Positions 1 to 64,000 of a stretch of 64,000 bases of DNA are shown piece by piece. The DNA comes from a virus: the IMG/VR virus record IMGVR_UViG_3300021519_000007, positions 1 through 64,000 of that record. One strand, given 5' to 3'. Every line of letters starts with the position of its first letter. Position 1 is the stretch's first letter. The notes under the pieces are model-generated. The model was given only the letters and a program-made list of their open reading frames with translations. It was not told where the DNA came from and did no database searches. The translations under genes were made by a program, and so were the position numbers.

Positions 1-946
1 CAGTTGGCGCACTTCTCATTACGGTTGGGAAAGAAGTACAAATATTTGCAGCGGTTGTAGACACAGCGCCGCCCACTCCAAAAATACCCGTCTGACCGAC
101 ATCGGTAGCCTGAATACGATAATAGTATCGTTGGCATCGACGAAGTTCCTCACCAAAATCACGAAACTCAAAATCACTAACAGCACTACCAACCTCCAAC
201 TGTACACCAGTAATATCAAAATAATCAGCAGCACCAGCAGTACCAACAGGCGTAAACACAAACGAAACACCCAACTGCGTAATAGTAGTAGCCAACACAG
301 CACTAGTCGTAACAACAAAACGCTTCCACGAAGTAGTCAAAACATTATTCGTAGTCGTATTAACAGTATTAGTAGTAAAGTTACCAGTCGTATTATCCGT
401 ACCAGTACCAGTCACAATATTAGACACAAGATAAGAAGTAGCATTAGAATAGTTAGCGCCAGCCCTAGCCCAAAAACTAAGAGTAACAAACTTACCCCGC
501 ACAGCCTGAATATTCTGTGACTCAAAACTAGTTTGAATCGTAAATGGAGTAACAAGCGTAGCGGCAACGGCACGTCCCACGCGCAAGAAGTAGTTGAACC
601 CAACAGGGTCAGTAGCCGTAATGGCCTGACGAGTAAACGCAGTTGACGTCGCCGGTGATGCCTGCAAGAATTGCCAACGATCAGCACCATAGTTTAAACC
701 AGTTGTACTAGTCGCACTTGTCGGGTTAAACGTAGTACCCCTTTGCCACACATCAAAACCACCATTAATAACAAAATTACGACGATACTCTGGACTAGCC
801 TGCATCCAACGACTAACACTATCAGCATCAACAACATACTTAAGCAACTCATCAGTATCTGTGCAGTAAATCATTTGACCAACAGAAGGACTAGCCGGTT
901 TAGTGCTAGATGTAACTACCTCGTGACCTGCTCCAAATATACTCAT
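1..946 (-). CDS. Tail fibre protein, 3' end cut by window edge
   Basis: An open frame runs from an ATG at 946 to the left edge without a stop (315 codons), so the C-terminus lies outside the window. A Shine-Dalgarno AAGGA sits just upstream. The N-terminus looks like a short capsid- or baseplate-docking piece ending in a sequence about slicing a result (SVGQMIYCTDTDELLKY). It is followed by a jelly-roll-like domain beginning RRNFVINGGFDVWQRG and a motif GVQLEVGSAVSDFEF..GEELRRCQRYYYR. The last motif is widespread in phage fibre proteins that carry a carbohydrate-binding beta-sandwich; that family knowledge supports a receptor-binding role. Codons are strongly T-ending (GTT, ACT, GGT, AAT), unlike the tail genes nearby, which suggests recent acquisition. 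The general fibre call is firm; ligand and exact location on the virion are unknown. Confidence 0.85.
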   Translation of the reverse strand, partial: MSIFGAGHEVVTSSTKPASPSVGQMIYCTDTDELLKYVVDADSVSRWMQASPEYRRNFVINGGFDVWQRGTTFNPTSATSTTGLNYGADRWQFLQASPATSTAFTRQAITATDPVGFNYFLRVGRAVAATLVTPFTIQTSFESQNIQAVRGKFVTLSFWARAGANYSNATSYLVSNIVTGTGTDNTTGNFTTNTVNTTTNNVLTTSWKRFVVTTSAVLATTITQLGVSFVFTPVGTAGAADYFDITGVQLEVGSAVSDFEFRDFGEELRRCQRYYYRIQATDVGQTGIFGVGGAVSTTAANICTSFPTVMRSAPT

Positions 947-968
947 TGTGATTCCTTAAAGTTTTCCA

Positions 969-1838
969 TTAAACCGCATACCTAATAATAACAACGCCAG
1001 AACCCCCGGCATACCCGACGAAACCACCGCCAAGACCCGCGCCACCGCCGCCGCCTAAGCCATTTGTTCCAGCCGTACCAATACTAGTTCGCCCAGTAGT
1101 GTAGTTTCCCGAATCTCCCGTTCCGCCACCACCCGAACCGGCAGCGCCGCCCGTTCCAACATGTGCAGAACCGCCGCCGCCGCCGCCATAAAGAGTTGCG
1201 GTTCCCGTTATCGACGAAGACTTTCCCGCACCACCGGCACCGGCTTGAGACGAACTTACCGAATCTTGTCCTACAGCACCCGCTCCACCACCACCAGCGG
1301 CGGCGCGACCAGCACCACCCGAATGCTGTCCCGTTCCGCCAGCAAACCCCTGACCAGAAATCCCCGTTCCGCCCACACGGAGAGTTGCGCTGGTATTGTC
1401 ATAACCGCCACCGCCGCCAGAGCCACCTGCGGAGCCACTACCGCCCGAGTTTGTTCCACCACCACCGCCGCTGGTTGAGACACCAAGACCACTAGATGGA
1501 TTTCCGCTTCCAGCAACAGTAAAAGATGTGCTAGTTGTACCTCCCGCACCACCCCCACCGACAACAACAGGATAAGTGCTTGGAATTACAGAGGCAGTTG
1601 TATCAATAACCCCACCGCCACCGCCGCCAGCGCCAGCGTTATCGCCACCACCACCGCCACCGGCAACGACCAACAAAGCAACAGGAGAAACGCCCTTGCT
1701 AATCACAAAGTTGCTAGAGCCAACCGTTGCAAAGGTATGAAAGTTATACTTTATGGAGTTAATGGTAACGGGGGCAATTGTACCCCCAGTAGCGCGAAGA
1801 CTTTGATTAGCGTTGGCAACTTGTCCAATAGGAATCAT
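969..1838 (-). CDS. Glycine-rich adhesin-type tail fibre protein
   Basis: A 289-residue protein. Residues 1-60 form a short polar lead, followed by a beta strand (VALLVVAGGGGGG) and about 200 residues dominated by Gly, Ser and Ala in short GGGG runs, ending GSGVVIIRYAV. This framing, a strand LVVAGGGG at the front and VIIRY at the end, is the signature of the phage glycine-rich tip domain (polyglycine helices as in the S16 gp38-type adhesins), so a receptor-binding tip is likely. The start is odd: a 23-bp tandem duplication (1821-1866) places a second ATG here, preceded by an eight-codon mini-frame whose TGA overlaps this ATG. It lies directly after the collagen-like fibre gene and before another fibre gene. 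A second glycine-rich protein is at 48517-49563. Confidence 0.8.
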   Translation of the reverse strand: MIPIGQVANANQSLRATGGTIAPVTINSIKYNFHTFATVGSSNFVISKGVSPVALLVVAGGGGGGDNAGAGGGGGGVIDTTASVIPSTYPVVVGGGGAGGTTSTSFTVAGSGNPSSGLGVSTSGGGGGTNSGGSGSAGGSGGGGGYDNTSATLRVGGTGISGQGFAGGTGQHSGGAGRAAAGGGGAGAVGQDSVSSSQAGAGGAGKSSSITGTATLYGGGGGGSAHVGTGGAAGSGGGGTGDSGNYTTGRTSIGTAGTNGLGGGGGAGLGGGFVGYAGGSGVVIIRYAV

Positions 1839-1857
1839 GCTGTTTGTCCAATAGGAA

Positions 1858-1866
<9 letters not shown>
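1821..1866 (-). repeat. 23-bp tandem duplication at a gene junction
   Basis: The unit at 1844-1866 is repeated immediately at 1821-1843. Read on the minus strand each copy contains ATGATTCCTATTGG. The copy nearer the collagen gene has its ATG overlapping the TGA stop of that gene (1860-1858). The other copy supplies the working start of the glycine-rich gene at 1838. Because 23 is not a multiple of three, the first ATG now opens a frame of only eight sense codons, which ends in a TGA that again overlaps the second ATG. Confidence 0.95.
1835..1861 (-). CDS. Eight-codon mini-frame bridging two fibre genes
   Basis: ATG at 1861 overlaps the stop codon of the 1397-residue fibre gene. The frame encodes MIPIGQTA and stops with a TGA at 1837-1835 that overlaps the ATG of the glycine-rich gene. 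It was created by the 23-bp duplication and is the relic of the original gene start. It may keep translation coupled through two consecutive ATGA overlaps. It is very unlikely to be a functional peptide by itself. Confidence 0.5.
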
Positions 1867-6051
<4,185 letters not shown>

Positions 6052-6097
6052 CTGAGTTTACTACCTCGGAATACGGAAGGGCACTCCCCTTCTTACT

Positions 6098-6125
6098 ATT
6101 ATACCATAGTTAAGTGCTTAGTTAA
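6098..6125 (-). promoter_or_regulatory. Extended -10 promoter for the collagen-like fibre
   Basis: On the minus strand a TATAAT (6103-6098) is preceded by TGG, giving TGGTATAAT. A TTAACT (6125-6120) lies 16 bases upstream as the -35 element. It sits in the 78-base gap before the 1397-residue fibre gene. A six-bp hairpin (6076-6092, GAAGGG / CCCTTC) lies in the presumed leader. The same extended -10 recurs at 34864, 54781, 59361 and 62753. Confidence 0.65.
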
Positions 6126-6129
6126 TGGA

Positions 6130-7038
6130 TTAAGCAATTTTGATTACGCGCAAATTTGTCGGATACTGGTCGCTGCCAGACATCCCGCCAATAGACCCTT
6201 CATAATCAAAAAATTTAGCAACTGTGTAAATAGTGTTGCCTGCGGAAAGTTGAACAAGCATTGGTATATTCATAAATTTCATGGTCCCATCGTAAGTCGC
6301 TTGAGACTGTATCCAATTTGCTCCACCGTAAACCCATTGACGATAAATGCTAGAACCGCTGTAAGAGTAAAACGCTGTTGAAACATCAATAGAGTAATAC
6401 CCTGAACTACTGACAGTCAGGGCATTTGTCTCGGAATTCCACGAGAAAATAGAACCGTTGCTATTATATTCTTCAATATACGCAATGTTTGTTTCTGTTC
6501 CAGAAGTTACCGTTTGAGGACCCTGTTGACTTAGTCTTCCGTACCAAAACTGAGTGCTAAATCCACTTGCTCCAGCAGGACCAGTTGGACCTGTGGCACC
6601 TTGAGGTCCAGTTGGTCCTGTGACCATAGAGGCCGCGCCTGTCGAACCAGTTGGACCTGTAGCACCTGTAGAGCCCGTCGGCCCTGTGACACCCTGAGCA
6701 CCAGTGGCTCCTGTCGGACCCGTAGGACCCGTAGGTCCCGTGGGGCCCGTTGGTCCCGTAACCCTTATAAAGTTTTCAGAATCACCGAGATCTAATACGT
6801 TTTGAATAGTATTACCAATAACAATATATTTGCTTATATTGTCAACTAGATCTCTTTTTACCTTGTCGTTTTGAGTATCTACATAGACATACTCTTCGCC
6901 GACCAGAGAAACATCCCCAATGTAAATTGTATCCTTAACAATTTTTTTAATTTTTACATACGAGTTATAAAAGTTATAAGACTGATTTAATATTGCCTTT
7001 CCTTCTACTTCTGCTATTGCCTCTTCATATTCTGACAT
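6130..7038 (-). CDS. Collagen-like fibre with C1q-like head
   Basis: A 302-residue protein. Residues 1-93 are a non-collagen N-terminus (with [21 protein letters not shown]) that presumably anchors to the baseplate. Residues 94-160 are Gly-X-Y repeats (GPTGPTG, GATGAQG). The C-terminal 140 residues ([21 protein letters not shown] ... [17 protein letters not shown]) have the strand pattern of the C1q/TNF jelly-roll, where trimeric heads bind ligands. The architecture, anchor then collagen stalk then C1q-like knob, is common in viral and bacterial surface fibres. It lies between the big collagen-like fibre and the peripheral baseplate genes. The C1q assignment is by pattern and not verified. 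Confidence 0.8.
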
Positions 7039-7045
7039 ATCGAAC

Positions 7046-10000
7046 CTAGCGCTTCAGTGACTCGTAATACACTTCAGAAATGCCGAGAACAGTTTCGCTC
7101 TCGTTAACATTTATACCCGACCTGGGAGTGTAAAAGTCGGATGAGTCTATCTCACCTTCGCCAACCGCAAACGCATTAAGGAATGCAAGTATGGAAGTCG
7201 ATGCTACAATGTTCTTATTGCCTATAGCGGCTAGTTTCAAATAGTGTAGATCTGTTGCTCGTACTACAGTCTGGCCAGTGACAATATTATTAGCCACAGT
7301 GACGGGCATGTTGTTCTGGAATAGGCGGCCCATAGAAACGTATTTGGGGAGAACAGTATACTCTGAGATCCAGGCATCCTCGGTTAGAGCGCGTGCCTGT
7401 AACTGTATGTAGTTTCCTATTTGATCATCTGGTAGATGCAAGCCACCGTATTGCTTATTGACATTATTTCTGAACGGTGCCCATAGACCATTGTCACTGA
7501 CGCGCATTTCCCACTCAATTGTTTGCGTGTTGATCTTTATATTATCAACCCACCATTTGCCTATGAATCCAGATGCATCCGCGTCTCCGTCGCCGTCAGA
7601 AACAAGCACAAGATAATAGTCACCACTCCTGGCTCTTGTTCCACGCATATCGAACGAAACGTGTGACCAAGCCCCAGGAATAAAATCAAAACTAATCGGA
7701 GCACCTTCGGGCACTACGCCAGAGAATACATCTATGCCATTAGTGCCAGCAGGCTGCTCGGCTGGCCTGAGCAGGAACTTCGGTCTTAGTGTTTTTGATT
7801 TGAGTTGACGTGGAGCCCAAATATCGAACTCAATAAATAGATGGCTCCAGTCATCAACTGTAAACTGGTTTGATACTACACCCGGCAGAAGCGTTCTGCC
7901 CTTGGATTCAAAAGCATAACTACCCATACCGCTAATGGTCCTTTGACTGTCTGAGTAGACACGATCGGAACCGTTTAGCGTGAAAAAGTTTTCAAACAGA
8001 TTTTTATTTCCAGAATCAACCGTGAATAATTGTGCTCCCTCGATGGCGGTCTCGCTCTTGAATTGCTTTGTTTGCAATACGGCGTAGGCTGCCGAGTCTA
8101 GACTGAAGGAATTGATATACATATCCTTGTCTGCAAACTCGGCATACCAGCCGATACGTCCGGTGACTGGACTCCACTCAGGACTTGAGGCCACGGCACT
8201 GCTATACACCGTGTGGTCGGGTTGTTCGGCAGATGTGAGTTCATCTATCTCAACAGACATATTATTGCCCTGAACGATCAGCGACAATTCGTAGTTCGTC
8301 TCCCCGGACAGCACTGGGAGATAAGATATGCCTTTGTTCGCAGAAGCATACTGTTCAATAAAAACACCCCCAGGATGTATATCCCAAAATAGGGCAGGGG
8401 TCTTGTTATCATAAGATTTATTTCTTAATGTCTTATACCTTTTTAGCGTAGACGATGAACGCACGGCGAATGAATACTCTGCTGTTAGCCAGGAGGACTG
8501 AATCAAATCATTCAACTCTTGCTCCCTAGCAAAAAGCATAAATCTGTTGACGTTACTCTCTGATATAAATTTTCCTGTCTGAAAAATAAACGATTCTTTG
8601 CTATCAAGCGGGTTGAGATCAGACCCAATTGTGACTATCTTGTCTCCCCTTATCATCGGTGGGATTTTCATTATGCTCTGATCGTAGCCAAGATCTGGAA
8701 CATAGACATTCTCTTCAAGCGTGTTTACTTCTACTGACGTGTGCTTTACACCTCCCGATACCGCATTATTAATACAGCGAATACTCATGATCTCTATCGA
8801 TGTATTTTTGGGCGACCTAGCAAAACCCGCGAAAAATATCCTTACGCCGGTTATATTCCAAAAATCAAATTCTGCACTGGCTGTCATAAACTCCGACAGG
8901 TGGGCAATAAACTCGGGTTTTATTGTTCCCGGAACAAGGTCTTTATCACTTGCCGAAACCTGCGGGTAGAGATGATCTTTAAAAGACACTGGATTGCTTG
9001 TGGCCGGTCCCGCAAAAGAGCCATCGGGTGCCGACGTGAACTGGATAAAACAGCCCGGCCTTGCTGGATCCTCCCAACCGTTCAGGATATTAACACCAGG
9101 CAATGCGACTCCAGCGCCGGTATCCCATGGGAAATCTGAGAACGTCATGTTGATCGTTAGATCTTCCCCGTCAGTTGTGAGATCTGGTCTTTGTCCCGGG
9201 TATTTCCCAATCTTTGTGCAGTTGACAACACCATTGACAGATTGCATATACACCGACCAGTTCGTCCCGACCTTTGTAAGCGCCCGAGCAAAACTGAAAT
9301 TGAGCCCCCTCGTGTTTTCTTTTGTGCTAATTTTTCCTACAGAGTAATCAGATTCCTGGAATTGAGAACGGACAGGACTACTAGTGCCTGCCGGTGGTGT
9401 GCTGCCAGTAAAACCCTTCTTAAGCGTCCAGTTTTCATTCTTATATCTGTATGCTATTTTTAATTCGTCAACAGTCGACGATGTATTGAGTGGGTCCCCG
9501 GTCTCAATATAATTCTGATCAAAAGAGACTGCATCAAACGTACTGATGCCGGTTGTCGGATCGTAACCCTCAATGCTTGTAGTGCTGGGAGACAAGTCCG
9601 AAAGTGGCATTCTGAGTAGGCTCAAGTCGCCGAACATCTCACTGAACTCAATAAGAAGCGTGGGGGTTGTGGCATCGCCAAGACTATTCACAACGTTTCT
9701 GATCGGATCCTCCGAAGTTCTAGAGAACTTTGGAAGCATGTTCAGTGCATCATTTAGGGTAGACTTAATCTGAGACGAGGTCTGATCATGCGCAAAAGGT
9801 CCCAGGCTAATCGGAACATACGGATCGTTATCGGTTGGATAGTAGAGAATAGAGAACGTTCCAGATGTAACGGGATCGTTCAGAGTTATTATTTGCGAGA
9901 AGGCTTTTTGATTTACATGGTAAGTGTTTAGTTCTTTTATTGTTCTACGGCGTACAGGATATCTATAATTGATAAAGTCTCTTATGTTTACGTGCTTCTG

Positions 10001-10693
10001 CGCAAGCGTAGTATCAATTGCGGACGCATTATCAGCAAACGCAAAACCAATCTCAACGGATTTTATTTTTGATTTGGCTTCAATTGGAACCCAGTCTGCG
10101 ATGGCGGCACTAGACCGAATGGAGTATGTTGTGGCGTTCGACCCAGTAAGGGTGTGGGTTACCTGTGTTGCCGGTGTACCACCCATACGGGGGTTCATCA
10201 TCCAATGCTCCACCCGGATCTGGTTGTCGACAAAAATCACCACGAGCCAATAGTCTGTGTTGGATGTTAGGGACGCACAAAACTCTGTGGCAAGAACACT
10301 CTCGACCCCGGAGACTCTTTTAACAATTTCAAGACTTGAGGTTTGGTGGTTGAGTTTTCCAATAATGCAAGTGTTATTTGTCACACGACGACCGGCAACG
10401 CCAACCCGATAATCCATTGCATTTGCGCCAGTGGTCACCTCAACAACGGCGGCAAAGTTCAGAAGATTAGTCTTTTGATTCAACTGAAACTCATGAACGT
10501 TTGAATAACCACCGGTGGCGACAATGCCACCACTTTGTGAAATCGACACACTGTTAGATATCTGTGTTATATTGCCTAGCGTAGAGAAGTCTTCAACAAA
10601 CCAATAGTCTGTTGTGGGAGGCGTGCCTCCGATCAGCGTAGTGTATCCGCTGAACTGCCCCTCGTCGGAGTCAAATAGGTCTGTTGCCGCCAT
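7046..10693 (-). CDS. Large peripheral baseplate or fibre protein with lectin-like domains
   Basis: A 1215-residue protein starting at ATG 10693. The N-terminal ~230 residues ([10 protein letters not shown]..., [21 protein letters not shown]) read like a concanavalin/LamG-type sandwich. A second similar segment occurs around residues 700-860 ([21 protein letters not shown]) and a third around 930-1060 ([13 protein letters not shown] ... [12 protein letters not shown], ending [10 protein letters not shown]). No enzyme motif is visible. It follows the 905-residue structural protein with a three-base gap, and position at the end of the baseplate operon suggests a host-binding or fibre-attachment component. 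No specific family name can be given. Confidence 0.7.
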
Positions 10694-10696
10694 GTC

Positions 10697-13414
10697 TTAT
10701 TCCGTAATATTCGTTAGTACTGCGTAGATTGTCGTGGCGCCTGATGACGACGCAATGATTGGCGGCTGTATATCGCCCGATACGGTTGCCTGCCCGGTTG
10801 AAAGCGCCTGTCCATCTTTTGCGCCGAGTTCAATTTCATCCGCATTCATTACTTCTGTGATGAGTATAGCAAAGCCATGGGCCGTGTATTTATCAACAGA
10901 GTTTATAATGTTTGGTATGACCAGTCTTGCCGGTATATCATCTCTTTTGATCTTATTTTTTTTGCTTACCGCATCATAAGCAATCACAAAGTCTTGATCT
11001 CTGTAGTAGGTCGACCCCTCCTTGAAGGCGCCCGATCTTGCGATAACAGATGTGGCTATGCTACCCGAGCCAATTAAATCAACTGGTTCATACGAGGGGG
11101 AGTCACTTGTCGGAGATTCGAAGTAAACAATTTCGTCTTCGTATGTTTGACCCCCAACTGTGTAGGTTACAAAGATTGGATCCCCCACGGGCATCGAGAT
11201 CTTTTGCTCCGCCTGCCACGTACTGTACTCAATGAACGGAGACGACTCTGCGTCTTCATAAACAAGAACATCGTGAATGATAGGATCATCGATCTTTACA
11301 GAATAATCTTTTCTTAGGAACCGGATCTCCGATATAGATACAGTGTACGACTTTTTATTGTATCTTGCTCTTTTAACAGAGTATTGATGAGAACAAACTC
11401 TATTAAACAATAGGGAGAGTTCTTCGCTTCTTGTTGTTTCAAATCTGTTATTGGTATTTGATACACTTCTTGAGTCTATCAATCGAGGATATTTTTTTGC
11501 TTCGGATATATATGTTTGAGAATAGTCGTTAACATATTTATCATATACAGAAGACCCCAGAGTGCTGCTTGTGTCAGACATATAAATGCTTGGCTGGGAG
11601 TAGGGGTTCTTTGAGAAGGAGATCTTGCCGAGCAGGTTGGACTGCGCTGTACCGAACCCATTGGCATCTATGTTCTGATCCAGAGTTTGTTTTGTCGGAG
11701 CATAGATTCTGGTGTCTACATTGTTCTCCATCTTGGGTGCGAAAACATCATGGATTTTAAACGATACAAATTTTTCTTGCTGGAGATGTTCGTTGTCACT
11801 GGTAGGCTGCGGTCCTGGGTTGTCGCTGTAAACCCAATCCGGAAACTCTTTGAACGTCACTCCCGGAAGTATTGGATAATTTGGAAGATTCATCGCGACT
11901 GGCTGCAGGTTGTAAAACTCGAGGCAAATCCAGTTTGCTGCGACAGGATAAGGAAAATCGATTATTTGCTTTTGGTTGAGTTTAAAACTTTGACGGACCG
12001 GAGTCCACAGGATGTTCTCCCAGTCGTCAATGTTTTGTGGGGGATGTTCGCCAAGTTCTTGGCGAGAAAAATATACGTTCATTCTCACGCCCGGCGTCAA
12101 GGTGTTTACCTCTATGGTGTCTATTACCGCAGACCGATATGAGCCGTCGACAATTTTTCGAATATCGAAGTATAGAGCCTCGACCCCCTCAGAGGAAGGA
12201 TTCGGGAAGTTTGTCCAGTTGGTGTAGATCTTGCCATCGTTTGCTTGTTCGGCAGAGTTATATCTTACGCCCTCTCGGTACCCATTTCCCAAAAGATCTT
12301 TGCCTAGGTTTCCAACTTCAGACAAAACTCTATACGTCAAGCACTGGTTATTAAGACGAGTCAAAGCCCCAGAGTTATTATAAGCGTATACGTCATTGTC
12401 TTCTGGTGATCCGAATTGGTTGTTCGGGTTGGGCGATACAGAGCAGACGTTTTTCACCTTGTCCGGTGTAAGATTCCTAATGCGGATTTCATATTTGTGA
12501 CCAGCCTCAGAAACAACTGGAGTGTCAAAAGAGACTCTCAACCACTCGGGCATTGTGTTAAGTGTTACGTCCCCGGCAATACCGGACGGAGACGGTGCTG
12601 TGGTTTTTTGATAACGTCCTTCGGAAAGAACGATATCGTAATTGGTTACATCAACGAACTTCCAATCAATAACGACATCTGTCTGGAAACCTGACGGCTC
12701 GACTAGAATCTCAAATCCCTTCATTCTGGGGACGATATCTGTCGGCAAAAATAATCCAATATTTGTTAAGTCAGTTGTTGCCGTTGCTTTGAAAACCGCC
12801 GAATCGGGAAAAATAAATCTTTGGCGTAATTCGGAAGAAAAATCAATAAGGTCAGAAAAAGATTTGGTGTCAATTATTGAGCCACACACATCCTGGATGC
12901 CGGAAACATACCTGCCAACGCGAAAATTATTTACGTCAATCGAGTAGGGGAACTGTGGAAAGTCTTTTGTCGGCCAATCTTCGGTTCGACGAGTGAATTT
13001 AATTCTTATTCTTTGCGTCTCCAGAATTGAATCCTCCTGGTCGAGAAAATAAAATTCGCAATGCTTCCAAGGATTTATTGAGTTTGATTCATAGGAGACA
13101 CTGTGGTCAAAAAGTTGATCAACAACAGGTTTAACACTCCTCCACCTAGAGCCAATCCCGTCCGAGTACTCATCAATGTTGTCAAGATCCACTGAGTCAT
13201 ACTGTATCTCTATATCGATTGGTTTTTTAATAACGTCAAAAGACATGTAGTTCAGTGATCTTCTCTTGCCCAGATTGATTTCAAGATAATCAGACGCACC
13301 ACCTACTTCGTTTCTTGAAGACCACCAAAGGCCGCCGCCGGAGTTACTATACTCGTTGCCCTCGGCACTAAAATACGTTATATCGTAAACGCCGTTTACT
13401 TGCCCAATCATCAC
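10697..13414 (-). CDS. Large baseplate-associated structural protein
   Basis: A 905-residue protein whose start overlaps the previous stop (ATGA at 13414-13411). The N-terminus (YLEINLGKRRSLNYMSFDVIKKPIDIEIQYD) resembles discoidin (F5/8 type C) domains, in which strands report ligand-contacting loops. A related pattern recurs near residues 410-470 (ALYFDIRKIVDGSYRSAVIDTIEVNT). The rest is beta-rich without a recognised motif. The gene is translationally coupled to the 525-residue gene and lies between the baseplate J region and the fibres, so a peripheral baseplate role is inferred. Confidence 0.65.
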   Translation of the reverse strand: MMIGQVNGVYDITYFSAEGNEYSNSGGGLWWSSRNEVGGASDYLEINLGKRRSLNYMSFDVIKKPIDIEIQYDSVDLDNIDEYSDGIGSRWRSVKPVVDQLFDHSVSYESNSINPWKHCEFYFLDQEDSILETQRIRIKFTRRTEDWPTKDFPQFPYSIDVNNFRVGRYVSGIQDVCGSIIDTKSFSDLIDFSSELRQRFIFPDSAVFKATATTDLTNIGLFLPTDIVPRMKGFEILVEPSGFQTDVVIDWKFVDVTNYDIVLSEGRYQKTTAPSPSGIAGDVTLNTMPEWLRVSFDTPVVSEAGHKYEIRIRNLTPDKVKNVCSVSPNPNNQFGSPEDNDVYAYNNSGALTRLNNQCLTYRVLSEVGNLGKDLLGNGYREGVRYNSAEQANDGKIYTNWTNFPNPSSEGVEALYFDIRKIVDGSYRSAVIDTIEVNTLTPGVRMNVYFSRQELGEHPPQNIDDWENILWTPVRQSFKLNQKQIIDFPYPVAANWICLEFYNLQPVAMNLPNYPILPGVTFKEFPDWVYSDNPGPQPTSDNEHLQQEKFVSFKIHDVFAPKMENNVDTRIYAPTKQTLDQNIDANGFGTAQSNLLGKISFSKNPYSQPSIYMSDTSSTLGSSVYDKYVNDYSQTYISEAKKYPRLIDSRSVSNTNNRFETTRSEELSLLFNRVCSHQYSVKRARYNKKSYTVSISEIRFLRKDYSVKIDDPIIHDVLVYEDAESSPFIEYSTWQAEQKISMPVGDPIFVTYTVGGQTYEDEIVYFESPTSDSPSYEPVDLIGSGSIATSVIARSGAFKEGSTYYRDQDFVIAYDAVSKKNKIKRDDIPARLVIPNIINSVDKYTAHGFAILITEVMNADEIELGAKDGQALSTGQATVSGDIQPPIIASSSGATTIYAVLTNITE

Positions 13415-14988
13415 GCTGTCACGGCACCCTTGAATATAGCGTTAGTGTTATTGACCGGCAATATGTTTGATGGATAAAAGATTTCATTATCTTCAACGCC
13501 CTGAAGGAACGTGTATATCTTTTCAACTGGTTCAAAGAATTTTCCGCTATGAACGGAGGGGTATTTTTGGTAAGCCTGATTCGGTCCATTATAAAAACTA
13601 TCTGTGTCATATGCAGAATCATAGATCGCAGAATCGTTATATGCAATAACAGTATCTACCGTAATAAACATAACCGGAAGATCAACTCCAACGTATGGGT
13701 AGTTTCTCTCTTCGTTCTCTTTCCCAGCCTCAAGGATCTTACCGTTTAGCAGGTCGGTCTTAACGTAATTGACTGAGGCATTGCCCGTTACAAATCTACT
13801 AACTGAGAATTTTTCTGAGGAGGCAAAAACACTATTGGTGTTGACCGCTATGTATCTTTCATCGGAGGGAGCAATAGAGAACACGGTACCCTGCGGCTGG
13901 ATTTTTGCTATAAGATTGTCGAGGTTCTTTTGCACACGGGGGTTGAGATAATCACTGTGTCCTGATCTTTTGGAGAGACCAACTGTTGGAGCATGGGAAA
14001 TAAGGGCGTCGTAATAAGCAGAGGACGGGTCGCCAAAATCTCCAACATAAAATAGATCGCTGGATGATGACTGCTCTAAAGCAACGCTCTCAATACTGTC
14101 CATTTGGGAAGCGTCTATGGAGAGTCCACTTATGGAAAGGTTTGACGAACTGAATTTTATTACATATGTTGTTGTGGTCGTTTGCTCGACTGTCGCATTG
14201 CTCGATTTGACCCCCTTGAAGGATTTTAGCGCCGACAGGAGTAGTGACGGGGATACCTGCTGAACATACACGCTGGGTGAGTGCTCGCCGTTTAAAACAA
14301 ATTGAAAATATCCCGCGTCTGTTGTGGAGTTTACACTCAACCTTGCGAATGGTTCGCTGACGCTGGGGTTAGCACCAACCTCTGGGCGAATTATAAATTC
14401 ATTAACAGAATTGGTTGAACCATATTTTTCAACGCCTATAGGATAATCAGAATTTTTATCAAATATGTGTTTATAGTTTTCCGCAACGCTGACGGTTTGA
14501 CCTATCGCTGCGCTTGCCGCTGCTTCGATTCCCTGCAGTGTTCCGCCCATTCTTGTTGCCTGGAGGTATCCGATGGCGCGTGATCTGTACGCTTTGTCTG
14601 CAGACTCAATCACCTGCCACTCCTCGGACGTAAGCGTGCTCTTCTTTGGATCGATCAGATACCTTTCGTCAGTCAGACGATCAAAACCAGCCAAAGGTGA
14701 ATAAAGATTGTCCAGATTTTGAAATCCCAGTGCTGCGCTTTCGAATTGAAGCCTGGCGATCAGAGACTTTTTCTTGAGTATGCCCGATCCTGAGTCTCCG
14801 ACAAGGGCGGTTAGAAACCCGTAGAGGTGGGAGTCTCTGCTCTTGGTGTAGACCTCCTCCGGAAAACGGAGCATCAGGTGTTCTACAAAAAGGGGACCAT
14901 CAAGAGGCTCAACAACGGGATTCTCCACCAGCGAGAAATACATCTGGCCGTTTGAGTCATTGACCTTGTATTGATTGAGCGTGGGCAT
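13411..14988 (-). CDS. Baseplate protein downstream of gpJ
   Basis: A 525-residue protein overlapping the J-like gene by one base (TAATG at 14988). N-terminal residues 1-190 (LFVEHLMLRFPEEVYTKSRD..., GFDRLTDERYLIDPKK) are mixed helical, and the rest is beta-rich. In P2-like and similar phages the gene immediately after J encodes gpI, which joins J to the fibres, and this position suggests an analogous role. No sequence motif confirms it, and the protein is longer than P2 gpI (about 176 residues), so it may combine gpI-like and additional domains. Confidence 0.6.
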   Translation of the reverse strand: MPTLNQYKVNDSNGQMYFSLVENPVVEPLDGPLFVEHLMLRFPEEVYTKSRDSHLYGFLTALVGDSGSGILKKKSLIARLQFESAALGFQNLDNLYSPLAGFDRLTDERYLIDPKKSTLTSEEWQVIESADKAYRSRAIGYLQATRMGGTLQGIEAAASAAIGQTVSVAENYKHIFDKNSDYPIGVEKYGSTNSVNEFIIRPEVGANPSVSEPFARLSVNSTTDAGYFQFVLNGEHSPSVYVQQVSPSLLLSALKSFKGVKSSNATVEQTTTTTYVIKFSSSNLSISGLSIDASQMDSIESVALEQSSSSDLFYVGDFGDPSSAYYDALISHAPTVGLSKRSGHSDYLNPRVQKNLDNLIAKIQPQGTVFSIAPSDERYIAVNTNSVFASSEKFSVSRFVTGNASVNYVKTDLLNGKILEAGKENEERNYPYVGVDLPVMFITVDTVIAYNDSAIYDSAYDTDSFYNGPNQAYQKYPSVHSGKFFEPVEKIYTFLQGVEDNEIFYPSNILPVNNTNAIFKGAVTA

Positions 14989-17027
14989 TAGTTACTTTCC
15001 CAAGTGTTTTGAGCCTTTACCTGAATGATGAGAGCATTCTCAATAGCCTGGCCGTTTTGAATATTGGCGACCGCCGGTAACTCATTGTCGTTTAGAATGA
15101 AATCGTAATCAAAATAAACTGGTGTTGAAAATGACTTTCCGTATTCCGTTACTAGTTCTATCTTGTGCCTGGGACTGTTAATATCATTGATCGGTGTTTC
15201 GTATGTCCACCTAACGTTGTCAACACCATTAGTGTTGTGGATGATCTGAAGCAGATCGCTCATTTGGATTGCTGCGCCAAAATACTGGGTTCCAAAGAAT
15301 GCCGAAACGGCGGATGCAATTTCTTTGTCCACATTCGTTTCGGTAAATCCGGGCGTATACATAACGGTAATGTACAGTTTTAGATACTTATATGTTGATG
15401 AGTGGACTAACACATCTGTCGTTATCGGCTTTGAACCCTCAATGGTCGCCTGCAACTGCTCAATAGATATATCATAATTGTAATCAATGCTGAAGTATTT
15501 GCCCTGATCTTTTACGGATTTCAGCCACTCGATTCCGTTTCTTGCTCTAACTGTTCCAGCGTACGTGCTTATGTCCCTCACAACAAAGTAGTGGGCTGGT
15601 GTTGCAACAACGGTGAAACCCTCGTCCTCATACCATCCTCCATCGACTGGACTATTGTAAGCGGTTTTTGTAAAAGCAAGACCAGTATTGGGATCCTGAT
15701 ATGTTGCTTCGTAATATGTATTGTTATCAATTTGTATTGACCCCGCCGGGATGTCTGTCATCGGTTGGTGGTACAACACGTGCAAGAAATTACCCAGAGC
15801 GGGAACATCATTCGTTGAAATTCGGATATAGTTCCCATTATATGCAATATTTGTTGGGTTATTGACAAAAGTCATCTGTGTTGACGGGAAGGCCTCCTCA
15901 CTTGTAGCGAGTTGTTTTTGCTGCCCGTTAACATAAACATCTACACAATTTGTAATCCCCATCAACCATTCGTTGCGAGACGCACGGGACAGATAGGTGT
16001 GCTCAAACAGAAAAACATTGTCATCAAAGGGAATAAAGGTTGGCGTCCCGTCAATACTGAGGGTAGTCCCCGAACCCAGCAGCGTTATATTCGGCACCGG
16101 ATTGTTTTCAATTCCCTGCGACCCTGCGCCGTTCACAAGTCTGGCTGGATTGTTAAACCCAAAATCTTTTCCAGGCCGCAGAAATGCTGCGCTTTTGCCC
16201 GACCCCTTTGTAACATAATAGTTATTAGAGTAGGTATACTTTGAATACGGAACCGAGGAAATTGAAGTCGTGTAGGCGGTGTCGCCGCTGTAGAATGGGT
16301 AAGCGATATTATCTGAAACTTTTGGTGTTTGGATATACTCTATGTACTTAGACTGAGGACCAATAACATTTGCTTTTGTCACTGCTGGATGAGACAAAGA
16401 CAACGCCAAATAGTGGTCCAGCGTACCGGATATATTTCTAAAGATTGAGTTCTGAAAACGAGCCTTTAGTCCTGCGTCTGTTTCTGTGTCCACGCCCCCT
16501 AGTGTCTGGACCTCATTGGTTATTGAGGTAACGCCGGGCATGTTGATCGTGCTTGTTATTGCGTTGATTGCGCCAACCGGAACATTGCCTATTGTACCTG
16601 TTGTTGTGCATTCAACACGGACAAGCGCCCTGGTGTCTGCAGCATTTAGCGTGACTGTTTCGGTTGCAACAAAGATAAGCCCAGGTACTGAACCCGTTGC
16701 AGAGGTGGCGAATTGGGCTCCCTTTGGGACTGTTGTGCTGTAAGCGGCAGTGTTGGGTCTTGAGACTGTGACAATGCCCGTTGCTCTTGCCCCAAGTTGT
16801 CTACCAAACCCAAATAGGGAGATGAACGAGTCTAGTCTTGTGCCGGACAATTCATCAAGATACAGTTGCCCAGACAAAACATCAATGTCAACAGACGCAG
16901 CAGCAATTGATTCGGCAACTGCCTCAACAATCTTACGCTCTGGTGTACCGACCTCAAGAGACATGTTCGGATCAATGAGTCGAGCCTGTGTGATTATACT
17001 TTGTGTTATTTCGTTTACTGTTGCCAT
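14988..17027 (-). CDS. Baseplate J-like wedge protein
   Basis: A 679-residue protein. The N-terminal half carries classic baseplate J features: VGTPERKIVEAVAESIAAASVDID, LDELSGTRLDSFISLFGFGR, then ATGIVTVSRPNTAAYSTTVPKG and TGTIGNVPVGAINAITSTI, followed by GGVDTETDAGLKARFQNSI. In contractile tails J-like proteins (T4 gp6 equivalents) form the wedge ring that opens when the sheath contracts. It is longer than P2 gpJ (about 300 residues) and similar in size to T4 gp6 (660), with a C-terminal ~320 residues for wedge dimer contacts. It sits directly after the gp25-like gene, the usual order. Confidence 0.9.
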   Translation of the reverse strand: MATVNEITQSIITQARLIDPNMSLEVGTPERKIVEAVAESIAAASVDIDVLSGQLYLDELSGTRLDSFISLFGFGRQLGARATGIVTVSRPNTAAYSTTVPKGAQFATSATGSVPGLIFVATETVTLNAADTRALVRVECTTTGTIGNVPVGAINAITSTINMPGVTSITNEVQTLGGVDTETDAGLKARFQNSIFRNISGTLDHYLALSLSHPAVTKANVIGPQSKYIEYIQTPKVSDNIAYPFYSGDTAYTTSISSVPYSKYTYSNNYYVTKGSGKSAAFLRPGKDFGFNNPARLVNGAGSQGIENNPVPNITLLGSGTTLSIDGTPTFIPFDDNVFLFEHTYLSRASRNEWLMGITNCVDVYVNGQQKQLATSEEAFPSTQMTFVNNPTNIAYNGNYIRISTNDVPALGNFLHVLYHQPMTDIPAGSIQIDNNTYYEATYQDPNTGLAFTKTAYNSPVDGGWYEDEGFTVVATPAHYFVVRDISTYAGTVRARNGIEWLKSVKDQGKYFSIDYNYDISIEQLQATIEGSKPITTDVLVHSSTYKYLKLYITVMYTPGFTETNVDKEIASAVSAFFGTQYFGAAIQMSDLLQIIHNTNGVDNVRWTYETPINDINSPRHKIELVTEYGKSFSTPVYFDYDFILNDNELPAVANIQNGQAIENALIIQVKAQNTWESN

Positions 17028-17028
17028 A

Positions 17029-17490
17029 TTAGCCGACCGGTTGTGTAATTGACACTGTGTTGCCGTTTCTCATTACCAGATTTACCTGCATCACAAGTTT
17101 TGTATTAAATCTTTTGTTTGTTATTGAGCCTATTGATTCTATTATTTCCGAATCAGATACTGTTGATCTCCCGAATGTTGCTATGTCAGAATTCACTCTT
17201 GTGTTTTGTTTATCTATGAACGACTGAACAACTCTGACTATTTCTTCTTCTATCTTATATACGGACAATGAATCTTTTCCAATGTACGAATCGATTGGGG
17301 TACCGTCCGGCAGCGTGCCGCCATCGAGAAGCGATCCGTACTCAGGGTGCATTGTGTCTGTCCCCATCGGCTCAAGAAGTCCATTTTTGAGATCTTGAAA
17401 TGTCTTATTCTTCCCAGTAACAATGGCAGCCCCGGACTTGCTTGAGACAAATGTTAAATCGCCAGCCTTAATATCAAAACTCCAACTCAT
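17029..17490 (-). CDS. Baseplate wedge protein, gp25/W-like
   Basis: A 153-residue protein starting in an ATGA overlap with the spike-like gene (17490-17487). It has the gp25-type layout: GKNKTFQDLKNGLLEPMGTD, HPEYGSLL, then a helix IEEEIVRVVQSFIDKQN and a C-terminal strand (LVMQVNLVMRNGNTVSI). These proteins nucleate the sheath on the baseplate in T4 (gp25), P2 (W) and type VI systems (TssE). The expected EPR-type core is represented here by LEPMGTD, which is slightly divergent. Order before the J-like gene supports the call. Confidence 0.85.
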   Translation of the reverse strand: MSWSFDIKAGDLTFVSSKSGAAIVTGKNKTFQDLKNGLLEPMGTDTMHPEYGSLLDGGTLPDGTPIDSYIGKDSLSVYKIEEEIVRVVQSFIDKQNTRVNSDIATFGRSTVSDSEIIESIGSITNKRFNTKLVMQVNLVMRNGNTVSITQPVG

Positions 17491-18023
17491 TTAACAGGCA
17501 CCCTTGAGTAATAGACAACAACTTTTCCGACCGATAGAGATTCGCTAAATAAAAGCGTTTGCTCTCTTATTATGATCTTGGAAGGGGGAATCAATAAGCC
17601 GTTGTTAAAAACCTGGATTGTGTCCGATACGGGTATTCCCGAAAGAAGTGTTTCGGTTGTGGGGGAAACGATGTCAAACTCCTGATGAGTCGGCACGCCT
17701 ATGGGCATGTTGTTTATAAAAACGTGGTCGCCACTTATGTTTACGTTGCTTGCAGCAGCAATTACAATGTCCCCCTCTTTGGGATACGCGCTTCCATAAA
17801 GGTCGGTTCGGGCAACAACTCCCTCGAAGTACCAGTTTGTTGAATCCTGTCGTCTTACAATCCAATACTCGCCAGTCTTTGGTATGCGATAGAAACCATT
17901 ACTAATCGGCATCTTTATAGCGAATCGTCCACCGTCTTTAGAACTACAATGAACCTCATTCGTATCAATATCAACGGTGTCTATTCTTATAACTTGTGTG
18001 GTATTTTTTGTATTTTGGTACAT
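17487..18023 (-). CDS. OB-fold baseplate protein, spike candidate
   Basis: A 178-residue protein. Residues 1-95 show the strand pattern of a small OB-fold (EVHCSSKDGGRFAIKMPI...YWIVRRQDSTNWYFEGVV), and residues 96-178 are a second beta domain with GDHVFINNMPIGVPT. In contractile tails the gene between hub and gp25 usually encodes the central spike (gp5 or V-like) with an N-terminal OB-fold, and size fits P2 gpV (211). No His-X-His iron-binding apex is visible, so the spike call is positional. It lies one base from the hub gene and overlaps the gp25-like gene. Confidence 0.6.
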   Translation of the reverse strand: MYQNTKNTTQVIRIDTVDIDTNEVHCSSKDGGRFAIKMPISNGFYRIPKTGEYWIVRRQDSTNWYFEGVVARTDLYGSAYPKEGDIVIAAASNVNISGDHVFINNMPIGVPTHQEFDIVSPTTETLLSGIPVSDTIQVFNNGLLIPPSKIIIREQTLLFSESLSVGKVVVYYSRVPVK

Positions 18024-18024
18024 T

Positions 18025-21000
18025 CTATCCTAGATTGTTAAACATAACCATGCCCGGCACCATTGTATCCGAAGATCTACTTGTGCTTGGGGAAGATAGA
18101 TATGCTGTTGTTTCGAATCCAGACGTATAGTCCCACTTGTGAATGACACCTTCGACATACATTATTATATCATGTTGTTTAAATTCCACAAGTCCCCCCG
18201 CCATCAGTTCCGGCATGAAGGTCAACTCTACACTTGTAGCCGTATGCATAGACCAGTTATATACGAACTGGTTGTATGCAGAAACAAATTCAAACCACGG
18301 GCTCCTGATCAGGGGATCGTTGTCTACTTTTGGGCGAGGCCCATAGATCTCAAAAAATCTAGCGGTTCTATCGCTGACTCCCTGAAAGTATTGAGTGTAA
18401 TCAGACCCTTGCTCGGAGGCAAGCGCTTTTGAGACCTCGTTCTGTATGTCTACGTTTTTTATTTTATTTGCAATGCCTGTTATTGACTTGGCGTCATAGA
18501 TATAGCCGCTTTTGTCCTGCTGGAAGACATCATCTATTGTGATCACACCAGTGGACAGGATCATGTCCTCCGCTTGGACTCCTCCTCCCAACGGATCAAC
18601 AGTAGCCCCGTTCACATACATGTGTGTTACAAGAGGTCCATCATCAAGAACAATATTGAAGTCGATTATCTCAATATCATCTATCTTAATATACGGCTTG
18701 CGACCAAAAACTCCAAAGCGGTCGGGATAAAAAGCACAGAACATACCATTGGGCAGGCTCATAAACTCTCTCATAGATCCCTTGCTCAACTGCATAACCG
18801 CATCCATAACCGTGCGGTCATTCATCAGGGACTTGTCTCCAACAAGAAAACGAGATCCAAAAAGATCTGTGGGGAATTGGGTAATTGTTGTAAACGCCGC
18901 GGCTGTGGCAATCATGGCTATGTCGCCCCATGTGGGCGTAATGTTTCCATTGCCCGTTGTGCCCGCGGGTGAACCATCCACTGCTGTGTTTGGAAGCCTG
19001 ACCGTCTGGCCGTTCCATTCTGGCTTGGGGTTGTCGTTGTGATTTGCAACGATAGATATCGATACCGGATTGTTTTTGAAAACGGCCGGTGACGATGTGG
19101 AATTGGAACCCAAGTGGTCTTCCTGTGAAGCGCTTGGGACTCCGTTCGGGTATTTAACAGTCCAAACATAGTTGCCCGAATCAAATGAAAATTTAATCTC
19201 TTGAGGAATACTCTGAGCGTTTGTTCCAACACTGATTGTTCCGGGACCAAGATTTCCATCAGCATCTGGAATTATGGTGCTCGTCGGCGAAACCATACCG
19301 GTATCAATAAGAAATTGAAGTAACTTTTTCCCGCCGGAGCCCTGTGCTTCGTATAATAGAAGTTGATTCTTCAGCGGCTTTACATTATCCACAAGGTGCA
19401 GATCATAATTTGAAGCGATATAAAAATACTCCGCCAATCTATTATCCCAGCCCTTATAGAATTTACTATAGACGTCATGATCAGACTTTGATATATTTGC
19501 TGTAGAGTATGCGCTTTGATTAACGGGCACAGGACCAATGAGTGACTTTATGCTCTTTAGATAATCCTCTCTTGCCTTTGCCGCGGGCTTTTTTGAGGTT
19601 CCGACATCGGGTATAGAGTCACCGGTTACAGAGAATATAATATTTTGATTACTAAATTGATCTGCATTGGATATCCCGATAGCAGAAAGCGCCTTAGGGG
19701 ATATTGTTATTGGCGCTTTATTGTTTAAAGATTTACCACTAATACTGTTGTATATATTTCCAACACCAAGATACACAACATTGCAACTTTTACTTGTATC
19801 CTTGGGGTTAAAGACGGTTACAATAGAACCGGCTGTGAGCGCCGATCCGCTAGCAAACTTATAGTTGCCGCCATCAAGGGGCGTGGCAAACATATAAAAT
19901 TGAACCTCATCATACTTAAGCGGCAGCCCCTTCACCTCGGGGATATACATTTTGGGTATTGTGGGTGCAGATGATTGATAAACAATCGCCGGTGATAGGT
20001 AAAGGCCTCCAGCATCTATCTTCGTTGAGTCATTAGACACAGGATCCGTCTTTTTACCGTCGGCCCCGATCTTTATTGCGTCAGAGGGCGACTGCACAGC
20101 AGGGCCAGAAAAAAGTGCTTCCCAGGTCACATTAAGGGGATTGACATTATCTGCGACCTCTGATGCGGTTAGGATATCGATAGACTTAACATTGTCAAGA
20201 CTCTGATTTGTTCTTACGTCATTAAGTATGCTCTGGACCGTAGATGTATTGACTGCATTGTGGCAGGCATCAAGTATCTGGCTGTAGAATCTCTCCTTGC
20301 CGTAGCCGTACGCTAGCGTTTGGGCCACCTGCTCTGCCATACCCGAGGACAGATCAGGAGTGCCGGGTGCCGGTCTAGAGGCGGTCGATGTCTTTACAAT
20401 ATTATAGAAGTTGTTGCAGAATGTTGTTACCTGTGTGCTGATGCTTTCCGAAGTATTCTGCTTCAGGCCGTCAAGCGCATTGCCGGGGTTTGCAAAAAGC
20501 CCCTTTCCGTGAGATGGGTAACGATCATCTGTTCCGTTGTAGTTTTTATCTATGCCGCTCATAACAAGCGCGGCAAGAAGAACCTGAGCCTCTGTCGGCT
20601 TTGTCGTCTTTGAGTATTTAGAAAGAGCGTTTATAATATCTTTGATGTCGCCAATTTGCGTTGTTGCCGCAAGACCCGTGGGAAACTTTGACGAGAGGGC
20701 GGATGCCGCTTGATCAGTGGTCGTTACGTTAGCCGTCAAGAAGTCCCGCATCGCTGGGATTAAAGAGTTTTCTGCGGATTTTGATTCCCCGACCCTTTTC
20801 AAATATGTTTGAATCAGTGAGTTTGGAAGTTCGTTAGGAATGTCTCCAACTATAACTTCGGAATGATCCAGACCAGCGATTTCCTGGAGAAAATCCTGAA
20901 GCATCTGTCCCATGCCACCATCGTTGCCCTTTCCTCCACTCTCTGAGAGGGTGTCACCAACAGCGTATGGATTGTAGAAAGAACTGTAGTTTTGGTTATC

Positions 21001-21417
21001 ACCCTGCCCGTACCACCCCTTGCTTCGCATCCAGTTGACAAACCCGACACCAGGATCGTAGTACGAATAAAGAAGACGCTTAAGAGTGCATGACGCTTTT
21101 ATTTCAATCTGATTTGGGTAGGCTTGAAAATACGGAACACTATCTATAAACCCCGTAAAAACCTGGATTGGGTTATCCTTATACTTCTGCAACCAGATGG
21201 TGACCCCGTCCATCGGCAAAAATTTTGGGTCAAATCTACCAGTATAGTACCAGTCATCATTCCTAATACTGATGGACGCGCTAGATGTCTTGTTCGTCAC
21301 ACGTTCTACTGAACCACTCACAATGTCATTAGAGACATCTATTACAGCGCCCGTTTTCCTAGAGTAGATAAAAGCATACACTTTCGGAGAATATACTAGA
21401 CGTTTGATATCACTCAT
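18025..21417 (-). CDS. Baseplate hub protein with large internal insertion
   Basis: A 1130-residue protein. The N-terminal ~130 residues (VYAFIYSRKTGAVIDVSNDIVSGSVERV..., SISIRNDDWYY..., PMDGVTIWLQKYKDNPIQVFTGFI) resemble the first tube-like domain of gpD/gp27-type hubs. The C-terminal ~270 residues (FYPDRFGVFGRKPYIKIDDIEIIDFNI ... GGLVEFKQHDIIMYVEGVIHKWDY) resemble the second. Between them lie about 650 extra residues, partly helical (residues 180-440) and partly beta, with no recognised enzymatic motif. Typical hubs are about 400 residues, so this one carries a major insertion that could form an extra ring or a peptidoglycan-facing module. Position between lysin-like and spike-like genes supports the hub role. 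Confidence 0.75.
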   Translation of the reverse strand: MSDIKRLVYSPKVYAFIYSRKTGAVIDVSNDIVSGSVERVTNKTSSASISIRNDDWYYTGRFDPKFLPMDGVTIWLQKYKDNPIQVFTGFIDSVPYFQAYPNQIEIKASCTLKRLLYSYYDPGVGFVNWMRSKGWYGQGDNQNYSSFYNPYAVGDTLSESGGKGNDGGMGQMLQDFLQEIAGLDHSEVIVGDIPNELPNSLIQTYLKRVGESKSAENSLIPAMRDFLTANVTTTDQAASALSSKFPTGLAATTQIGDIKDIINALSKYSKTTKPTEAQVLLAALVMSGIDKNYNGTDDRYPSHGKGLFANPGNALDGLKQNTSESISTQVTTFCNNFYNIVKTSTASRPAPGTPDLSSGMAEQVAQTLAYGYGKERFYSQILDACHNAVNTSTVQSILNDVRTNQSLDNVKSIDILTASEVADNVNPLNVTWEALFSGPAVQSPSDAIKIGADGKKTDPVSNDSTKIDAGGLYLSPAIVYQSSAPTIPKMYIPEVKGLPLKYDEVQFYMFATPLDGGNYKFASGSALTAGSIVTVFNPKDTSKSCNVVYLGVGNIYNSISGKSLNNKAPITISPKALSAIGISNADQFSNQNIIFSVTGDSIPDVGTSKKPAAKAREDYLKSIKSLIGPVPVNQSAYSTANISKSDHDVYSKFYKGWDNRLAEYFYIASNYDLHLVDNVKPLKNQLLLYEAQGSGGKKLLQFLIDTGMVSPTSTIIPDADGNLGPGTISVGTNAQSIPQEIKFSFDSGNYVWTVKYPNGVPSASQEDHLGSNSTSSPAVFKNNPVSISIVANHNDNPKPEWNGQTVRLPNTAVDGSPAGTTGNGNITPTWGDIAMIATAAAFTTITQFPTDLFGSRFLVGDKSLMNDRTVMDAVMQLSKGSMREFMSLPNGMFCAFYPDRFGVFGRKPYIKIDDIEIIDFNIVLDDGPLVTHMYVNGATVDPLGGGVQAEDMILSTGVITIDDVFQQDKSGYIYDAKSITGIANKIKNVDIQNEVSKALASEQGSDYTQYFQGVSDRTARFFEIYGPRPKVDNDPLIRSPWFEFVSAYNQFVYNWSMHTATSVELTFMPELMAGGLVEFKQHDIIMYVEGVIHKWDYTSGFETTAYLSSPSTSRSSDTMVPGMVMFNNLG

Positions 21418-21419
21418 TG

Positions 21420-22295
21420 TTATCCCTGGTTCCCGCCTGGTCCGCCTGGTATTGCATTATAGCCGGACTCAGCCACTGGGTCTGCCGCTTTGACAGTACT
21501 AGATGTTCTTGTATCTAAAGAGTTTCTGTACCTTTTATATATTAAAGAGTTGTTGTCTGGATTCTGATCATTTGGGTTTTCCAAAACACCATCACGAACT
21601 TCTATCCCGTAAGCAACAACCGCAAACCTTAGATCCAGTTCCGGATTGAACACTCCTGTTTTATGACCGGCCCTGACATCAAGAATATATCCATCGAAAT
21701 GCATTCTCGGATAACGGTATCTAACAACTTGTTTTCCATTTCCGATACCATAGTCCCAAACTCCATGACTTCGATAGAAAGAAAGTTCTGGCAACTCAAA
21801 ACGAACAAGACTGGCAGCACCATGTATTGACGCTTGATGGTAGCCAAGGGCAAGCGAAACGAGTTGATCGTAATGATCCTGACTCGCTGTTTGCACGGTG
21901 ACCATGGCGTCGTTGTATTTAATATGCCTGGGGTAAAACGATTTACCAAAAACCGTTTGCGACTGTGCATACTCCATAGACCAGCCAATTGTTATCTGCT
22001 TGACCCACAGCCTTGCCCTTTTCTGTTCGTCATCGTCCTGACTGATTCCGGGAGTGTGATTTACAATATAGGCGTTGGTAGTGTTTTTGACAGGAGGAAA
22101 CGGTTTAGAGGGGTCGACCTTTATTGTTGGGTACTCTATGGCGGCATAGTTCCCTCTCCCTGTTGGTTTCCAACGAGGAGATTTTGTGACGACATCAATT
22201 TTGGGAGGGGTGTTGGTATCAGCAATAGGTAGTCCGCCATAAGACAAAGATGTTGCGTCGTTTCCTGAACCGCCGCCTGGTAGTTGTACAGTCAT
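21420..22295 (-). CDS. Tail-tip or hub-associated structural protein
   Basis: A 291-residue protein with a proline- and glycine-rich N-terminus (MTVQLPGGGSGN) and C-terminus (GGPGGNQG), flanking a beta core. The core (VKQITIGWSMEYAQSQTVFG ... DAMVTVQTASQDHYDQLVSL) follows the same order of strands and helix as residues 60-180 of the 782-residue lysin gene just upstream, which suggests two copies of a tail-tube-like domain. It lies between that lysin and the hub. In similar myoviruses this place holds tube-initiator or hub-adaptor proteins. No specific family can be named. Confidence 0.6.
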   Translation of the reverse strand: MTVQLPGGGSGNDATSLSYGGLPIADTNTPPKIDVVTKSPRWKPTGRGNYAAIEYPTIKVDPSKPFPPVKNTTNAYIVNHTPGISQDDDEQKRARLWVKQITIGWSMEYAQSQTVFGKSFYPRHIKYNDAMVTVQTASQDHYDQLVSLALGYHQASIHGAASLVRFELPELSFYRSHGVWDYGIGNGKQVVRYRYPRMHFDGYILDVRAGHKTGVFNPELDLRFAVVAYGIEVRDGVLENPNDQNPDNNSLIYKRYRNSLDTRTSSTVKAADPVAESGYNAIPGGPGGNQG

Positions 22296-22299
22296 TGTT

Positions 22300-24648
22300 T
22301 TATCCGATCACTGTACCATTATGGACTTTAAAAATTGCGACTGTACTAACGTGAGTTCCCTTATAGGACCCCTTAACATGAATAAGGCCACCGTCTATAT
22401 TGCCCCACGTTTTTGCTGCTACAATACTGACAAGTTGGTGCTTGATTTGATCACCAGAATAGCGCGGCTGATGGAAAAATGAGAAGTCTTCTCTGGTAAC
22501 CGAGCCCTCAGCATTCCGCATGAAAACTTCTAAATTACCAGAGTTATCAGAATAAAGATGGAACCAGCGTGATGAAGAACCATTGGGCAGGTCTATGCGC
22601 ATATCAATGCTCACGTCTTTTCCGGCGGAAACATCGACCTGAAGATGCGTTTTACCTGACACCAACACTTCAATATTTCCAATCAGATCGGGCAGGCCGC
22701 CCGTACCTCCGCCTGTACCCCCGCCCGTGCTACCGCCCTCATTATTTGTGGGGTTTCCCGTGACAGACGCATAAACCTCGGCAAGAAAATCCTCAACCAA
22801 GTGAACTGTTGGATTAACAGCGGTATCACCAATAATACCCTGGTATGGTTGATACATTGCGAAATGAACATGCGGATAACTATACGTGTGCACATACCCT
22901 AATACGTCTCCGGCCTTTACTTTTGCGCCAGGTTTTATTCCGCTGGGTAGATCTTTTTGTAGATGGGTATAAAAAAATGTTCCATACTTAGTATGAAGAT
23001 GTATGCTTGTGCCGAAGGTTTTTCCATCCGGTACTGTGTAGTTGAATTCTCCTGAGGTTGTGCCCTGTTCATCACCGTTGCCCCACCCCGTAAGCAATCC
23101 GTCTGCAACAGCAAATACCGGCGTTCCAACCGGCCTGCCTATATCGCAAGCGTAATCAGATTGCCAGTTTCCAAATCCTCTTGAGCAGTGATCGTTTACG
23201 CCACCGCCCCATTCGCCACTTTTTGGATCGGGAACGGGATAAGCAACATCACCCGATATGGCGGGGAATCCGGCAATCCCGCCAGAGCCTCCCTGTGTGC
23301 CGATTTGTATCGTCACATAGTCTGAGCCAGTGAAACCAAGTTCTTCAGCGGCCTTGTACCAAAGATCAATCTTTGCAAGGTCGCCCTTTGACCCCTTTGA
23401 TCCTCCGAATCCAACGTCTCTCTTGTAGAGGACGAGACTCTTGTTCTTGTAGGTGACTTTTACTGGGGTAAGATAGGGAAGATCACCGAGCGCATTATAG
23501 TTGTTATCGGAGCCGTTGGTTTTGTTTGTGCTAAGTTCGGCATAAGTGTACCAGTTTGCTTTTTGGTCCAGATGGTCGCCCTTGTAACCACCATCATCAT
23601 ACGTGCCGGTGTCATTGGGGCCAAAGAATGTTGCCCACACCTCTTGGCTCTGCCCATAGTTAATGGCTGTGTTTCCAGTGTCGCCCGTGGTTCCACCAGT
23701 ACCGCTACCGCCGGATGTAAAAGCAATATTGCTTCCGAACTTGCTGGTCCAAATTTCTTCTGCCGTTTTAGCGGGAGCCGCTAGCGGATTATAAACCAGA
23801 GTTGAGATATCTCCTGTCGCCCATGAAGCAATAAGAGATTTAAAGTTGGCGGCAATGGTGCCACGCTTTGCATCAGGGAACTGATTAATAAGATCTTGAA
23901 ACGGGTCAACCTTGTGCAAGATATTGTAGTTCTGAAACTTTGTTCCACTTTTTGCAGCACGTGTAGCGGCAGCAGTGTTACCCCCGAGGGAATTAATGAT
24001 CCCACCCTTGCGGCTCGATGCCGTCATTGGGGTCTTAAGAACATCAGACCATTTGTTTGATCTTGCCTGGCCAAGCGAATAGCGATCATTCTCCGAAACA
24101 ATTTCTGCGTGGATAGTCCAGGTCGGAGACACTGTGTCTTTCGACATTACAAGATCTGGTATATCCGTCACCATTATGATGAAGGACCAGCCTCTTGCGG
24201 GGTAGCCAAACTTCAAAAAACTCTGTCGTCTCTCCTTGCCAAGAGAACCCGTTGTCCAGCCAATGTATCTCTTGAAGTAATTGTATATCTCACGTTGTTT
24301 CTTATAGTTCTGGCAGTGCCCAGTGATGACCATCTTGTCAGCGTATGTTGAAAGAATCTGAACAACTTCTCCACCGTAAGTCGAAGTCCTTCTTGTATTC
24401 ATGCCATAGCCCCACGTTATTTCATCCGCACCGGTCTCAATAATAAAGCGCCCGCCAGAGTCTGCGGGAGCACCGGCCATATGAGAAATAAAATCAGTGT
24501 TGTCATTTCTATCGACATCATTTGCTGGTTCAAAGATAAGCCGGATATCAAGTTGCTCTTCAGCAATCAGTCTTCCCTGGTCATTGAATATAGGCTTAGT
24601 CGCTGCCCTGGGATTAAGGATCTCTTTTTCGTGGAAGTAGTTTTTCAT
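22300..24648 (-). CDS. Tail-associated lysin with RlpA-like and M23 peptidase domains
   Basis: A 782-residue protein. Residues 60-195 form a tail-structural domain like that of the neighbouring 291-residue protein. Residues 335-455 fit a double-psi beta barrel of the RlpA/expansin kind (WATFFGPNDTGTYDDGGYKG ... LYKRDVGFGG ... KIDLWYKAAEELGF). Residues 480-610 are a M23 (LytM) endopeptidase: H487, D502 after CDIGRPVGTPVFAVADG, THLQ (H562) and HVHFAM (H593/H595) supply the zinc and catalytic residues. The last ~140 residues are a separate beta domain behind a GGGTGGGTGG linker. Virion-borne lysins of this type open the peptidoglycan during DNA entry. It follows the tape measure gene and precedes the hub. 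Confidence 0.85.
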   Translation of the reverse strand: MKNYFHEKEILNPRAATKPIFNDQGRLIAEEQLDIRLIFEPANDVDRNDNTDFISHMAGAPADSGGRFIIETGADEITWGYGMNTRRTSTYGGEVVQILSTYADKMVITGHCQNYKKQREIYNYFKRYIGWTTGSLGKERRQSFLKFGYPARGWSFIIMVTDIPDLVMSKDTVSPTWTIHAEIVSENDRYSLGQARSNKWSDVLKTPMTASSRKGGIINSLGGNTAAATRAAKSGTKFQNYNILHKVDPFQDLINQFPDAKRGTIAANFKSLIASWATGDISTLVYNPLAAPAKTAEEIWTSKFGSNIAFTSGGSGTGGTTGDTGNTAINYGQSQEVWATFFGPNDTGTYDDGGYKGDHLDQKANWYTYAELSTNKTNGSDNNYNALGDLPYLTPVKVTYKNKSLVLYKRDVGFGGSKGSKGDLAKIDLWYKAAEELGFTGSDYVTIQIGTQGGSGGIAGFPAISGDVAYPVPDPKSGEWGGGVNDHCSRGFGNWQSDYACDIGRPVGTPVFAVADGLLTGWGNGDEQGTTSGEFNYTVPDGKTFGTSIHLHTKYGTFFYTHLQKDLPSGIKPGAKVKAGDVLGYVHTYSYPHVHFAMYQPYQGIIGDTAVNPTVHLVEDFLAEVYASVTGNPTNNEGGSTGGGTGGGTGGLPDLIGNIEVLVSGKTHLQVDVSAGKDVSIDMRIDLPNGSSSRWFHLYSDNSGNLEVFMRNAEGSVTREDFSFFHQPRYSGDQIKHQLVSIVAAKTWGNIDGGLIHVKGSYKGTHVSTVAIFKVHNGTVIG

Positions 24649-24667
24649 TTATTTAAGTTGTTGGTTC

Positions 24668-26962
24668 TTAATTACCGATTCCGATTGCGTCAACAATAGT
24701 TGATCCAATGCCAATCGCAGCGTTCACGGGATTCGGATTCTCTATATACTTAGATGTAAACGATGGGTCAATCAATTTCTTTGCATCCTTTGATAAATTA
24801 ATAGTAAGTTTAATATCACCCTTAGATTGTTGTCCAGGCTTCAACAGTTTGTTTTCAAGATCCTTTTGCTTTTTTGTGAGGAAATCCCAGGTTGTTCCCG
24901 CACTCCCCTTGTCGTTCCCTATTGCGTTTAGGTCTCTCTTAAAATTGTTGAGGTTACCGCCGGAGTCCTTTATGGCCGCTTCCAGGGTTGATATTTGATC
25001 AGCATATGTAGACGTTACTTCGCTGCTTGTGCCGGTCGTTAAGTTTATCTTTCTAGATCCGAGGACCGTTGGATCTGTTAAGAATTTTTTAGATTTTGCA
25101 TTCCTTGTAGCATTGTTCAGTGCGTCTTGTACAGCCTGGCCCTTGTTGTCGTTTCTTATTGTTGATGTTTTGGGACCGGTCTTAGAGGTTGCCGCGCTAG
25201 AGAACAGGGTCGCTAGCACACCCTCGTTTTGATAATCCCTTAAACCGACACTAACCAGGTTTCTCACATCGTCGGGCTCAAGACCATACAGATTCTTAAG
25301 CATTGATACCCTGTATGCAAATGCCGCATCAGTTTGCATTTTTTGATCAAATGTAGCAACGTCTTTGACATTGCCAATCTGCTGTTCAACCTGCTGAGCC
25401 GCCGTCTTCAGAAGCAATCCGGGATTGTTTCGAACAAGTATGAAAGGAACCTTATTTTGATTGGCTGCTATCATGTTGATGTTCATGTTACCACCCGATG
25501 AAATGTTCTGAAGGCCAGGCGTTTTAAATCCACCCGCATTAGCCGCGGCAAGGCCTTGCTGTGTTACCTGCAAAGACGTTCGAGCATTGAGGGGTTGTTG
25601 CTTTGCGGCCTCAACGGTGGCTTGAATAGAGTTTGCCATTTGTTCGAGGCTCATGCTGGAAGCGGCGGCCGCTTTGGGAAGTTCGTCTCTGAGTAGACGT
25701 GTAAGGTTTTCAAGTTCTTTTGTTGTCCCACCCTGTCTCATAAACTGTTCATAGAATGGTGCAAGAGTTCCTGCGCCTAACTGTGTGTTTGTCATCACAT
25801 CTGTCATCGAGCCATAATAGGCATCGTATGCCTTTTCGTGCCCCGGTCCGCCAAGCCCCATTCCTTCTACTGTTGCTCTTGCTGCAGCAGTTTGCTCAGG
25901 GCTCAAGCCCATACTAAATAATGAATCTACACGTGTCTGAAGGCTTCTACTAAGGCTTGTCTGATATCCCTGGCTAAATGGGTTGTAACTAAATCCGTAA
26001 CCAAGACCCGCTGCAGATCGAGCAGGATCGTAAAGAGTGCCCTTGGTGAATTTATAGGCTTCGATACCCGCATCGATGGCCATCCCGACTGGCCCTGCCA
26101 TTCTTGCTCCTGCCATCATGAGTTCGCCAGCACCAGCCGCCATCCCGGCAAATCCCTCTGCGGCCGGTGCTACCCTTGCTGCAACCGCCCTAACTGCTGG
26201 GTTTTTGCTTTCTTGTAGGGCGGCAAGACTTGAACCACCAGAAAACATTTTTCCCTTGAGCGTTGCAAGGTTTCTTTTTATATCCGCTTGCCCAAGATTC
26301 TCGTTTTGAAGATTTTCATGTGCTTTACGCTCCCTGGCTGTCCAACTGTCGTCCGGGGTAAGACCAAGCGCAACCTCTCTGGACGCATTGGGGTCCCCAT
26401 GCAGAATGGTTCTCTTCTCCGCTATACTTAAATTGTCATACGCCCCTTCTGCTGCATACGAATTAGAGAAAGCACCGTATAAAGCCTCGCCTACGTTGTA
26501 GACGGTCCCCGCTTTGCTTCCCCTTATGCTTCTCCCAATGCCCGAAAGGGCCGCACTTGTGCCACGACCTGTAGCAAACTGATAGTTTGTAAGCCTGTTG
26601 AAGACACCGCTCGCACCAGAGCCAGCACCACGAGAGCGGGAAATCTGTTCGTTGTACATTTCCTCCCAGCCAGCGGCACCAAATTTGTCTTGGGCCCATT
26701 TGTCTACGTCACCATCGTAACCTTCACTTCTGGCACGAAGCGTGTCTCGTGTTTTTGCGCTTGAGCGTGCCACAAAAGATGTTACCTGGTCTCCCGTACC
26801 AGCAATAAGCGATCGCGCATCTTGTGCCGTAGCACTTGTTTCGTTTTTATTTTCTTCAGACTTAATCCTGCCAAACTGAATTTCCGATATAAGCGCTCTA
26901 AGAAGTTGAGCCTCTAGGCTTTCATGAGGGCCCTTGGGAGGCACGTTGGAAGCATCAGCCAT
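24668..26962 (-). CDS. Tape measure protein
   Basis: A 764-residue, mostly helical protein immediately downstream of the tail assembly chaperone pair and upstream of the hub genes, which is the defining location for the tape measure. It contains alanine/glycine-rich, potentially membrane-active stretches (residues 260-300, VAPAAEGFAGMAAGAGELMM, GPVGMAIDAGI) as expected for a protein ejected with DNA. Length scaling (about 1.5 angstrom per residue, general knowledge) would suggest a tail of roughly 115 nm, an estimate only. No lytic domain is visible in it; the neighbouring M23 protein supplies that activity. Confidence 0.8.
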   Translation of the reverse strand: MADASNVPPKGPHESLEAQLLRALISEIQFGRIKSEENKNETSATAQDARSLIAGTGDQVTSFVARSSAKTRDTLRARSEGYDGDVDKWAQDKFGAAGWEEMYNEQISRSRGAGSGASGVFNRLTNYQFATGRGTSAALSGIGRSIRGSKAGTVYNVGEALYGAFSNSYAAEGAYDNLSIAEKRTILHGDPNASREVALGLTPDDSWTARERKAHENLQNENLGQADIKRNLATLKGKMFSGGSSLAALQESKNPAVRAVAARVAPAAEGFAGMAAGAGELMMAGARMAGPVGMAIDAGIEAYKFTKGTLYDPARSAAGLGYGFSYNPFSQGYQTSLSRSLQTRVDSLFSMGLSPEQTAAARATVEGMGLGGPGHEKAYDAYYGSMTDVMTNTQLGAGTLAPFYEQFMRQGGTTKELENLTRLLRDELPKAAAASSMSLEQMANSIQATVEAAKQQPLNARTSLQVTQQGLAAANAGGFKTPGLQNISSGGNMNINMIAANQNKVPFILVRNNPGLLLKTAAQQVEQQIGNVKDVATFDQKMQTDAAFAYRVSMLKNLYGLEPDDVRNLVSVGLRDYQNEGVLATLFSSAATSKTGPKTSTIRNDNKGQAVQDALNNATRNAKSKKFLTDPTVLGSRKINLTTGTSSEVTSTYADQISTLEAAIKDSGGNLNNFKRDLNAIGNDKGSAGTTWDFLTKKQKDLENKLLKPGQQSKGDIKLTINLSKDAKKLIDPSFTSKYIENPNPVNAAIGIGSTIVDAIGIGN

Positions 26963-26964
26963 TA

Positions 26965-27312
26965 TTACTCACCACTCTCTGTGTAAAAGCCGAACTGTTC
27001 GAGCGCTTCAAGCATGGTCTCCATGCTGTCCTCGGAAAATCCTGGATTTTCTGGATCGAACTCTTCGATTTCTTGGACATCAAAATCATCCTCGTGGTCT
27101 TCCTCGTTAAGGATTTGTCTCGCAGATTCTGGAAATGCAATTGCCGCCTGCATTTTGAATCTCATTGATTCTTTTCTTCTATCTTCGGTAATTTCTAATT
27201 TAATAATTTCCTGCATGGCGTAACGTTGGAGGTAATTTAAATCCCCAACGAGGAGGCCCTGTCTATCAAGAAGCCGGAGGAGGGCTAACCAGTAATCCGA
27301 CTTCTGTTTTAT
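26965..27312 (-). CDS. Tail assembly chaperone, -1 frameshift extension (gpGT-like)
   Basis: This is the second half of a frameshifted product. After a -1 slip at 27318-27312 translation continues IKQKSDYWLALLRLLDRQGL and runs 115 residues to the stop at 26965, giving a fusion of about 278 residues with the upstream frame. The extension has no initiator at its true beginning, and the internal ATG at 27216 lacks a clear ribosome-binding site. It contains hydrophobic helix then acidic residues (EEDHEDDFDVQEIEEFDPEN). In phages from lambda to myoviruses the G and GT chaperones made this way bind the tape measure before tail tube polymerisation, and the tape measure gene follows here. Confidence 0.85.
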   Translation of the reverse strand: MKQKSDYWLALLRLLDRQGLLVGDLNYLQRYAMQEIIKLEITEDRRKESMRFKMQAAIAFPESARQILNEEDHEDDFDVQEIEEFDPENPGFSEDSMETMLEALEQFGFYTESGE

Positions 27313-27800
27313 TTTCCCTGCAACTCCTGAAATGCGTTTATCTGTCTGTCAATCAAGATCAGATAGTGCTGGTATAGTTCGCTTATAATTATCCAATACC
27401 ATCTGTTTTTGATATATGAAAACTTTTGACGTATGTTGTTCTTTACGTCCGGCCCAAGGTTACGCATGAGCGGTCTGCCGTCGATTGTCTCAATAGAAGC
27501 AGCAACAGTGGCCGCCGCAAGGGCCTTGGCTTCCGCAATTCCGCCCTCATGCTCTTTACAAATCTCAGCGATTGCCAACTCCTCGCCAATTTTTAACGTG
27601 CGGATCACAAAAATATGACCCGCAAGTTCAACCTCTGCAGAAATTGAACCGTTGATCAACAAGTTTTCGATGTCTGTTCTTAAAGACGGCGTAACTTGCT
27701 CATCATTTTCAAATTCTTTTTCCTCATCCGTCGGAGAGGATTCATCTGTGTACTGATCGATAGAACTATCGAAGACTTCAGAGAAAATATCATTCTGCAT
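27309..27800 (-). CDS. Tail assembly chaperone (gpG-like)
   Basis: A 163-residue protein encoded between tail tube and tape measure. The N-terminal 40 residues are acidic and likely flexible (TDESSPTDEEKEFENDEQVT). Residues 45-163 are a helical domain (GHIFVIRTLKIGEELAIAEICKEHEGG ... YIKNRWYWIIISELYQHYLILIDRQ). It ends at a TAA immediately after a slippery GGGAAAA, so a fraction of ribosomes should make the longer G-T type fusion. The tail tube terminator (27849-27879) lies upstream, so this gene must be served by read-through or its own promoter. A weak TTGCTA with TAACAT 18 bases on is seen in the gap. Confidence 0.85.
   Translation of the reverse strand: MQNDIFSEVFDSSIDQYTDESSPTDEEKEFENDEQVTPSLRTDIENLLINGSISAEVELAGHIFVIRTLKIGEELAIAEICKEHEGGIAEAKALAAATVAASIETIDGRPLMRNLGPDVKNNIRQKFSYIKNRWYWIIISELYQHYLILIDRQINAFQELQGK
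27312..27318 (-). other. Programmed -1 frameshift site GGGAAAA
   Basis: On the minus strand the zero frame reads CAG GGA AAA TAA, so the heptamer G GGA AAA matches the X XXY YYZ rule for tandem slippage and lies directly before the stop codon of the 163-residue frame. The -1 frame is open both across this site and for 115 codons beyond it. Location between tail tube and tape measure genes is exactly where such sites are conserved in tailed phages. Confidence 0.88.
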
Positions 27801-27848
27801 GTTGCATCACCTTACTCTTTATGTTAGAGGTATAGAGCCCATGATAGC

Positions 27849-27879
27849 AAAAAAAGAGCCGCCATAAAGGCGGCCCTTT
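27849..27879 (-). terminator. Intrinsic terminator after tail tube gene
   Basis: Minus-strand GGGCCGCC, loop TTTAT, GGCGGCTC form an eight-bp stem (one G-U), which can be extended by AAA/TTT, followed by a run of seven T. It lies in the 103-base gap between the tail tube gene and the chaperone, so sheath and tube can be expressed in excess over the low-copy tail tip genes. Confidence 0.92.
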
Positions 27880-27903
27880 CCATATAACTATATTAATGTG
27901 ATG

Positions 27904-28521
27904 TTAAACGAATGAGCCGTAGTTACCCAGGCCGTAGTTGTTGAGAAGAGTACCAGCAGCGGGCTGGTCAGTATCGATACCAGGAGCATTGGTATTAGCA
28001 TCTGTTCTTGTTGCGTGTGTATATGCAATAGTGAGTTGCTTAACAATTTGCATTGTCGTGACATCGATCTGCTCACCATCATCAATCGAGGTGATAACGC
28101 AGTTGTGGTAGATCTCACCATATGGCTTTAGGTCCTTGTCACCCTGAAGGTCCTTTGGGGGAACGATGACCTTGACGGCCTCAATCGGCTCAGAGATTGA
28201 TGCAAGCGTAAAGAACACGTCCGCAAGATCATTTGGTCTCGAGTTCTTGCTGCCCGTTGCAACCTGGATGATTCTATCCCACACCTTAGAGTTGTAGAGT
28301 TCCAACATCGTAATGTCCAGGTAGCCCTCAGAGACGGCGCCAGGGGTGATGATCTGAAGAGGGTAGCGTGCATCCAGGGGTTGGATTGGGTATGGTCTAT
28401 TCACTGGCTGCGGTGAACGAACACTAACGTTCTGCGCAAAGGCAACCGGCTGCGACTTCCAATAAAAGGCCGTAAAGCCCGATCCGCCTACGCGGAATTT
28501 TTCACGATTAGTAAATGACAT
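27904..28521 (-). CDS. Tail tube protein
   Basis: A 205-residue protein directly after the sheath gene and followed by a strong terminator. The sequence begins MSFTNREKFRVGGSGFTAFYW and is beta-rich with a gpFII/gp19-type layout, including DARYPLQIITPGAVSEGYLDIT and a C-terminal strand pair (HNCVITSIDDGEQIDVTTMQIVKQLTIAYTHA). Tube proteins stack as hexameric rings inside the sheath. Size (T4 gp19 is 163, others about 150-200) and gene order are typical. Confidence 0.85.
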   Translation of the reverse strand: MSFTNREKFRVGGSGFTAFYWKSQPVAFAQNVSVRSPQPVNRPYPIQPLDARYPLQIITPGAVSEGYLDITMLELYNSKVWDRIIQVATGSKNSRPNDLADVFFTLASISEPIEAVKVIVPPKDLQGDKDLKPYGEIYHNCVITSIDDGEQIDVTTMQIVKQLTIAYTHATRTDANTNAPGIDTDQPAAGTLLNNYGLGNYGSFV

Positions 28522-28532
28522 AAATTAATTCC

Positions 28533-30590
28533 TTATTGGGCGTTGAAGGTTCCGGTGATTGTGTCGAGTGCTATTGCAACCTCGATGTTATTGATTGCAT
28601 ACGGTAGAGAGTATGAGAATCTAATTGTCATCGACGTTGCCGAGGTTGTGGAGATTGTCGCGGTAACTCCACTGTAGTTCGTGATTGCACCGCTGTTCTT
28701 GAGATACTCAAGAACCTTCGTGACCGATGTACCCACGATGAACGGAGCCCTTGCGTCTGTTAGGACACGACCAATGATATTCTCGTCAAGGGTCTTAGAG
28801 ATCGACTCAATCATGTAGAATTTAGAGCGCATAGCATTGAGTTCACGCTTGTTGTCGTCGTTGACAGCGGTAGTGATAGCATGTCGCACACGCACCACAC
28901 CGTTCTTGCTCTCGACAACCATGAGTCCAACTGTGGAGTCGTTGATCTTTTCTGCTTCGGTTCTGTACACAGCGACATCGTTGATGCCCGGGATAGATCT
29001 ACGCGTCACAGAACTCTGAACCGGGCTACCGGCCAGCATGCCAGCGATAGAAGCCGCAATGTACTGCCCACCGATAACGCTCATCTTGCCTGTGACAGGA
29101 TTGGAGATCTTAAATGCAGATGGGGAAACAAGAACCGTTCTTTCAGACAGAGCCTGTTGACTAAGGATCTTGGCGTGCTGCTGTAGCGTATCGTTTGACG
29201 CTTTGCCAGTTAGCGAGGTGCCGTCATTCGTTGAGTCCTCACCGAAGATGGCGATCACATATTCATTGTTCTGACTCATCTCATTGATGTGATCAACAAA
29301 CTTAATCTGGATTGCTGCGATTGTATCGTCCGTGATGTTGCTGTTTTGACCGACAGCAGGGACTAGTACGTTGATTGCGCCCTGATCTCTGAGCGCACCC
29401 AGCGTAACCGCCCAATGGTTCGGGTTGGACTCCGTGCCTTGGACGCGAACACCGTCAGCATCGGCCGCATAAAGGGCCTGAGCCACGATTTGGTTTGAGC
29501 CCGATCGGAAGCACATGTAGGCTGCTGCAGAAAGAGGGCTGATAACATTACCGTGAGAATCAAACGCCGGTCCAAACTTGTTCTCTAGTTCATGATAAGA
29601 AGAGAACAGCGTTGGGACATAGTAATTCGTATCGATATACTGGTATCCAACACGAACGTTGGCGGCGTTTCTGTCAAGACCTATCATTGTGGGTCCATCA
29701 ATATTACGCATCATTGTGAACGATGTCGCCGCCGCGGCTGACGGGGAAAACGAGAATTGAAAATCAACTCCCGGGTTTCCGTTTATGCCTGCCGTGAAAA
29801 CAGCGACATTGCTTGTTCCGGAGGAGAGATTAAGCGCATTGCATACGACAATTGAGTCGGTGTCAATACCGTCGACCTCGTGTAAAAGCGTCGCATAGGT
29901 CTGGCCTGTAAGAACAACAACCTCGTCGGTGTAGGTATTCAGCCCACCCGTGGTTGTGTAGGAAACATATACAGTTTGGCTCGACATTATGTGGCAATCG
30001 CCTGGATTTGCACCAAAGTCTGCTGCAGCACGGCGAATTCGACCGTTAGATAAATTAACTTCATAGTCTGTGCCGACCACATAGGCCCCAGCACGCTGAA
30101 TGGAAATGTTGGAACCGCTCGGTGCATCACCTGACGTAGAAATCGTTCCACCATTGCTGGGTGTAACAACCCCCGTCTCATTGTCATAAGAGAAAGAGAT
30201 ATCATTCGTGACAACACCAGATGGTGAAGTCGTCTTGATCACAGCAACAACGCTCTCCGTAGAGGAGATTGTGGTGTAGAGGCTTCTCCTAATAGATGTG
30301 ACGCCATTGACGTCCGTAGTTAGCGTGTAATCCTTATCCGAGCCTTGAGTATAAACCGTATTGAGTCTATTGATATCACGAACAACAAACGTGCTCGCAG
30401 GAGACGTCTTAATGTTTGTGCCAGTCAGTTCGACTGGGTCGCTGTCTAGCAGATATTTAATTTGATTTTGCTCTTGGTGTCCGCGAGCAAGTCCCACAAT
30501 GCCGACAACTGTCGGTTGATCAAGAACAGTAGCCGTATTTGGTGTGTCGACTTCTGTTACTAAAATTCCAGGTGTTTGATAACCAGCCAT
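28533..30590 (-). CDS. Tail sheath protein
   Basis: A 685-residue protein beginning AGYQTPGILVTEVDTPNTATVLDQP, a typical sheath N-terminus (PGVY/TEV with following loop that links subunits). The C-terminal part contains QYIAASIAGMLAGSPVQSSVTRRSIPGINDV and EAEKINDSTVGLMVVESKNGVVRVRHAITT, hallmarks of the conserved sheath core domain in T4 gp18-like and prophage sheaths. Residues 60-260 are a variable surface insert. It establishes that the phage has a contractile tail. A TATAAT promoter candidate (30615-30620) lies just upstream. Confidence 0.95.
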   Translation of the reverse strand: MAGYQTPGILVTEVDTPNTATVLDQPTVVGIVGLARGHQEQNQIKYLLDSDPVELTGTNIKTSPASTFVVRDINRLNTVYTQGSDKDYTLTTDVNGVTSIRRSLYTTISSTESVVAVIKTTSPSGVVTNDISFSYDNETGVVTPSNGGTISTSGDAPSGSNISIQRAGAYVVGTDYEVNLSNGRIRRAAADFGANPGDCHIMSSQTVYVSYTTTGGLNTYTDEVVVLTGQTYATLLHEVDGIDTDSIVVCNALNLSSGTSNVAVFTAGINGNPGVDFQFSFSPSAAAATSFTMMRNIDGPTMIGLDRNAANVRVGYQYIDTNYYVPTLFSSYHELENKFGPAFDSHGNVISPLSAAAYMCFRSGSNQIVAQALYAADADGVRVQGTESNPNHWAVTLGALRDQGAINVLVPAVGQNSNITDDTIAAIQIKFVDHINEMSQNNEYVIAIFGEDSTNDGTSLTGKASNDTLQQHAKILSQQALSERTVLVSPSAFKISNPVTGKMSVIGGQYIAASIAGMLAGSPVQSSVTRRSIPGINDVAVYRTEAEKINDSTVGLMVVESKNGVVRVRHAITTAVNDDNKRELNAMRSKFYMIESISKTLDENIIGRVLTDARAPFIVGTSVTKVLEYLKNSGAITNYSGVTATISTTSATSMTIRFSYSLPYAINNIEVAIALDTITGTFNAQ

Positions 30591-30614
30591 TCGTTATGAT
30601 TTCTCCAATCAAAG

Positions 30615-30620
30615 ATTATA
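30615..30620 (-). promoter_or_regulatory. Candidate -10 for sheath/tube transcript
   Basis: The 60-base gap before the sheath gene contains a perfect TATAAT on the minus strand, about 25 bases before the ATG, with a GGAG ribosome-binding site between them. No convincing -35 is visible (ATTAAT at 16 bases is the nearest). High demand for sheath and tube makes a promoter here plausible. Confidence 0.45.
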
Positions 30621-30650
30621 CGTTAGGAGTGGTTAGATTAATTGGTATCA

Positions 30651-31367
30651 CTATTTTTCAGTAGAAGATATAACGCCTCTACCTCTTACGTAGAAGGGAT
30701 CAAGCGTATTACTGCCAACGATTTCAAGAAGTTTCTCTTGCTCTCTTTCAAACGGCTGACCACCGTATACAATAATGTCTTCAACATAACTGACGACATC
30801 AGATTCTTTTAATGTATTGTAGAATCCACCGCTGCAGCCAACTGAGTATCCACTTTGATATATCAGCGCATCTTCCGAGTCCCACATCGTAGACATTGTC
30901 GTGTCTCCAAGCGGTGTCAGATAGTCTGATCGGAATGCAATCTGAGCGGAATCGGCAACATCGTCATAAACGATTTCAAAAAATCTATTAAGAAGCGCGT
31001 CAAGATGACCAAAGCCGAGCAGTTCCATTACGCTGTCCGTTAAAACATCTATGTCAAGTGGGCTTAGGGCAACACATTGTAGTTGTATTGAGCCCTCGAA
31101 TAGAAAATGTTTTGCGGGTATAGTAAGAAAATTGTCAGACTGCAGGTATTCGATATGACCCACGCCTGCACTTTTGACTGTGTTCTCGTTGTAGGAGATG
31201 ATAATCCCCGGGAACTGTTCTCTCTTCAGGGGGAAGTTTGTGGAAATGTAAAGGTTTTGAAGTTGGGGATCGGGATAGTTTTCCGAGAATACTGTCTTCA
31301 GCGCTGAGACAAGCGTTCGCTTTATCAGTCTCTTGTACTGTACTGCGGGTTCTGGTCGTAGAGCCAT
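30651..31367 (-). CDS. Neck or tail-completion protein candidate
   Basis: A 238-residue protein just upstream of the sheath gene and overlapping the 456-residue gene by one base (TAATG at 31367). It starts LRPEPAVQYKRLIKRTLVSALKTVF, an amphipathic helix, then a beta domain (QFPGIIISYNENTVKSAGVGHIEYLQ ... GSIQLQCVALSPLDIDVLTDSVMELL). Tail-terminator proteins (T4 gp15-like, lambda gpU-like) have this helix-plus-sheet makeup and sit just before the sheath. That role is inferred from position and fold impression only. Confidence 0.55.
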   Translation of the reverse strand: MALRPEPAVQYKRLIKRTLVSALKTVFSENYPDPQLQNLYISTNFPLKREQFPGIIISYNENTVKSAGVGHIEYLQSDNFLTIPAKHFLFEGSIQLQCVALSPLDIDVLTDSVMELLGFGHLDALLNRFFEIVYDDVADSAQIAFRSDYLTPLGDTTMSTMWDSEDALIYQSGYSVGCSGGFYNTLKESDVVSYVEDIIVYGGQPFEREQEKLLEIVGSNTLDPFYVRGRGVISSTEK

Positions 31368-32737
31368 TATGTGTACTCTCCTTGCGCATCATTATAGTAC
31401 GGGTGACCGACAAGTGCCTTGGCATCAGAAGAACTAAAGGCTCCAGTATTTGAATTGGTAACCACAAACTGTGTTGATGTTGCACTGTATATTACGGCAT
31501 CTGCGATTTCCCACCAGAGAGAAGTTGTGGGGGTAACATCGTTTACCACAGTGACCTTCTGTCCAGCGGCAAACGTATTGTCCGCCGTATAGGTTATTCT
31601 TGTTCCATCCCCAGAGACATCTGTTACCGGCGTAAAGTATCTGGTCACGCCAATAAATAGACCTTCTGTCAAAACAATAGATTCGCCAGATATCGGCTGA
31701 ACGCCCATACCCATTGCTACACCCGAAAGATCTACACTTGAAGAGCCCTGGGAAAATCCGTCAAGCAGTGGCTGGTAATTGTAAAGTTCAATAGCGGATA
31801 TTGAATACTGGAATGCAGAAAAGACTGTTGAGAAGTCTGGAGCATTGATAACGTATGGGGTGGATTCTTCAAGCACCACACCGTGTCCAACCACAAAACC
31901 ATCACCCGATTGACCAAAGGGAGGATTCGCAATGAAATCGTACTGGACCGGGAAGTCGTCCTCGCCATAGGAAATTGCGGACCCTTCAGTCACACTAGAC
32001 TCAACAACACCCTCAGACACGTCGGCAAACATATAAGAACTTCCCGCTACAACAAAGAACTCATCCCATATAGCCTCGATTACTGTAACACCAATAATTA
32101 TTGTGTTATCTGGCGTATCAGCATTTATAGCGTACACATTAGAAACAGTTGAAGATGACAAGATTGTTCCTGAAAGACGGTGGATGCCACCCTCTCTCTT
32201 GGTTAATATGGACGCAACGCCTATAGATGTAGAATTGTCTTCCGCAGAGTATCTGTCTCGGTAAAGGACTCCTCCAATACCGAACAGAACAGTGGAGTTC
32301 GCCGGAGATATAAAATCGTCTTTCCATTCTGAAAAACTAATGCCGTAGACAAGGGCGCTTTCTTCCCCGTCTATACCCAGGAAAGATGAGACAGACGCCA
32401 TGCCTTCACCTACCGTGTCAAAATCCACAAACCCACTGTCCGCGGAGTTCGCTTCTGCAACACCAAGGACGGTGTCGAGGTCCTCAAAGGCCTTAAGAGC
32501 AACAAATTTTATTACACCCGTGCCCGATATAATTGATTCGTCTACCGCATCAAAAGTATCCAGGTCGACAATCTCAACAAAACCGGTAACCCTCCGGAAG
32601 GAGCCGCCACTCTCCTGGTCGGTGAAATCAATTGTTGCCACACCGACTACAGAATCAAAATCTTCTTTAAGATTGTATAAATCATTAGCACTAGGTCTAG
32701 CAACACCTATTGCGTATCTCTCTACATATGTGGGCAT
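31367..32737 (-). CDS. Repetitive beta-rich structural protein
   Basis: A 456-residue protein without a recognised family. Residues 20-260 are a degenerate repeat of about 35-40 residues in which acidic aromatic segments (DFDSVVGVATIDF, DLDTFDAVDESI, DLDTVLGVAEA) alternate with GVA/GIGG strands. Residues 350-440 form another beta segment (GVTRYFTPVTDVSGDGTRITYTADN). It overlaps both neighbours by one base, so it is made with the neck-region proteins. A virion or fibre-like role is likely from composition (few Lys, no Cys). Confidence 0.55.
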   Translation of the reverse strand: MPTYVERYAIGVARPSANDLYNLKEDFDSVVGVATIDFTDQESGGSFRRVTGFVEIVDLDTFDAVDESIISGTGVIKFVALKAFEDLDTVLGVAEANSADSGFVDFDTVGEGMASVSSFLGIDGEESALVYGISFSEWKDDFISPANSTVLFGIGGVLYRDRYSAEDNSTSIGVASILTKREGGIHRLSGTILSSSTVSNVYAINADTPDNTIIIGVTVIEAIWDEFFVVAGSSYMFADVSEGVVESSVTEGSAISYGEDDFPVQYDFIANPPFGQSGDGFVVGHGVVLEESTPYVINAPDFSTVFSAFQYSISAIELYNYQPLLDGFSQGSSSVDLSGVAMGMGVQPISGESIVLTEGLFIGVTRYFTPVTDVSGDGTRITYTADNTFAAGQKVTVVNDVTPTTSLWWEIADAVIYSATSTQFVVTNSNTGAFSSSDAKALVGHPYYNDAQGEYT

Positions 32738-33798
32738 TATACGATACCGTATTCCACTTTGCCGGGCGAAACCTGATGCAGAACATTGTTGGGCGGCACC
32801 AGTGCCATTTCAAATTCCTGAGTGACAATGAAGCGCTTCTTGTCTCTGCCCCTCTTTCCCCAACCCCTGACCGTTCTTGGGCTTGTCTGCTTGGCCTGAT
32901 AGTAATCAAGAATGTTTTTAATCGAATATCCGTCGACTGCAACTTCAACAGCAATCAGTAGATCATTGTCTGCGAATATTGGGGTAAAGTACGAGAATGC
33001 TTTAGCATGCTCAACTCTAGTCAGAACGCCCCGCTCACCAATCTTGAATAGATCAATTGGCACATCGGGCTGCATCACGAGCGTCAACGTCGGTTCGGCA
33101 AACCCACCATACTTGGGGGCAACGATTGATGTTTCGTCGTAGGTATAATTGCCGTCCCCATCGAGAAACCTTTCTGGATCGTTCTCTACGGATACAAAAC
33201 CAATAGAAAAACAAACGGGACAATTGTTTCTAACCTGGCTGTAGGCGTCATCAAAACATGATGGGCACTTTTTAGCGACCCCCTTGTCGACATCATCAAG
33301 AGTATACATATGCCTATGAACCACTGATTGGCCATATCTGCGTAGCATGTCTCCAGTCTGACGCCGCAGTCTCTTGATCTCCTGGGGCGTTGAGGGTGGC
33401 CCAACGTTCTTCATATCCACGATGTGGGCACTACCCTTGGGCAGGGCTTCTATGAAACTGCTGCTACCGGCGGCATATAGAAGAGGCTGGCCAGTAACAA
33501 TGAAATCCTCAACAGCATAGACCTCGGGCGGGTTGCCACCGTCATCCCAGTAAATTGTATAACGACCAGTCGTTAGGGGGGATGTACCGGCCCAGGCATA
33601 TATGCCGCTACCCTCCGGCTTTTCATAGATCCCAATGGATGTGGGCTCAAGGAAGTAATCGCCGGTCGGCGTATCAATTATTGATATGCGAAAGGTGGGA
33701 GACCCCGACTCCCCACCCGTATATATGGAGTCAAACGTTGCCTCAAACGGGCTGTTAGGAGAGGCGTAGAGAATTCCACTGTTATAATAAGAGTCCAT
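32737..33798 (-). CDS. Neck-region structural protein with zinc ribbon
   Basis: A 353-residue protein. The N-terminal ~105 residues are an immunoglobulin-like beta domain (FRISIIDTPTGDYFLEP ... GRYTIYWDDGG). Residues 176-205 hold a CPSC-x16-CPVC zinc ribbon, and the C-terminal ~130 residues are basic (RTVRGWGKRGRDKKR). The start is one base past the glycosyltransferase stop, and the next gene overlaps at TAATG. Its place between capsid and sheath genes suggests a head-tail joining component. Zinc-stabilised loops are known in such connectors, but no family can be named. Confidence 0.55.
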   Translation of the reverse strand: MDSYYNSGILYASPNSPFEATFDSIYTGGESGSPTFRISIIDTPTGDYFLEPTSIGIYEKPEGSGIYAWAGTSPLTTGRYTIYWDDGGNPPEVYAVEDFIVTGQPLLYAAGSSSFIEALPKGSAHIVDMKNVGPPSTPQEIKRLRRQTGDMLRRYGQSVVHRHMYTLDDVDKGVAKKCPSCFDDAYSQVRNNCPVCFSIGFVSVENDPERFLDGDGNYTYDETSIVAPKYGGFAEPTLTLVMQPDVPIDLFKIGERGVLTRVEHAKAFSYFTPIFADNDLLIAVEVAVDGYSIKNILDYYQAKQTSPRTVRGWGKRGRDKKRFIVTQEFEMALVPPNNVLHQVSPGKVEYGIV

Positions 33799-34857
33799 CT
33801 ACTTATTAAATGCGCGGTAAGCCTCTAAATTCCCTAGTAATCTTTTATCTTCTGGTGCATAAGATACTGCATTTTCTCCGTGCTTTTCCGCCTCTCCCAC
33901 CAATCCTAGATTATATGAGGACACAGCAGCCAGATCGTGAGGCAGAGAACCCCACGCTGGTTCCTCACAAAGATACTCCAATGGCTTCTCCGTGATCTCT
34001 AGGGCCCTCTTAGAAGCCGCTAGACAGGCCTCCCAGCGCATCTGGTCATGATAGTACAAAGACAACTCAACCCAGCCTTCGCGCCTCTCAGGGGCCTCTG
34101 CACACGCCCTAAGCAGCCACTGCTCTCTGTTCTGGGTTTCTATCTCTGCGATGTACCGCATCGACCTAGCGCGCTCTGGGGCCCACAGGGCGCGTGGCAG
34201 GCTTAGATGGCGCTTAAATTCTGCCAGCGCTTCGTCACGCCTTTGATAGAAGAAGAGTTCTCTAGCGTAATAAAATGCATTTCTATCATCGTCTGGGTCC
34301 TCTTCGACAGAGAGGGCCAGCAAGGGTAGGTAGGAGGATCGGGACTTTGTGTGGTCGGGGTGATGGTGAATCTCAATCTCCGAGTACCAGTTCTGAGTTT
34401 CATGTCCTGTTGTCGAACCAATTACCTCGTGAACGGGATGCTTCCACCTGTAGTTCTTACGGGCATGAATCTTGTCTCCGCCGTAAGTCAGCCCCTCAGA
34501 TCCGTCAGTGTTCCACGACCAGACATACTTGTAGCGGGGGCGTGTAACACCTTCAGCATGAGCCTTCTCAAGCCCCTCGCGCCATCCGGGCAGAAGAATC
34601 TCGTCGACATCAAGGGCGATACAATAGTCAAAGTCTTCGGGTATTGCATCAAGGGATGCATTGCGAGCAAGATCAAAACGCCAAGGATCAATCTTAATCT
34701 CAACAACTTCAGCACCGCACTCTTTTGCAAGAGCAACAGTGCTGTCAGTCGAGCCAGTATCGGCAAGCAGGACAAGGTCGGCGTCTTTTGCAGACTCGGT
34801 CCAGCGCTTTATGAACTGCTCTTCGTTCTTGGATATGTTATAGACAGCAACTTTCAT
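33799..34857 (-). CDS. Family 2 glycosyltransferase with TPR-like C-terminus
   Basis: A 352-residue protein. Residues 1-200 are a GT-A glycosyltransferase: VAVYNISKNEEQFIKRW, LADTGSTDST (nucleotide binding) and ALDVDEIL with the D83-x-D85 metal motif, followed by HPVHEV and a late acidic helix. Residues 215-350 form TPR-like helix pairs (EGWVELSLYYHDQMRWEACLAASKRALEI). Such enzymes transfer sugars to proteins or cell-surface acceptors. Sitting inside the virion structural operon it may glycosylate capsid or fibre proteins, or host surface, which is inference. The extended -10 at 34864-34869 is so close to the ATG that its transcript would be nearly leaderless. Confidence 0.88.
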   Translation of the reverse strand: MKVAVYNISKNEEQFIKRWTESAKDADLVLLADTGSTDSTVALAKECGAEVVEIKIDPWRFDLARNASLDAIPEDFDYCIALDVDEILLPGWREGLEKAHAEGVTRPRYKYVWSWNTDGSEGLTYGGDKIHARKNYRWKHPVHEVIGSTTGHETQNWYSEIEIHHHPDHTKSRSSYLPLLALSVEEDPDDDRNAFYYARELFFYQRRDEALAEFKRHLSLPRALWAPERARSMRYIAEIETQNREQWLLRACAEAPERREGWVELSLYYHDQMRWEACLAASKRALEITEKPLEYLCEEPAWGSLPHDLAAVSSYNLGLVGEAEKHGENAVSYAPEDKRLLGNLEAYRAFNK

Positions 34858-34863
34858 GCTGCT

Positions 34864-34872
34864 ATTATATCA
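34864..34872 (-). promoter_or_regulatory. Extended -10 just before glycosyltransferase start
   Basis: Minus-strand TGATATAAT (TGA 34872-34870, TATAAT 34869-34864) lies in the 17-base gap before the glycosyltransferase. Only six bases separate it from the ATG at 34857, so transcription starting about seven bases downstream would give a leaderless message, a mode common in actinobacteria. No clear -35 is seen. Confidence 0.5.
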
Positions 34873-34874
34873 AA

Positions 34875-36293
34875 CTATGCCGTGATTGCAGTGTATGTGT
34901 ACTTGATGAGTAGCGGGGAACCAACCGAGGCGGACGATGATGTGACGCTGAGGTCAACAGTACCCACGCCCATGTCGGCATCAATGGTGGCATCAATCGT
35001 GCTACCGACCTGAATGCGACCGTACTCTGTGATGTAAGCATTTGTTCCGTCTTGAATAATAAGAACCTCAGTAACCATGTAATCACTACCCTGCTGAAGG
35101 GTGATCATAAACTTGGCGGCACGAAGACCGTCGTCAAACGAACCAAACACCGTGGGCGATGTTGCTGTGACGCTGGCAGCACCGTCTGTTGATTCAATGA
35201 CGGTGTCGGTTAGCGTTACTGCTGTATCAGATAGGCGCTCTACGGCATTAATACTATAGGTAAGACCGCTGGTTAGGTCGATACCCGAATTGAACTGCCA
35301 GTATTGGCGGGGAGACTCGTTCTGCCAGAGGATTGAGTGGTCGGTGTCACCCTTGAGGACAATACCACCGCCATCAGCGGTTACATCAGACGCCGTCGCT
35401 GGCGCGACTGGAGTACCAAGTTCAATATTGATGTCGTTAACTGTAAGAGTTGTGGACTCAATAGTGGTTGTGGTGCCATGAACGGTAAGGTCACCACCAA
35501 CAACAAGATTTTGATTGACTGTCGTTGTGCTCGTGCCCGTTGTGGAACCAATTGAGATGTTGGTCGTTGAACCGGCGATACCATTTGTACCGATTTCAAC
35601 TGTCTTAGTTTCGGTATCGTCGGTTGCACCCGTGGCCAGATAGTAACTAGACGTGCCGGTTGATGCTGTCGCGATGTTTAGGTTCTGAGCCGCCGTAGCG
35701 TTGGCAATTGTTAGATTGGTTGAGGAAACAAAAGCCTCAAACGTTGCGTCACCATCAATAGAAACTTGGAACGTAGGCTCATAATTGAAGACAAGTTCGC
35801 CAGAAGAACCGGAGAAACCAGTTTCGTCGGAGATATTGCCAGCCAGTTCGGCAGATGTTGTTGCAGCAAAATCGCTTAGTTTGTTTGAAGTGGTAGCGAG
35901 TGTGCCAGTTGTCGGGAACGTGACCGTGGTGTCGCCAGTAAGAGTGAACGTCGCATCGAATGCGCCAGACAGTTCAAGTGCTCCGCCAAGGGTAATGGTG
36001 CTGGTTACCAGATTAGAAACGCCAGTACCACCATAATCGGCAGCAATGACATCGCCCTCCCATGCTCCAGTAAGCGTAGAATCGGTGTAAGCGATTGTCT
36101 TCGTGCCGGTGACCGCCCCAAGATAGATCTTGAGGTCGTCGTTATTGCGCCAGAGGTGACCCTCGGATGGAGCAGATGCGTCAGAAGACGAAGGGAAGGA
36201 AATAGACCCTGCGACACCAGCGGCGGCAAGTGTGGTTAGGCCACCAACTTGCAGGCCATTTTTTACAACGAAATCTTTATTGACGGTCGCCAT
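34875..36293 (-). CDS. Fibre-like virion structural protein
   Basis: A 472-residue protein starting ATVNKDFVVKNGLQVGG. It has the fibre-type phrases GHLWRNNDDLKIYLGAVTG, then beta-helical repeats, then NLVVGGDLTVHGTTTTIEST, TLTVNDINIELG and GGGIVLKGDTDHSILW. This combination is common in T4-like cyanophage and other environmental myovirus fibre proteins, where it forms elongated trimers. The C-terminal 110 residues (GSFDDGLRAAKFMITLQQGSDYMVTEVLIIQDG) are a compact beta domain. It follows a small collagen-like protein, so these two may form one appendage on head or neck. The exact location is unknown. Confidence 0.7.
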   Translation of the reverse strand: MATVNKDFVVKNGLQVGGLTTLAAAGVAGSISFPSSSDASAPSEGHLWRNNDDLKIYLGAVTGTKTIAYTDSTLTGAWEGDVIAADYGGTGVSNLVTSTITLGGALELSGAFDATFTLTGDTTVTFPTTGTLATTSNKLSDFAATTSAELAGNISDETGFSGSSGELVFNYEPTFQVSIDGDATFEAFVSSTNLTIANATAAQNLNIATASTGTSSYYLATGATDDTETKTVEIGTNGIAGSTTNISIGSTTGTSTTTVNQNLVVGGDLTVHGTTTTIESTTLTVNDINIELGTPVAPATASDVTADGGGIVLKGDTDHSILWQNESPRQYWQFNSGIDLTSGLTYSINAVERLSDTAVTLTDTVIESTDGAASVTATSPTVFGSFDDGLRAAKFMITLQQGSDYMVTEVLIIQDGTNAYITEYGRIQVGSTIDATIDADMGVGTVDLSVTSSSASVGSPLLIKYTYTAITA

Positions 36294-36300
36294 TGTTCTC

Positions 36301-36708
36301 CTAGAACTTGGTTCTTATTATTTTTATTTCTACCGGGTCTAACGATGAGGCGGTTAAACATTGTGCATACAGCACAATATCCGTTCCTACAATATCTGCG
36401 TAGAACATAACATCTAGTTCTCCAATACTTAAGGATGCGTACTCCACCCAATCTAAGTCTGTACCGTTATGAATTATCTTGAAGTCTGATGCTGTTCTAT
36501 CTGTTCCCCGGCTACATCTAATTACATAATTAGCCATCCCGTATAGCGTTCCATCTAGAATGTTTATTGCGTAGTTGACAGAAGACGTCAGATTGACCGT
36601 GAAGTTGTCTAGTCCACTGGGACCGGTCGGTCCGGTTACCAAAGGGCCTACCTCGCCCTGCGGTCCGGTCGGCCCCGTTGGTCCGTATTTTCTTTGGACG
36701 GCAGTCAT
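36301..36708 (-). CDS. Small collagen-like structural protein
   Basis: A 135-residue protein. Residues 8-33 are Gly-X-Y triplets ([21 protein letters not shown]), short compared with the other collagen-like genes. Residues 34-135 are a beta domain (NFTVNLTSSVNYAINILDGTLYG ... FKIIHNGTDLDWVEYASL). The stalk-plus-head layout suggests a small trimeric decoration or fibre. It sits between the connector-like and the 472-residue fibre gene. Confidence 0.7.
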   Translation of the reverse strand: MTAVQRKYGPTGPTGPQGEVGPLVTGPTGPSGLDNFTVNLTSSVNYAINILDGTLYGMANYVIRCSRGTDRTASDFKIIHNGTDLDWVEYASLSIGELDVMFYADIVGTDIVLYAQCLTASSLDPVEIKIIRTKF

Positions 36709-36720
36709 TCAACGACCACC

Positions 36721-37566
36721 TTAGTTGTAACCGCGACCCATGTAACGGGCGCGCATGGGCGCAGGAACAAGACGACCAGCCTTTGAGGAGACAAGAAGTT
36801 TGCTCTTGCCAAGACCGAAGTACTGGCGCTTCCATAGCGTTAAGACGCGACGGTATTGCTTGTCCTCAACTTCCAGAACCTTAAGCCAAGTTTCCTGATA
36901 TCTTCTTCTATCTAGATAACCGACAGGAGAATTGTCAACATCCGGCTGCTCGGAGTACGATCTCACAAGATGTCTGATTGTGGAAATCAAAATTCCATGA
37001 GACAATAGGGCGCCGCCGTTATGATCAAGTGGGAAACTGCTATCTGTGAATGCGGTAATCGGCTGCTGGACATTGATATCAAGCAAGACTTCTGGGACAA
37101 GGGATCTCATCTTCGACTTGTCAAAGCGAGCCATTGTCATGTCTCTCAGCCATGGGCCACCAATCTCAGAATCAAAACAATCCTCAAGTTTTCTCCAGGC
37201 CATATCAACCCACGGATCAATGGGGCTGGCACCAGTGGACTCAAATGGATCAATAGCGTCAAAGTCAACGATGATTGTTCGTCTCTCGCCGTTACTCAGA
37301 ACGAACTGGGCAGTTGCGAGATATTCTCCGGGCTCTGTTATCTGCGAAGAGTCAACTAGATACTGCGCATGGCCGTCGGCGACAACAGTCCCAGGATCGT
37401 TTGTAATAGCGGGGACGGTCTCAGATGGCTTCTTGATAGTGAAGAGGACTTGCCTAATGGCAGTCAGGGGAATTAGTGTCTCATCATCTGCTTCATATAT
37501 ATATGCTTCAAGAAGTGCGGTATCATTTATGAATACACGCTTTTGTCGCTCGTAGCCAAATGACAT
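36721..37566 (-). CDS. Head-tail connector or neck protein candidate
   Basis: A 281-residue protein. Residues 1-110 are an immunoglobulin-like beta domain (TALLEAYIYEADDETLIPL..., EYLATAQFVLSNGERRTIIVDFD). Residues 120-281 are mostly helical and end in a basic tail (VSSKAGRLVPAPMRARYMGRG). It is the third gene after the capsid protein, the usual region for neck proteins (T4 gp13/gp14 equivalents), and is isolated by a terminator immediately upstream at 37577-37611. The function is inferred from position and length. Confidence 0.55.
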   Translation of the reverse strand: MSFGYERQKRVFINDTALLEAYIYEADDETLIPLTAIRQVLFTIKKPSETVPAITNDPGTVVADGHAQYLVDSSQITEPGEYLATAQFVLSNGERRTIIVDFDAIDPFESTGASPIDPWVDMAWRKLEDCFDSEIGGPWLRDMTMARFDKSKMRSLVPEVLLDINVQQPITAFTDSSFPLDHNGGALLSHGILISTIRHLVRSYSEQPDVDNSPVGYLDRRRYQETWLKVLEVEDKQYRRVLTLWKRQYFGLGKSKLLVSSKAGRLVPAPMRARYMGRGYN

Positions 37567-37576
37567 CTCATATATT

Positions 37577-37611
37577 AATAGAAAGGGACCGCCTCAAAAA
37601 GAGGCGGCCCC
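37577..37611 (-). terminator. Intrinsic terminator before connector gene
   Basis: Minus-strand GGGGCCGCCTC, loop TTTTT, GAGGCGGTCCC form an 11-bp stem with one G-U, followed by TTTCTATT. It lies between the 162-residue head gene and the 281-residue gene. A TAATAT close to the next ATG could be a -10 for restarting transcription, but this is weak. Confidence 0.88.
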
Positions 37612-37624
37612 CAACTATTATTGC

Positions 37625-38113
37625 TTACCTTTTTTCTACGCCGCCAAAAACGGGGAGATCAGGTGATACAGCAGGGGCCGCGGGCTCTCCGGTGCGGTCT
37701 GCAGGAACTGGATTTTCCACGGTGCCAACGGCATTCGAACGCATGGGGTTCGTGTCGCCAGTGCGGATGTCATTCCAGGTAGATCTTTTCTCAGCATTGA
37801 CAAGCCCAACAGTTTTGGACTGGTCAGACATGCGCTCTAGTTTGAATGCCAAGTCGGTCTCCATGGCCGTCTTTGCGGCACGCTCACCGTACTGGATCTT
37901 CTTAGCCTCAGCAGACGAGATGATCTCAAACGATAGGCCTATGTTGCGGCCAAATGCTGGATGATCTGTGATATCAGCGGGTACTTCAACCCAATCACCG
38001 CTCTGTCCACGACGCTGGAGGGTGATGTGATACGGATCTTTGCTTGAACCAAAGCGCAGGTTCACGGGTACTGCATGAAGATTTCTAATAATCTTTTTTG
38101 TCTTGGTCGCCAT
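37625..38113 (-). CDS. Head-associated protein, capsid region
   Basis: A 162-residue protein. Residues 1-75 are a small beta domain (RNLHAVPVNLRFGSSKDPYHITLQRRGQSGDWVEVP) and residues 85-125 are helical. The last ~40 residues are proline-rich and disordered (ENPVPADRTGEPAAPAVSPD). It lies two genes after the capsid protein and between two terminators, so it may be made in high copy. A decoration or head-completion protein is possible, and no family was recognised. A seven-bp hairpin (38136-38153) lies in its leader. Confidence 0.55.
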   Translation of the reverse strand: MATKTKKIIRNLHAVPVNLRFGSSKDPYHITLQRRGQSGDWVEVPADITDHPAFGRNIGLSFEIISSAEAKKIQYGERAAKTAMETDLAFKLERMSDQSKTVGLVNAEKRSTWNDIRTGDTNPMRSNAVGTVENPVPADRTGEPAAPAVSPDLPVFGGVEKR

Positions 38114-38135
38114 GATGTTCTCCTAATGTGACTGC

Positions 38136-38153
38136 CCCTAGAGTATTCTAGGG
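38136..38153 (-). promoter_or_regulatory. Perfect hairpin in leader of head gene
   Basis: CCCTAGA and TCTAGGG pair perfectly around a four-base loop between the 90-residue gene and the start at 38113. There is no T-run on the minus strand after it, so it is not a classical terminator. It could protect or process the mRNA. Confidence 0.4.
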
Positions 38154-38183
38154 AGCATGGCTATTTTATTTTAGCAGATATTA

Positions 38184-38456
38184 CTATCTTCTAAATTCTT
38201 TATAGAGCATGTTGTTTAACTTTTGCAGTTCTGCACCGCTAAGTGTTTCAATTTTTTGCTGGATCTGGAGCATAAATTTACGCTTCATTGAAGCGTCTTG
38301 GGATTCCGGACTTTTATTATACGGACTATCGCCGTACCAGCCGCCTTCTCCCGGTGCCCACTCTCTGGGCCAGTCAGGATTTTTCAAGAGGGGGTGCTCT
38401 GCGGACTCTTTGTATTCAGACCATCGTTCATTTGCTGTTTCAAATTTGAATGGCAT
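38184..38456 (-). CDS. Small protein after capsid terminator
   Basis: A 90-residue protein from the ATG at 38456 (PFKFETANERWSEYKESAEHP). Upstream in-frame codons exist as far as 38504 but would overlap the capsid terminator, so the shorter start is chosen. It is rich in charged and aromatic residues, with a PEWAPGEGGWYGDSP-like middle and a C-terminal helix (FMLQIQQKIETLSGAELQKLNNMLYK). No family recognised. It lies in the head module, so a minor head role is possible. Confidence 0.6.
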   Translation of the reverse strand: MPFKFETANERWSEYKESAEHPLLKNPDWPREWAPGEGGWYGDSPYNKSPESQDASMKRKFMLQIQQKIETLSGAELQKLNNMLYKEFRR

Positions 38457-38483
38457 TATAACTATTAAGTTGAGTTGTCGACC

Positions 38484-38516
38484 AAAAGAAAAGGGCCGAG
38501 GCATAAGCCCCGACCC
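38484..38516 (-). terminator. Intrinsic terminator after major capsid gene
   Basis: Minus-strand GGGTCGGGGC, loop TTAT, GCCTCGGCCC give a ten-bp stem with two G-U pairs, then TTTTCTTTT. It lies 28 bases beyond the stop of the capsid gene. Confidence 0.9.
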
Positions 38517-38543
38517 TGTTCTCCGAACTCTGACTCGTAAAGA

Positions 38544-39599
38544 TTACGAGTAAAGACCGCGCTCTGCGATGTTGGTGATGACACCCGAGTTCTGATGCGC
38601 ATCCGACTTGAGGATACGAGCAAGACCACGAGCGTTAAGCACGAGCATGCCCACGAGTTCGTCCATGACGAAGCCCTTGTAGAACTGCTCGACCTGATGG
38701 TTCTCTTCCACGTCAAGAGAGTACATGACGGGGAAGACGCCGACATAATTCGGCTCAGCAGCAAGGAAGATCTCGCCCTGAGGAACAATGACTGACTTCA
38801 TGAGTTGGAACTCACCGAACTGGGTGATGGATTCGCCGTTGACGACCTTGTCCTTGAAGGCCCAACCCGTCATGTTGACGTCCCATGTGTAGAGGTCACG
38901 CATGTCCTGCGGATGCATGAGCATACGCTTAGCCTCTAGTTGTTCAATCTCGACCATCGAAACGGCAGAGTAGAAGTCCACTGGCTCAAGAGGAGAACCA
39001 GCACCGACAAGAACGGTCTTCTCTCTCTCGTAGCCGCCTGGACCCTGCGAGATGCCTGTCTGGACACCACCGACGGGGTTGAGGCCAGCCGTACCGTAAT
39101 CGGTAATGGCGGATTCTAGGAGCAGGATTAGACGATAATCTTCCTGCTTCTGGATGGCCTGACGCGATTCGTCCTGAGCGTACTCAATGGCGTTAACGCG
39201 TAGGTAGTAAAGATCTTCCTTACGCACACGCGGGAATGCCGCGATGCGGAAGAGGTTCGGGAAGGCTTGCTTGCCTTCAAAAACCTGAACCTTGACTTCG
39301 GCGTCTGTCTGGTTAAGGACATACGCCATGCCGAGATCGTCAAGGATGTCGTAAGGCATGAGGGGACCGCGTTCGAGAGTATCTTCGACGAGGACATTGC
39401 GGACAATGCCTTCGTAGCGAAGACGGATCTGGATTGGGCCGATCATACCTTGACCGATGCGTTGCATCGCGTTGGTCTTGTCAGCGAGAATCTGAGCGAG
39501 ACGTTCCTTCTTCTGCGAAGATGTCAACTTCGGAAGGTTCGCCAACTTCTGCTCGTATTCAGCACTGGAGACCGCTTTTCTGGCTGTTACTAGGCTCAT
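38544..39599 (-). CDS. Major capsid protein, HK97-like
   Basis: A 351-residue protein. After an N-terminal helical arm (SSQKKERLAQILADKTNAMQRIG) come features typical of myovirus HK97-fold capsids: an E-loop region around residues 55-80, a spine helix (RQAIQKQEDYRLILLLESAI) and a P-domain run (VSMVEIEQLEAKRMLMHPQDMRDLYTW). Near the end are VPQGEIFLAAEPNYVGVFPVM and FVMDELVGMLVLNARGLARI, a classic A-domain ending. Position after the protease and a decoration candidate, together with a strong terminator behind it, fits a very highly expressed gene. No delta-domain separate from the scaffold is visible, matching a scaffold supplied by the upstream protease fusion. Confidence 0.88.
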   Translation of the reverse strand: MSLVTARKAVSSAEYEQKLANLPKLTSSQKKERLAQILADKTNAMQRIGQGMIGPIQIRLRYEGIVRNVLVEDTLERGPLMPYDILDDLGMAYVLNQTDAEVKVQVFEGKQAFPNLFRIAAFPRVRKEDLYYLRVNAIEYAQDESRQAIQKQEDYRLILLLESAITDYGTAGLNPVGGVQTGISQGPGGYEREKTVLVGAGSPLEPVDFYSAVSMVEIEQLEAKRMLMHPQDMRDLYTWDVNMTGWAFKDKVVNGESITQFGEFQLMKSVIVPQGEIFLAAEPNYVGVFPVMYSLDVEENHQVEQFYKGFVMDELVGMLVLNARGLARILKSDAHQNSGVITNIAERGLYS

Positions 39600-39624
39600 A
39601 GTTAATTATATTCCTGTTCTTATA

Positions 39625-40224
39625 TTAGACGAGAAGTTCGATGATGATGGCTTTGTCTGAAAGGCGCTTGACTAGACGTGCTGTCGAGTTGTGCCAATCT
39701 ATGCCGGGACGAGCACTGTTGTCCCAGTAAAGGCGACCAGACTCTTCGTTACCGGTCATGTAGATCTCGTTCGACGCTGTGCCGTCTTCGTCTGCGGCTT
39801 CAGCGGAAAGACCGCTGTCGTCGAACACTGGGGCGAGGACTTCGTAGACCGAGCCAACACCGCGCCAGACACCGACTTCGGAACCGCCGGGGCGGGTACC
39901 GTCTGTGCCGATTTCATTTAGTTCGCCACCAACGAAGTTGGCAAAAAGACCGAATGCACGACGAGCGCCTTCTTGTGTGCCGTCGTCGTCGTTGTACTGT
40001 GCTGCGCACTGCGGGCGAACTGTCTCGCCAACGGTCTTTAGAGCAACCATACCGGGCCAAATTGCAGCCTTGCCAGCGTGATCAGAATCGTCAAACGGGT
40101 TGGTCTGTGTGCGGTCGAACGAGGGATCAAGCGCAACCGCGTAGGGGTAACCCTGTGTCTGAGCGTAAAGAGCGCGCAGAGTGCGACGGCGATTGACGTT
40201 TGCAAGATTTTGTAGTCTTAGCAT
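39625..40224 (-). CDS. Capsid decoration or head protein candidate
   Basis: A 199-residue protein between the protease-scaffold gene and the capsid gene. It begins with a basic helix (LRLQNLANVNRRRTLRALYAQ), then an acidic beta-rich body containing DPSFDRTQTNPFDDSDHAGKA, a segment GELNEIGTDGTRPGGSEVGVW and YEVLAPVFDDSGLSAEA. The location is the usual one for decoration proteins (lambda gpD-like), and the body is small and beta-rich as expected. Name by position, not by family match. Confidence 0.6.
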   Translation of the reverse strand: MLRLQNLANVNRRRTLRALYAQTQGYPYAVALDPSFDRTQTNPFDDSDHAGKAAIWPGMVALKTVGETVRPQCAAQYNDDDGTQEGARRAFGLFANFVGGELNEIGTDGTRPGGSEVGVWRGVGSVYEVLAPVFDDSGLSAEAADEDGTASNEIYMTGNEESGRLYWDNSARPGIDWHNSTARLVKRLSDKAIIIELLV

Positions 40225-40258
40225 GTTGGAATTATCTCCTGTTTTCTTTTATTTAAAC

Positions 40259-42715
40259 TTACATGAATAGGGATGAGTCATCGGTTTCTTCCGATGAAAC
40301 AACCGTTGAAGAATGTGTCTGGAAGTTGGCTGTCTTTAGTGAAGGAACACGACCGGCAACCTTTTTAGAGGCCGTACGGACCGAACTCTTCTTCACACGG
40401 ACTAGCGTCTCTTCGCGAGCATCTAGTTCCTGAGACGACTCCTTCTCTAGGGAAGCAGCCCGCTCGAACTTGTCACCCTCTTCGATGAGGCCAAGTTGAA
40501 TCTCGGTCTCAGCGATCTTGAGCGAACGGAAGATGTGTGAACGAACATCATCTTCACTTGAGAAGGCGGTGCCAATGGGACCACCAAGGCTGTTAGCGTT
40601 CTCACTTGTGATTGGGTCACCGACATGGAAGTCGTCTGAACCAAACGTTTTGGTGTGATCACCAACCTCTTCGAGAAGCGGTGCGTCAACGGAGACACGA
40701 TCCTGGGCTTCAGCACCAGGAGCAGTGACACCGCTTGCGGCGGCCTCCTTACGGGCCTTCTTGACGGCCTTAGTGTCGAAGAGCATCTCTTCTACAACAT
40801 CAAGAACGAGATCAGTACCAGCGGCATCGAGCATGGCCAGGACCTGGTTGCGCTTAATGCCAAGGACACCGGCCATCTTCTTAGATGCCTTTTCCTTCTT
40901 GTCCTTCTTTTCTTCCTTCTCGTCGTCCTTATCGTCGCACTTGCAGGGCTTCTTACCGCATTCCTTGCAGGTGTCGTCGTCTTCGTCGCTGGCGGCCGAC
41001 TTCTTCTTCTCGTCCTTCTCTTCTTTCTCTTCTTTTTCCTCAGACTCTTCGGACTTCTTGTTTTCGCCCTCTTCGTCTTCTTCCTTCATTTTCTTATCCT
41101 CCATCTTTTTCTTAATGAAATCAGGCATTTCGCCAGACTCATGTACGGAGGCAGCAACACCAATTGGGCCCTGACCAGCAGAGCCTACTTCGGAAGTAAC
41201 TGGATCCTCCTGACCTTCGTCAGGGAATGTCATTGTGGCGGGGGCAGGACCAGCGTCAACAGCCATCTCGGGATCTTGATGCTCGGTATGCCCATCGCTC
41301 CATACGGGCTCAGCAGCAGTCTTAGAGGACAGGTAGTCTTCTAGATTACTGAGGGCCTGACTGAGTTTGTCTTGTTCGCTCATATTTTGGATTTCCTTCG
41401 TATTCGATTCGACAGGTTTCTGTGGATTCTTCAGTGTTTTAGGGTTTACAACCTTATCGTTTGTAATACGATTGGGAGGTAGAGTTGGTTTTTCAACTCT
41501 TGTTAGCAGACCGGCGTCTTTAACAATTTCCCACTCGCTATTTACAACTTTTGTATTAGTATCTTTTACAGTAGCAAAAGTACCAATACCCGCACCGCCC
41601 CCACCAAATCCACCACCTGGATTGTCAAAGGCACTACCTGCGGACGGCCCGCCCTTAATAGCCGGGCTTGGAAGACCGGACGGGGAATTTGGAACCATTT
41701 CGCCAGAGTTTGGACCGGGAACCATATCCGGGTTTGGACTAAGTTCAGAAAGATTCTGACGAGCCTGATCTATATCTGGATCCGAGAGGCTTTGTGGCGG
41801 TTGATTCTCATCAAGATTTACATCGGCCGGTTGGTCGTAACCGCAGACCTCACACTGGCCGCTTGCCATATCGTTACCGCACTGAGGGCAGGGCTTCTCT
41901 TGGCGAAGCGTATCAACCTCATCGGGGACCTTCACTAGATCCGACTGTGGCGTCGTATCCTTTTTGGTTTCGGCGGGATGATGCTCATGGATGAGAGCGG
42001 TTTTCGCTTTTGAGATCTTGTCAAGCACTAAAGCGGTGCTGTCGGCAGGATCAAACACGTAGGAGATCTCAAAGAAGTGAACGTCGTAGCAGTCCTCGTA
42101 AGACTTACGACTGCTCCTGCTTCCCGTGCTGGACTCAAAAAAATCAAACGAAGCACCCTTGCTCTTAATATGGTCGCAATACTCTTGGACGCTTGTGGCC
42201 CAGTTGCTACAGATGTTGCACTGGGTGCGCTCGACGTTAGCGCCCATTGACACTGAGTCAATGTCACCAGAGATGATTGCCTGAGCCAGTTTGGGGAACT
42301 GACGAGCATCCGTCTCTAGCAGTAGTTCAATCCATGTTGGTGGCTTGTGGTTGTCGGGAGCGGTAGCATAGTAGGGATCGAGCGCTGATGCCTTCTGTAA
42401 ATCGTCATCAATATGAAGGCGGGCATCAACAACAACGCCACGAGCGCGGGTCGGGTCGCTGTTATTGTGGTCAACAAAGATAGGCTTGCCAATAAATGTG
42501 TTATATGCTTTTGCCAGTTCTTCTGAGGGCCATCCATCATTGTTTTTATTTACACGGCTAGAGATGGCCCGCACCTTGGTGTAGATGTAGCCGTCCTCTA
42601 GGCGGTAGTTGGTCTTGTCGCCGATAGAAGCAAACTTCTCAAGGCTGGCATTCTCAGTTCGGCTGGCGCTGGTTCTAAAGTCTAGAATTTCTGCTTTGGC
42701 AAATTTAGTAATCAT
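40259..42715 (-). CDS. Prohead protease fused to scaffold-like and zinc-ribbon regions
   Basis: Start taken at ATG 42715, which overlaps the previous stop as TAATG (818 residues). Residues 35-235 carry the phage maturation protease pattern: FVDHNNSDPTRARGVV with H83, and SGDIDSVSMGAN with S156, the His and Ser expected in herpesvirus-assemblin-like phage proteases. A Cys cluster (CNIC-x10-C) interrupts it. Around residue 285 is a zinc ribbon (CPQCGNDMASGQCEVCGYD). The middle third is low-complexity, acidic and lysine-rich (EEKEEKEEKDEKKKS) with CKECGKKPCKC, and the C-terminus is helical. A protease plus scaffold in one chain would be cleaved and released during capsid maturation. Confidence 0.8.
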   Translation of the reverse strand: MITKFAKAEILDFRTSASRTENASLEKFASIGDKTNYRLEDGYIYTKVRAISSRVNKNNDGWPSEELAKAYNTFIGKPIFVDHNNSDPTRARGVVVDARLHIDDDLQKASALDPYYATAPDNHKPPTWIELLLETDARQFPKLAQAIISGDIDSVSMGANVERTQCNICSNWATSVQEYCDHIKSKGASFDFFESSTGSRSSRKSYEDCYDVHFFEISYVFDPADSTALVLDKISKAKTALIHEHHPAETKKDTTPQSDLVKVPDEVDTLRQEKPCPQCGNDMASGQCEVCGYDQPADVNLDENQPPQSLSDPDIDQARQNLSELSPNPDMVPGPNSGEMVPNSPSGLPSPAIKGGPSAGSAFDNPGGGFGGGGAGIGTFATVKDTNTKVVNSEWEIVKDAGLLTRVEKPTLPPNRITNDKVVNPKTLKNPQKPVESNTKEIQNMSEQDKLSQALSNLEDYLSSKTAAEPVWSDGHTEHQDPEMAVDAGPAPATMTFPDEGQEDPVTSEVGSAGQGPIGVAASVHESGEMPDFIKKKMEDKKMKEEDEEGENKKSEESEEKEEKEEKDEKKKSAASDEDDDTCKECGKKPCKCDDKDDEKEEKKDKKEKASKKMAGVLGIKRNQVLAMLDAAGTDLVLDVVEEMLFDTKAVKKARKEAAASGVTAPGAEAQDRVSVDAPLLEEVGDHTKTFGSDDFHVGDPITSENANSLGGPIGTAFSSEDDVRSHIFRSLKIAETEIQLGLIEEGDKFERAASLEKESSQELDAREETLVRVKKSSVRTASKKVAGRVPSLKTANFQTHSSTVVSSEETDDSSLFM

Positions 42716-44100
42716 TATTCCCAGCGATTCCAATCTGATTCAAGTTGCTCTTGTCCCGCCATTGGCTCTTGTTCTGCCTCTAGGTTGTTCTGTGTTGGAG
42801 AGACGTTAGATCCTAGGTCGTCCTGGCGCTGACGTGGAAGCGCAGCGGCGGGATTGCCTGGTGTTCTTGCGCCGCGATACCAGTCAATTGGACCGCGACC
42901 ATTCTCCTTATACCCTCTACCAACGGCCTCCAATGAGCGAGTCATCCAGTTCTGACCATGCTTGTATCTTGAGAACCCGCGCAACTTTGCAAGTTCATCT
43001 ATGTGGGTTGCCATGCCCTCGGGCTTAATACTTCGGATTCCCGTAATTGCCGGTCTCGCATCCGGCCGTTTGCTCGGACCCTCTTCGGGGTCCACCCATG
43101 TTGGGTTTTCCTGATAGGGTGTTAAACTAATTACAGACTCCCCGGTTTTGTCTTGTTCAAGTCTCACTCCAAGTTCATCAAGAAATGCTCTGATTTTAAA
43201 CGAAACATCCGTGTTGGTTTCTTTTCCGTACGCCTCTTCTTCGTCAACAAACTTTTTAATCTTCTTGAGGATTTCGTTGGGAACTTTTTGTCTCATGGAG
43301 AAACCAGGTCTTGACTCCGCGTAGGGGCTGATCCCTTTCATATCTTTGCGGGGTTCATCCTTGTCCTTATCATCTCTTTTCCTGTTTTCCGCAGGCTCTC
43401 CTCCGACCATCTCTGTCTCTAGTCCGTCCTCATCGTTTGACGTTCCGGTTTCAGCAACCTCAGCCCTGGGAACCAGAATGTCACGTGCTTCTTCGTCACG
43501 CTCTGTTGCTGAGGTTTTAAGGGTGGCGAAATAAAAGCCACCTTTTTCTTCAATGCTCGCAATTTTATATTGCGGTGAAAACTCTCTTATAAGTTCCAGC
43601 CTCGCAACACTTTTCAAAACATTCGCCTCACGGGAAACGGTCAGGGACGAAACGACCCCCATCTGTTCAGATAGACCATACGGTGGCTGTTTGGGATCAG
43701 GAAGTGGCGTCAGGTCATCCTCCTCCTCTTTGTCCAGAACACTGACTAAGGGCTTCTCTTGATCAAGATCGTTGATTTCAATATCTCTCTCGCCCGGAGC
43801 ACTATTCTTTTCTTCACTGATACTATCAACGTCATTTTTGATCTCTTTGAGGAGATCAAGAATGCGATTCATCTTATCTTCTTCGGTCTTCTCATGCTCT
43901 TCGTCTTCGACCACAACGTCATTGCCATCCTCTGCAATGTAGGCAACACGAATGCGTGTGACAAAGAAGTCGGAATCGTTACCGGCTTCCTTGACTCTTC
44001 TGAATGAGAGGATCTCCGCATCAGGATAGACAGAGTTAATCTCATCAAGTGCATCAGCGCTTGTAATATTCGCGGCTCTTTTAAGAATTAATTCTTCCAA
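42715..44100 (-). CDS. Acidic head-module protein of unknown family
   Basis: A 461-residue protein. Residues 1-60 are a compact alpha/beta domain (ALDEINSVYPDAEILSFRRVKEAGNDSDFFVTRIRV). Residues 65-130 are very acidic with a coiled-coil helix (DKMNRILDLLKEIKNDVDSISEE). Residues 150-200 repeat an alpha/beta unit (ANVLKSVARLELIREFSPQYKIASIEEKGGFYFATL), and the C-terminal ~180 residues are basic and proline-rich. It overlaps the protease gene at TAATG, so the two are co-translated. The acidic coiled coil could be scaffold-like, but this is unproven. Confidence 0.55.
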   Translation of the reverse strand: MEELILKRAANITSADALDEINSVYPDAEILSFRRVKEAGNDSDFFVTRIRVAYIAEDGNDVVVEDEEHEKTEEDKMNRILDLLKEIKNDVDSISEEKNSAPGERDIEINDLDQEKPLVSVLDKEEEDDLTPLPDPKQPPYGLSEQMGVVSSLTVSREANVLKSVARLELIREFSPQYKIASIEEKGGFYFATLKTSATERDEEARDILVPRAEVAETGTSNDEDGLETEMVGGEPAENRKRDDKDKDEPRKDMKGISPYAESRPGFSMRQKVPNEILKKIKKFVDEEEAYGKETNTDVSFKIRAFLDELGVRLEQDKTGESVISLTPYQENPTWVDPEEGPSKRPDARPAITGIRSIKPEGMATHIDELAKLRGFSRYKHGQNWMTRSLEAVGRGYKENGRGPIDWYRGARTPGNPAAALPRQRQDDLGSNVSPTQNNLEAEQEPMAGQEQLESDWNRWE

Positions 44101-44112
44101 AACATTTTCCTC

Positions 44113-45549
44113 TTAAATTACGTTCGTGGAAACCTTGACTTTAATGAGATAAAGCAGGCCAACATATTGTGGTCTAGTGTTTATTGGAGCCTGACCAGAA
44201 TTTCCGGTAAGACCGGTGACCTTCATCTGATCAGCAATCTTGACACCGTTTTGTTCTATTATATCACCATTTACCTGACCACTCATCCTACCACTGTTGT
44301 CTTTTAACGTATTAGTGGATTGATCGCCAGAGGGCCCTGTGATAATTAACTCGTATGGGGTGCCTGTAATTCTTCCAACATCTGTTGTTTCGTTGAGGTT
44401 GTGTCCGACAAATGTTGTTGATGTTGCCTGAGCCAGGGTGGGTTTACTTGTTACGTTTGAGTATGTATAACTACCAGGAAATGTTAATCCTGCTGGATTA
44501 TTTCCCGCATATGGCCATGGATCACTAGCGCCCCCATTCGGATAAAGCCCGTGCTCGCTTGACCAGCCTATCGGGTCTCTATCGCCAGTTTTGCCCGCAC
44601 CCTTTAGATCTGCGCCATGGACGTGAGTTGTGTTTGCAACAAACGGATCTCCCGCTTGTGAGGAGGGTTTTACACGTGTAAAATATTCCTGGCCCCACGG
44701 GGCCGGTCTCGTTGTTATATCGCTAGATTGATTAAAATTATGAACATGATTTGGTGTTAGATGAACATGAGAATGAACATGAGTATGACTTTGAATCGAA
44801 TGAGTATGAGATTTGACGGTATGAGTGTGCTGTATATCATGATAGTGGTTTTGAATATGGAGGAGGCCGCCATCGTGATAATGGTTTATTGGCTTTTCAA
44901 CATTGCTACCTGTCAAACTGTTGGGCGACTCAAGGCCTGAGTCATAACCAATACCGGGAGCAAATGCCTGACCGGCCGCCTTGGGTGCGCCACTCGTCCA
45001 AAGGTTGTTTTGGTTCAGTGCTGGTTGAGCATTAGCATCAAGCGCATAACCATTGAATGCCTTGATGCCTGGCACGGTAGCATCCGCACCAATAACCATT
45101 TTGTTTCTTAGATCCGGAACGGTAATGGGTCCCGGTAGAGGGAACGAGTGGTTGGCCTGAGCGATAGTGGAGCCATCGCACGGCTGCCAGCCGTCGGGGA
45201 TTCCAATATCTCTTGTAGGCCTCCACCATTGAATGATCGTGCCGAGAGGCACATCGTTGTAGTTCAGCCCAGAGACAACCGAATAGAGGCTTCTTTTTCC
45301 GACCTGGTTTTGGTACCCACCGTTAGTTGTGCCCGGATATTTTGTGCTTGCGGAGGTTGCAATGACATCGTTGTTTCCAAGCCAGGTTGAGGCTGACCCC
45401 GTGTAAGAATTTCCGCTTGACCCGGCATACCCGTTGGGTCCACCAATAATTGCATCAATGGTGTCAAAGTTAAATACAAGATCGTCACCAATAAAAGAGT
45501 CCTGGGCTCGATCCCAAACCTTTAGTCTGCCCTTTTTAGAATTTCTCAT
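44113..45549 (-). CDS. Tail-collar fibre tip with nine HxH motifs
   Basis: A 478-residue protein. Residues 100-155 match the tail-collar domain (VPLGTIIQWWRP, GWQPCDGSTIAQ, ITVPDLRNKMVIGAD). Residues 222-271 contain nine His-X-His motifs (NHYHD twice, HTH, HTH, HTH, HVH, HSH, HVH, HVH), the arrangement that binds metal ions in the needle of T4 gp37 and in gp12. The last ~200 residues repeat the sandwich (VHGADLKGAG, YVGLLYLIKVKVS). A metal-stapled trimeric fibre with C-terminal collar-like knob is the best reading. It overlaps the 995-residue gene at TAATG (45549). Confidence 0.85.
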   Translation of the reverse strand: MRNSKKGRLKVWDRAQDSFIGDDLVFNFDTIDAIIGGPNGYAGSSGNSYTGSASTWLGNNDVIATSASTKYPGTTNGGYQNQVGKRSLYSVVSGLNYNDVPLGTIIQWWRPTRDIGIPDGWQPCDGSTIAQANHSFPLPGPITVPDLRNKMVIGADATVPGIKAFNGYALDANAQPALNQNNLWTSGAPKAAGQAFAPGIGYDSGLESPNSLTGSNVEKPINHYHDGGLLHIQNHYHDIQHTHTVKSHTHSIQSHTHVHSHVHLTPNHVHNFNQSSDITTRPAPWGQEYFTRVKPSSQAGDPFVANTTHVHGADLKGAGKTGDRDPIGWSSEHGLYPNGGASDPWPYAGNNPAGLTFPGSYTYSNVTSKPTLAQATSTTFVGHNLNETTDVGRITGTPYELIITGPSGDQSTNTLKDNSGRMSGQVNGDIIEQNGVKIADQMKVTGLTGNSGQAPINTRPQYVGLLYLIKVKVSTNVI

Positions 45550-48536
45550 TAGACACCAAACAGAAAGTTGTCATCAAAACTATCGTTGGCAGTAACTTCG
45601 CCATCAAGATAGTGTGTACCCTCAAGCACCAATTTATCTAGGTTGCGTGCTTTCCCCCGCTCGTTGACAAAATCTTTTTGCTGGTTCGGCAGATAGTGAC
45701 GACCGGCGATGTGCTCTGTGCTGGCCTTTCTGCCGGTGCTGAGATCTGTTTCTCCAACCATATCATTTTGACCCGGCCCAGCATCATCCATTGTCTCAGG
45801 AGTTCCATCGAGGGGATCGTTAATAGAATCCTCGTCAATCTCATTAGGATGAATACTATTGCGTCTATCAAACCTCATGTCATTGACATTGAATTCTTCG
45901 ATCGTAACCTCATAGGGTTCATCGCCCTCTTCGGGGAAAGCGGAATCAATTCTCTTAAGTGACACATGCTCTGGGGTGTAGTCAACAACCTCAACAATGT
46001 CAGGCTCTTGATCTTGACCAGAAAACACCTGATAGACGGCACCGATCTCAAGGGGATCGCCGTCAATATCTACGATATCTTCCTGCTTTGCCTCCATGTC
46101 GTCTTCAACCTCGGGGTTTAGGCTAAGGTTGGCGTCTGGACCGAGGTCCTCGTAAGCATCAAACTCTGCGGGTTCCTCGCTGATTGCGGCCTGGATTTGC
46201 TGACCAATCTGTCCAACAATGCCCTGTTCGGCACGACCCTGGATAGGTGATGGGGCCTGAGGTGTGTTGGTGCCAGGTTGTGCATAGGCAATCTCGGATG
46301 TCTGCGGCACATAGGCCATCGGTGTGGTCTGCGCCTCTCCCATAGGGGCGGTTTGCGGATTTTGATTGAGCATTGTTTTTGGAATAAAAACACTTCTACC
46401 ATCAGCCGTTGTTGCCATTGTGTAGTCATCAGCATGGAGAATCGACTGCTGCTGATCAGACTGCATGGTCTGTCCAGGTGGCATGGGTGCGGCAAACGAC
46501 TGTTTCTTTTTCGCTTCCATATTTTTATCTTTGAATTTATCGCCAAGAAGAACACTAAAGATCTTCTCCGCCATCTCAACAACCTTTTGAACCTTCTCGG
46601 AATCAACACCCTTAAGCGCACCGTCAATACCCTCGGCGACAACCTTTTCTGGGTCAGATGCAGCCTTCTCGTCATCTTCGGGGGTTGCATCAATCCAGCC
46701 AGAATTTTCGCCAACGATATCTTTAAGGAGTTCTGGCGAGTCGCCATGTTCAGCATTGTATCCACCGGTGCCACCAATACTGGGATCAGAGTCTTGGCCA
46801 TGGAGGTGGACAGCGAAGATGTCTTCGCTCGGCTCGGTCACCGATGTCTTCTGGTTGGCAAGGGCCTCACCAAAAAGAGAGCCGAGTTCCTCAGCATAAG
46901 GCGCAAACGTCTTAGCAATACGCGCTAGGCTATTGGCCTGTCTGACGTATTCGCTACGGTCTTCACCGCAGCAGTGGCACATGCTGTCAATTAGAGGGTC
47001 GGAACATTTGGGGCAAGAGAATTTGAAAGAGGAAAGACGTGCGTCCTCCCACTCGTTCTCATCTCTCACGTGGGAATGACGAGCAATATCCTCATCGTTC
47101 TCCAAATAGTCAACAATGTTCTCATGAATGAGTTGCTTGAAGTCGTCATTGTTTAGAAGGGTGTCGATAACCTCTTCCGGCATCTCTGGAAACTTCACGC
47201 CCTTGGCTTCTGGCTCTGCATCATCCGAACCAAGGCCCCTCATCTCTGGGTTTCCCTCTTGATCGTGTAGGCCACCGTCATCCATGTTCTTCTCGACCTC
47301 ACCCTCGGCATGTCGTACATTTGAGTTGCCTCCAATATCAGAGCGCATGTGATCTGTGTCGTCTTCGTTGTTTACAATGTCGAATACACCGGCCCCGGCG
47401 TCGGCAGAATGCTTGCCTTTGGCGTTGGGATGACGTGCTTTGTGCAGTTGAGCGTCAACTTTGGCCGCCCATGAGCGACCAGCGTCTCCACCCCAGCAAA
47501 GCCATGCAACATCCCATGCTGTGATCTCGCCGGGCTTGGCTTTCTTAGAGCGACCACCAGCGTGACGCTCAAAGAACGAGTGCATGCGATTGATGTGTTC
47601 TTCGGTTAGTTCTTCACCGGCTGCAATCTTGCGAGCGCGAGCAGCAGTAGCGGCCTCGAAACCATCGCCAGCCTTTCCCTCAGCATAATACTTCAAGCCA
47701 CGCTTAGCGGCAGCGCGAACGCCCGCAGGGGGAACCTTGTTGACTTTCTTAACTGCTTCTTCGGGGCTCTGCTTTTTCTTTGCGGCAGCCTCTTTACGAC
47801 CAGCATCGCACTTTTCGCAAGAACCGGGGGCGCAAGGCTTTGTACCGGGTACGCGCTTATAGCCGTCCCAGCATCCACAGTCCTTTGCGACCTTGGCCGA
47901 CATTGCGCGACCACCCGGGAGCGCACCATCATTGCGCTCGTTATACTCTCCAGATCCAAACTCATTATCCATTGCCATTGGGTTGGGTTTGAGTGTGCGA
48001 TCCCAGTAGGAATCTTCTGTAGCATCGTGGTCAACGTCTTCGATAGCGTTGTCCTCTTCTTTGTCAAGATCGCCGCGCTCGTCCATGTCATGGAGGATAT
48101 CTAGGACTTCGTCCAACTTGCTCTCCATGTCGGAGTGCGCCTCAACGTCTGTCGAATCAGAATCCTCTGTGTAATCGTCGACCCATTCGTTAAGATCGGA
48201 CGGTTCGCTAACAATGTCGATACCGTCCTCTGCTGCGCTAACAACATCCCAACCAATCTCTGGGTCGTAGACTAGCCGTTCGCCGTTACCTACGGACGAC
48301 TGGCGGTAGAAAGCAATGTCTGGTTCGGATGGAATTGTCTTGTCCCAGAAGACCTTTGCGGTCTTAACCACACGACCGTCGGTAAACTCTACGGTGTATT
48401 CTTTTGTGGCCGAATCAAAATCAAGAATGAGGCCGGGTGTGTTACCGGCGAAGACAGTCAGACCTAGATAGTTCATGTTAATCTTTAAGTAAGGGGTTGA
48501 GTCTGTTTTGTTGCTTTTACCATTGATATCGTACAA
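45549..48536 (-). CDS. 995-residue multidomain protein of the head/appendage region
   Basis: Start TTG at 48536 has AAGGA seven bases upstream; an internal ATG at 48476 is the alternative. Residues 20-80 are a small Tudor/SH3-like barrel (GLILDFDSATKEYTVEFTDGRV). Residues 215-241 are cysteine-rich (CGCWDGYK ... CAPGSCEKC). Residues 272-370 carry a distinctive helical domain with RMHSFFERHAGGRSKK and WDVAWLCWGGDAGRSWA, which I recall from phage head-maturation or structural proteins without a firm name. Residues 509-527 hold a zinc ribbon (CPKCSDPLIDSMCHCCGED). The rest is acidic and Gln/Pro-rich, probably disordered. A second barrel (DIVDIDGDPLEIGAVYQVF) lies around residue 840. Function unknown. 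Confidence 0.7.
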   Translation of the reverse strand: MYDINGKSNKTDSTPYLKINMNYLGLTVFAGNTPGLILDFDSATKEYTVEFTDGRVVKTAKVFWDKTIPSEPDIAFYRQSSVGNGERLVYDPEIGWDVVSAAEDGIDIVSEPSDLNEWVDDYTEDSDSTDVEAHSDMESKLDEVLDILHDMDERGDLDKEEDNAIEDVDHDATEDSYWDRTLKPNPMAMDNEFGSGEYNERNDGALPGGRAMSAKVAKDCGCWDGYKRVPGTKPCAPGSCEKCDAGRKEAAAKKKQSPEEAVKKVNKVPPAGVRAAAKRGLKYYAEGKAGDGFEAATAARARKIAAGEELTEEHINRMHSFFERHAGGRSKKAKPGEITAWDVAWLCWGGDAGRSWAAKVDAQLHKARHPNAKGKHSADAGAGVFDIVNNEDDTDHMRSDIGGNSNVRHAEGEVEKNMDDGGLHDQEGNPEMRGLGSDDAEPEAKGVKFPEMPEEVIDTLLNNDDFKQLIHENIVDYLENDEDIARHSHVRDENEWEDARLSSFKFSCPKCSDPLIDSMCHCCGEDRSEYVRQANSLARIAKTFAPYAEELGSLFGEALANQKTSVTEPSEDIFAVHLHGQDSDPSIGGTGGYNAEHGDSPELLKDIVGENSGWIDATPEDDEKAASDPEKVVAEGIDGALKGVDSEKVQKVVEMAEKIFSVLLGDKFKDKNMEAKKKQSFAAPMPPGQTMQSDQQQSILHADDYTMATTADGRSVFIPKTMLNQNPQTAPMGEAQTTPMAYVPQTSEIAYAQPGTNTPQAPSPIQGRAEQGIVGQIGQQIQAAISEEPAEFDAYEDLGPDANLSLNPEVEDDMEAKQEDIVDIDGDPLEIGAVYQVFSGQDQEPDIVEVVDYTPEHVSLKRIDSAFPEEGDEPYEVTIEEFNVNDMRFDRRNSIHPNEIDEDSINDPLDGTPETMDDAGPGQNDMVGETDLSTGRKASTEHIAGRHYLPNQQKDFVNERGKARNLDKLVLEGTHYLDGEVTANDSFDDNFLFGV

Positions 48537-49563
48537 TTACAATTCCTTGAGCACCGGACCCGCCATCATTACCATAACCATAGCCTTGAGCGCCACCATC
48601 TCCATAAGTTGCAGCAGCAGCATTACCACCAGTACCATAAGTGCCGTAACCACTACCAGACCATACAGATCCTAGATTATAACCAGCACCGCCGACGCCA
48701 CCGATACCGTTCAGTAGGTTGCTTCCAGTACTGTTTCCGCCCGTGCCCTGAGCACCAGCACCACCGCCGGGAGCACCAGTGCCATTACTACCACTACCAC
48801 CACCATAATAAGTGTTACTGCCGCCATTACCGCCCCAAACTTGATTAAGACCGCCTTGACCTCCGCCACCTCCGGCAGCACCATTACCGCCATAATAAGA
48901 AGGACCACCCCCAGAACCTGAACCTGCTACTCCGCCGCCATTATCTGCAGTACCACCGCCACCACCACCCCCAACAGTAATGCCAACAGCGCCAGCACCT
49001 TGAGAAATATTCTGAACACCATTACCATAAATAGAACCGGCAGCACCACCACCACCGCCGCCATCATAGTCATAACCAGAATCGCCGCCACCACCGCCAC
49101 CACCCGCAAGGACAAAAATACCAACAGTATTACTACTTGTTGCAGAAACAGTAAAGGTATCATTAGCAGTAAACACATGATAACGATAACCACCGACAAC
49201 AGTAGGAGTGCCACCAGAAGCAGACCACATAGTATAAGAACTCGTAGCCGTAGAAGCAGCACCACGACCAACAATATTATTCGCTTTAACAGTAAACGTA
49301 TAAGCAGTACCACCCGTTAAACCAGCAACACTCCCTGTAGTAGTCGCACTGGTTCCCGTCAAACCGCCCGGAGAAGAAGTAATGGTATAAGAGGTAACAG
49401 GAGAACCACCATTATTGACGGGGGCAGTCCAAGAAAAATTAAGAGTAGAGGTTGACCTGACAGTTTCACTAGTGATAGTTAAACCAGTAGGTGCTCCCGG
49501 TAGACCAGCACCGGGAAAGAATCCTCTTACTGATAGTCCACCTAAACTAGAACGAATTGGCAT
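48517..49563 (-). CDS. Fibronectin III plus glycine-rich adhesin
   Basis: A 348-residue protein. Residues 22-112 are a fibronectin type III domain (PGAPTGLTITSETVRSTSTL..., SWTAPVNNGGSPVTSYTI..., YTFTVKANNIVGRG). Residues 120-150 form a bridging strand (VVGGYRYHVFTANDTFTV). Residues 150-345 are glycine-rich (FVLAGGGGGGGDSGYDY ...), ending GAQGIVIVRYQW, the same framing as in the 969-1838 protein. This suggests an adhesin tip carried on an Ig-like spacer. T-ending codons dominate as in the left-end fibre gene. It overlaps the next gene by 20 bases. Confidence 0.85.
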   Translation of the reverse strand: MPIRSSLGGLSVRGFFPGAGLPGAPTGLTITSETVRSTSTLNFSWTAPVNNGGSPVTSYTITSSPGGLTGTSATTTGSVAGLTGGTAYTFTVKANNIVGRGAASTATSSYTMWSASGGTPTVVGGYRYHVFTANDTFTVSATSSNTVGIFVLAGGGGGGGDSGYDYDGGGGGGAAGSIYGNGVQNISQGAGAVGITVGGGGGGGTADNGGGVAGSGSGGGPSYYGGNGAAGGGGGQGGLNQVWGGNGGSNTYYGGGSGSNGTGAPGGGAGAQGTGGNSTGSNLLNGIGGVGGAGYNLGSVWSGSGYGTYGTGGNAAAATYGDGGAQGYGYGNDGGSGAQGIVIVRYQW

Positions 49564-49574
49564 TACATTAACCC

Positions 49575-52500
49575 TTAAGCGAACTTAGCCGTAGAAGCAA
49601 GAACCGTATACGTGGGAGTTGCCGCTGTCTTCATAATTGTAAAAGTATACACATCTGTTGAGTTAGCATTGCCACTTGTTGGTGCTGTTCCGGTAAACCA
49701 TTTCGGAGTTACGCCCACACCGTCAATTGCAATTGGTCCCGATGGTCCAGTTGGGTAGTAGGCAGAAGATCCATTCTGACTCAAAACAGAGATTGTGATT
49801 GCTTGCCCAACCGAAAGCAATGAACTTAAGGTTGTTGTCGAATTGCCGCGAACATTGAGCCACCAATTTGCAGTTGCATTGTTGTTTGCGTACACAACCG
49901 ACTGGGTCTTTGCGTCAAAATTGACAGGACCCGTGAGTCCAGTAGTGGTTGCAAAGGTTTCTGTTGGTCCAACAACGTTAACATTGGAGAGCGTTGTTGA
50001 CCAGATCGGTCCGGTGGCTCCGCCAAACGATGTAAGAACAGATCCTGTCGGTCCCGTTGCTAAGAACGCTGTAGTGTCTGCGGAAGACTGATAGTGAATC
50101 TGACCGGCAAGACCACCCGCAACGTTTGTTGCCTTGCTTGGTGTTGGGTTAGACCCTGACGTAACGCGACCGTACGCGTCTGTTGTGACGGATGTGTATG
50201 TGCCAGCCGTTCCCGCAGTAGAAAGATCAAGAGTCGCAAGCACAGATCCTGTTGGACCAGACGGACCAGTAGCAAGAGATATTCTTCCGCTTGTCCCGGA
50301 CACTCCGGCAACATAAATTGAATTAGATCCGGATGTAACACGACCGTATGTGTCTGTTGTAACGGAATTGTAGGTTCCAGCCGCTCCGGTTGTTTGCAAA
50401 CCAACAGTAATAGCGTTTGCACCAGTTGGTCCGGACACCGAGAACGTCAGTTGTCCGCTTGGACCCGTGACACTAGAGACAATAACAGATGAATTATTAA
50501 CGGCGTCAGTGATTCCGTAGCCAGACAGCGTTGTTGGATTTGTTCCCGCCGTCACACGTCCGTAGGTGTCAACGGTCACAGATCTATATGTGCCAGTGCT
50601 AGATATGACATTAGAAGCAAGATCTATTGTGGACAGAACGGATCCTGTTGGTCCCGACGGTCCGGTCGAAAGAGAAACTCTTCCGCTTGTTCCGGCAACT
50701 CCAGCGATATACGTTGGATTAGATCCGGCGGTAACACGACCGTAGGCATCTGTTGTTACAGAGTTATACGTTCCAGATGTTCCCGTTGTTGGTAAGCCAA
50801 CAGTTATCGCATTGGCCGTGGTGGGACCAGTAACGCTAAACGTTAACTGACTACTTGGACCCGTGACGCTAGTCACAATTTGATCAACAATGTTATGAGC
50901 GACTAGCGTTGTTGGATTGCTGCCTGATGTTACTCGACCATATGTGTCAACGACAACAGACTGATATGTCCCAGCAGAAGCGACACCCGTTGGTAGATCG
51001 ATTGATACGGCGTTTGAACCCGTTGGTCCCGTGACGCTAAACAACAAACGGTTTGGACCCGTAACACTGGCGACCAAAAGGGAAGTTGAGCCATTGGTAA
51101 CGCGACCATAAGCATCGGTGGTAACAGAGTTGTACGTTCCAGCAGTTCCGGTTGTTCCAAGTTCAAGAGTAATGGCATTGGACCCGGTTGGTCCACTAAC
51201 AGACGCCACAACTCTTCCGCTTGGCCCCGTAACACTAGAGACGATTACAGAGGAACTGCTTACCGCGTCGGTGATCCCATAACCAGATAGCGTTGTCGGG
51301 TTAGTTCCTGCCGTGACGCGCCCGTAGGTGTCAACAGTCACAGATCTGTATGTTCCTGTGCTTGAGATTACACCAGAGGCTAGATCAAGTGTTGGGTTGC
51401 CAGACACTCCACTGCCATTTGATACGGTAATTCTTGCAGAACTTGCTGTGGCAATGCTTGCTGTCGATGTTGTTCCAGTCGCCGTCTTGACGATGAATCC
51501 TGTTCCCGCAAGACTTGGGATGGAGGCAAGGATGCCTGTGCTGTCTAGCGGTTGAGCGTCGTTGATTCCATACAGGGCAAGCGTATTCGGGTTTGTTCCC
51601 GACGTAACTCGTCCGTAAGTATCAACCGTTACTGACTTATATGTGCCAGCACCCGTGCTAACAATATTTGAAGCGAGGTCGAACGTTGCCACAACGGACC
51701 CCGTTGGGCCAGAGGGCCCTGTGGCCAAAGATATTCTCCCGCTTGTTCCAGAGACATCAGCAACATACGCTGGGTTAGAGCCAGCAGTAACGCGACCCTT
51801 AGAATCGATTGTGACCGAAGCGTAGGTCCCGGTTGGGCCAGTCAAAGACGCAAGGGTGGGATTGGGATAGGATCCTGCAAGATCGCCGCCTGCTGGGCCC
51901 GTTGGTGTTCTGGAATTTGTGAGCGCTGCATTTGTGCTGAGAACAACTGGCGTCCCGCCAGATGTTATCGCGCTCGTCACAGCAAGATCTCCGCTGATGC
52001 TTGTTGTTGCGCTAATTGTTAACTGACCAGGACTTGATCTGTATATAGAGGCGTCAGTAGAACCGCTTCCAGACCCCCAAAGAATCTGGCCGTCTGCCTG
52101 TACAGAAAGTCGGTTATAAGTGTCCCCGTCGACCTTACCCTGAAATACCAGATCGGTTGATACAGATCCAACTGAGGAGAATGTGTTTATAGATTCAATA
52201 ACTGGTTCGGTTGTAGGGCGGTATAGATAGGTGTCTGTGCCAATAGCAATACCACCCAAGGGGCCCTGTGTCGGCAAAGACAGTTGCTCGGCTGTCTCTA
52301 AAACACCACCGGTCCCACTGTATAGAGAAACACCTCCGCCTAGCATGATGCCACCCATTGAGCCCGTATCCATTATGGACAACTGGCCCTGAGAAATGGT
52401 TAGCGCAGCAGTACCGACATCTGAGTTTATTGTTAAACCAGATGCGCCAAGGGATGTCGACCCAAGTAGGATGTTCTCAATGGAAATTATTTCATCCCAT

Positions 52501-52586
52501 GCGGGACCCACATGATTATGGTCAATAAGTTGACCAACAACAATCCCAGAAGGCTTGTTTGCTGTACTACTCGGGAAAGAGGTCAT
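49575..52586 (-). CDS. Long tail fibre with nine GTYxSV..YGRVT repeats
   Basis: A 1003-residue protein. Residues 1-70 (GQLIDHNHVGPAWDEIISIENILLG) look like an attachment piece, and residues 70-250 are fibre-like beta repeats. From about residue 280 to 830 there are nine repeats of 55-95 residues, each starting GTY(N/R/K)SVT(V/T)D(A/T)YGRVT and containing TGPTGSN or TGPSGPTGS strand turns. The final ~160 residues are a separate domain (NNATANWWLNVRGNSTTTLSSLLSVGQAITISVLS) that resembles phage fibre knobs. The repeats are the kind that form triple beta-helical shafts. Two repeats (third and seventh) are nearly identical, pointing to recent internal duplication. Confidence 0.85.
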   Translation of the reverse strand: MTSFPSSTANKPSGIVVGQLIDHNHVGPAWDEIISIENILLGSTSLGASGLTINSDVGTAALTISQGQLSIMDTGSMGGIMLGGGVSLYSGTGGVLETAEQLSLPTQGPLGGIAIGTDTYLYRPTTEPVIESINTFSSVGSVSTDLVFQGKVDGDTYNRLSVQADGQILWGSGSGSTDASIYRSSPGQLTISATTSISGDLAVTSAITSGGTPVVLSTNAALTNSRTPTGPAGGDLAGSYPNPTLASLTGPTGTYASVTIDSKGRVTAGSNPAYVADVSGTSGRISLATGPSGPTGSVVATFDLASNIVSTGAGTYKSVTVDTYGRVTSGTNPNTLALYGINDAQPLDSTGILASIPSLAGTGFIVKTATGTTSTASIATASSARITVSNGSGVSGNPTLDLASGVISSTGTYRSVTVDTYGRVTAGTNPTTLSGYGITDAVSSSSVIVSSVTGPSGRVVASVSGPTGSNAITLELGTTGTAGTYNSVTTDAYGRVTNGSTSLLVASVTGPNRLLFSVTGPTGSNAVSIDLPTGVASAGTYQSVVVDTYGRVTSGSNPTTLVAHNIVDQIVTSVTGPSSQLTFSVTGPTTANAITVGLPTTGTSGTYNSVTTDAYGRVTAGSNPTYIAGVAGTSGRVSLSTGPSGPTGSVLSTIDLASNVISSTGTYRSVTVDTYGRVTAGTNPTTLSGYGITDAVNNSSVIVSSVTGPSGQLTFSVSGPTGANAITVGLQTTGAAGTYNSVTTDTYGRVTSGSNSIYVAGVSGTSGRISLATGPSGPTGSVLATLDLSTAGTAGTYTSVTTDAYGRVTSGSNPTPSKATNVAGGLAGQIHYQSSADTTAFLATGPTGSVLTSFGGATGPIWSTTLSNVNVVGPTETFATTTGLTGPVNFDAKTQSVVYANNNATANWWLNVRGNSTTTLSSLLSVGQAITISVLSQNGSSAYYPTGPSGPIAIDGVGVTPKWFTGTAPTSGNANSTDVYTFTIMKTAATPTYTVLASTAKFA

Positions 52587-52591
52587 ACAGA

Positions 52592-53011
52592 CTAACCTAC
52601 GACTTCTACAACCGCCGTTGCCGTGACATCATTGGTGCTGGTTAGGCGCAAGAAGTTTGGCGTGTAAGGAGAGAGTTCAATCGTCGCTTTTCCGGCAGCG
52701 GCAAACTCAAACCCGGTCAGGGCATACGAAAGGGCCCCTCCCAATATGTAGTAAGGATGAGCGTCTTCATGACCGGGATTATAGTTTCTACCAGCCGAAC
52801 GATTCGCAGCATAAGCGGCTTCAACCAAAATCGTTGTTGGACCATCGACTTCAATATGAACAGCAACGTTTGTTTGTGCACCAACAACGGCGTAAGAGGA
52901 AGCGCCATATACATCGTTCGGACCAGTCGGACCAGTCGGACCAGTCGGACCATACGCTCCTGTGGATTCGTTGTTCCAGACTACTTGGACGCCACGATTA
53001 AGAACAGCCAT
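52592..53011 (-). CDS. Small virion protein with short collagen-like segment
   Basis: A 139-residue protein. Residues 1-18 (AVLNRGVQVVWNNESTGA) lead into [11 protein letters not shown] (residues 21-31). A 100-residue beta domain follows (VGAQTNVAVHIEVDGPTTILVEAAYAANR ... GKATIELSPYTPNFLRLTSTN). The tiny collagen stalk matches the fibre genes elsewhere in the window. It opens the fibre cluster that runs to 44113 and follows the 53050 terminator. Confidence 0.7.
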   Translation of the reverse strand: MAVLNRGVQVVWNNESTGAYGPTGPTGPTGPNDVYGASSYAVVGAQTNVAVHIEVDGPTTILVEAAYAANRSAGRNYNPGHEDAHPYYILGGALSYALTGFEFAAAGKATIELSPYTPNFLRLTSTNDVTATAVVEVVG

Positions 53012-53049
53012 TTATCTTATCCTTCTAGGGTTCACTATTTAAGCGTAAG

Positions 53050-53096
53050 GAAAAACAAAAAACTACAGCCCCCAAATCCAAAAGGACTGGGGGCTG
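53050..53096 (-). terminator. Intrinsic terminator after the 144-residue gene
   Basis: Minus-strand CAGCCCCCA and TGGGGGCTG pair with a further TCC/GGA inside, followed by TAGTTTTTTGTTTTT. It lies in the 123-base gap before the small collagen-like gene. Confidence 0.92.
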
Positions 53097-53104
53097 CGGT
53101 CGTG

Positions 53105-53128
53105 CCGATCCTCTGTTGAGTGGATCGG
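53105..53128 (-). other. Second hairpin between gene end and terminator
   Basis: CCGATCC and GGATCGG pair around a ten-base loop just upstream of the strong terminator. It lacks a T-run; it may stabilise the 3' end of the upstream mRNA or be a processing site. Confidence 0.5.
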
Positions 53129-53134
53129 TGGGTG

Positions 53135-53569
53135 TTAGTTCTCTGTAATTGTTAAAGCACCCGCAGAAAAACTCGCCGTGTCACCCGTACTGATGGACTT
53201 TGGCGTCGTGAGGTCGCCCCAATAAAGAATATTACCAGAAGACGCGGCATCAAGCAGGGCGAACTGATTGATTATGCCCCAAGATGCTGTTGCTGTTGAC
53301 CATGTGATTGCTACACCGTTTTGCTTGAGACCCGTTGTTGAGCCGGTAGCGTTTGGCCAATTGGTTGTGTCGTTGGTGAGCGATTGGCGACCGTAGGCGG
53401 TGCCAGACGCACTCACTTCGTTTGCTGCAGTTCCACCCGATGGATCAGTCAATGAGCCAGCAGTGGTCCAGAGACCGACGTAAACGGTGGCGGCGGCAGT
53501 GTAAGGGGTATTACCGAGAACGTGATTTAGAATTACCTTTGAAAGATAATTGGATTTTGATCCCGCCAT
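53135..53569 (-). CDS. Virion-associated beta protein, paralogue of the 159-residue gene
   Basis: A 144-residue protein starting at TAATG overlap (53569). It reads AGSKSNYLSKVILNHVLGN, TPYTAAATVYVGLWT, EVSASGTAYGRQSLT, then NQFALLDAASSGNILYWGDLTTPKSISTGDTASFSAG. This order of an N-terminal helix, VYVGLWT, YGRQ, and a late GD strand is widespread in phage genes labelled tail fibre or head fibre proteins. The gene at 53739-54218 shows the same pattern, so the two are paralogues. The exact location on the virion is unknown. Confidence 0.7.
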   Translation of the reverse strand: MAGSKSNYLSKVILNHVLGNTPYTAAATVYVGLWTTAGSLTDPSGGTAANEVSASGTAYGRQSLTNDTTNWPNATGSTTGLKQNGVAITWSTATASWGIINQFALLDAASSGNILYWGDLTTPKSISTGDTASFSAGALTITEN

Positions 53570-53739
53570 TACTTAAACTCCCATTTGTTCGTTTCGTCGT
53601 TCCAGATAATCTCTGGTCGTTTTTCAATTTCTTCTACTGTCAGTGCGCCGTGTGTTGTGACATCTTCGGGCATTGATACGAACTTTGTGCCAGTCCAACA
53701 AATTGGGCCAACAGTTTTCTCAGACTTTTTACTAGTCAT
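53569..53739 (-). CDS. 56-residue linker gene between two paralogues
   Basis: A 56-residue protein (TSKKSEKTVGPICWTGTKFV, then EEIEKRPEIIWNDETNKWEFK). Start ATG 53739 overlaps the previous TAA and its stop overlaps the next start at 53569, so all three genes are coupled through TAATG. A longer frame to 53955 exists but would overlap the coding part of the paralogue, so it is rejected. Aromatic and charged; function unknown, probably a small virion or chaperone protein. Confidence 0.65.
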   Translation of the reverse strand: MTSKKSEKTVGPICWTGTKFVSMPEDVTTHGALTVEEIEKRPEIIWNDETNKWEFK

Positions 53740-54218
53740 TATGTCTGACGATAGGTGATGGTAATTCTTTCGGTGTCGCCGTTTGAGAAGTTGCGTGTAG
53801 CCGCAAGATCTGCGCCGAAAATGCAGTCGTCTGTTCCGGTCGTATTGCTGAGCGCAACGAACCAGAGCGTTGCCCCATTCACGTTTGGCGTACCTGTAAA
53901 TGTAAACGTCACCTGTGGTGCCGTCGACTGGTACGAACCGGAAGAGAGCGAACATGCGGGCCAGCCGTTGGTGCTGCCTGCGTTGCGATTGAGACCCTGA
54001 CGGGCGTAGCCACCGTTGCTTGTCTGACCGATTTCAGCAAGTGACGTTGTCGTGGATGTGCCGTTGCCGACTGTCTTGTCGGCACCAACGCCGCCTGTCT
54101 TTGCGCCCATACCGACATAAACGGTTGAGCCTGGAACGCTATTTGTTCCAGCGGTGAAGTTGCCAAGCCACGTGTTGATGAGGCTCTGCTCTCCCCTATT
54201 CCAAAGAATGTAAGCCAT
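53739..54218 (-). CDS. Virion-associated beta protein, paralogue of the 144-residue gene
   Basis: A 159-residue protein: YILWNRGEQSLINTWLGNF, STVYVGMGAKTGGVG, GGYARQGLNRNAGS, then NGATLWFVALSNTTGTDDCIFGADL and NFSNGDTERITITY. The same helix, VYVG strand, YARQ and late GD strand order as in 53135-53569 points to duplication. These proteins often form trimeric surface fibres in tailed phages. It is the first gene of the late-type cluster after the 172-residue hypothetical gene. Confidence 0.7.
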   Translation of the reverse strand: MAYILWNRGEQSLINTWLGNFTAGTNSVPGSTVYVGMGAKTGGVGADKTVGNGTSTTTSLAEIGQTSNGGYARQGLNRNAGSTNGWPACSLSSGSYQSTAPQVTFTFTGTPNVNGATLWFVALSNTTGTDDCIFGADLAATRNFSNGDTERITITYRQT

Positions 54219-54255
54219 AGTTTTGGTTTTCTCCTAAGTCCTTAGTAATTAATTT

Positions 54256-54774
54256 TCAGGTTGTTGAAGATTTAATGTGTAAATCGAGTGTCGATGGCTT
54301 TAGGTTCTCGGGATTGAGGACTTCGCAGAGGCCACCTTGCTTTGTCCCATCGGTAAAGATTACCCACCATTTACGGGGACGGAGTCCTAGATAAATCTCT
54401 GTACGGTCCCAATAAATAACCTCGACCAGTTGTGATGGGCCGTCAACTAGGTGGGCAAAGCAAAACCCCGGGATCGGGCCGTCGTAATCTCTGGTGCTGA
54501 CGACGTGCTGGTTAATCCCAACCTTGTCGCCACGCATATCAAATTGAATTTCACGCACCCATACGGTCGGCTTTGATTTGCAATCGTAGCACCAGCAGGA
54601 ACTCTGTCTGTCCTCAGACTTGATGCTCAAAAGTTCATCGACTTTTTTCTGAGCAATTTTTCTCTCTAGTGAGTGGTCTTCCTGATTGGATCCGGTCTCT
54701 ATCTTCGAGTAAACGAAGTTTGATCCGTTTTCCTGCTCAAATTGCAGTTCATCATCTGGTTTTCGATTGACCAT
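54256..54774 (-). CDS. Hypothetical protein with CWCYDC motif
   Basis: A 172-residue protein of unknown family. Residues 1-50 are polar and probably flexible, residues 60-66 hold CWCYDC, and residues 100-165 form a beta domain with GFCFAHLVDGPSQLVEVIYWDRTEIYLGLRPRKWWVIFTDG. Two near Cys clusters could bind zinc. A TGATATAAT sits six bases before the ATG, which suggests a leaderless transcript, and only two bases separate it from the upstream stop. Confidence 0.6.
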   Translation of the reverse strand: MVNRKPDDELQFEQENGSNFVYSKIETGSNQEDHSLERKIAQKKVDELLSIKSEDRQSSCWCYDCKSKPTVWVREIQFDMRGDKVGINQHVVSTRDYDGPIPGFCFAHLVDGPSQLVEVIYWDRTEIYLGLRPRKWWVIFTDGTKQGGLCEVLNPENLKPSTLDLHIKSSTT

Positions 54775-54776
54775 AA

Positions 54777-55880
54777 TTATATTATATCATATTCTTTAAG
54801 AATAATCATGAGAGAACTGGCCTCTTCAACCTTCTCCCAGTCTGTGTCCTTATAGGCAACCTTTGCGATCAATTTGCGCATCTCTTCGATCTCCTCTTCC
54901 GCATCCTTCTGCTTTGGCTTGTTCTGAATATCCCCAAGCCTGAGGATCAACATATCGTATGCGTTTTCTTCGCCGTGCATTGTTTCGATAAATTCTCTTG
55001 CACCCTTTTTATTATCAAAGTGATCAAACATATGCTCGCGGATGAAGAAGCAAACCTCTTTGGTGTCTTCCTCCGGCACACCCAGACGATCAAACATCTC
55101 TTTAACCATGTCTGGGCCGACCTCCTCATGGTCTCCACCCTGACCATCCGGACCCTTGTGAAAGTGGGTTCTACCCTTCTCGTCAACCCAGACAGATCTC
55201 AGTTTCCCAATATCATGAAGAAATGCAGCCCAACGAAGGTTTCTGTTGTTGCTGTGCTTGGCAACGTAGTCCAAACAAATGAGAAGGTGCTGGAACAGTT
55301 CAGAGGAGGTGTTCTTGTACCTTTGCCAGAACCCTTTGCTCTCGGCAACCTCCGGGAGCATGATCTTAAGCGCTCCAACCTCCTCCATAAGTCGAATTGC
55401 CGCTACGGGATTCTCTGCATCCATTATGTCATTAAGGCAATCGCGTATCTCTTCGGCGGGACAGTCCACAATATTTTTGACATATTTTTTAGCATCAAAG
55501 ATATCTTGCTCGTCTGGGATGTGTTCATTCATCGACCTAGTCACAAAAAGCGTCAGGAGATTGTCTACCTCAAAAAATGGGCTGGTCTTTGCGGTCCTTC
55601 TATTGTTTTGCATATAGTTTTGAACAACATCGTAGACCGTGTTCCGATTCCCCGGACACTCTTCAAAACAAATACGATTTAGATGGTTGATGTATCCGCG
55701 TGCCAGGATCCCCTTGTCTGACGGCGGAGCCTGCAAACCAGCAGCCCAGTAGTTGGCCTCGCGGGATAGTTCGGGGGCAAGATGCTCCAAGAGGACAAAG
55801 TGCGGCTCATAGCCCGTGACAACTTTTGGCTCACCAGAGAATGGTAGAACAGCAACCCAGTTATTCTTATCCGATGGCAT
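54777..55880 (-). CDS. HD-domain protein related to CCA-adding enzyme C-terminal half
   Basis: A 367-residue protein. Residues 160-300 resemble the HD region of tRNA nucleotidyltransferases and related phosphohydrolases: AIRLMEEVGALKIMLPEVAES, LFQHLLICLDYV (H197), FLHDIGK (H222-D223), GGDHEEVG (H251) and RLGDIQNK (D317). The nucleotidyltransferase head of such enzymes is absent. The N-terminal ~110 residues (PHFVLLEHLAPELSREANYWAAGLQ) are of unknown type. Likely a metal-dependent phosphohydrolase acting on nucleotides or RNA. It lies after the 55907 terminator, at the boundary between accessory and structural genes. Confidence 0.7.
   Translation of the reverse strand: MPSDKNNWVAVLPFSGEPKVVTGYEPHFVLLEHLAPELSREANYWAAGLQAPPSDKGILARGYINHLNRICFEECPGNRNTVYDVVQNYMQNNRRTAKTSPFFEVDNLLTLFVTRSMNEHIPDEQDIFDAKKYVKNIVDCPAEEIRDCLNDIMDAENPVAAIRLMEEVGALKIMLPEVAESKGFWQRYKNTSSELFQHLLICLDYVAKHSNNRNLRWAAFLHDIGKLRSVWVDEKGRTHFHKGPDGQGGDHEEVGPDMVKEMFDRLGVPEEDTKEVCFFIREHMFDHFDNKKGAREFIETMHGEENAYDMLILRLGDIQNKPKQKDAEEEIEEMRKLIAKVAYKDTDWEKVEEASSLMIILKEYDII
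54781..54789 (-). promoter_or_regulatory. Extended -10 overlapping end of HD-protein gene
   Basis: Minus-strand TGATATAAT (54789-54781) forms part of the last codons of the HD protein, and the next ATG is at 54774. The spacing would give a start site at or near the ATG. Same core as at 34864. Confidence 0.5.
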
Positions 55881-55906
55881 TACACTAATTATTTCAACGA
55901 TTGGGG

Positions 55907-55941
55907 CAAAAAGAGAGCCGCCCCCCGAAGGGGACGGCTCT
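55907..55941 (-). terminator. Intrinsic terminator after the HNH-repeat gene
   Basis: Minus-strand AGAGCCG and CGGCTCT enclose CCCC/GGGG with a tight loop (CCTTCGGG context), then TCTTTTT. It closes the accessory transcript before the HD-protein gene. Confidence 0.92.
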
Positions 55942-55949
55942 GAGGGAGT

Positions 55950-55983
55950 GGGGGGTTTTGCGACGTTGCAAGAAAAACCCCCC
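55950..55983 (-). other. Ten-bp hairpin upstream of the terminator
   Basis: GGGGGGTTTT and AAAACCCCCC pair perfectly around a 14-base loop that contains TTGCAACGTCGC. It lies between the HNH-repeat gene stop and the terminator. Without a T-run after it, it is not itself a terminator on the minus strand. Confidence 0.5.
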
Positions 55984-56014
55984 TATGAGGATTGGATGGT
56001 GAAGAGAAAATCTC

Positions 56015-56347
56015 TTACGAACCGATCTCGTTCTGAAGGTCCAGCAGACGCTGGATCTTCTCGGAGGCGTTAGCCGCCGAACGGGTCGGCTCAAAGCCGC
56101 AGGCGCGCTGGAAGGCACCGAACGACCTAAAGTGCTTGATAATCGTAGCCGAAGATGGCCAGCAGGCATCCTCATTGAAGCGCTGGACGAGGGTTTCCTT
56201 ATCCGCACGCTTGGACTTGCGAGCACCATTGGGGTAGAAATGTGCCTGCGTGGGCACTTCCCCATACTTCTTGTGATACAGGCATCCGGCCTGGATCAGC
56301 AATTCTTGTGTCCACTCACCGGTGGTGTTGGTCTTGCTTGTCATCAT
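56015..56347 (-). CDS. Homing-endonuclease-associated repeat protein
   Basis: A 110-residue protein. Residues 12-90 match the repeat found beside HNH/homing nucleases: WTQELLIQAGCLYHKKYGEVPTQAHF ... ACWPSSATIIKHFRSFGAFQRACGF. No catalytic HNH or GIY-YIG motif is present, so it is probably a stand-alone DNA-binding protein. AAAGGAGATATA precedes paired ATG codons at 56347 and 56344. It is the last gene of the HTH-operated accessory group before the terminator. Confidence 0.7.
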   Translation of the reverse strand: MMTSKTNTTGEWTQELLIQAGCLYHKKYGEVPTQAHFYPNGARKSKRADKETLVQRFNEDACWPSSATIIKHFRSFGAFQRACGFEPTRSAANASEKIQRLLDLQNEIGS

Positions 56348-56357
56348 TATATCTCCT

Positions 56358-56762
56358 TTAAACGATGGTAGAAACGGTTAGGCTCTTGATGCCATCAAGA
56401 ATCTTGCGGTTATGATTCTCAAGGAACTGGTTGCGCTCCTCAAGGGCCGAGATCTTATCAGCGGCATACTGAAGCGTAGCAATCATAACATTGAGATCGA
56501 TAGAGGTATTTGCGGGCTTCTTCTCAGGTGCCGTTGCAATAACAATAACCTTAGCCTTACGAGCCTTCTTGTGCTTGTGCCGGATCGGATCGTTGTTGCG
56601 GTGCGCATGAGTGTAATACGCAGAGCGAACCGACGTCGCCGTGCTATCCGTGCTGTCTGCAACCGCTCTAACGGCCTCGATCAGCATGGCTTCGGGGTTT
56701 GCTCCCCGGTAAGCCTTGACTGCGAGATACGCAGCCTTCTGTTTACTAATATTAACCTTCAT
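56358..56762 (-). CDS. Basic protein with coiled-coil tail
   Basis: A 134-residue protein. Residues 1-65 are a helical domain (KQKAAYLAVKAYRGANPEAMLIEAVRAVADS ... SVRSAYYTHAHRN) that could be a winged or HTH-type DNA-binding fold. Residues 58-75 are very basic (IRHKHKKARKAKVIV), and residues 88-125 are a coiled coil (DLNVMIATLQYAADKISALEERNQFLENHN). The promoter upstream (56806-56836) holds a perfect palindrome in its spacer, so this gene and the following one are likely controlled by a repressor. Function unknown. Confidence 0.65.
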   Translation of the reverse strand: MKVNISKQKAAYLAVKAYRGANPEAMLIEAVRAVADSTDSTATSVRSAYYTHAHRNNDPIRHKHKKARKAKVIVIATAPEKKPANTSIDLNVMIATLQYAADKISALEERNQFLENHNRKILDGIKSLTVSTIV

Positions 56763-56805
56763 GTTTTATTCTCCTTTGGAAGGTATGGTTCAGCGAACTG
56801 GTCGA

Positions 56806-56836
56806 ACTGTAGCACACATATCGTGCGATGTGTCAA
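56806..56836 (-). promoter_or_regulatory. Promoter with palindromic operator in its spacer
   Basis: TTGACA (56836-56831) and TACAGT (56811-56806, TAnnnT type) are separated by 19 bases. A perfect inverted repeat ACACAT-8-ATGTGT (56833-56814) begins inside the -35 box and fills the spacer. The -35 also overlaps the end of the upstream HTH/zinc protein gene. A repressor bound here would block RNA polymerase; the neighbouring HTH protein is a candidate, which is inference. Confidence 0.55.
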
Positions 56837-57222
56837 GCAACAAGTTCTTTCTTCTGATCCCTCTTGAGTTTGAGGTAGTGGCTGTTGCACATCCCCTTAC
56901 TGTGATGAGCCTCATTGCAGTTTTCAACATCACATCCCCTACGAGCCCTAGGTGGTGCGGAGATAACAAACTCGCATTCAGCAAAGGCCACATCATCATC
57001 GTACTCAGGAAAGAAGTCGATAATTGAACGGCTCCCCTCTTTTGAGATCATCCGATCTATGGTGTCAAACTGGACTCTTGTGATTCTTCCTGCGGTGAAG
57101 TCGTTGATGCGCTTTGCGGATACGCCGCAACGAGCAGCAAATGCTTCGGCAGTCTCTCTTTCAGAGCAAGACTTAATCCAAGGAATGAGAGGTGCTATGG
57201 GGAGGACTCGCGGAAGGTTCAT
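56833..57222 (-). CDS. HTH and zinc-finger DNA-binding protein
   Basis: A 129-residue protein. Residues 20-55 form a helix-turn-helix with Cro-like pattern (RETAEAFAARCGVSAKRIND, AGRITRVQFDTIDRM). Residues 97-120 hold a small zinc finger, C97-x4-C102-x9-C112-xx-H115 (GCDVENCNEAHHSKGMCNSHYLKLK), as seen at the ends of many actinophage HNH or regulatory proteins. It is preceded by a good TTGACA promoter and could regulate the following genes, including its neighbour with a palindromic operator. Confidence 0.75.
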   Translation of the reverse strand: MNLPRVLPIAPLIPWIKSCSERETAEAFAARCGVSAKRINDFTAGRITRVQFDTIDRMISKEGSRSIIDFFPEYDDDVAFAECEFVISAPPRARRGCDVENCNEAHHSKGMCNSHYLKLKRDQKKELVA

Positions 57223-57248
57223 ATCTCTCCTTGGTTTGTGTTAACCGC

Positions 57249-57278
57249 ACCCTAGTCGGGGTTGGAGATAACTGTCAA
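57249..57278 (-). promoter_or_regulatory. TTGACA / TAGGGT promoter for the HTH gene
   Basis: TTGACA (57278-57273) and TAGGGT (57254-57249) are 18 bases apart. The -10 fits the actinobacterial TAnnnT form. AGGAGAG precedes the ATG at 57222, about 20 bases from the predicted start site. A short inverted repeat ACCC/GGGT overlaps the -10. Confidence 0.7.
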
Positions 57279-57304
57279 CTACGAAACATTTGATACGAGA
57301 AAAG

Positions 57305-57378
57305 TCCGCGAGGCAGGATTCGAACCTGCAATCTGCCGGGTAGAAACCGGCTGCCTTGATCCATTTGGCCACTCGCGG
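57305..57378 (-). tRNA. tRNA-Arg (UCU)
   Basis: A full cloverleaf on the minus strand. The acceptor is CCGCGAG/CTCGCGG, the D-arm has three bp with GG in the loop, and the anticodon stem GCCGG/CCGGC has loop TTTCTAC (anticodon UCU, positions 34-36). The T-arm is GCAGG-TTCGAAT-CCTGC. Discriminator is A; CCA is not encoded. It reads AGA/AGG codons, which are rare in many actinobacteria, so it may help the phage translate its own genes. Confidence 0.93.
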
Positions 57379-57386
57379 GATGCGTT

Positions 57387-57866
57387 TTAGACAGCGACTC
57401 CATAAATGCCATCGTCATCCATCAGAGATGCCATCCCCGTGGATCCTAAACCATTCTCTCCACGATCAGTCGTAGTTGCGACCTGCAATTCCGCAAGAGC
57501 CTCGGGCATGTCCATAACGAAGTTGAAGAACAGTTGGGCAACACGATCACCACGACTGATCAAAACCTCTTTGCTGCCCGCGTTGTAAAGGATGACCCTA
57601 ACCTCGCCCCGGTAGCCCGGGTCTACAAGTCCGGGTGCGTTGAGCACGAACACTCCATGCTTTGCCGCAAGACCAGAACGGCTCATAACAAACGCACAGA
57701 TATCTTTGGGCATCTCAAGAGAGATACCGGTGGACACGATAATCATCTCTCCGGGTTTCGCTGTGTAATGGTTGTCAGCACAGATATCATAACCCGCATC
57801 AGACTCATGCGCCTTGTGCGGTGTAACTGCGGTGTCTGTTAAGCGAACAAAACGGACATCAATCAT
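57387..57866 (-). CDS. dut: dUTPase
   Basis: A 159-residue protein from ATG 57866, just inside the previous gene's end; a longer TTG start exists and is less likely. All five trimeric dUTPase motifs are present: HESDAGYDICA (19-29), MSRSGLAAKHG (61-71), GLVDPGYRGEVRV (79-91), RGDRVAQLFF (105-114) and RGENGLGSTG (135-144) as the mobile tail. It hydrolyses dUTP to dUMP, keeping uracil out of phage DNA and feeding thymidylate synthesis. Length is standard. Its neighbour tRNA-Arg begins eight bases downstream. Confidence 0.95.
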   Translation of the reverse strand: MIDVRFVRLTDTAVTPHKAHESDAGYDICADNHYTAKPGEMIIVSTGISLEMPKDICAFVMSRSGLAAKHGVFVLNAPGLVDPGYRGEVRVILYNAGSKEVLISRGDRVAQLFFNFVMDMPEALAELQVATTTDRGENGLGSTGMASLMDDDGIYGVAV

Positions 57867-58176
57867 CAAAGCCAACCCTATCGTCTTCGATATTCATGTT
57901 GACTCCAATATCCTCAAAGAAATCTCTCAATTTATTAGTATCACCAACACACTCTCTTGCGATAAGATCCAACTCAAGGATCCTTAGAACACGTTCACGC
58001 ATGTCTATAAATACAGTCATACATGCGCCCAGAACTTCCTTCTTCTGCAGCATGGATAGCGCATCCATCTGGTCGTCACAGGCCTCAAACGCAACAATCA
58101 TTGCCTCTGAGAAAGCACTACCGATCTCGACGGTAATGTCTCCCGCAAGACACGCGTTACCACTGAATTCACTCAT
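57859..58176 (-). CDS. Small helical protein of unknown function
   Basis: A 105-residue protein from ATG 58176, preceded by GGAGAGGAGAG. A longer upstream frame overlaps the cysteine-rich gene and is rejected. It is largely helical (EAMIVAFEACDDQMDALSML, FIDMRERVLRILELDLIARE) with an acidic C-terminus. The final codons overlap the dUTPase start, so the two may be co-translated. No family is recognised. Confidence 0.6.
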   Translation of the reverse strand: MSEFSGNACLAGDITVEIGSAFSEAMIVAFEACDDQMDALSMLQKKEVLGACMTVFIDMRERVLRILELDLIARECVGDTNKLRDFFEDIGVNMNIEDDRVGFDD

Positions 58177-58192
58177 ATCACGCTCTCCTCTC

Positions 58193-58396
58193 CTACTCCG
58201 TTGAGTTCTTTTTACTTGAACAGCAACCCTCTGCTTGCATACGAAATTTATACAAGCCACCACACACATAGCAGCGCCAACACGACACAAGTGGATGACG
58301 ATCAGACGCACAACAATAGGCGGCGTCTTTTAGTTCTCCATGAATGTAATGGCACCCCCCACAGGGATAGCCTTTCGTCTCCAAGGCTTTGACCAA
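58193..58396 (-). CDS. Cysteine-rich zinc-binding protein
   Basis: From TTG 58396, which has AAAGGAG seven bases upstream, this is 67 residues; an ATG at 58414 gives 73 and would be leaderless on the predicted transcript. It has nine cysteines in CxxC, CC, C-x2-C-x2-C and CC patterns (YPCGGC, AYCCAS, SCWRCYVCGG, EGCCSS). This resembles paired zinc ribbons, as in phage nucleic-acid-binding or anti-sigma-like factors, but no family can be named. A strong promoter (58421-58449) drives it. Confidence 0.65.
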   Translation of the reverse strand: MVKALETKGYPCGGCHYIHGELKDAAYCCASDRHPLVSCWRCYVCGGLYKFRMQAEGCCSSKKNSTE

Positions 58397-58420
58397 GTTC
58401 TCACTCCTTTCCATAGACGG

Positions 58421-58449
58421 AGTCTACATGGAGCGCGGGCTACGGTCAA
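58421..58449 (-). promoter_or_regulatory. TTGACC / TAGACT promoter
   Basis: TTGACC (58449-58444) and TAGACT (58426-58421) are 17 bases apart. The -35 overlaps the TGA stop of the upstream gene. The predicted start is about 58414, coinciding with the alternative ATG and about 18 bases before the SD-served TTG start. Confidence 0.65.
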
Positions 58450-58760
58450 TTATCAAAAAAGTCATTTGAGGGATCCTCGGACCAGAAGCGGTAGATCACA
58501 GAGAACTCCTCGTCTTGACCAAAGCGCCAGCCCTCAGGGCACGACAAATCAATAGCGCTAGACAGATCGGCTAGGAGAAAGTCTTTATTGTCATTGGATG
58601 AGTTTTCAATGTTCTTGAACACGTCACTATAGTTCGACTGTAAAGTGTTCCAACGTTTTACGTCCACACCATTAAGCACATCAGACATCTTTTGAATAAC
58701 AGAATTTATACCGCTATCTAAATCAAAAGACACATCTTTGAATTCCTCAATGCTATCCAT
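58446..58760 (-). CDS. Small acidic protein of unknown function
   Basis: A 104-residue protein from ATG 58760, overlapping the previous gene end by eight bases. A longer frame to 58811 is unlikely because the overlap would be larger. It is acidic with two helices (SGINSVIQKMSDVLNG, KRWNTLQSNYSDVFKNIENS) and a C-terminal aromatic stretch (EGWRFGQDEEFSVIYRFW). Its stop lies inside a promoter for the next gene. No recognised family. Confidence 0.6.
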   Translation of the reverse strand: MDSIEEFKDVSFDLDSGINSVIQKMSDVLNGVDVKRWNTLQSNYSDVFKNIENSSNDNKDFLLADLSSAIDLSCPEGWRFGQDEEFSVIYRFWSEDPSNDFFDN

Positions 58761-59202
58761 CGAGAAGGTCAGCCCAGTTCTTCTCCTCATGGTGCTCAAA
58801 AAGTTCAACAATTGCTGCTAAAGAGATATTGTTTGTAGGTTGCTCAATAGCCCAAGTGAATACATTGTTATGATATTCTTCACGAAATACATAGAATCTT
58901 ATAGCAATCGGATAGGGGACACTGAACACTTCAATCAATCCCCAGAGACAATACATTTCATTGCCACCAATAGTGACGTTCTCTTTATGAACAATTCTCA
59001 CAGGAGTATGAACAACAGCGTCTCTAACGATACGGATATCTGTATCAAACGGAGCACCATTAGACCATGCTTTATTTGCCATTCTTAATGCTTCAATAAA
59101 TTCAAGGCAAGAATATTTTACAGTTCCAGTTTCTTTTTCATCCACAAAAACAAAGTCATCAAAATTTAGATAATCAAATTTGTCGTCGTCGATGATTCCC
59201 AT
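58753..59202 (-). CDS. Protein downstream of the structured RNA
   Basis: ATG 59202 is preceded by AGAGG five bases away and is preferred over ATG 59217 (alternative five residues longer). The 149-residue protein is acidic, with IIDDDKFDYLNFDDFVFVDE, then GNEMYCLWGLIEVFSVPYPIAIRFYVFREEY and a C-terminal helix (EHHEEKNWADLLDG). No family is recognised. It is the first gene after a folded RNA with its own promoter, so it is the gene most likely to be controlled by that element. Confidence 0.65.
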   Translation of the reverse strand: MGIIDDDKFDYLNFDDFVFVDEKETGTVKYSCLEFIEALRMANKAWSNGAPFDTDIRIVRDAVVHTPVRIVHKENVTIGGNEMYCLWGLIEVFSVPYPIAIRFYVFREEYHNNVFTWAIEQPTNNISLAAIVELFEHHEEKNWADLLDG

Positions 59203-59240
59203 AGTAACCTCTTTCATTAATATGTGGGAATCGGTTAGTT

Positions 59241-59360
59241 AGGAGCCCCGGTTCCCACCCGGCAATTATCGGCTTGCCTACCGCCTCACACGGTAGCACA
59301 GGCCGCGTAGAGACGCGACCATCTGACGGTCTACGTCCCGGATGCTGACCGGGGACTCCT
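59241..59360 (-). ncRNA. Highly structured RNA, candidate riboswitch or ncRNA
   Basis: Read on the minus strand, 59360-59348 (AGGAG-T-CCCCGGT) pairs with 59252-59241 (ACCGGGGCTCCT) as 12 bp with one bulged T. Inside, CATCCGG (59344-59338) pairs with CCGGGTG (59262-59256). Within that lie a CGTAG/CTACG helix with an inner ACC/GGT hairpin, CTACCG-7-CGGTAG, and GGCAA/TTGCC, which competes with the CATCCGG helix. So a multibranch fold is closed by a long stem. No known riboswitch class was recognised. It has its own promoter (59361-59388) and lies in the leader of the 149-residue gene, without a T-run after it. Confidence 0.6.
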
Positions 59361-59388
59361 ATTATACCAATTTATTTCTTTAAATCAA
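59361..59388 (-). promoter_or_regulatory. Promoter of the structured RNA
   Basis: TTGATT (59388-59383), a 16-base spacer ending TGG, then TATAAT (59366-59361), making an extended -10. Predicted start is within a few bases of 59355, at the beginning of the closing stem. It overlaps the last codons of the Rpf-like gene. Confidence 0.7.
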
Positions 59389-59821
59389 GATATGGTGCTT
59401 GTGATAGTGCAACGCCTGTACAACCCCAGGCATACACGCCGTAACGATTGACGATCCTCTGTGCTTGGATCATCTGTTGACGTGGTGTCGCCCTATCTGC
59501 GGTCGGAGCCATATCCGTTCCAGCAATACCTTTCTCATGCCACAGGGGTTCCCAAATACCCAAGCCCCCGGGGTAACTTCCGTTCCTCGTTTGGTGCCAG
59601 TCAATACCCCATTTGTATCTCTTTCCACTCGCACCGGCTGGAGCGGGCTGCTCACATCTACCGATAGCGATAAAGAATCTCCAATTAGGGACAATCTTTC
59701 CTATTCTCATGTGCTGTTTACCGTGCCTAATGCCTCCTCGATATTCCGGCAATGGACGAGCCAATGCTGTAGGCACCACTAGCATAACAATAACAAAAGC
59801 CAATATTAGTTTCTTAATCAT
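59372..59821 (-). CDS. Secreted Rpf-like muralytic enzyme
   Basis: From ATG 59821 (149 residues; a GTG at 59830 is the alternative). Residues 1-21 are a signal peptide (IKKLILAFVIVMLVVPTALA). The rest matches the resuscitation-promoting-factor fold: WRFFIAIGRCEQP with catalytic-type E57, YPGGLGIWEPLWHEKGI, APTADRATPRQQMIQAQRIV and YGVYAWGCTG, including the DRATPRQQ helix and the two Cys of the Rpf disulphide. Rpf proteins cleave actinobacterial peptidoglycan and waken dormant cells. It follows a second secreted lysozyme-like gene. Role in lysis, entry or host reactivation cannot be told apart. Confidence 0.85.
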   Translation of the reverse strand: MIKKLILAFVIVMLVVPTALARPLPEYRGGIRHGKQHMRIGKIVPNWRFFIAIGRCEQPAPAGASGKRYKWGIDWHQTRNGSYPGGLGIWEPLWHEKGIAGTDMAPTADRATPRQQMIQAQRIVNRYGVYAWGCTGVALSQAPYLDLKK

Positions 59822-59822
59822 T

Positions 59823-60251
59823 TTAAACACCCACTATTCTCGCGCAGGTCCAGTCGCTCCAGCCACGCGTTTTGTAGAAGTAATACGCGATCCTTGTGTT
59901 CCAGACAGGATCAAATATGTTCGCTCCAAGCCTCCACCCCTCTGAGTTGTAGGTTCGGTTGATCTGAAACAATCCGTAGTCCGAAGTCCTCGAGACGGCA
60001 TACGGATTCCACACGGACTCGCACGAAACGATCCGCATAGCGTTACCAGCCTGCGATCCAAAACCAATGCGGACGACGCACTCCAGTTCAGCCTTCGTCC
60101 AGTGAGCCGGACGATGGTTGCACGCGTACATCCTTTGCGTTTGGATCTTCTTCTTGTGCGGGTTGGGAATCCCCATCCCCGCTGTTGCTGTCCCAGTCGC
60201 AACCACTGTCGAACATATAAACACTGCGATAAATGTTAGTAGTACCTTCAC
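59823..60251 (-). CDS. Secreted lysozyme/transglycosylase-like protein
   Basis: GTG 60251 preceded by AGGAGG is preferred over a longer GTG start at 60305, because it yields a clean signal peptide (KVLLTFIAVFICSTVVATGTATA). The 142-residue product contains AMRIVSCESVWNPYAVS with Glu78, DYGLFQINRTYN and DPVWNTRIAYYFYKTRGWSDW, the core of SLT/lysozyme-like fold as seen in actinobacterial lytic proteins. A C-terminal WTCA and Cys44 give potential disulphides. It is separated from the Rpf-like gene by one base (TAA A ATG), so the two are co-expressed. A phage endolysin without a holin next to it is plausible. Confidence 0.82.
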   Translation of the reverse strand: MKVLLTFIAVFICSTVVATGTATAGMGIPNPHKKKIQTQRMYACNHRPAHWTKAELECVVRIGFGSQAGNAMRIVSCESVWNPYAVSRTSDYGLFQINRTYNSEGWRLGANIFDPVWNTRIAYYFYKTRGWSDWTCARIVGV

Positions 60252-60305
60252 GGGCAACCTCCTGCTTGTACCGTCCCATTCTGGGTCCCCCCACGAAACG
60301 GACAC

Positions 60306-60463
60306 AAGCGGGGGTTAGTCACACGGTTTTGCGTGACGGGCGTCTTCTGCGGTTAGGATTTTGAGGCTGGGTTCCAGCCCCTTGTCGGTCTCGCTACGCC
60401 CCCTGCTCGGTGGTGTCTCTTATTATCGTGCCGGAGTATGGCTTAAATAGGCCATTCCGGACA
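60306..60463 (-). other. Intergenic region with three hairpins
   Basis: This 158-base gap follows the helicase gene. Minus-strand pairs are CCGGAATGGC/GCCAT-AC-TCCGG (60460-60431), GGCTGG/CCAGCC (60379-60365) and GTCACGC/GTGTGAC (60337-60318). None is followed by a T-run. A GATAAT lies just after the first hairpin. They may be processing or attenuation sites, or part of a small RNA. Nothing coding is visible. Confidence 0.45.
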
Positions 60464-62296
60464 TTAGAACTCTCCCATGGAGAGTCTGTTGAGGAGATCA
60501 GACAGGATGTGTTCTTCATCCTTTTGTGTCCCATCCACCACGGCAGAAATTATAGCACGCTTGTGGTCGATCAATTCGGCCAGATACTCATCAATTGTCC
60601 CCGCAGCCATGAGGTAGTAGCAGGAAACAGGATTCTCCTGCCCTGAGCGATGGCAACGATCCTCGGCTTGGTGGTGTTTAGTCGGAGTCCACGTCAACTC
60701 AAGGAAGGCGACGTTGGAGCAGACATGCTGCCACCCGTCGATCCCCTCGGCAGCGGCGTCGATGTTGGCGACAACAACACGAACACTGTCGTCCTCGGAG
60801 AAGCGGTCGATTGCTGCCTGCCTTGCATCCGATCCCATGCCGCCCACAACACGGACGGCCTTGGGGCCAAGGTGTTTGCACACCATGTCCACTGTGTTGC
60901 GGTGGCTGCAGAACAGGACGAGTTTCTCGTCAGATGTGAGGAAGTCGTCGATCCATTCAAGCGCAGCATTGATCTTTCCACGGGCACATACTTGACGCAG
61001 TGCGTTGAGTTTTGTGATTGCAATTGCCGCCTTTGCACGGGCGACCTTTGCATCGACCTCATGCTGCCAAGCGTTTTGAGCCTCGACCGGCGTAAGAGTA
61101 GACAGATGCTCATTGAATTTTTGATCCGAATTAACCTGCGAACGAATCCAAACAGCGATGTCATCTCGAACCCGATTATACTCGGGGCGGTTGGTGATCT
61201 CCAGCGGAATGGAGATGCGCTCCTTCGGAGGCAGTTCTGTAAGGACATCCTCTTTGCGTCTACGGATCAAGATGCCACTCCTGCGCAGGCGAGTATTCAA
61301 CTCGAACAAATTACTTGCTCCGCGGGTGTCCCAACCGTAACCGTTGTAGGAAGGGTTACAATAGCGCTCAACAAATGTCCAGTTTCTACCGCCTGTGATT
61401 TCATTGAGGCGGCCAATGATTGACAACTGAGACATAAGGTCGATTGGACTGTTTGTCAGGGGTGTGCCCGACATCGCAATCCTGATTTCTATCTGGCTGG
61501 CAAGGATCGCCGATGCTTTGGCCCGCTTGGACTTACCGTTCTTAATGAAATGCGCCTCATCAAAAACAACGGCCTTACATCTCAGGCGCTGGATCTCAGC
61601 GACCCAACCAGCAAGGATGTCATAGTTGATTATGACAATTTTTGTATTGCCGGGAATCCTTTTGCTCGTGCGGCCCGAACAGACAAAGATCAAGTCGTTA
61701 GAAATGGAGGGAAAGAATCTATTTATCTGACGAACCCAACCCATTTTGATTGAAGCGGGGCAGATGACTACAACGGGGTATGCCTGCTCCACTGCCACAG
61801 CAGCGAGAGCGCAGAGCGTTTTGCCCGTCCCCATCTCGTCACCTATGTAGACCCTACGGTTACGAACGATCCAGTCAACCGCAGCCTTCTGATAGTTGCG
61901 GAGTGATCCAGCCAAACCGGGGACAATAATGTCCGGCCCCTCTTGGGCGACAGACAGTTCCTGGTTCTCTTCTTGCTGCTTCTGACGTTCTTCTTCAGCC
62001 TGCAGGATCTGCTCAATGAGCCGGTCAGCAGAAGCGTTACGCTTGAAACCATACTCTTCGATGATCTCTAGCATTGGCTCAATTGCCTCACGCTCGGCAG
62101 GAATAACCCAAGCGCTAATCATCTTGTCGCCACGGGGGTAGAAGTTCGGGTGCATTTTCACACCCCGAATATTTCTTTTGAGATCACGCAGGCGAGCAGC
62201 AATCTTGCTTGTCTCATCTGTCGATAGATCATCTACGGCAATACCAAAGCCGTTCCCGCTTCTAAGCGCACCGAAATGCTTGAATGGTCTAGACAA
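60464..62296 (-). CDS. SNF2-family DNA helicase
   Basis: TTG 62296, preceded by AAAGGAGAT, is preferred to an ATG at 62356 that would lie inside a tRNA-like element. The 610-residue protein has Walker A GDEMGTGKT (152-160), DEAH (246-249), motif III SGTPLTN (276-282), FEHRCHRSGQ-type motif VI (EDRCHRSGQENPV) and a C-terminal helicase half with VVANIDAAAEGIDGW. The N-terminal ~130 residues are a separate domain with a long coiled coil (AEEERQKQQEENQE). Such phage helicases are single-chain ATP-driven translocases acting in replication or recombination. Class: SNF2, SMARCAL1-like in layout. Confidence 0.92.
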   Translation of the reverse strand: MSRPFKHFGALRSGNGFGIAVDDLSTDETSKIAARLRDLKRNIRGVKMHPNFYPRGDKMISAWVIPAEREAIEPMLEIIEEYGFKRNASADRLIEQILQAEEERQKQQEENQELSVAQEGPDIIVPGLAGSLRNYQKAAVDWIVRNRRVYIGDEMGTGKTLCALAAVAVEQAYPVVVICPASIKMGWVRQINRFFPSISNDLIFVCSGRTSKRIPGNTKIVIINYDILAGWVAEIQRLRCKAVVFDEAHFIKNGKSKRAKASAILASQIEIRIAMSGTPLTNSPIDLMSQLSIIGRLNEITGGRNWTFVERYCNPSYNGYGWDTRGASNLFELNTRLRRSGILIRRRKEDVLTELPPKERISIPLEITNRPEYNRVRDDIAVWIRSQVNSDQKFNEHLSTLTPVEAQNAWQHEVDAKVARAKAAIAITKLNALRQVCARGKINAALEWIDDFLTSDEKLVLFCSHRNTVDMVCKHLGPKAVRVVGGMGSDARQAAIDRFSEDDSVRVVVANIDAAAEGIDGWQHVCSNVAFLELTWTPTKHHQAEDRCHRSGQENPVSCYYLMAAGTIDEYLAELIDHKRAIISAVVDGTQKDEEHILSDLLNRLSMGEF

Positions 62297-62329
62297 GGAA
62301 TCTCCTTTCTCTTGCCTGTGGTTGTGTAG

Positions 62330-62403
62330 TAGCACCTGAGGGAATTGAACCCTCACCCCCGGTGACTAGTTCTGACCGCCGTGGGGGCGAACCTGCGGTG
62401 CTA
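62330..62403 (-). ncRNA. Degenerate tRNA-like element
   Basis: The acceptor TAGCACC/GGTGCTA pairs perfectly, and a T-arm GAGGG-TTCAATT-CCCTC is intact. Instead of normal D and anticodon arms, the middle forms CCCCC...GGGGG with an inner GGT/ACC and an 11-base loop CAGAACTAGTC. No position matches a proper anticodon loop with U33. It could be a decayed tRNA, a tRNA-like RNA, or an RNA processing decoy. It separates the helicase ribosome-binding site from the 61-residue gene. Confidence 0.55.
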
Positions 62404-62408
62404 GTACG

Positions 62409-62594
62409 TTATACGCTCTGTGCTTCGGTCAGTTCAGCAAACTCAATGTTCATCTGAACATCGGTGAACTGACCATCGTTTGCCGTCTCATGCTCGATAA
62501 GACCAAGGGCATTGTTGACGATAAAGCGAGCGTCTTCGATGTTTTCAGCGTTTTCGACGCCCACCTTGACTGTGGCAGTAAAGTTATAAGCCAT
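62409..62594 (-). CDS. Small protein between tRNA-like elements
   Basis: A 61-residue protein with a perfect AAAGGAGGT ribosome-binding site. It reads YNFTATVKVGVENAENIEDARF, VNNALGLIEHETANDGQF and VQMNIEFAELTEAQSV, which alternates strands and helices like a ferredoxin-like fold. No family known. It lies between tRNA-Glu and the tRNA-like element and could be made from the tRNA transcript. Confidence 0.65.
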   Translation of the reverse strand: MAYNFTATVKVGVENAENIEDARFIVNNALGLIEHETANDGQFTDVQMNIEFAELTEAQSV

Positions 62595-62617
62595 TTCTTC
62601 TACCTCCTTTCGTGAAT

Positions 62618-62690
62618 ACTCCCACGGGGATTCGAACCCCGGTATCTGCCATGAAAGGGCAGGGTCCTAGGCCACTAGACGATGGGAGCG
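62618..62690 (-). tRNA. tRNA-Glu (UUC)
   Basis: Acceptor GCTCCCA/TGGGAGT with one G-U, D-arm ATCGTCTAGTGGCCTAGGAC region, and anticodon stem CTGCC/GGCAG with loop CTTTCAT (UUC). The T-arm is CGGGG-TTCGAAT-CCCCG. Discriminator A; no CCA. An extended -10 promoter (62753-62761) and a seven-bp hairpin lie upstream, so it probably has its own short transcript. Confidence 0.95.
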
Positions 62691-62718
62691 AGTCCCCGGA
62701 TAGACGAACGGGCCGGGT

Positions 62719-62744
62719 CTCCGGGAGCATTACAACCCCCGGAG
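62719..62744 (-). other. Hairpin upstream of tRNA-Glu
   Basis: CTCCGGG and CCCGGAG pair around a 12-base loop. It lies between a TATAAT promoter and tRNA-Glu, and so could form the 5' leader to be trimmed by RNase P or other nucleases. Confidence 0.5.
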
Positions 62745-62752
62745 GTTTGTGG

Positions 62753-62761
62753 ATTATATCA
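62753..62761 (-). promoter_or_regulatory. Extended -10 for tRNA-Glu transcript
   Basis: TGATATAAT (62761-62753) overlaps the TGA stop of the upstream gene. Predicted start is around 62746, just before the hairpin and tRNA-Glu. No clear -35. Same nine-base core as at 34864 and 54781. Confidence 0.5.
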
Positions 62762-63088
62762 AACGCTTACAATAGCGGTCGCAAAATTGACCGCGACTTC
62801 TGCGTCTGCACTGATGGTAGAGACACCAAACGAACGGCCCACACCAACAAGAGCATAAAACTCGCTGTTGTTTGTGACCGTGCCATTACCCACGACCTTG
62901 ACCCGACCGGGGGCGACTACCGTAGCATCGATCCCGCTCTCGGCAAGGTTGCGCCGATGATGGTAGGCCAGAGCGGGAGTCTTGGCCGTAGCCTGCAGAA
63001 TGACAGGCATACCCTCAGGGGTAAGATTGATTGCACCCAAGAAGGTGGGGATCATAGAGGGGCGACCCCTCTTAGTGTTTGCACTCAC
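62759..63088 (-). CDS. Hypothetical protein downstream of HicA-like gene
   Basis: A 109-residue protein that starts with GTG at 63088, overlapping the previous stop as GTGA. It begins SANTKRGRPSMIPTFLGAINL, with an AT-hook-like KRGRPS, then TPALAYHHRRNLAESGIDATVV and a C-terminal Val-rich strand set. It does not resemble HicB antitoxins. It may bind DNA through the RGRP motif, but nothing more can be said. Confidence 0.6.
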   Translation of the reverse strand: MSANTKRGRPSMIPTFLGAINLTPEGMPVILQATAKTPALAYHHRRNLAESGIDATVVAPGRVKVVGNGTVTNNSEFYALVGVGRSFGVSTISADAEVAVNFATAIVSV

Positions 63089-63336
63089 AGTTTTTCTCCT
63101 TTATTTGTGACGCTCTTTTTATTCGTGCTATCTGTTTTTAGACGCTTGACAAACCCAGAGGCTACAAGCGTCTTCCGAACATTCATCATCCATCTATGAT
63201 CAGACGGTGATGCTGAGATGGTGACGATGTATCTATCGCCATCATACACCTTAAAATGAGACCCTCGTCGACTTTGCTCGATACGTAGTCCCTCGGTCTC
63301 TAACGACCTTAGCAGTTTCTTGACATCCTTGTTCAT
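63085..63336 (-). CDS. HicA-like mRNA interferase fold protein
   Basis: An 83-residue protein: KDVKKLLRSLETEGLRIEQS, then RRGSHFKVYDGDRYIVTIS and DHRWMMNVRKTLVASGF. This is the HicA dsRNA-binding-like layout, with the GSH loop that carries the catalytic His. A C-terminal tail of 20 polar residues extends beyond the usual 60-residue family length. No HicB-like antitoxin is adjacent, so it may act as an orphan phage nuclease against host mRNA or have lost activity. It overlaps neighbours at both ends (TGATG and GTGA). Confidence 0.7.
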   Translation of the reverse strand: MNKDVKKLLRSLETEGLRIEQSRRGSHFKVYDGDRYIVTISASPSDHRWMMNVRKTLVASGFVKRLKTDSTNKKSVTNKGEKL

Positions 63337-63611
63337 CAGAAGGGTGTCGTTGAGGCGGTGTTGATGTGATCAACAATGGTCGCACCCATAGCGGTGGCAC
63401 AGGAGCGGCAGAACTTGGGAGGCCTACCAGCGACACCCGTCCTCACGATCGTGCCGCCGCATCGTGCGCAATCTTTATCGTATTCGGGTGGACGTACACG
63501 GACAATCTTCGGAGCCGGGCACGTGGCACAATGCACACGCGGCCTGCCTCGTTTACCACTATGCGCAATCATAGATCCGCATACATTGCACGGCTGACTG
63601 TAATACTTCAT
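63336..63611 (-). CDS. Tandem zinc-ribbon protein
   Basis: A 91-residue protein with two similar ribbons, CNVC-x16-CATC (8-31) and CARC-x16-CRSC (48-71). Each contains an RGRPR/AGRPP-type segment between its CxxC pairs, so one duplicated from the other. Such modules bind nucleic acid or act as protein clamps. The start overlaps the upstream gene (ATGA at 63611-63608) and the stop overlaps the HicA-like gene. Small C-terminal tail without features. Confidence 0.72.
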   Translation of the reverse strand: MKYYSQPCNVCGSMIAHSGKRGRPRVHCATCPAPKIVRVRPPEYDKDCARCGGTIVRTGVAGRPPKFCRSCATAMGATIVDHINTASTTPF

Positions 63612-64000
63612 CGGTTCAACATCCTTTCGGCGGTTTCAATACGCTTTCGATTACGTTGTTCAATATCATTGGCAGCGTAGCCTCTCACAATAACACCTTT
63701 GTTCACACTAATGATGCGATGATGGTTTCTGATCTTCTTCATGCTAGCACGTTTATTGATACGCGCAAGCGAAAACATTGAATCATGGTATCCCTCGTTT
63801 GCCTTGGCCTCAACCTCATATGGGATAAGACGATAGACCTCTGTGTATTCGACACCCTCTTGCTCGGCAACTCTCTTTGCAGACTCGTTCATGAGGTTGT
63901 ATGTCTCAATAAAGTCGGGGTTGTCCTCCCATTGCGCAGCATGAGTAATCTCATGCCAGATGGAACGACTTGCCGCCTCGGGTGTCAGGCGAGCAACGAT
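63608..64000 (-). CDS. Zinc metallopeptidase-like protein, 5' end outside window
   Basis: The frame is open to the right edge, so the N-terminus is missing (131 codons including stop in view). It carries SIWHEITHAAQWEDN, a HExxH motif (with His and Glu acting on zinc), and IPYEVEAKANEGYH about 50 residues later, with a Glu as likely third ligand, as in minimal gluzincin-type phage peptidases. The C-terminus is helical and basic. An internal ATG at 63892 gives only the tail and would lose the motif. It may cleave host or phage proteins or be a host-takeover factor. Confidence 0.75.
   Translation of the reverse strand: MVARLTPEAASRSIWHEITHAAQWEDNPDFIETYNLMNESAKRVAEQEGVEYTEVYRLIPYEVEAKANEGYHDSMFSLARINKRASMKKIRNHHRIISVNKGVIVRGYAANDIEQRNRKRIETAERMLNR

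Follow-up and report, generated by a model that had tools for sequence, protein, structure and literature searches.

The window analysed here is a 64,000-nt stretch of a virus record of 75,997 bases, which contains a single copy of the RNA described below. This copy (W, compared here with loci L003, L007, L088 and L089–L093) occupies the leader of a hypothetical gene whose ATG, at 59202, is 39 nt downstream, and it follows a gene with a transglycosylase-like domain. A first-pass annotation of the same DNA had also placed the element in this leader rather than before a terminator, and indeed no terminator-like site adjoining the RNA was found in W. The features of the locus are as follows.

59372..59830, minus strand: upstream gene with transglycosylase-like domain PF06737 (Pfam)
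59383..59388, minus strand: −35-like hexamer TTGATT, overlapping the transglycosylase gene at its 3′ end
59361..59369, minus strand: extended −10, TGGTATAAT, TGnTAyAAT in W, L003, L007 and L088
59242..59359, minus strand: RNA, 118 nt, matched by covariance model in four large phages and in small phages
59348..59359, minus strand: P1 5′ strand, partner 59242–59252, U59355 bulged
59242..59252, minus strand: P1 3′ strand, partner of 59348..59359
59340..59344, minus strand: P2 5′ strand CAUCC, partner 59256–59260 GGGUG
59256..59260, minus strand: P2 3′ strand GGGUG, partner of CAUCC
59317..59331, minus strand: P3 hairpin GACC-GUCAGAU-GGUC, conserved loop GUYAGAK
59287..59309, minus strand: P4 hairpin, strands 59304–59309 and 59287–59292, with covariation
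59283..59285, minus strand: pseudoknot 5′ strand GGC, partner 59271–59273 GCC
59271..59273, minus strand: pseudoknot 3′ strand GCC, inside the P5 loop
59261..59278, minus strand: P5 hairpin GGCAA/UUGCC, with covariation
58753..59202, minus strand: downstream hypothetical gene, ATG at 59202, without Pfam match

On the minus strand, the interval of the first-pass annotation has a minimum free energy (MFE) of −68.4 kcal/mol, compared with −47.9 ± 4.1 for shuffled sequences (z −5.03; 0 of 200 as good). The plus strand of the same interval also folds well, as in any inverted repeat, and the strand therefore had to be decided from homologues. G-U pairs in P2, P3 and P4 set the minus strand as the RNA strand, and R1, a covariance model made from the four large-phage copies, scores L003 at 136 bits on the sense strand versus 25 bits on the other.

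Homologues were found in IMG/VR through the neighbouring helicase (leading to L003), the neighbouring transglycosylase gene (leading to L007) and a P3-hairpin pattern, which found L088, an 81.6-kb phage, and four contigs of 10.6–13.6 kb (L089, L090, L092 and L093). Three further large phages (L003, L007 and L088) thus carry the RNA. Together with W they score 121–142 bits with the covariance model, and in all four a transglycosylase-like gene lies upstream of the RNA. The RNA is 71–91% identical among the four large phages, compared with 42–58% for the 3′ flanks and ~48% for random sequence; the exception is the coding 5′ flank, which reaches 75% between W and L003, the other flanks being 42–58% identical. 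Between L007 and L088, the RNA is 89% identical although the following gene differs. A conserved ORF running across the RNA was rejected, with frames broken and lengths of 115–118.

The copies in a group of 13.6-kb actinophages are divergent, scoring 22–27 bits with R1, which does not include the pseudoknot; L091, a coding match from the same pattern, scores 18.5 bits. The E-values of the small-phage copies are flattered, because the pattern had preselected the hairpin. Beyond the search pattern, the 3′ side stands out from shuffles in L092 (P ~0.001) and L089 (P 0.008), in contrast to the control L091 (P 0.54), while the 5′ side shows no excess over shuffles. These copies belong to the new family by similarity beyond the search pattern and by a pseudoknot that falls in register. 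In the small phages, the RNA lies ~75 nt upstream of an HNH/TerL start, near the right end.

L089, L090, L092 and L093 are related 10.6–13.6-kb contigs of tiny tailed actinophages, whose nearest cultured relatives by capsid are 15–17-kb actinophages. Three contigs start at the same base (L090:8489), L089 stops just before it and L090 crosses it; these shared positions point to a fixed end for a phage genome of ~13.6 kb. The L090 junction, where HNH-like and terminase parts lie in one ORF, is a probable cos junction. Pfam detects the terminase part alone in this ORF, and the HNH assignment follows from its position and from the HNH genes annotated there in related phages.

Other searches added no member. 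The phage collection holds no close relative of W, and INPHARED BLAST with the RNAs of W, L007 and L092 returned nothing or short chance matches. The exact W pattern found L003 alone, and a loosened P3 pattern gave no new member, its remaining matches scoring as chance. Across 85k bacterial and archaeal genomes, the exact P3-hairpin pattern had three matches, none above chance score. R1 over 91 loci and the covariance model R2 over 50 full virus records found no further member. Nor did R2 have a convincing match in four small actinophage genomes or in another seven genomes or stretches. Only two phage lineages securely have the RNA.

A possible link to cultured phages comes from the hairpin CCGUUAGAKGG, which occurs in a conserved noncoding block in Arthrobacter phages Adaia and MooKitty and also in phage Hadban, near the right end of these small phages, which are related to the 13.6-kb group. 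The MooKitty and Adaia blocks are 83% alike and open with the same P3 hairpin as L003, (G)GCCGUUAGAGGGU; Hadban has GCCGUUAGAUGG at the corresponding position. The last loop position varies between G and U in the three phages, as in the main family. The P3 hairpin is the sole shared part: the rest of the block fails the covariance model, and R2 gives no match at the hairpin. Because R2 does not detect them, the three phages are treated as a lead, not as members. The block (L133:14785-14895 in MooKitty, with L137:2283 onward and L138:4348 onward for the other two phages) has stems of its own with apparent compensatory changes. Hadban (OR067381.1) has Pseudomonas aeruginosa as its recorded host and a capsid 65% identical to that of MooKitty; the host label may be wrong.

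Comparison of the copies resolves the fold into five stems. The 12-bp closing stem of the first-pass annotation is present when A59360-U59241 is counted, with U59355 bulged, and consists of AGGAG/CUCCU and CCCCGGU/ACCGGGG. Its outer portion is lost in L088, and pair 59358-59243 is G-C in W, U-A in L003 and A-U in L007. P2 is paired in all four large phages, with one-sided changes only. P3 is the most conserved segment and is common to the large and the 13.6-kb phages. P4 is 100% paired, with two-sided changes at three pairs over six sequences, and in P5 two pairs change on both sides, resulting in GGCUG/CAGCC. The H-type pseudoknot, absent from the fold first proposed, occurs as GGC/GCC, GGU/ACC and CGC/GCG. 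Neither R1 nor the alignment made from it included the pseudoknot, which nevertheless comes into register unaided, one pair changing from G-C to C-G and another from U-A to C-G.

In the four large-phage copies, a 34-pair structure has 96% of its cells paired and seven pairs changed on both sides; none of 500 shuffles is as good, and slid versions are 31–47% paired. With the small phages included, the core of P3, P4, pseudoknot and P5 is 100% paired with seven two-sided pairs (0 of 500 shuffles equal), and with so few lineages these cell counts differ from counts of events. The compensatory changes support P1 (outer part), P4, P5 and the H-type pseudoknot. The covariation that had been proposed as a check on the element is thus found in homologues, two-sided in P4, P5 and the pseudoknot.

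Other helices do not hold up across the copies. The MFE hairpin GCUACC/GGUAGGC shows no conservation and competes with the supported P4, which the consensus puts in its place. An outer P3 helix (GGGAC/GUCUC) has a U-U mismatch in L007 and L088, and the register of an alternative helix (CGUAGR/YCUACG) slips from sequence to sequence.

The RNA falls in no known class, as had been suspected: none of W, L003, L088 and L092 matches an Rfam 15 family even at E = 10, and no description was found in the literature searched, whose coverage leaves out subscription papers and preprints. ARAGORN calls only separate tRNA genes nearby, which argues against tRNA or tmRNA, and a tRNA-like reading of the P3 loop (anticodon-like or T-loop-like) is without ARAGORN or Rfam support. 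A Ro/Y RNA pair was also rejected, the TROVE protein (PF05731) being absent in eight records that are possibly incomplete. With phi29 prohead RNA (pRNA), the new RNA shares small size, phage origin, paired ends and conserved loops. It differs in phage type and in its position, which in the large phages is away from the contig ends, and none of the four copies matches the Rfam model. Only a handful of phage RNAs are known to have complex folds; among them, pRNA and put revealed new mechanisms. Structured phage RNAs are a known kind, and this one is new as a family. We are highly confident that the window holds a real structured phage RNA family, which appears to be undescribed.

The predicted extended −10 promoter with a TTGATT −35 is present. 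In W, TTGATT (59388-59383) is separated by 16 nt from TATAAT (59366-59361), with TG before the −10 and 10 of 12 matches overall; a single site of this quality is unremarkable, as 1.5 are expected by chance in 1 kb. The motif TGnTAyAAT is, however, conserved in 4/4 large-phage copies, 5–7 nt before UCCCC, while other flank sequence is mostly unrelated. L088 has TTGTCA at equal spacing (read by eye), and the −35s of L003 and L007 are weak. A normal sigma70 start lies at about +7. With P1 lying directly against the −10 hexamer, this start would fall near 59354, inside the P1 5′ strand, so that no single primary transcript can have both this promoter and the outer pairs of P1. The element does begin within a few bases of the −10, as first proposed, but the expected start falls within P1. 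A transcript from this −10 would probably be without the outer P1 pairs, yet one such pair covaries across three phages. Read-through transcripts plus processing would reconcile the promoter position with the covarying outer P1. No terminator is conserved among the copies, and a free 3′ end thus also requires processing.

The copies inspected lie ~25–90 nt upstream of a same-strand ORF, a position that fits a cis role too. The ORF encodes a hypothetical protein in W, L003 and L007, a 62-aa product in L088 and HNH/TerL in L090. The hypothetical gene of W has a homologue in L003 (36%) and apparently in L007; it is absent there in L088. Such varied ORFs argue against a one-gene riboswitch, and for an RNA acting in trans or a cis element that tolerates any downstream gene (e.g. 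HK022 put). Across the family, the comparison establishes homology, structure, strand, conservation above the neighbours and independence from any single downstream gene.

We give an even chance to the reading that this is a small stand-alone phage ncRNA gene, probably acting in trans on a host component. Its own extended −10 promoter would drive an RNA of ~118 nt, closed end to end by the P1/P2 helix and enclosing P3 with its almost invariant 7-nt loop GUYAGAK, the P4 hairpin and the H-type pseudoknot (P5 plus its loop strand). Released from a primary or read-through transcript, the RNA would function via its conserved loops, most likely binding a host component and, we infer, serving as a trans-acting scaffold or decoy. 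When the ORFs of one small phage are compared with large-phage sequence, the sole match is weak and falls in a repetitive, fibre-like stretch. As the phages that share this pseudoknotted RNA, conserved above its neighbours, have no recognised gene in common, a shared host target would be the simplest reason for its presence in both groups. A broader form of this reading, which we hold only tentatively, is a widespread actinophage RNA built on the invariant loop GUYAGAK and retained by unrelated phages for its action on conserved host machinery, with the Adaia, MooKitty and Hadban hairpin as a remote branch. Candidate targets would include RNA polymerase, the ribosome, replication or a defence nuclease. 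If the Arthrobacter-phage hairpin is confirmed as a relative, function becomes testable in cultured phages.

An unlikely alternative is a nascent-RNA element that folds at the start of the transcript and, by binding RNA polymerase, makes it resistant to pausing or termination in whichever operon follows. The HK022 put RNAs provide the precedent: they bring about antitermination unaided by any phage protein, with putL located directly after PL (PMC9378689). Like put, the new RNA is a conserved phage RNA just 3′ of a promoter in all four large phages, and may act whatever gene follows. A strong terminator-like hairpin lies downstream in the window (55941-55914, minus strand; 12 bp, 9 GC, then CTTTTT) and may end the operon begun at the RNA promoter. 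The architectures differ, however, put being ~70 nt with two stem-loops (PMC9378689) and the new RNA, at 118 nt, combining a closing helix with three hairpins and a pseudoknot. In addition, the small-phage copies have no obvious promoter by eye, and the operon has no evident internal terminators in need of suppression.

We consider it rather less probable that the RNA is part of a replication origin or primer. The related tiny phages lack an annotated replication gene, their 0.5–0.8-kb noncoding gap near the right end holds the same loop hairpin in Adaia, MooKitty and Hadban, and mycobacteriophages have RNA-based prophage origins (PMC7157519). In W-type phages, however, the RNA sits between ordinary genes.

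The switch originally proposed, a riboswitch-like leader of the hypothetical gene, is improbable. In its favour are the leader position, the conserved promoter-proximal fold with a pseudoknot 5′ of an ORF, and hairpins over the start codon in W and L003. The W hairpin (GAUUCCCA/UGGGAAUC, 59190-59235) has a 5′ arm, UUCCCAC, whose complementarity to GUGGGAA in the RNA would permit an alternative pairing. However, it is weak (z −1.3), that of L003 is weaker, unrelated and no better than shuffles (z 0.1), and L007 has none. The pairs first described as competing, GGCAA/UUGCC and CAUCCGG/CCGGGUG, both exist, but overlap by merely two C's; CAUCC/GGGUG and GGCAA/UUGCC form side by side and are both kept in 4/4 large phages. 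In L088 and the small phages another gene follows the RNA, giving three different ORFs in place of a constant regulated gene. A platform of mutually exclusive pairings is possible in W, weak in L003 and absent in L007, and no start-codon or terminator expression platform is conserved. Finally, a DNA-level palindrome or chance fold without any RNA is very improbable: P1 abuts the −10 as an inverted repeat and the plus strand folds well, but G-U pairs would become A-C on the opposite strand, P4, P5 and the pseudoknot all show two-sided substitutions, and the fold energy lies far from shuffles.

Two other features of the window deserve mention. This tRNA-bearing phage encodes a CCA-enzyme-like protein at 54777-55880, which has HD and PolyA_pol_RNAbd domains but no nucleotidyltransferase head domain that Pfam detects. 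At 1858-6051, a very long collagen-like protein of GPTGPT repeats is encoded amid tail genes.
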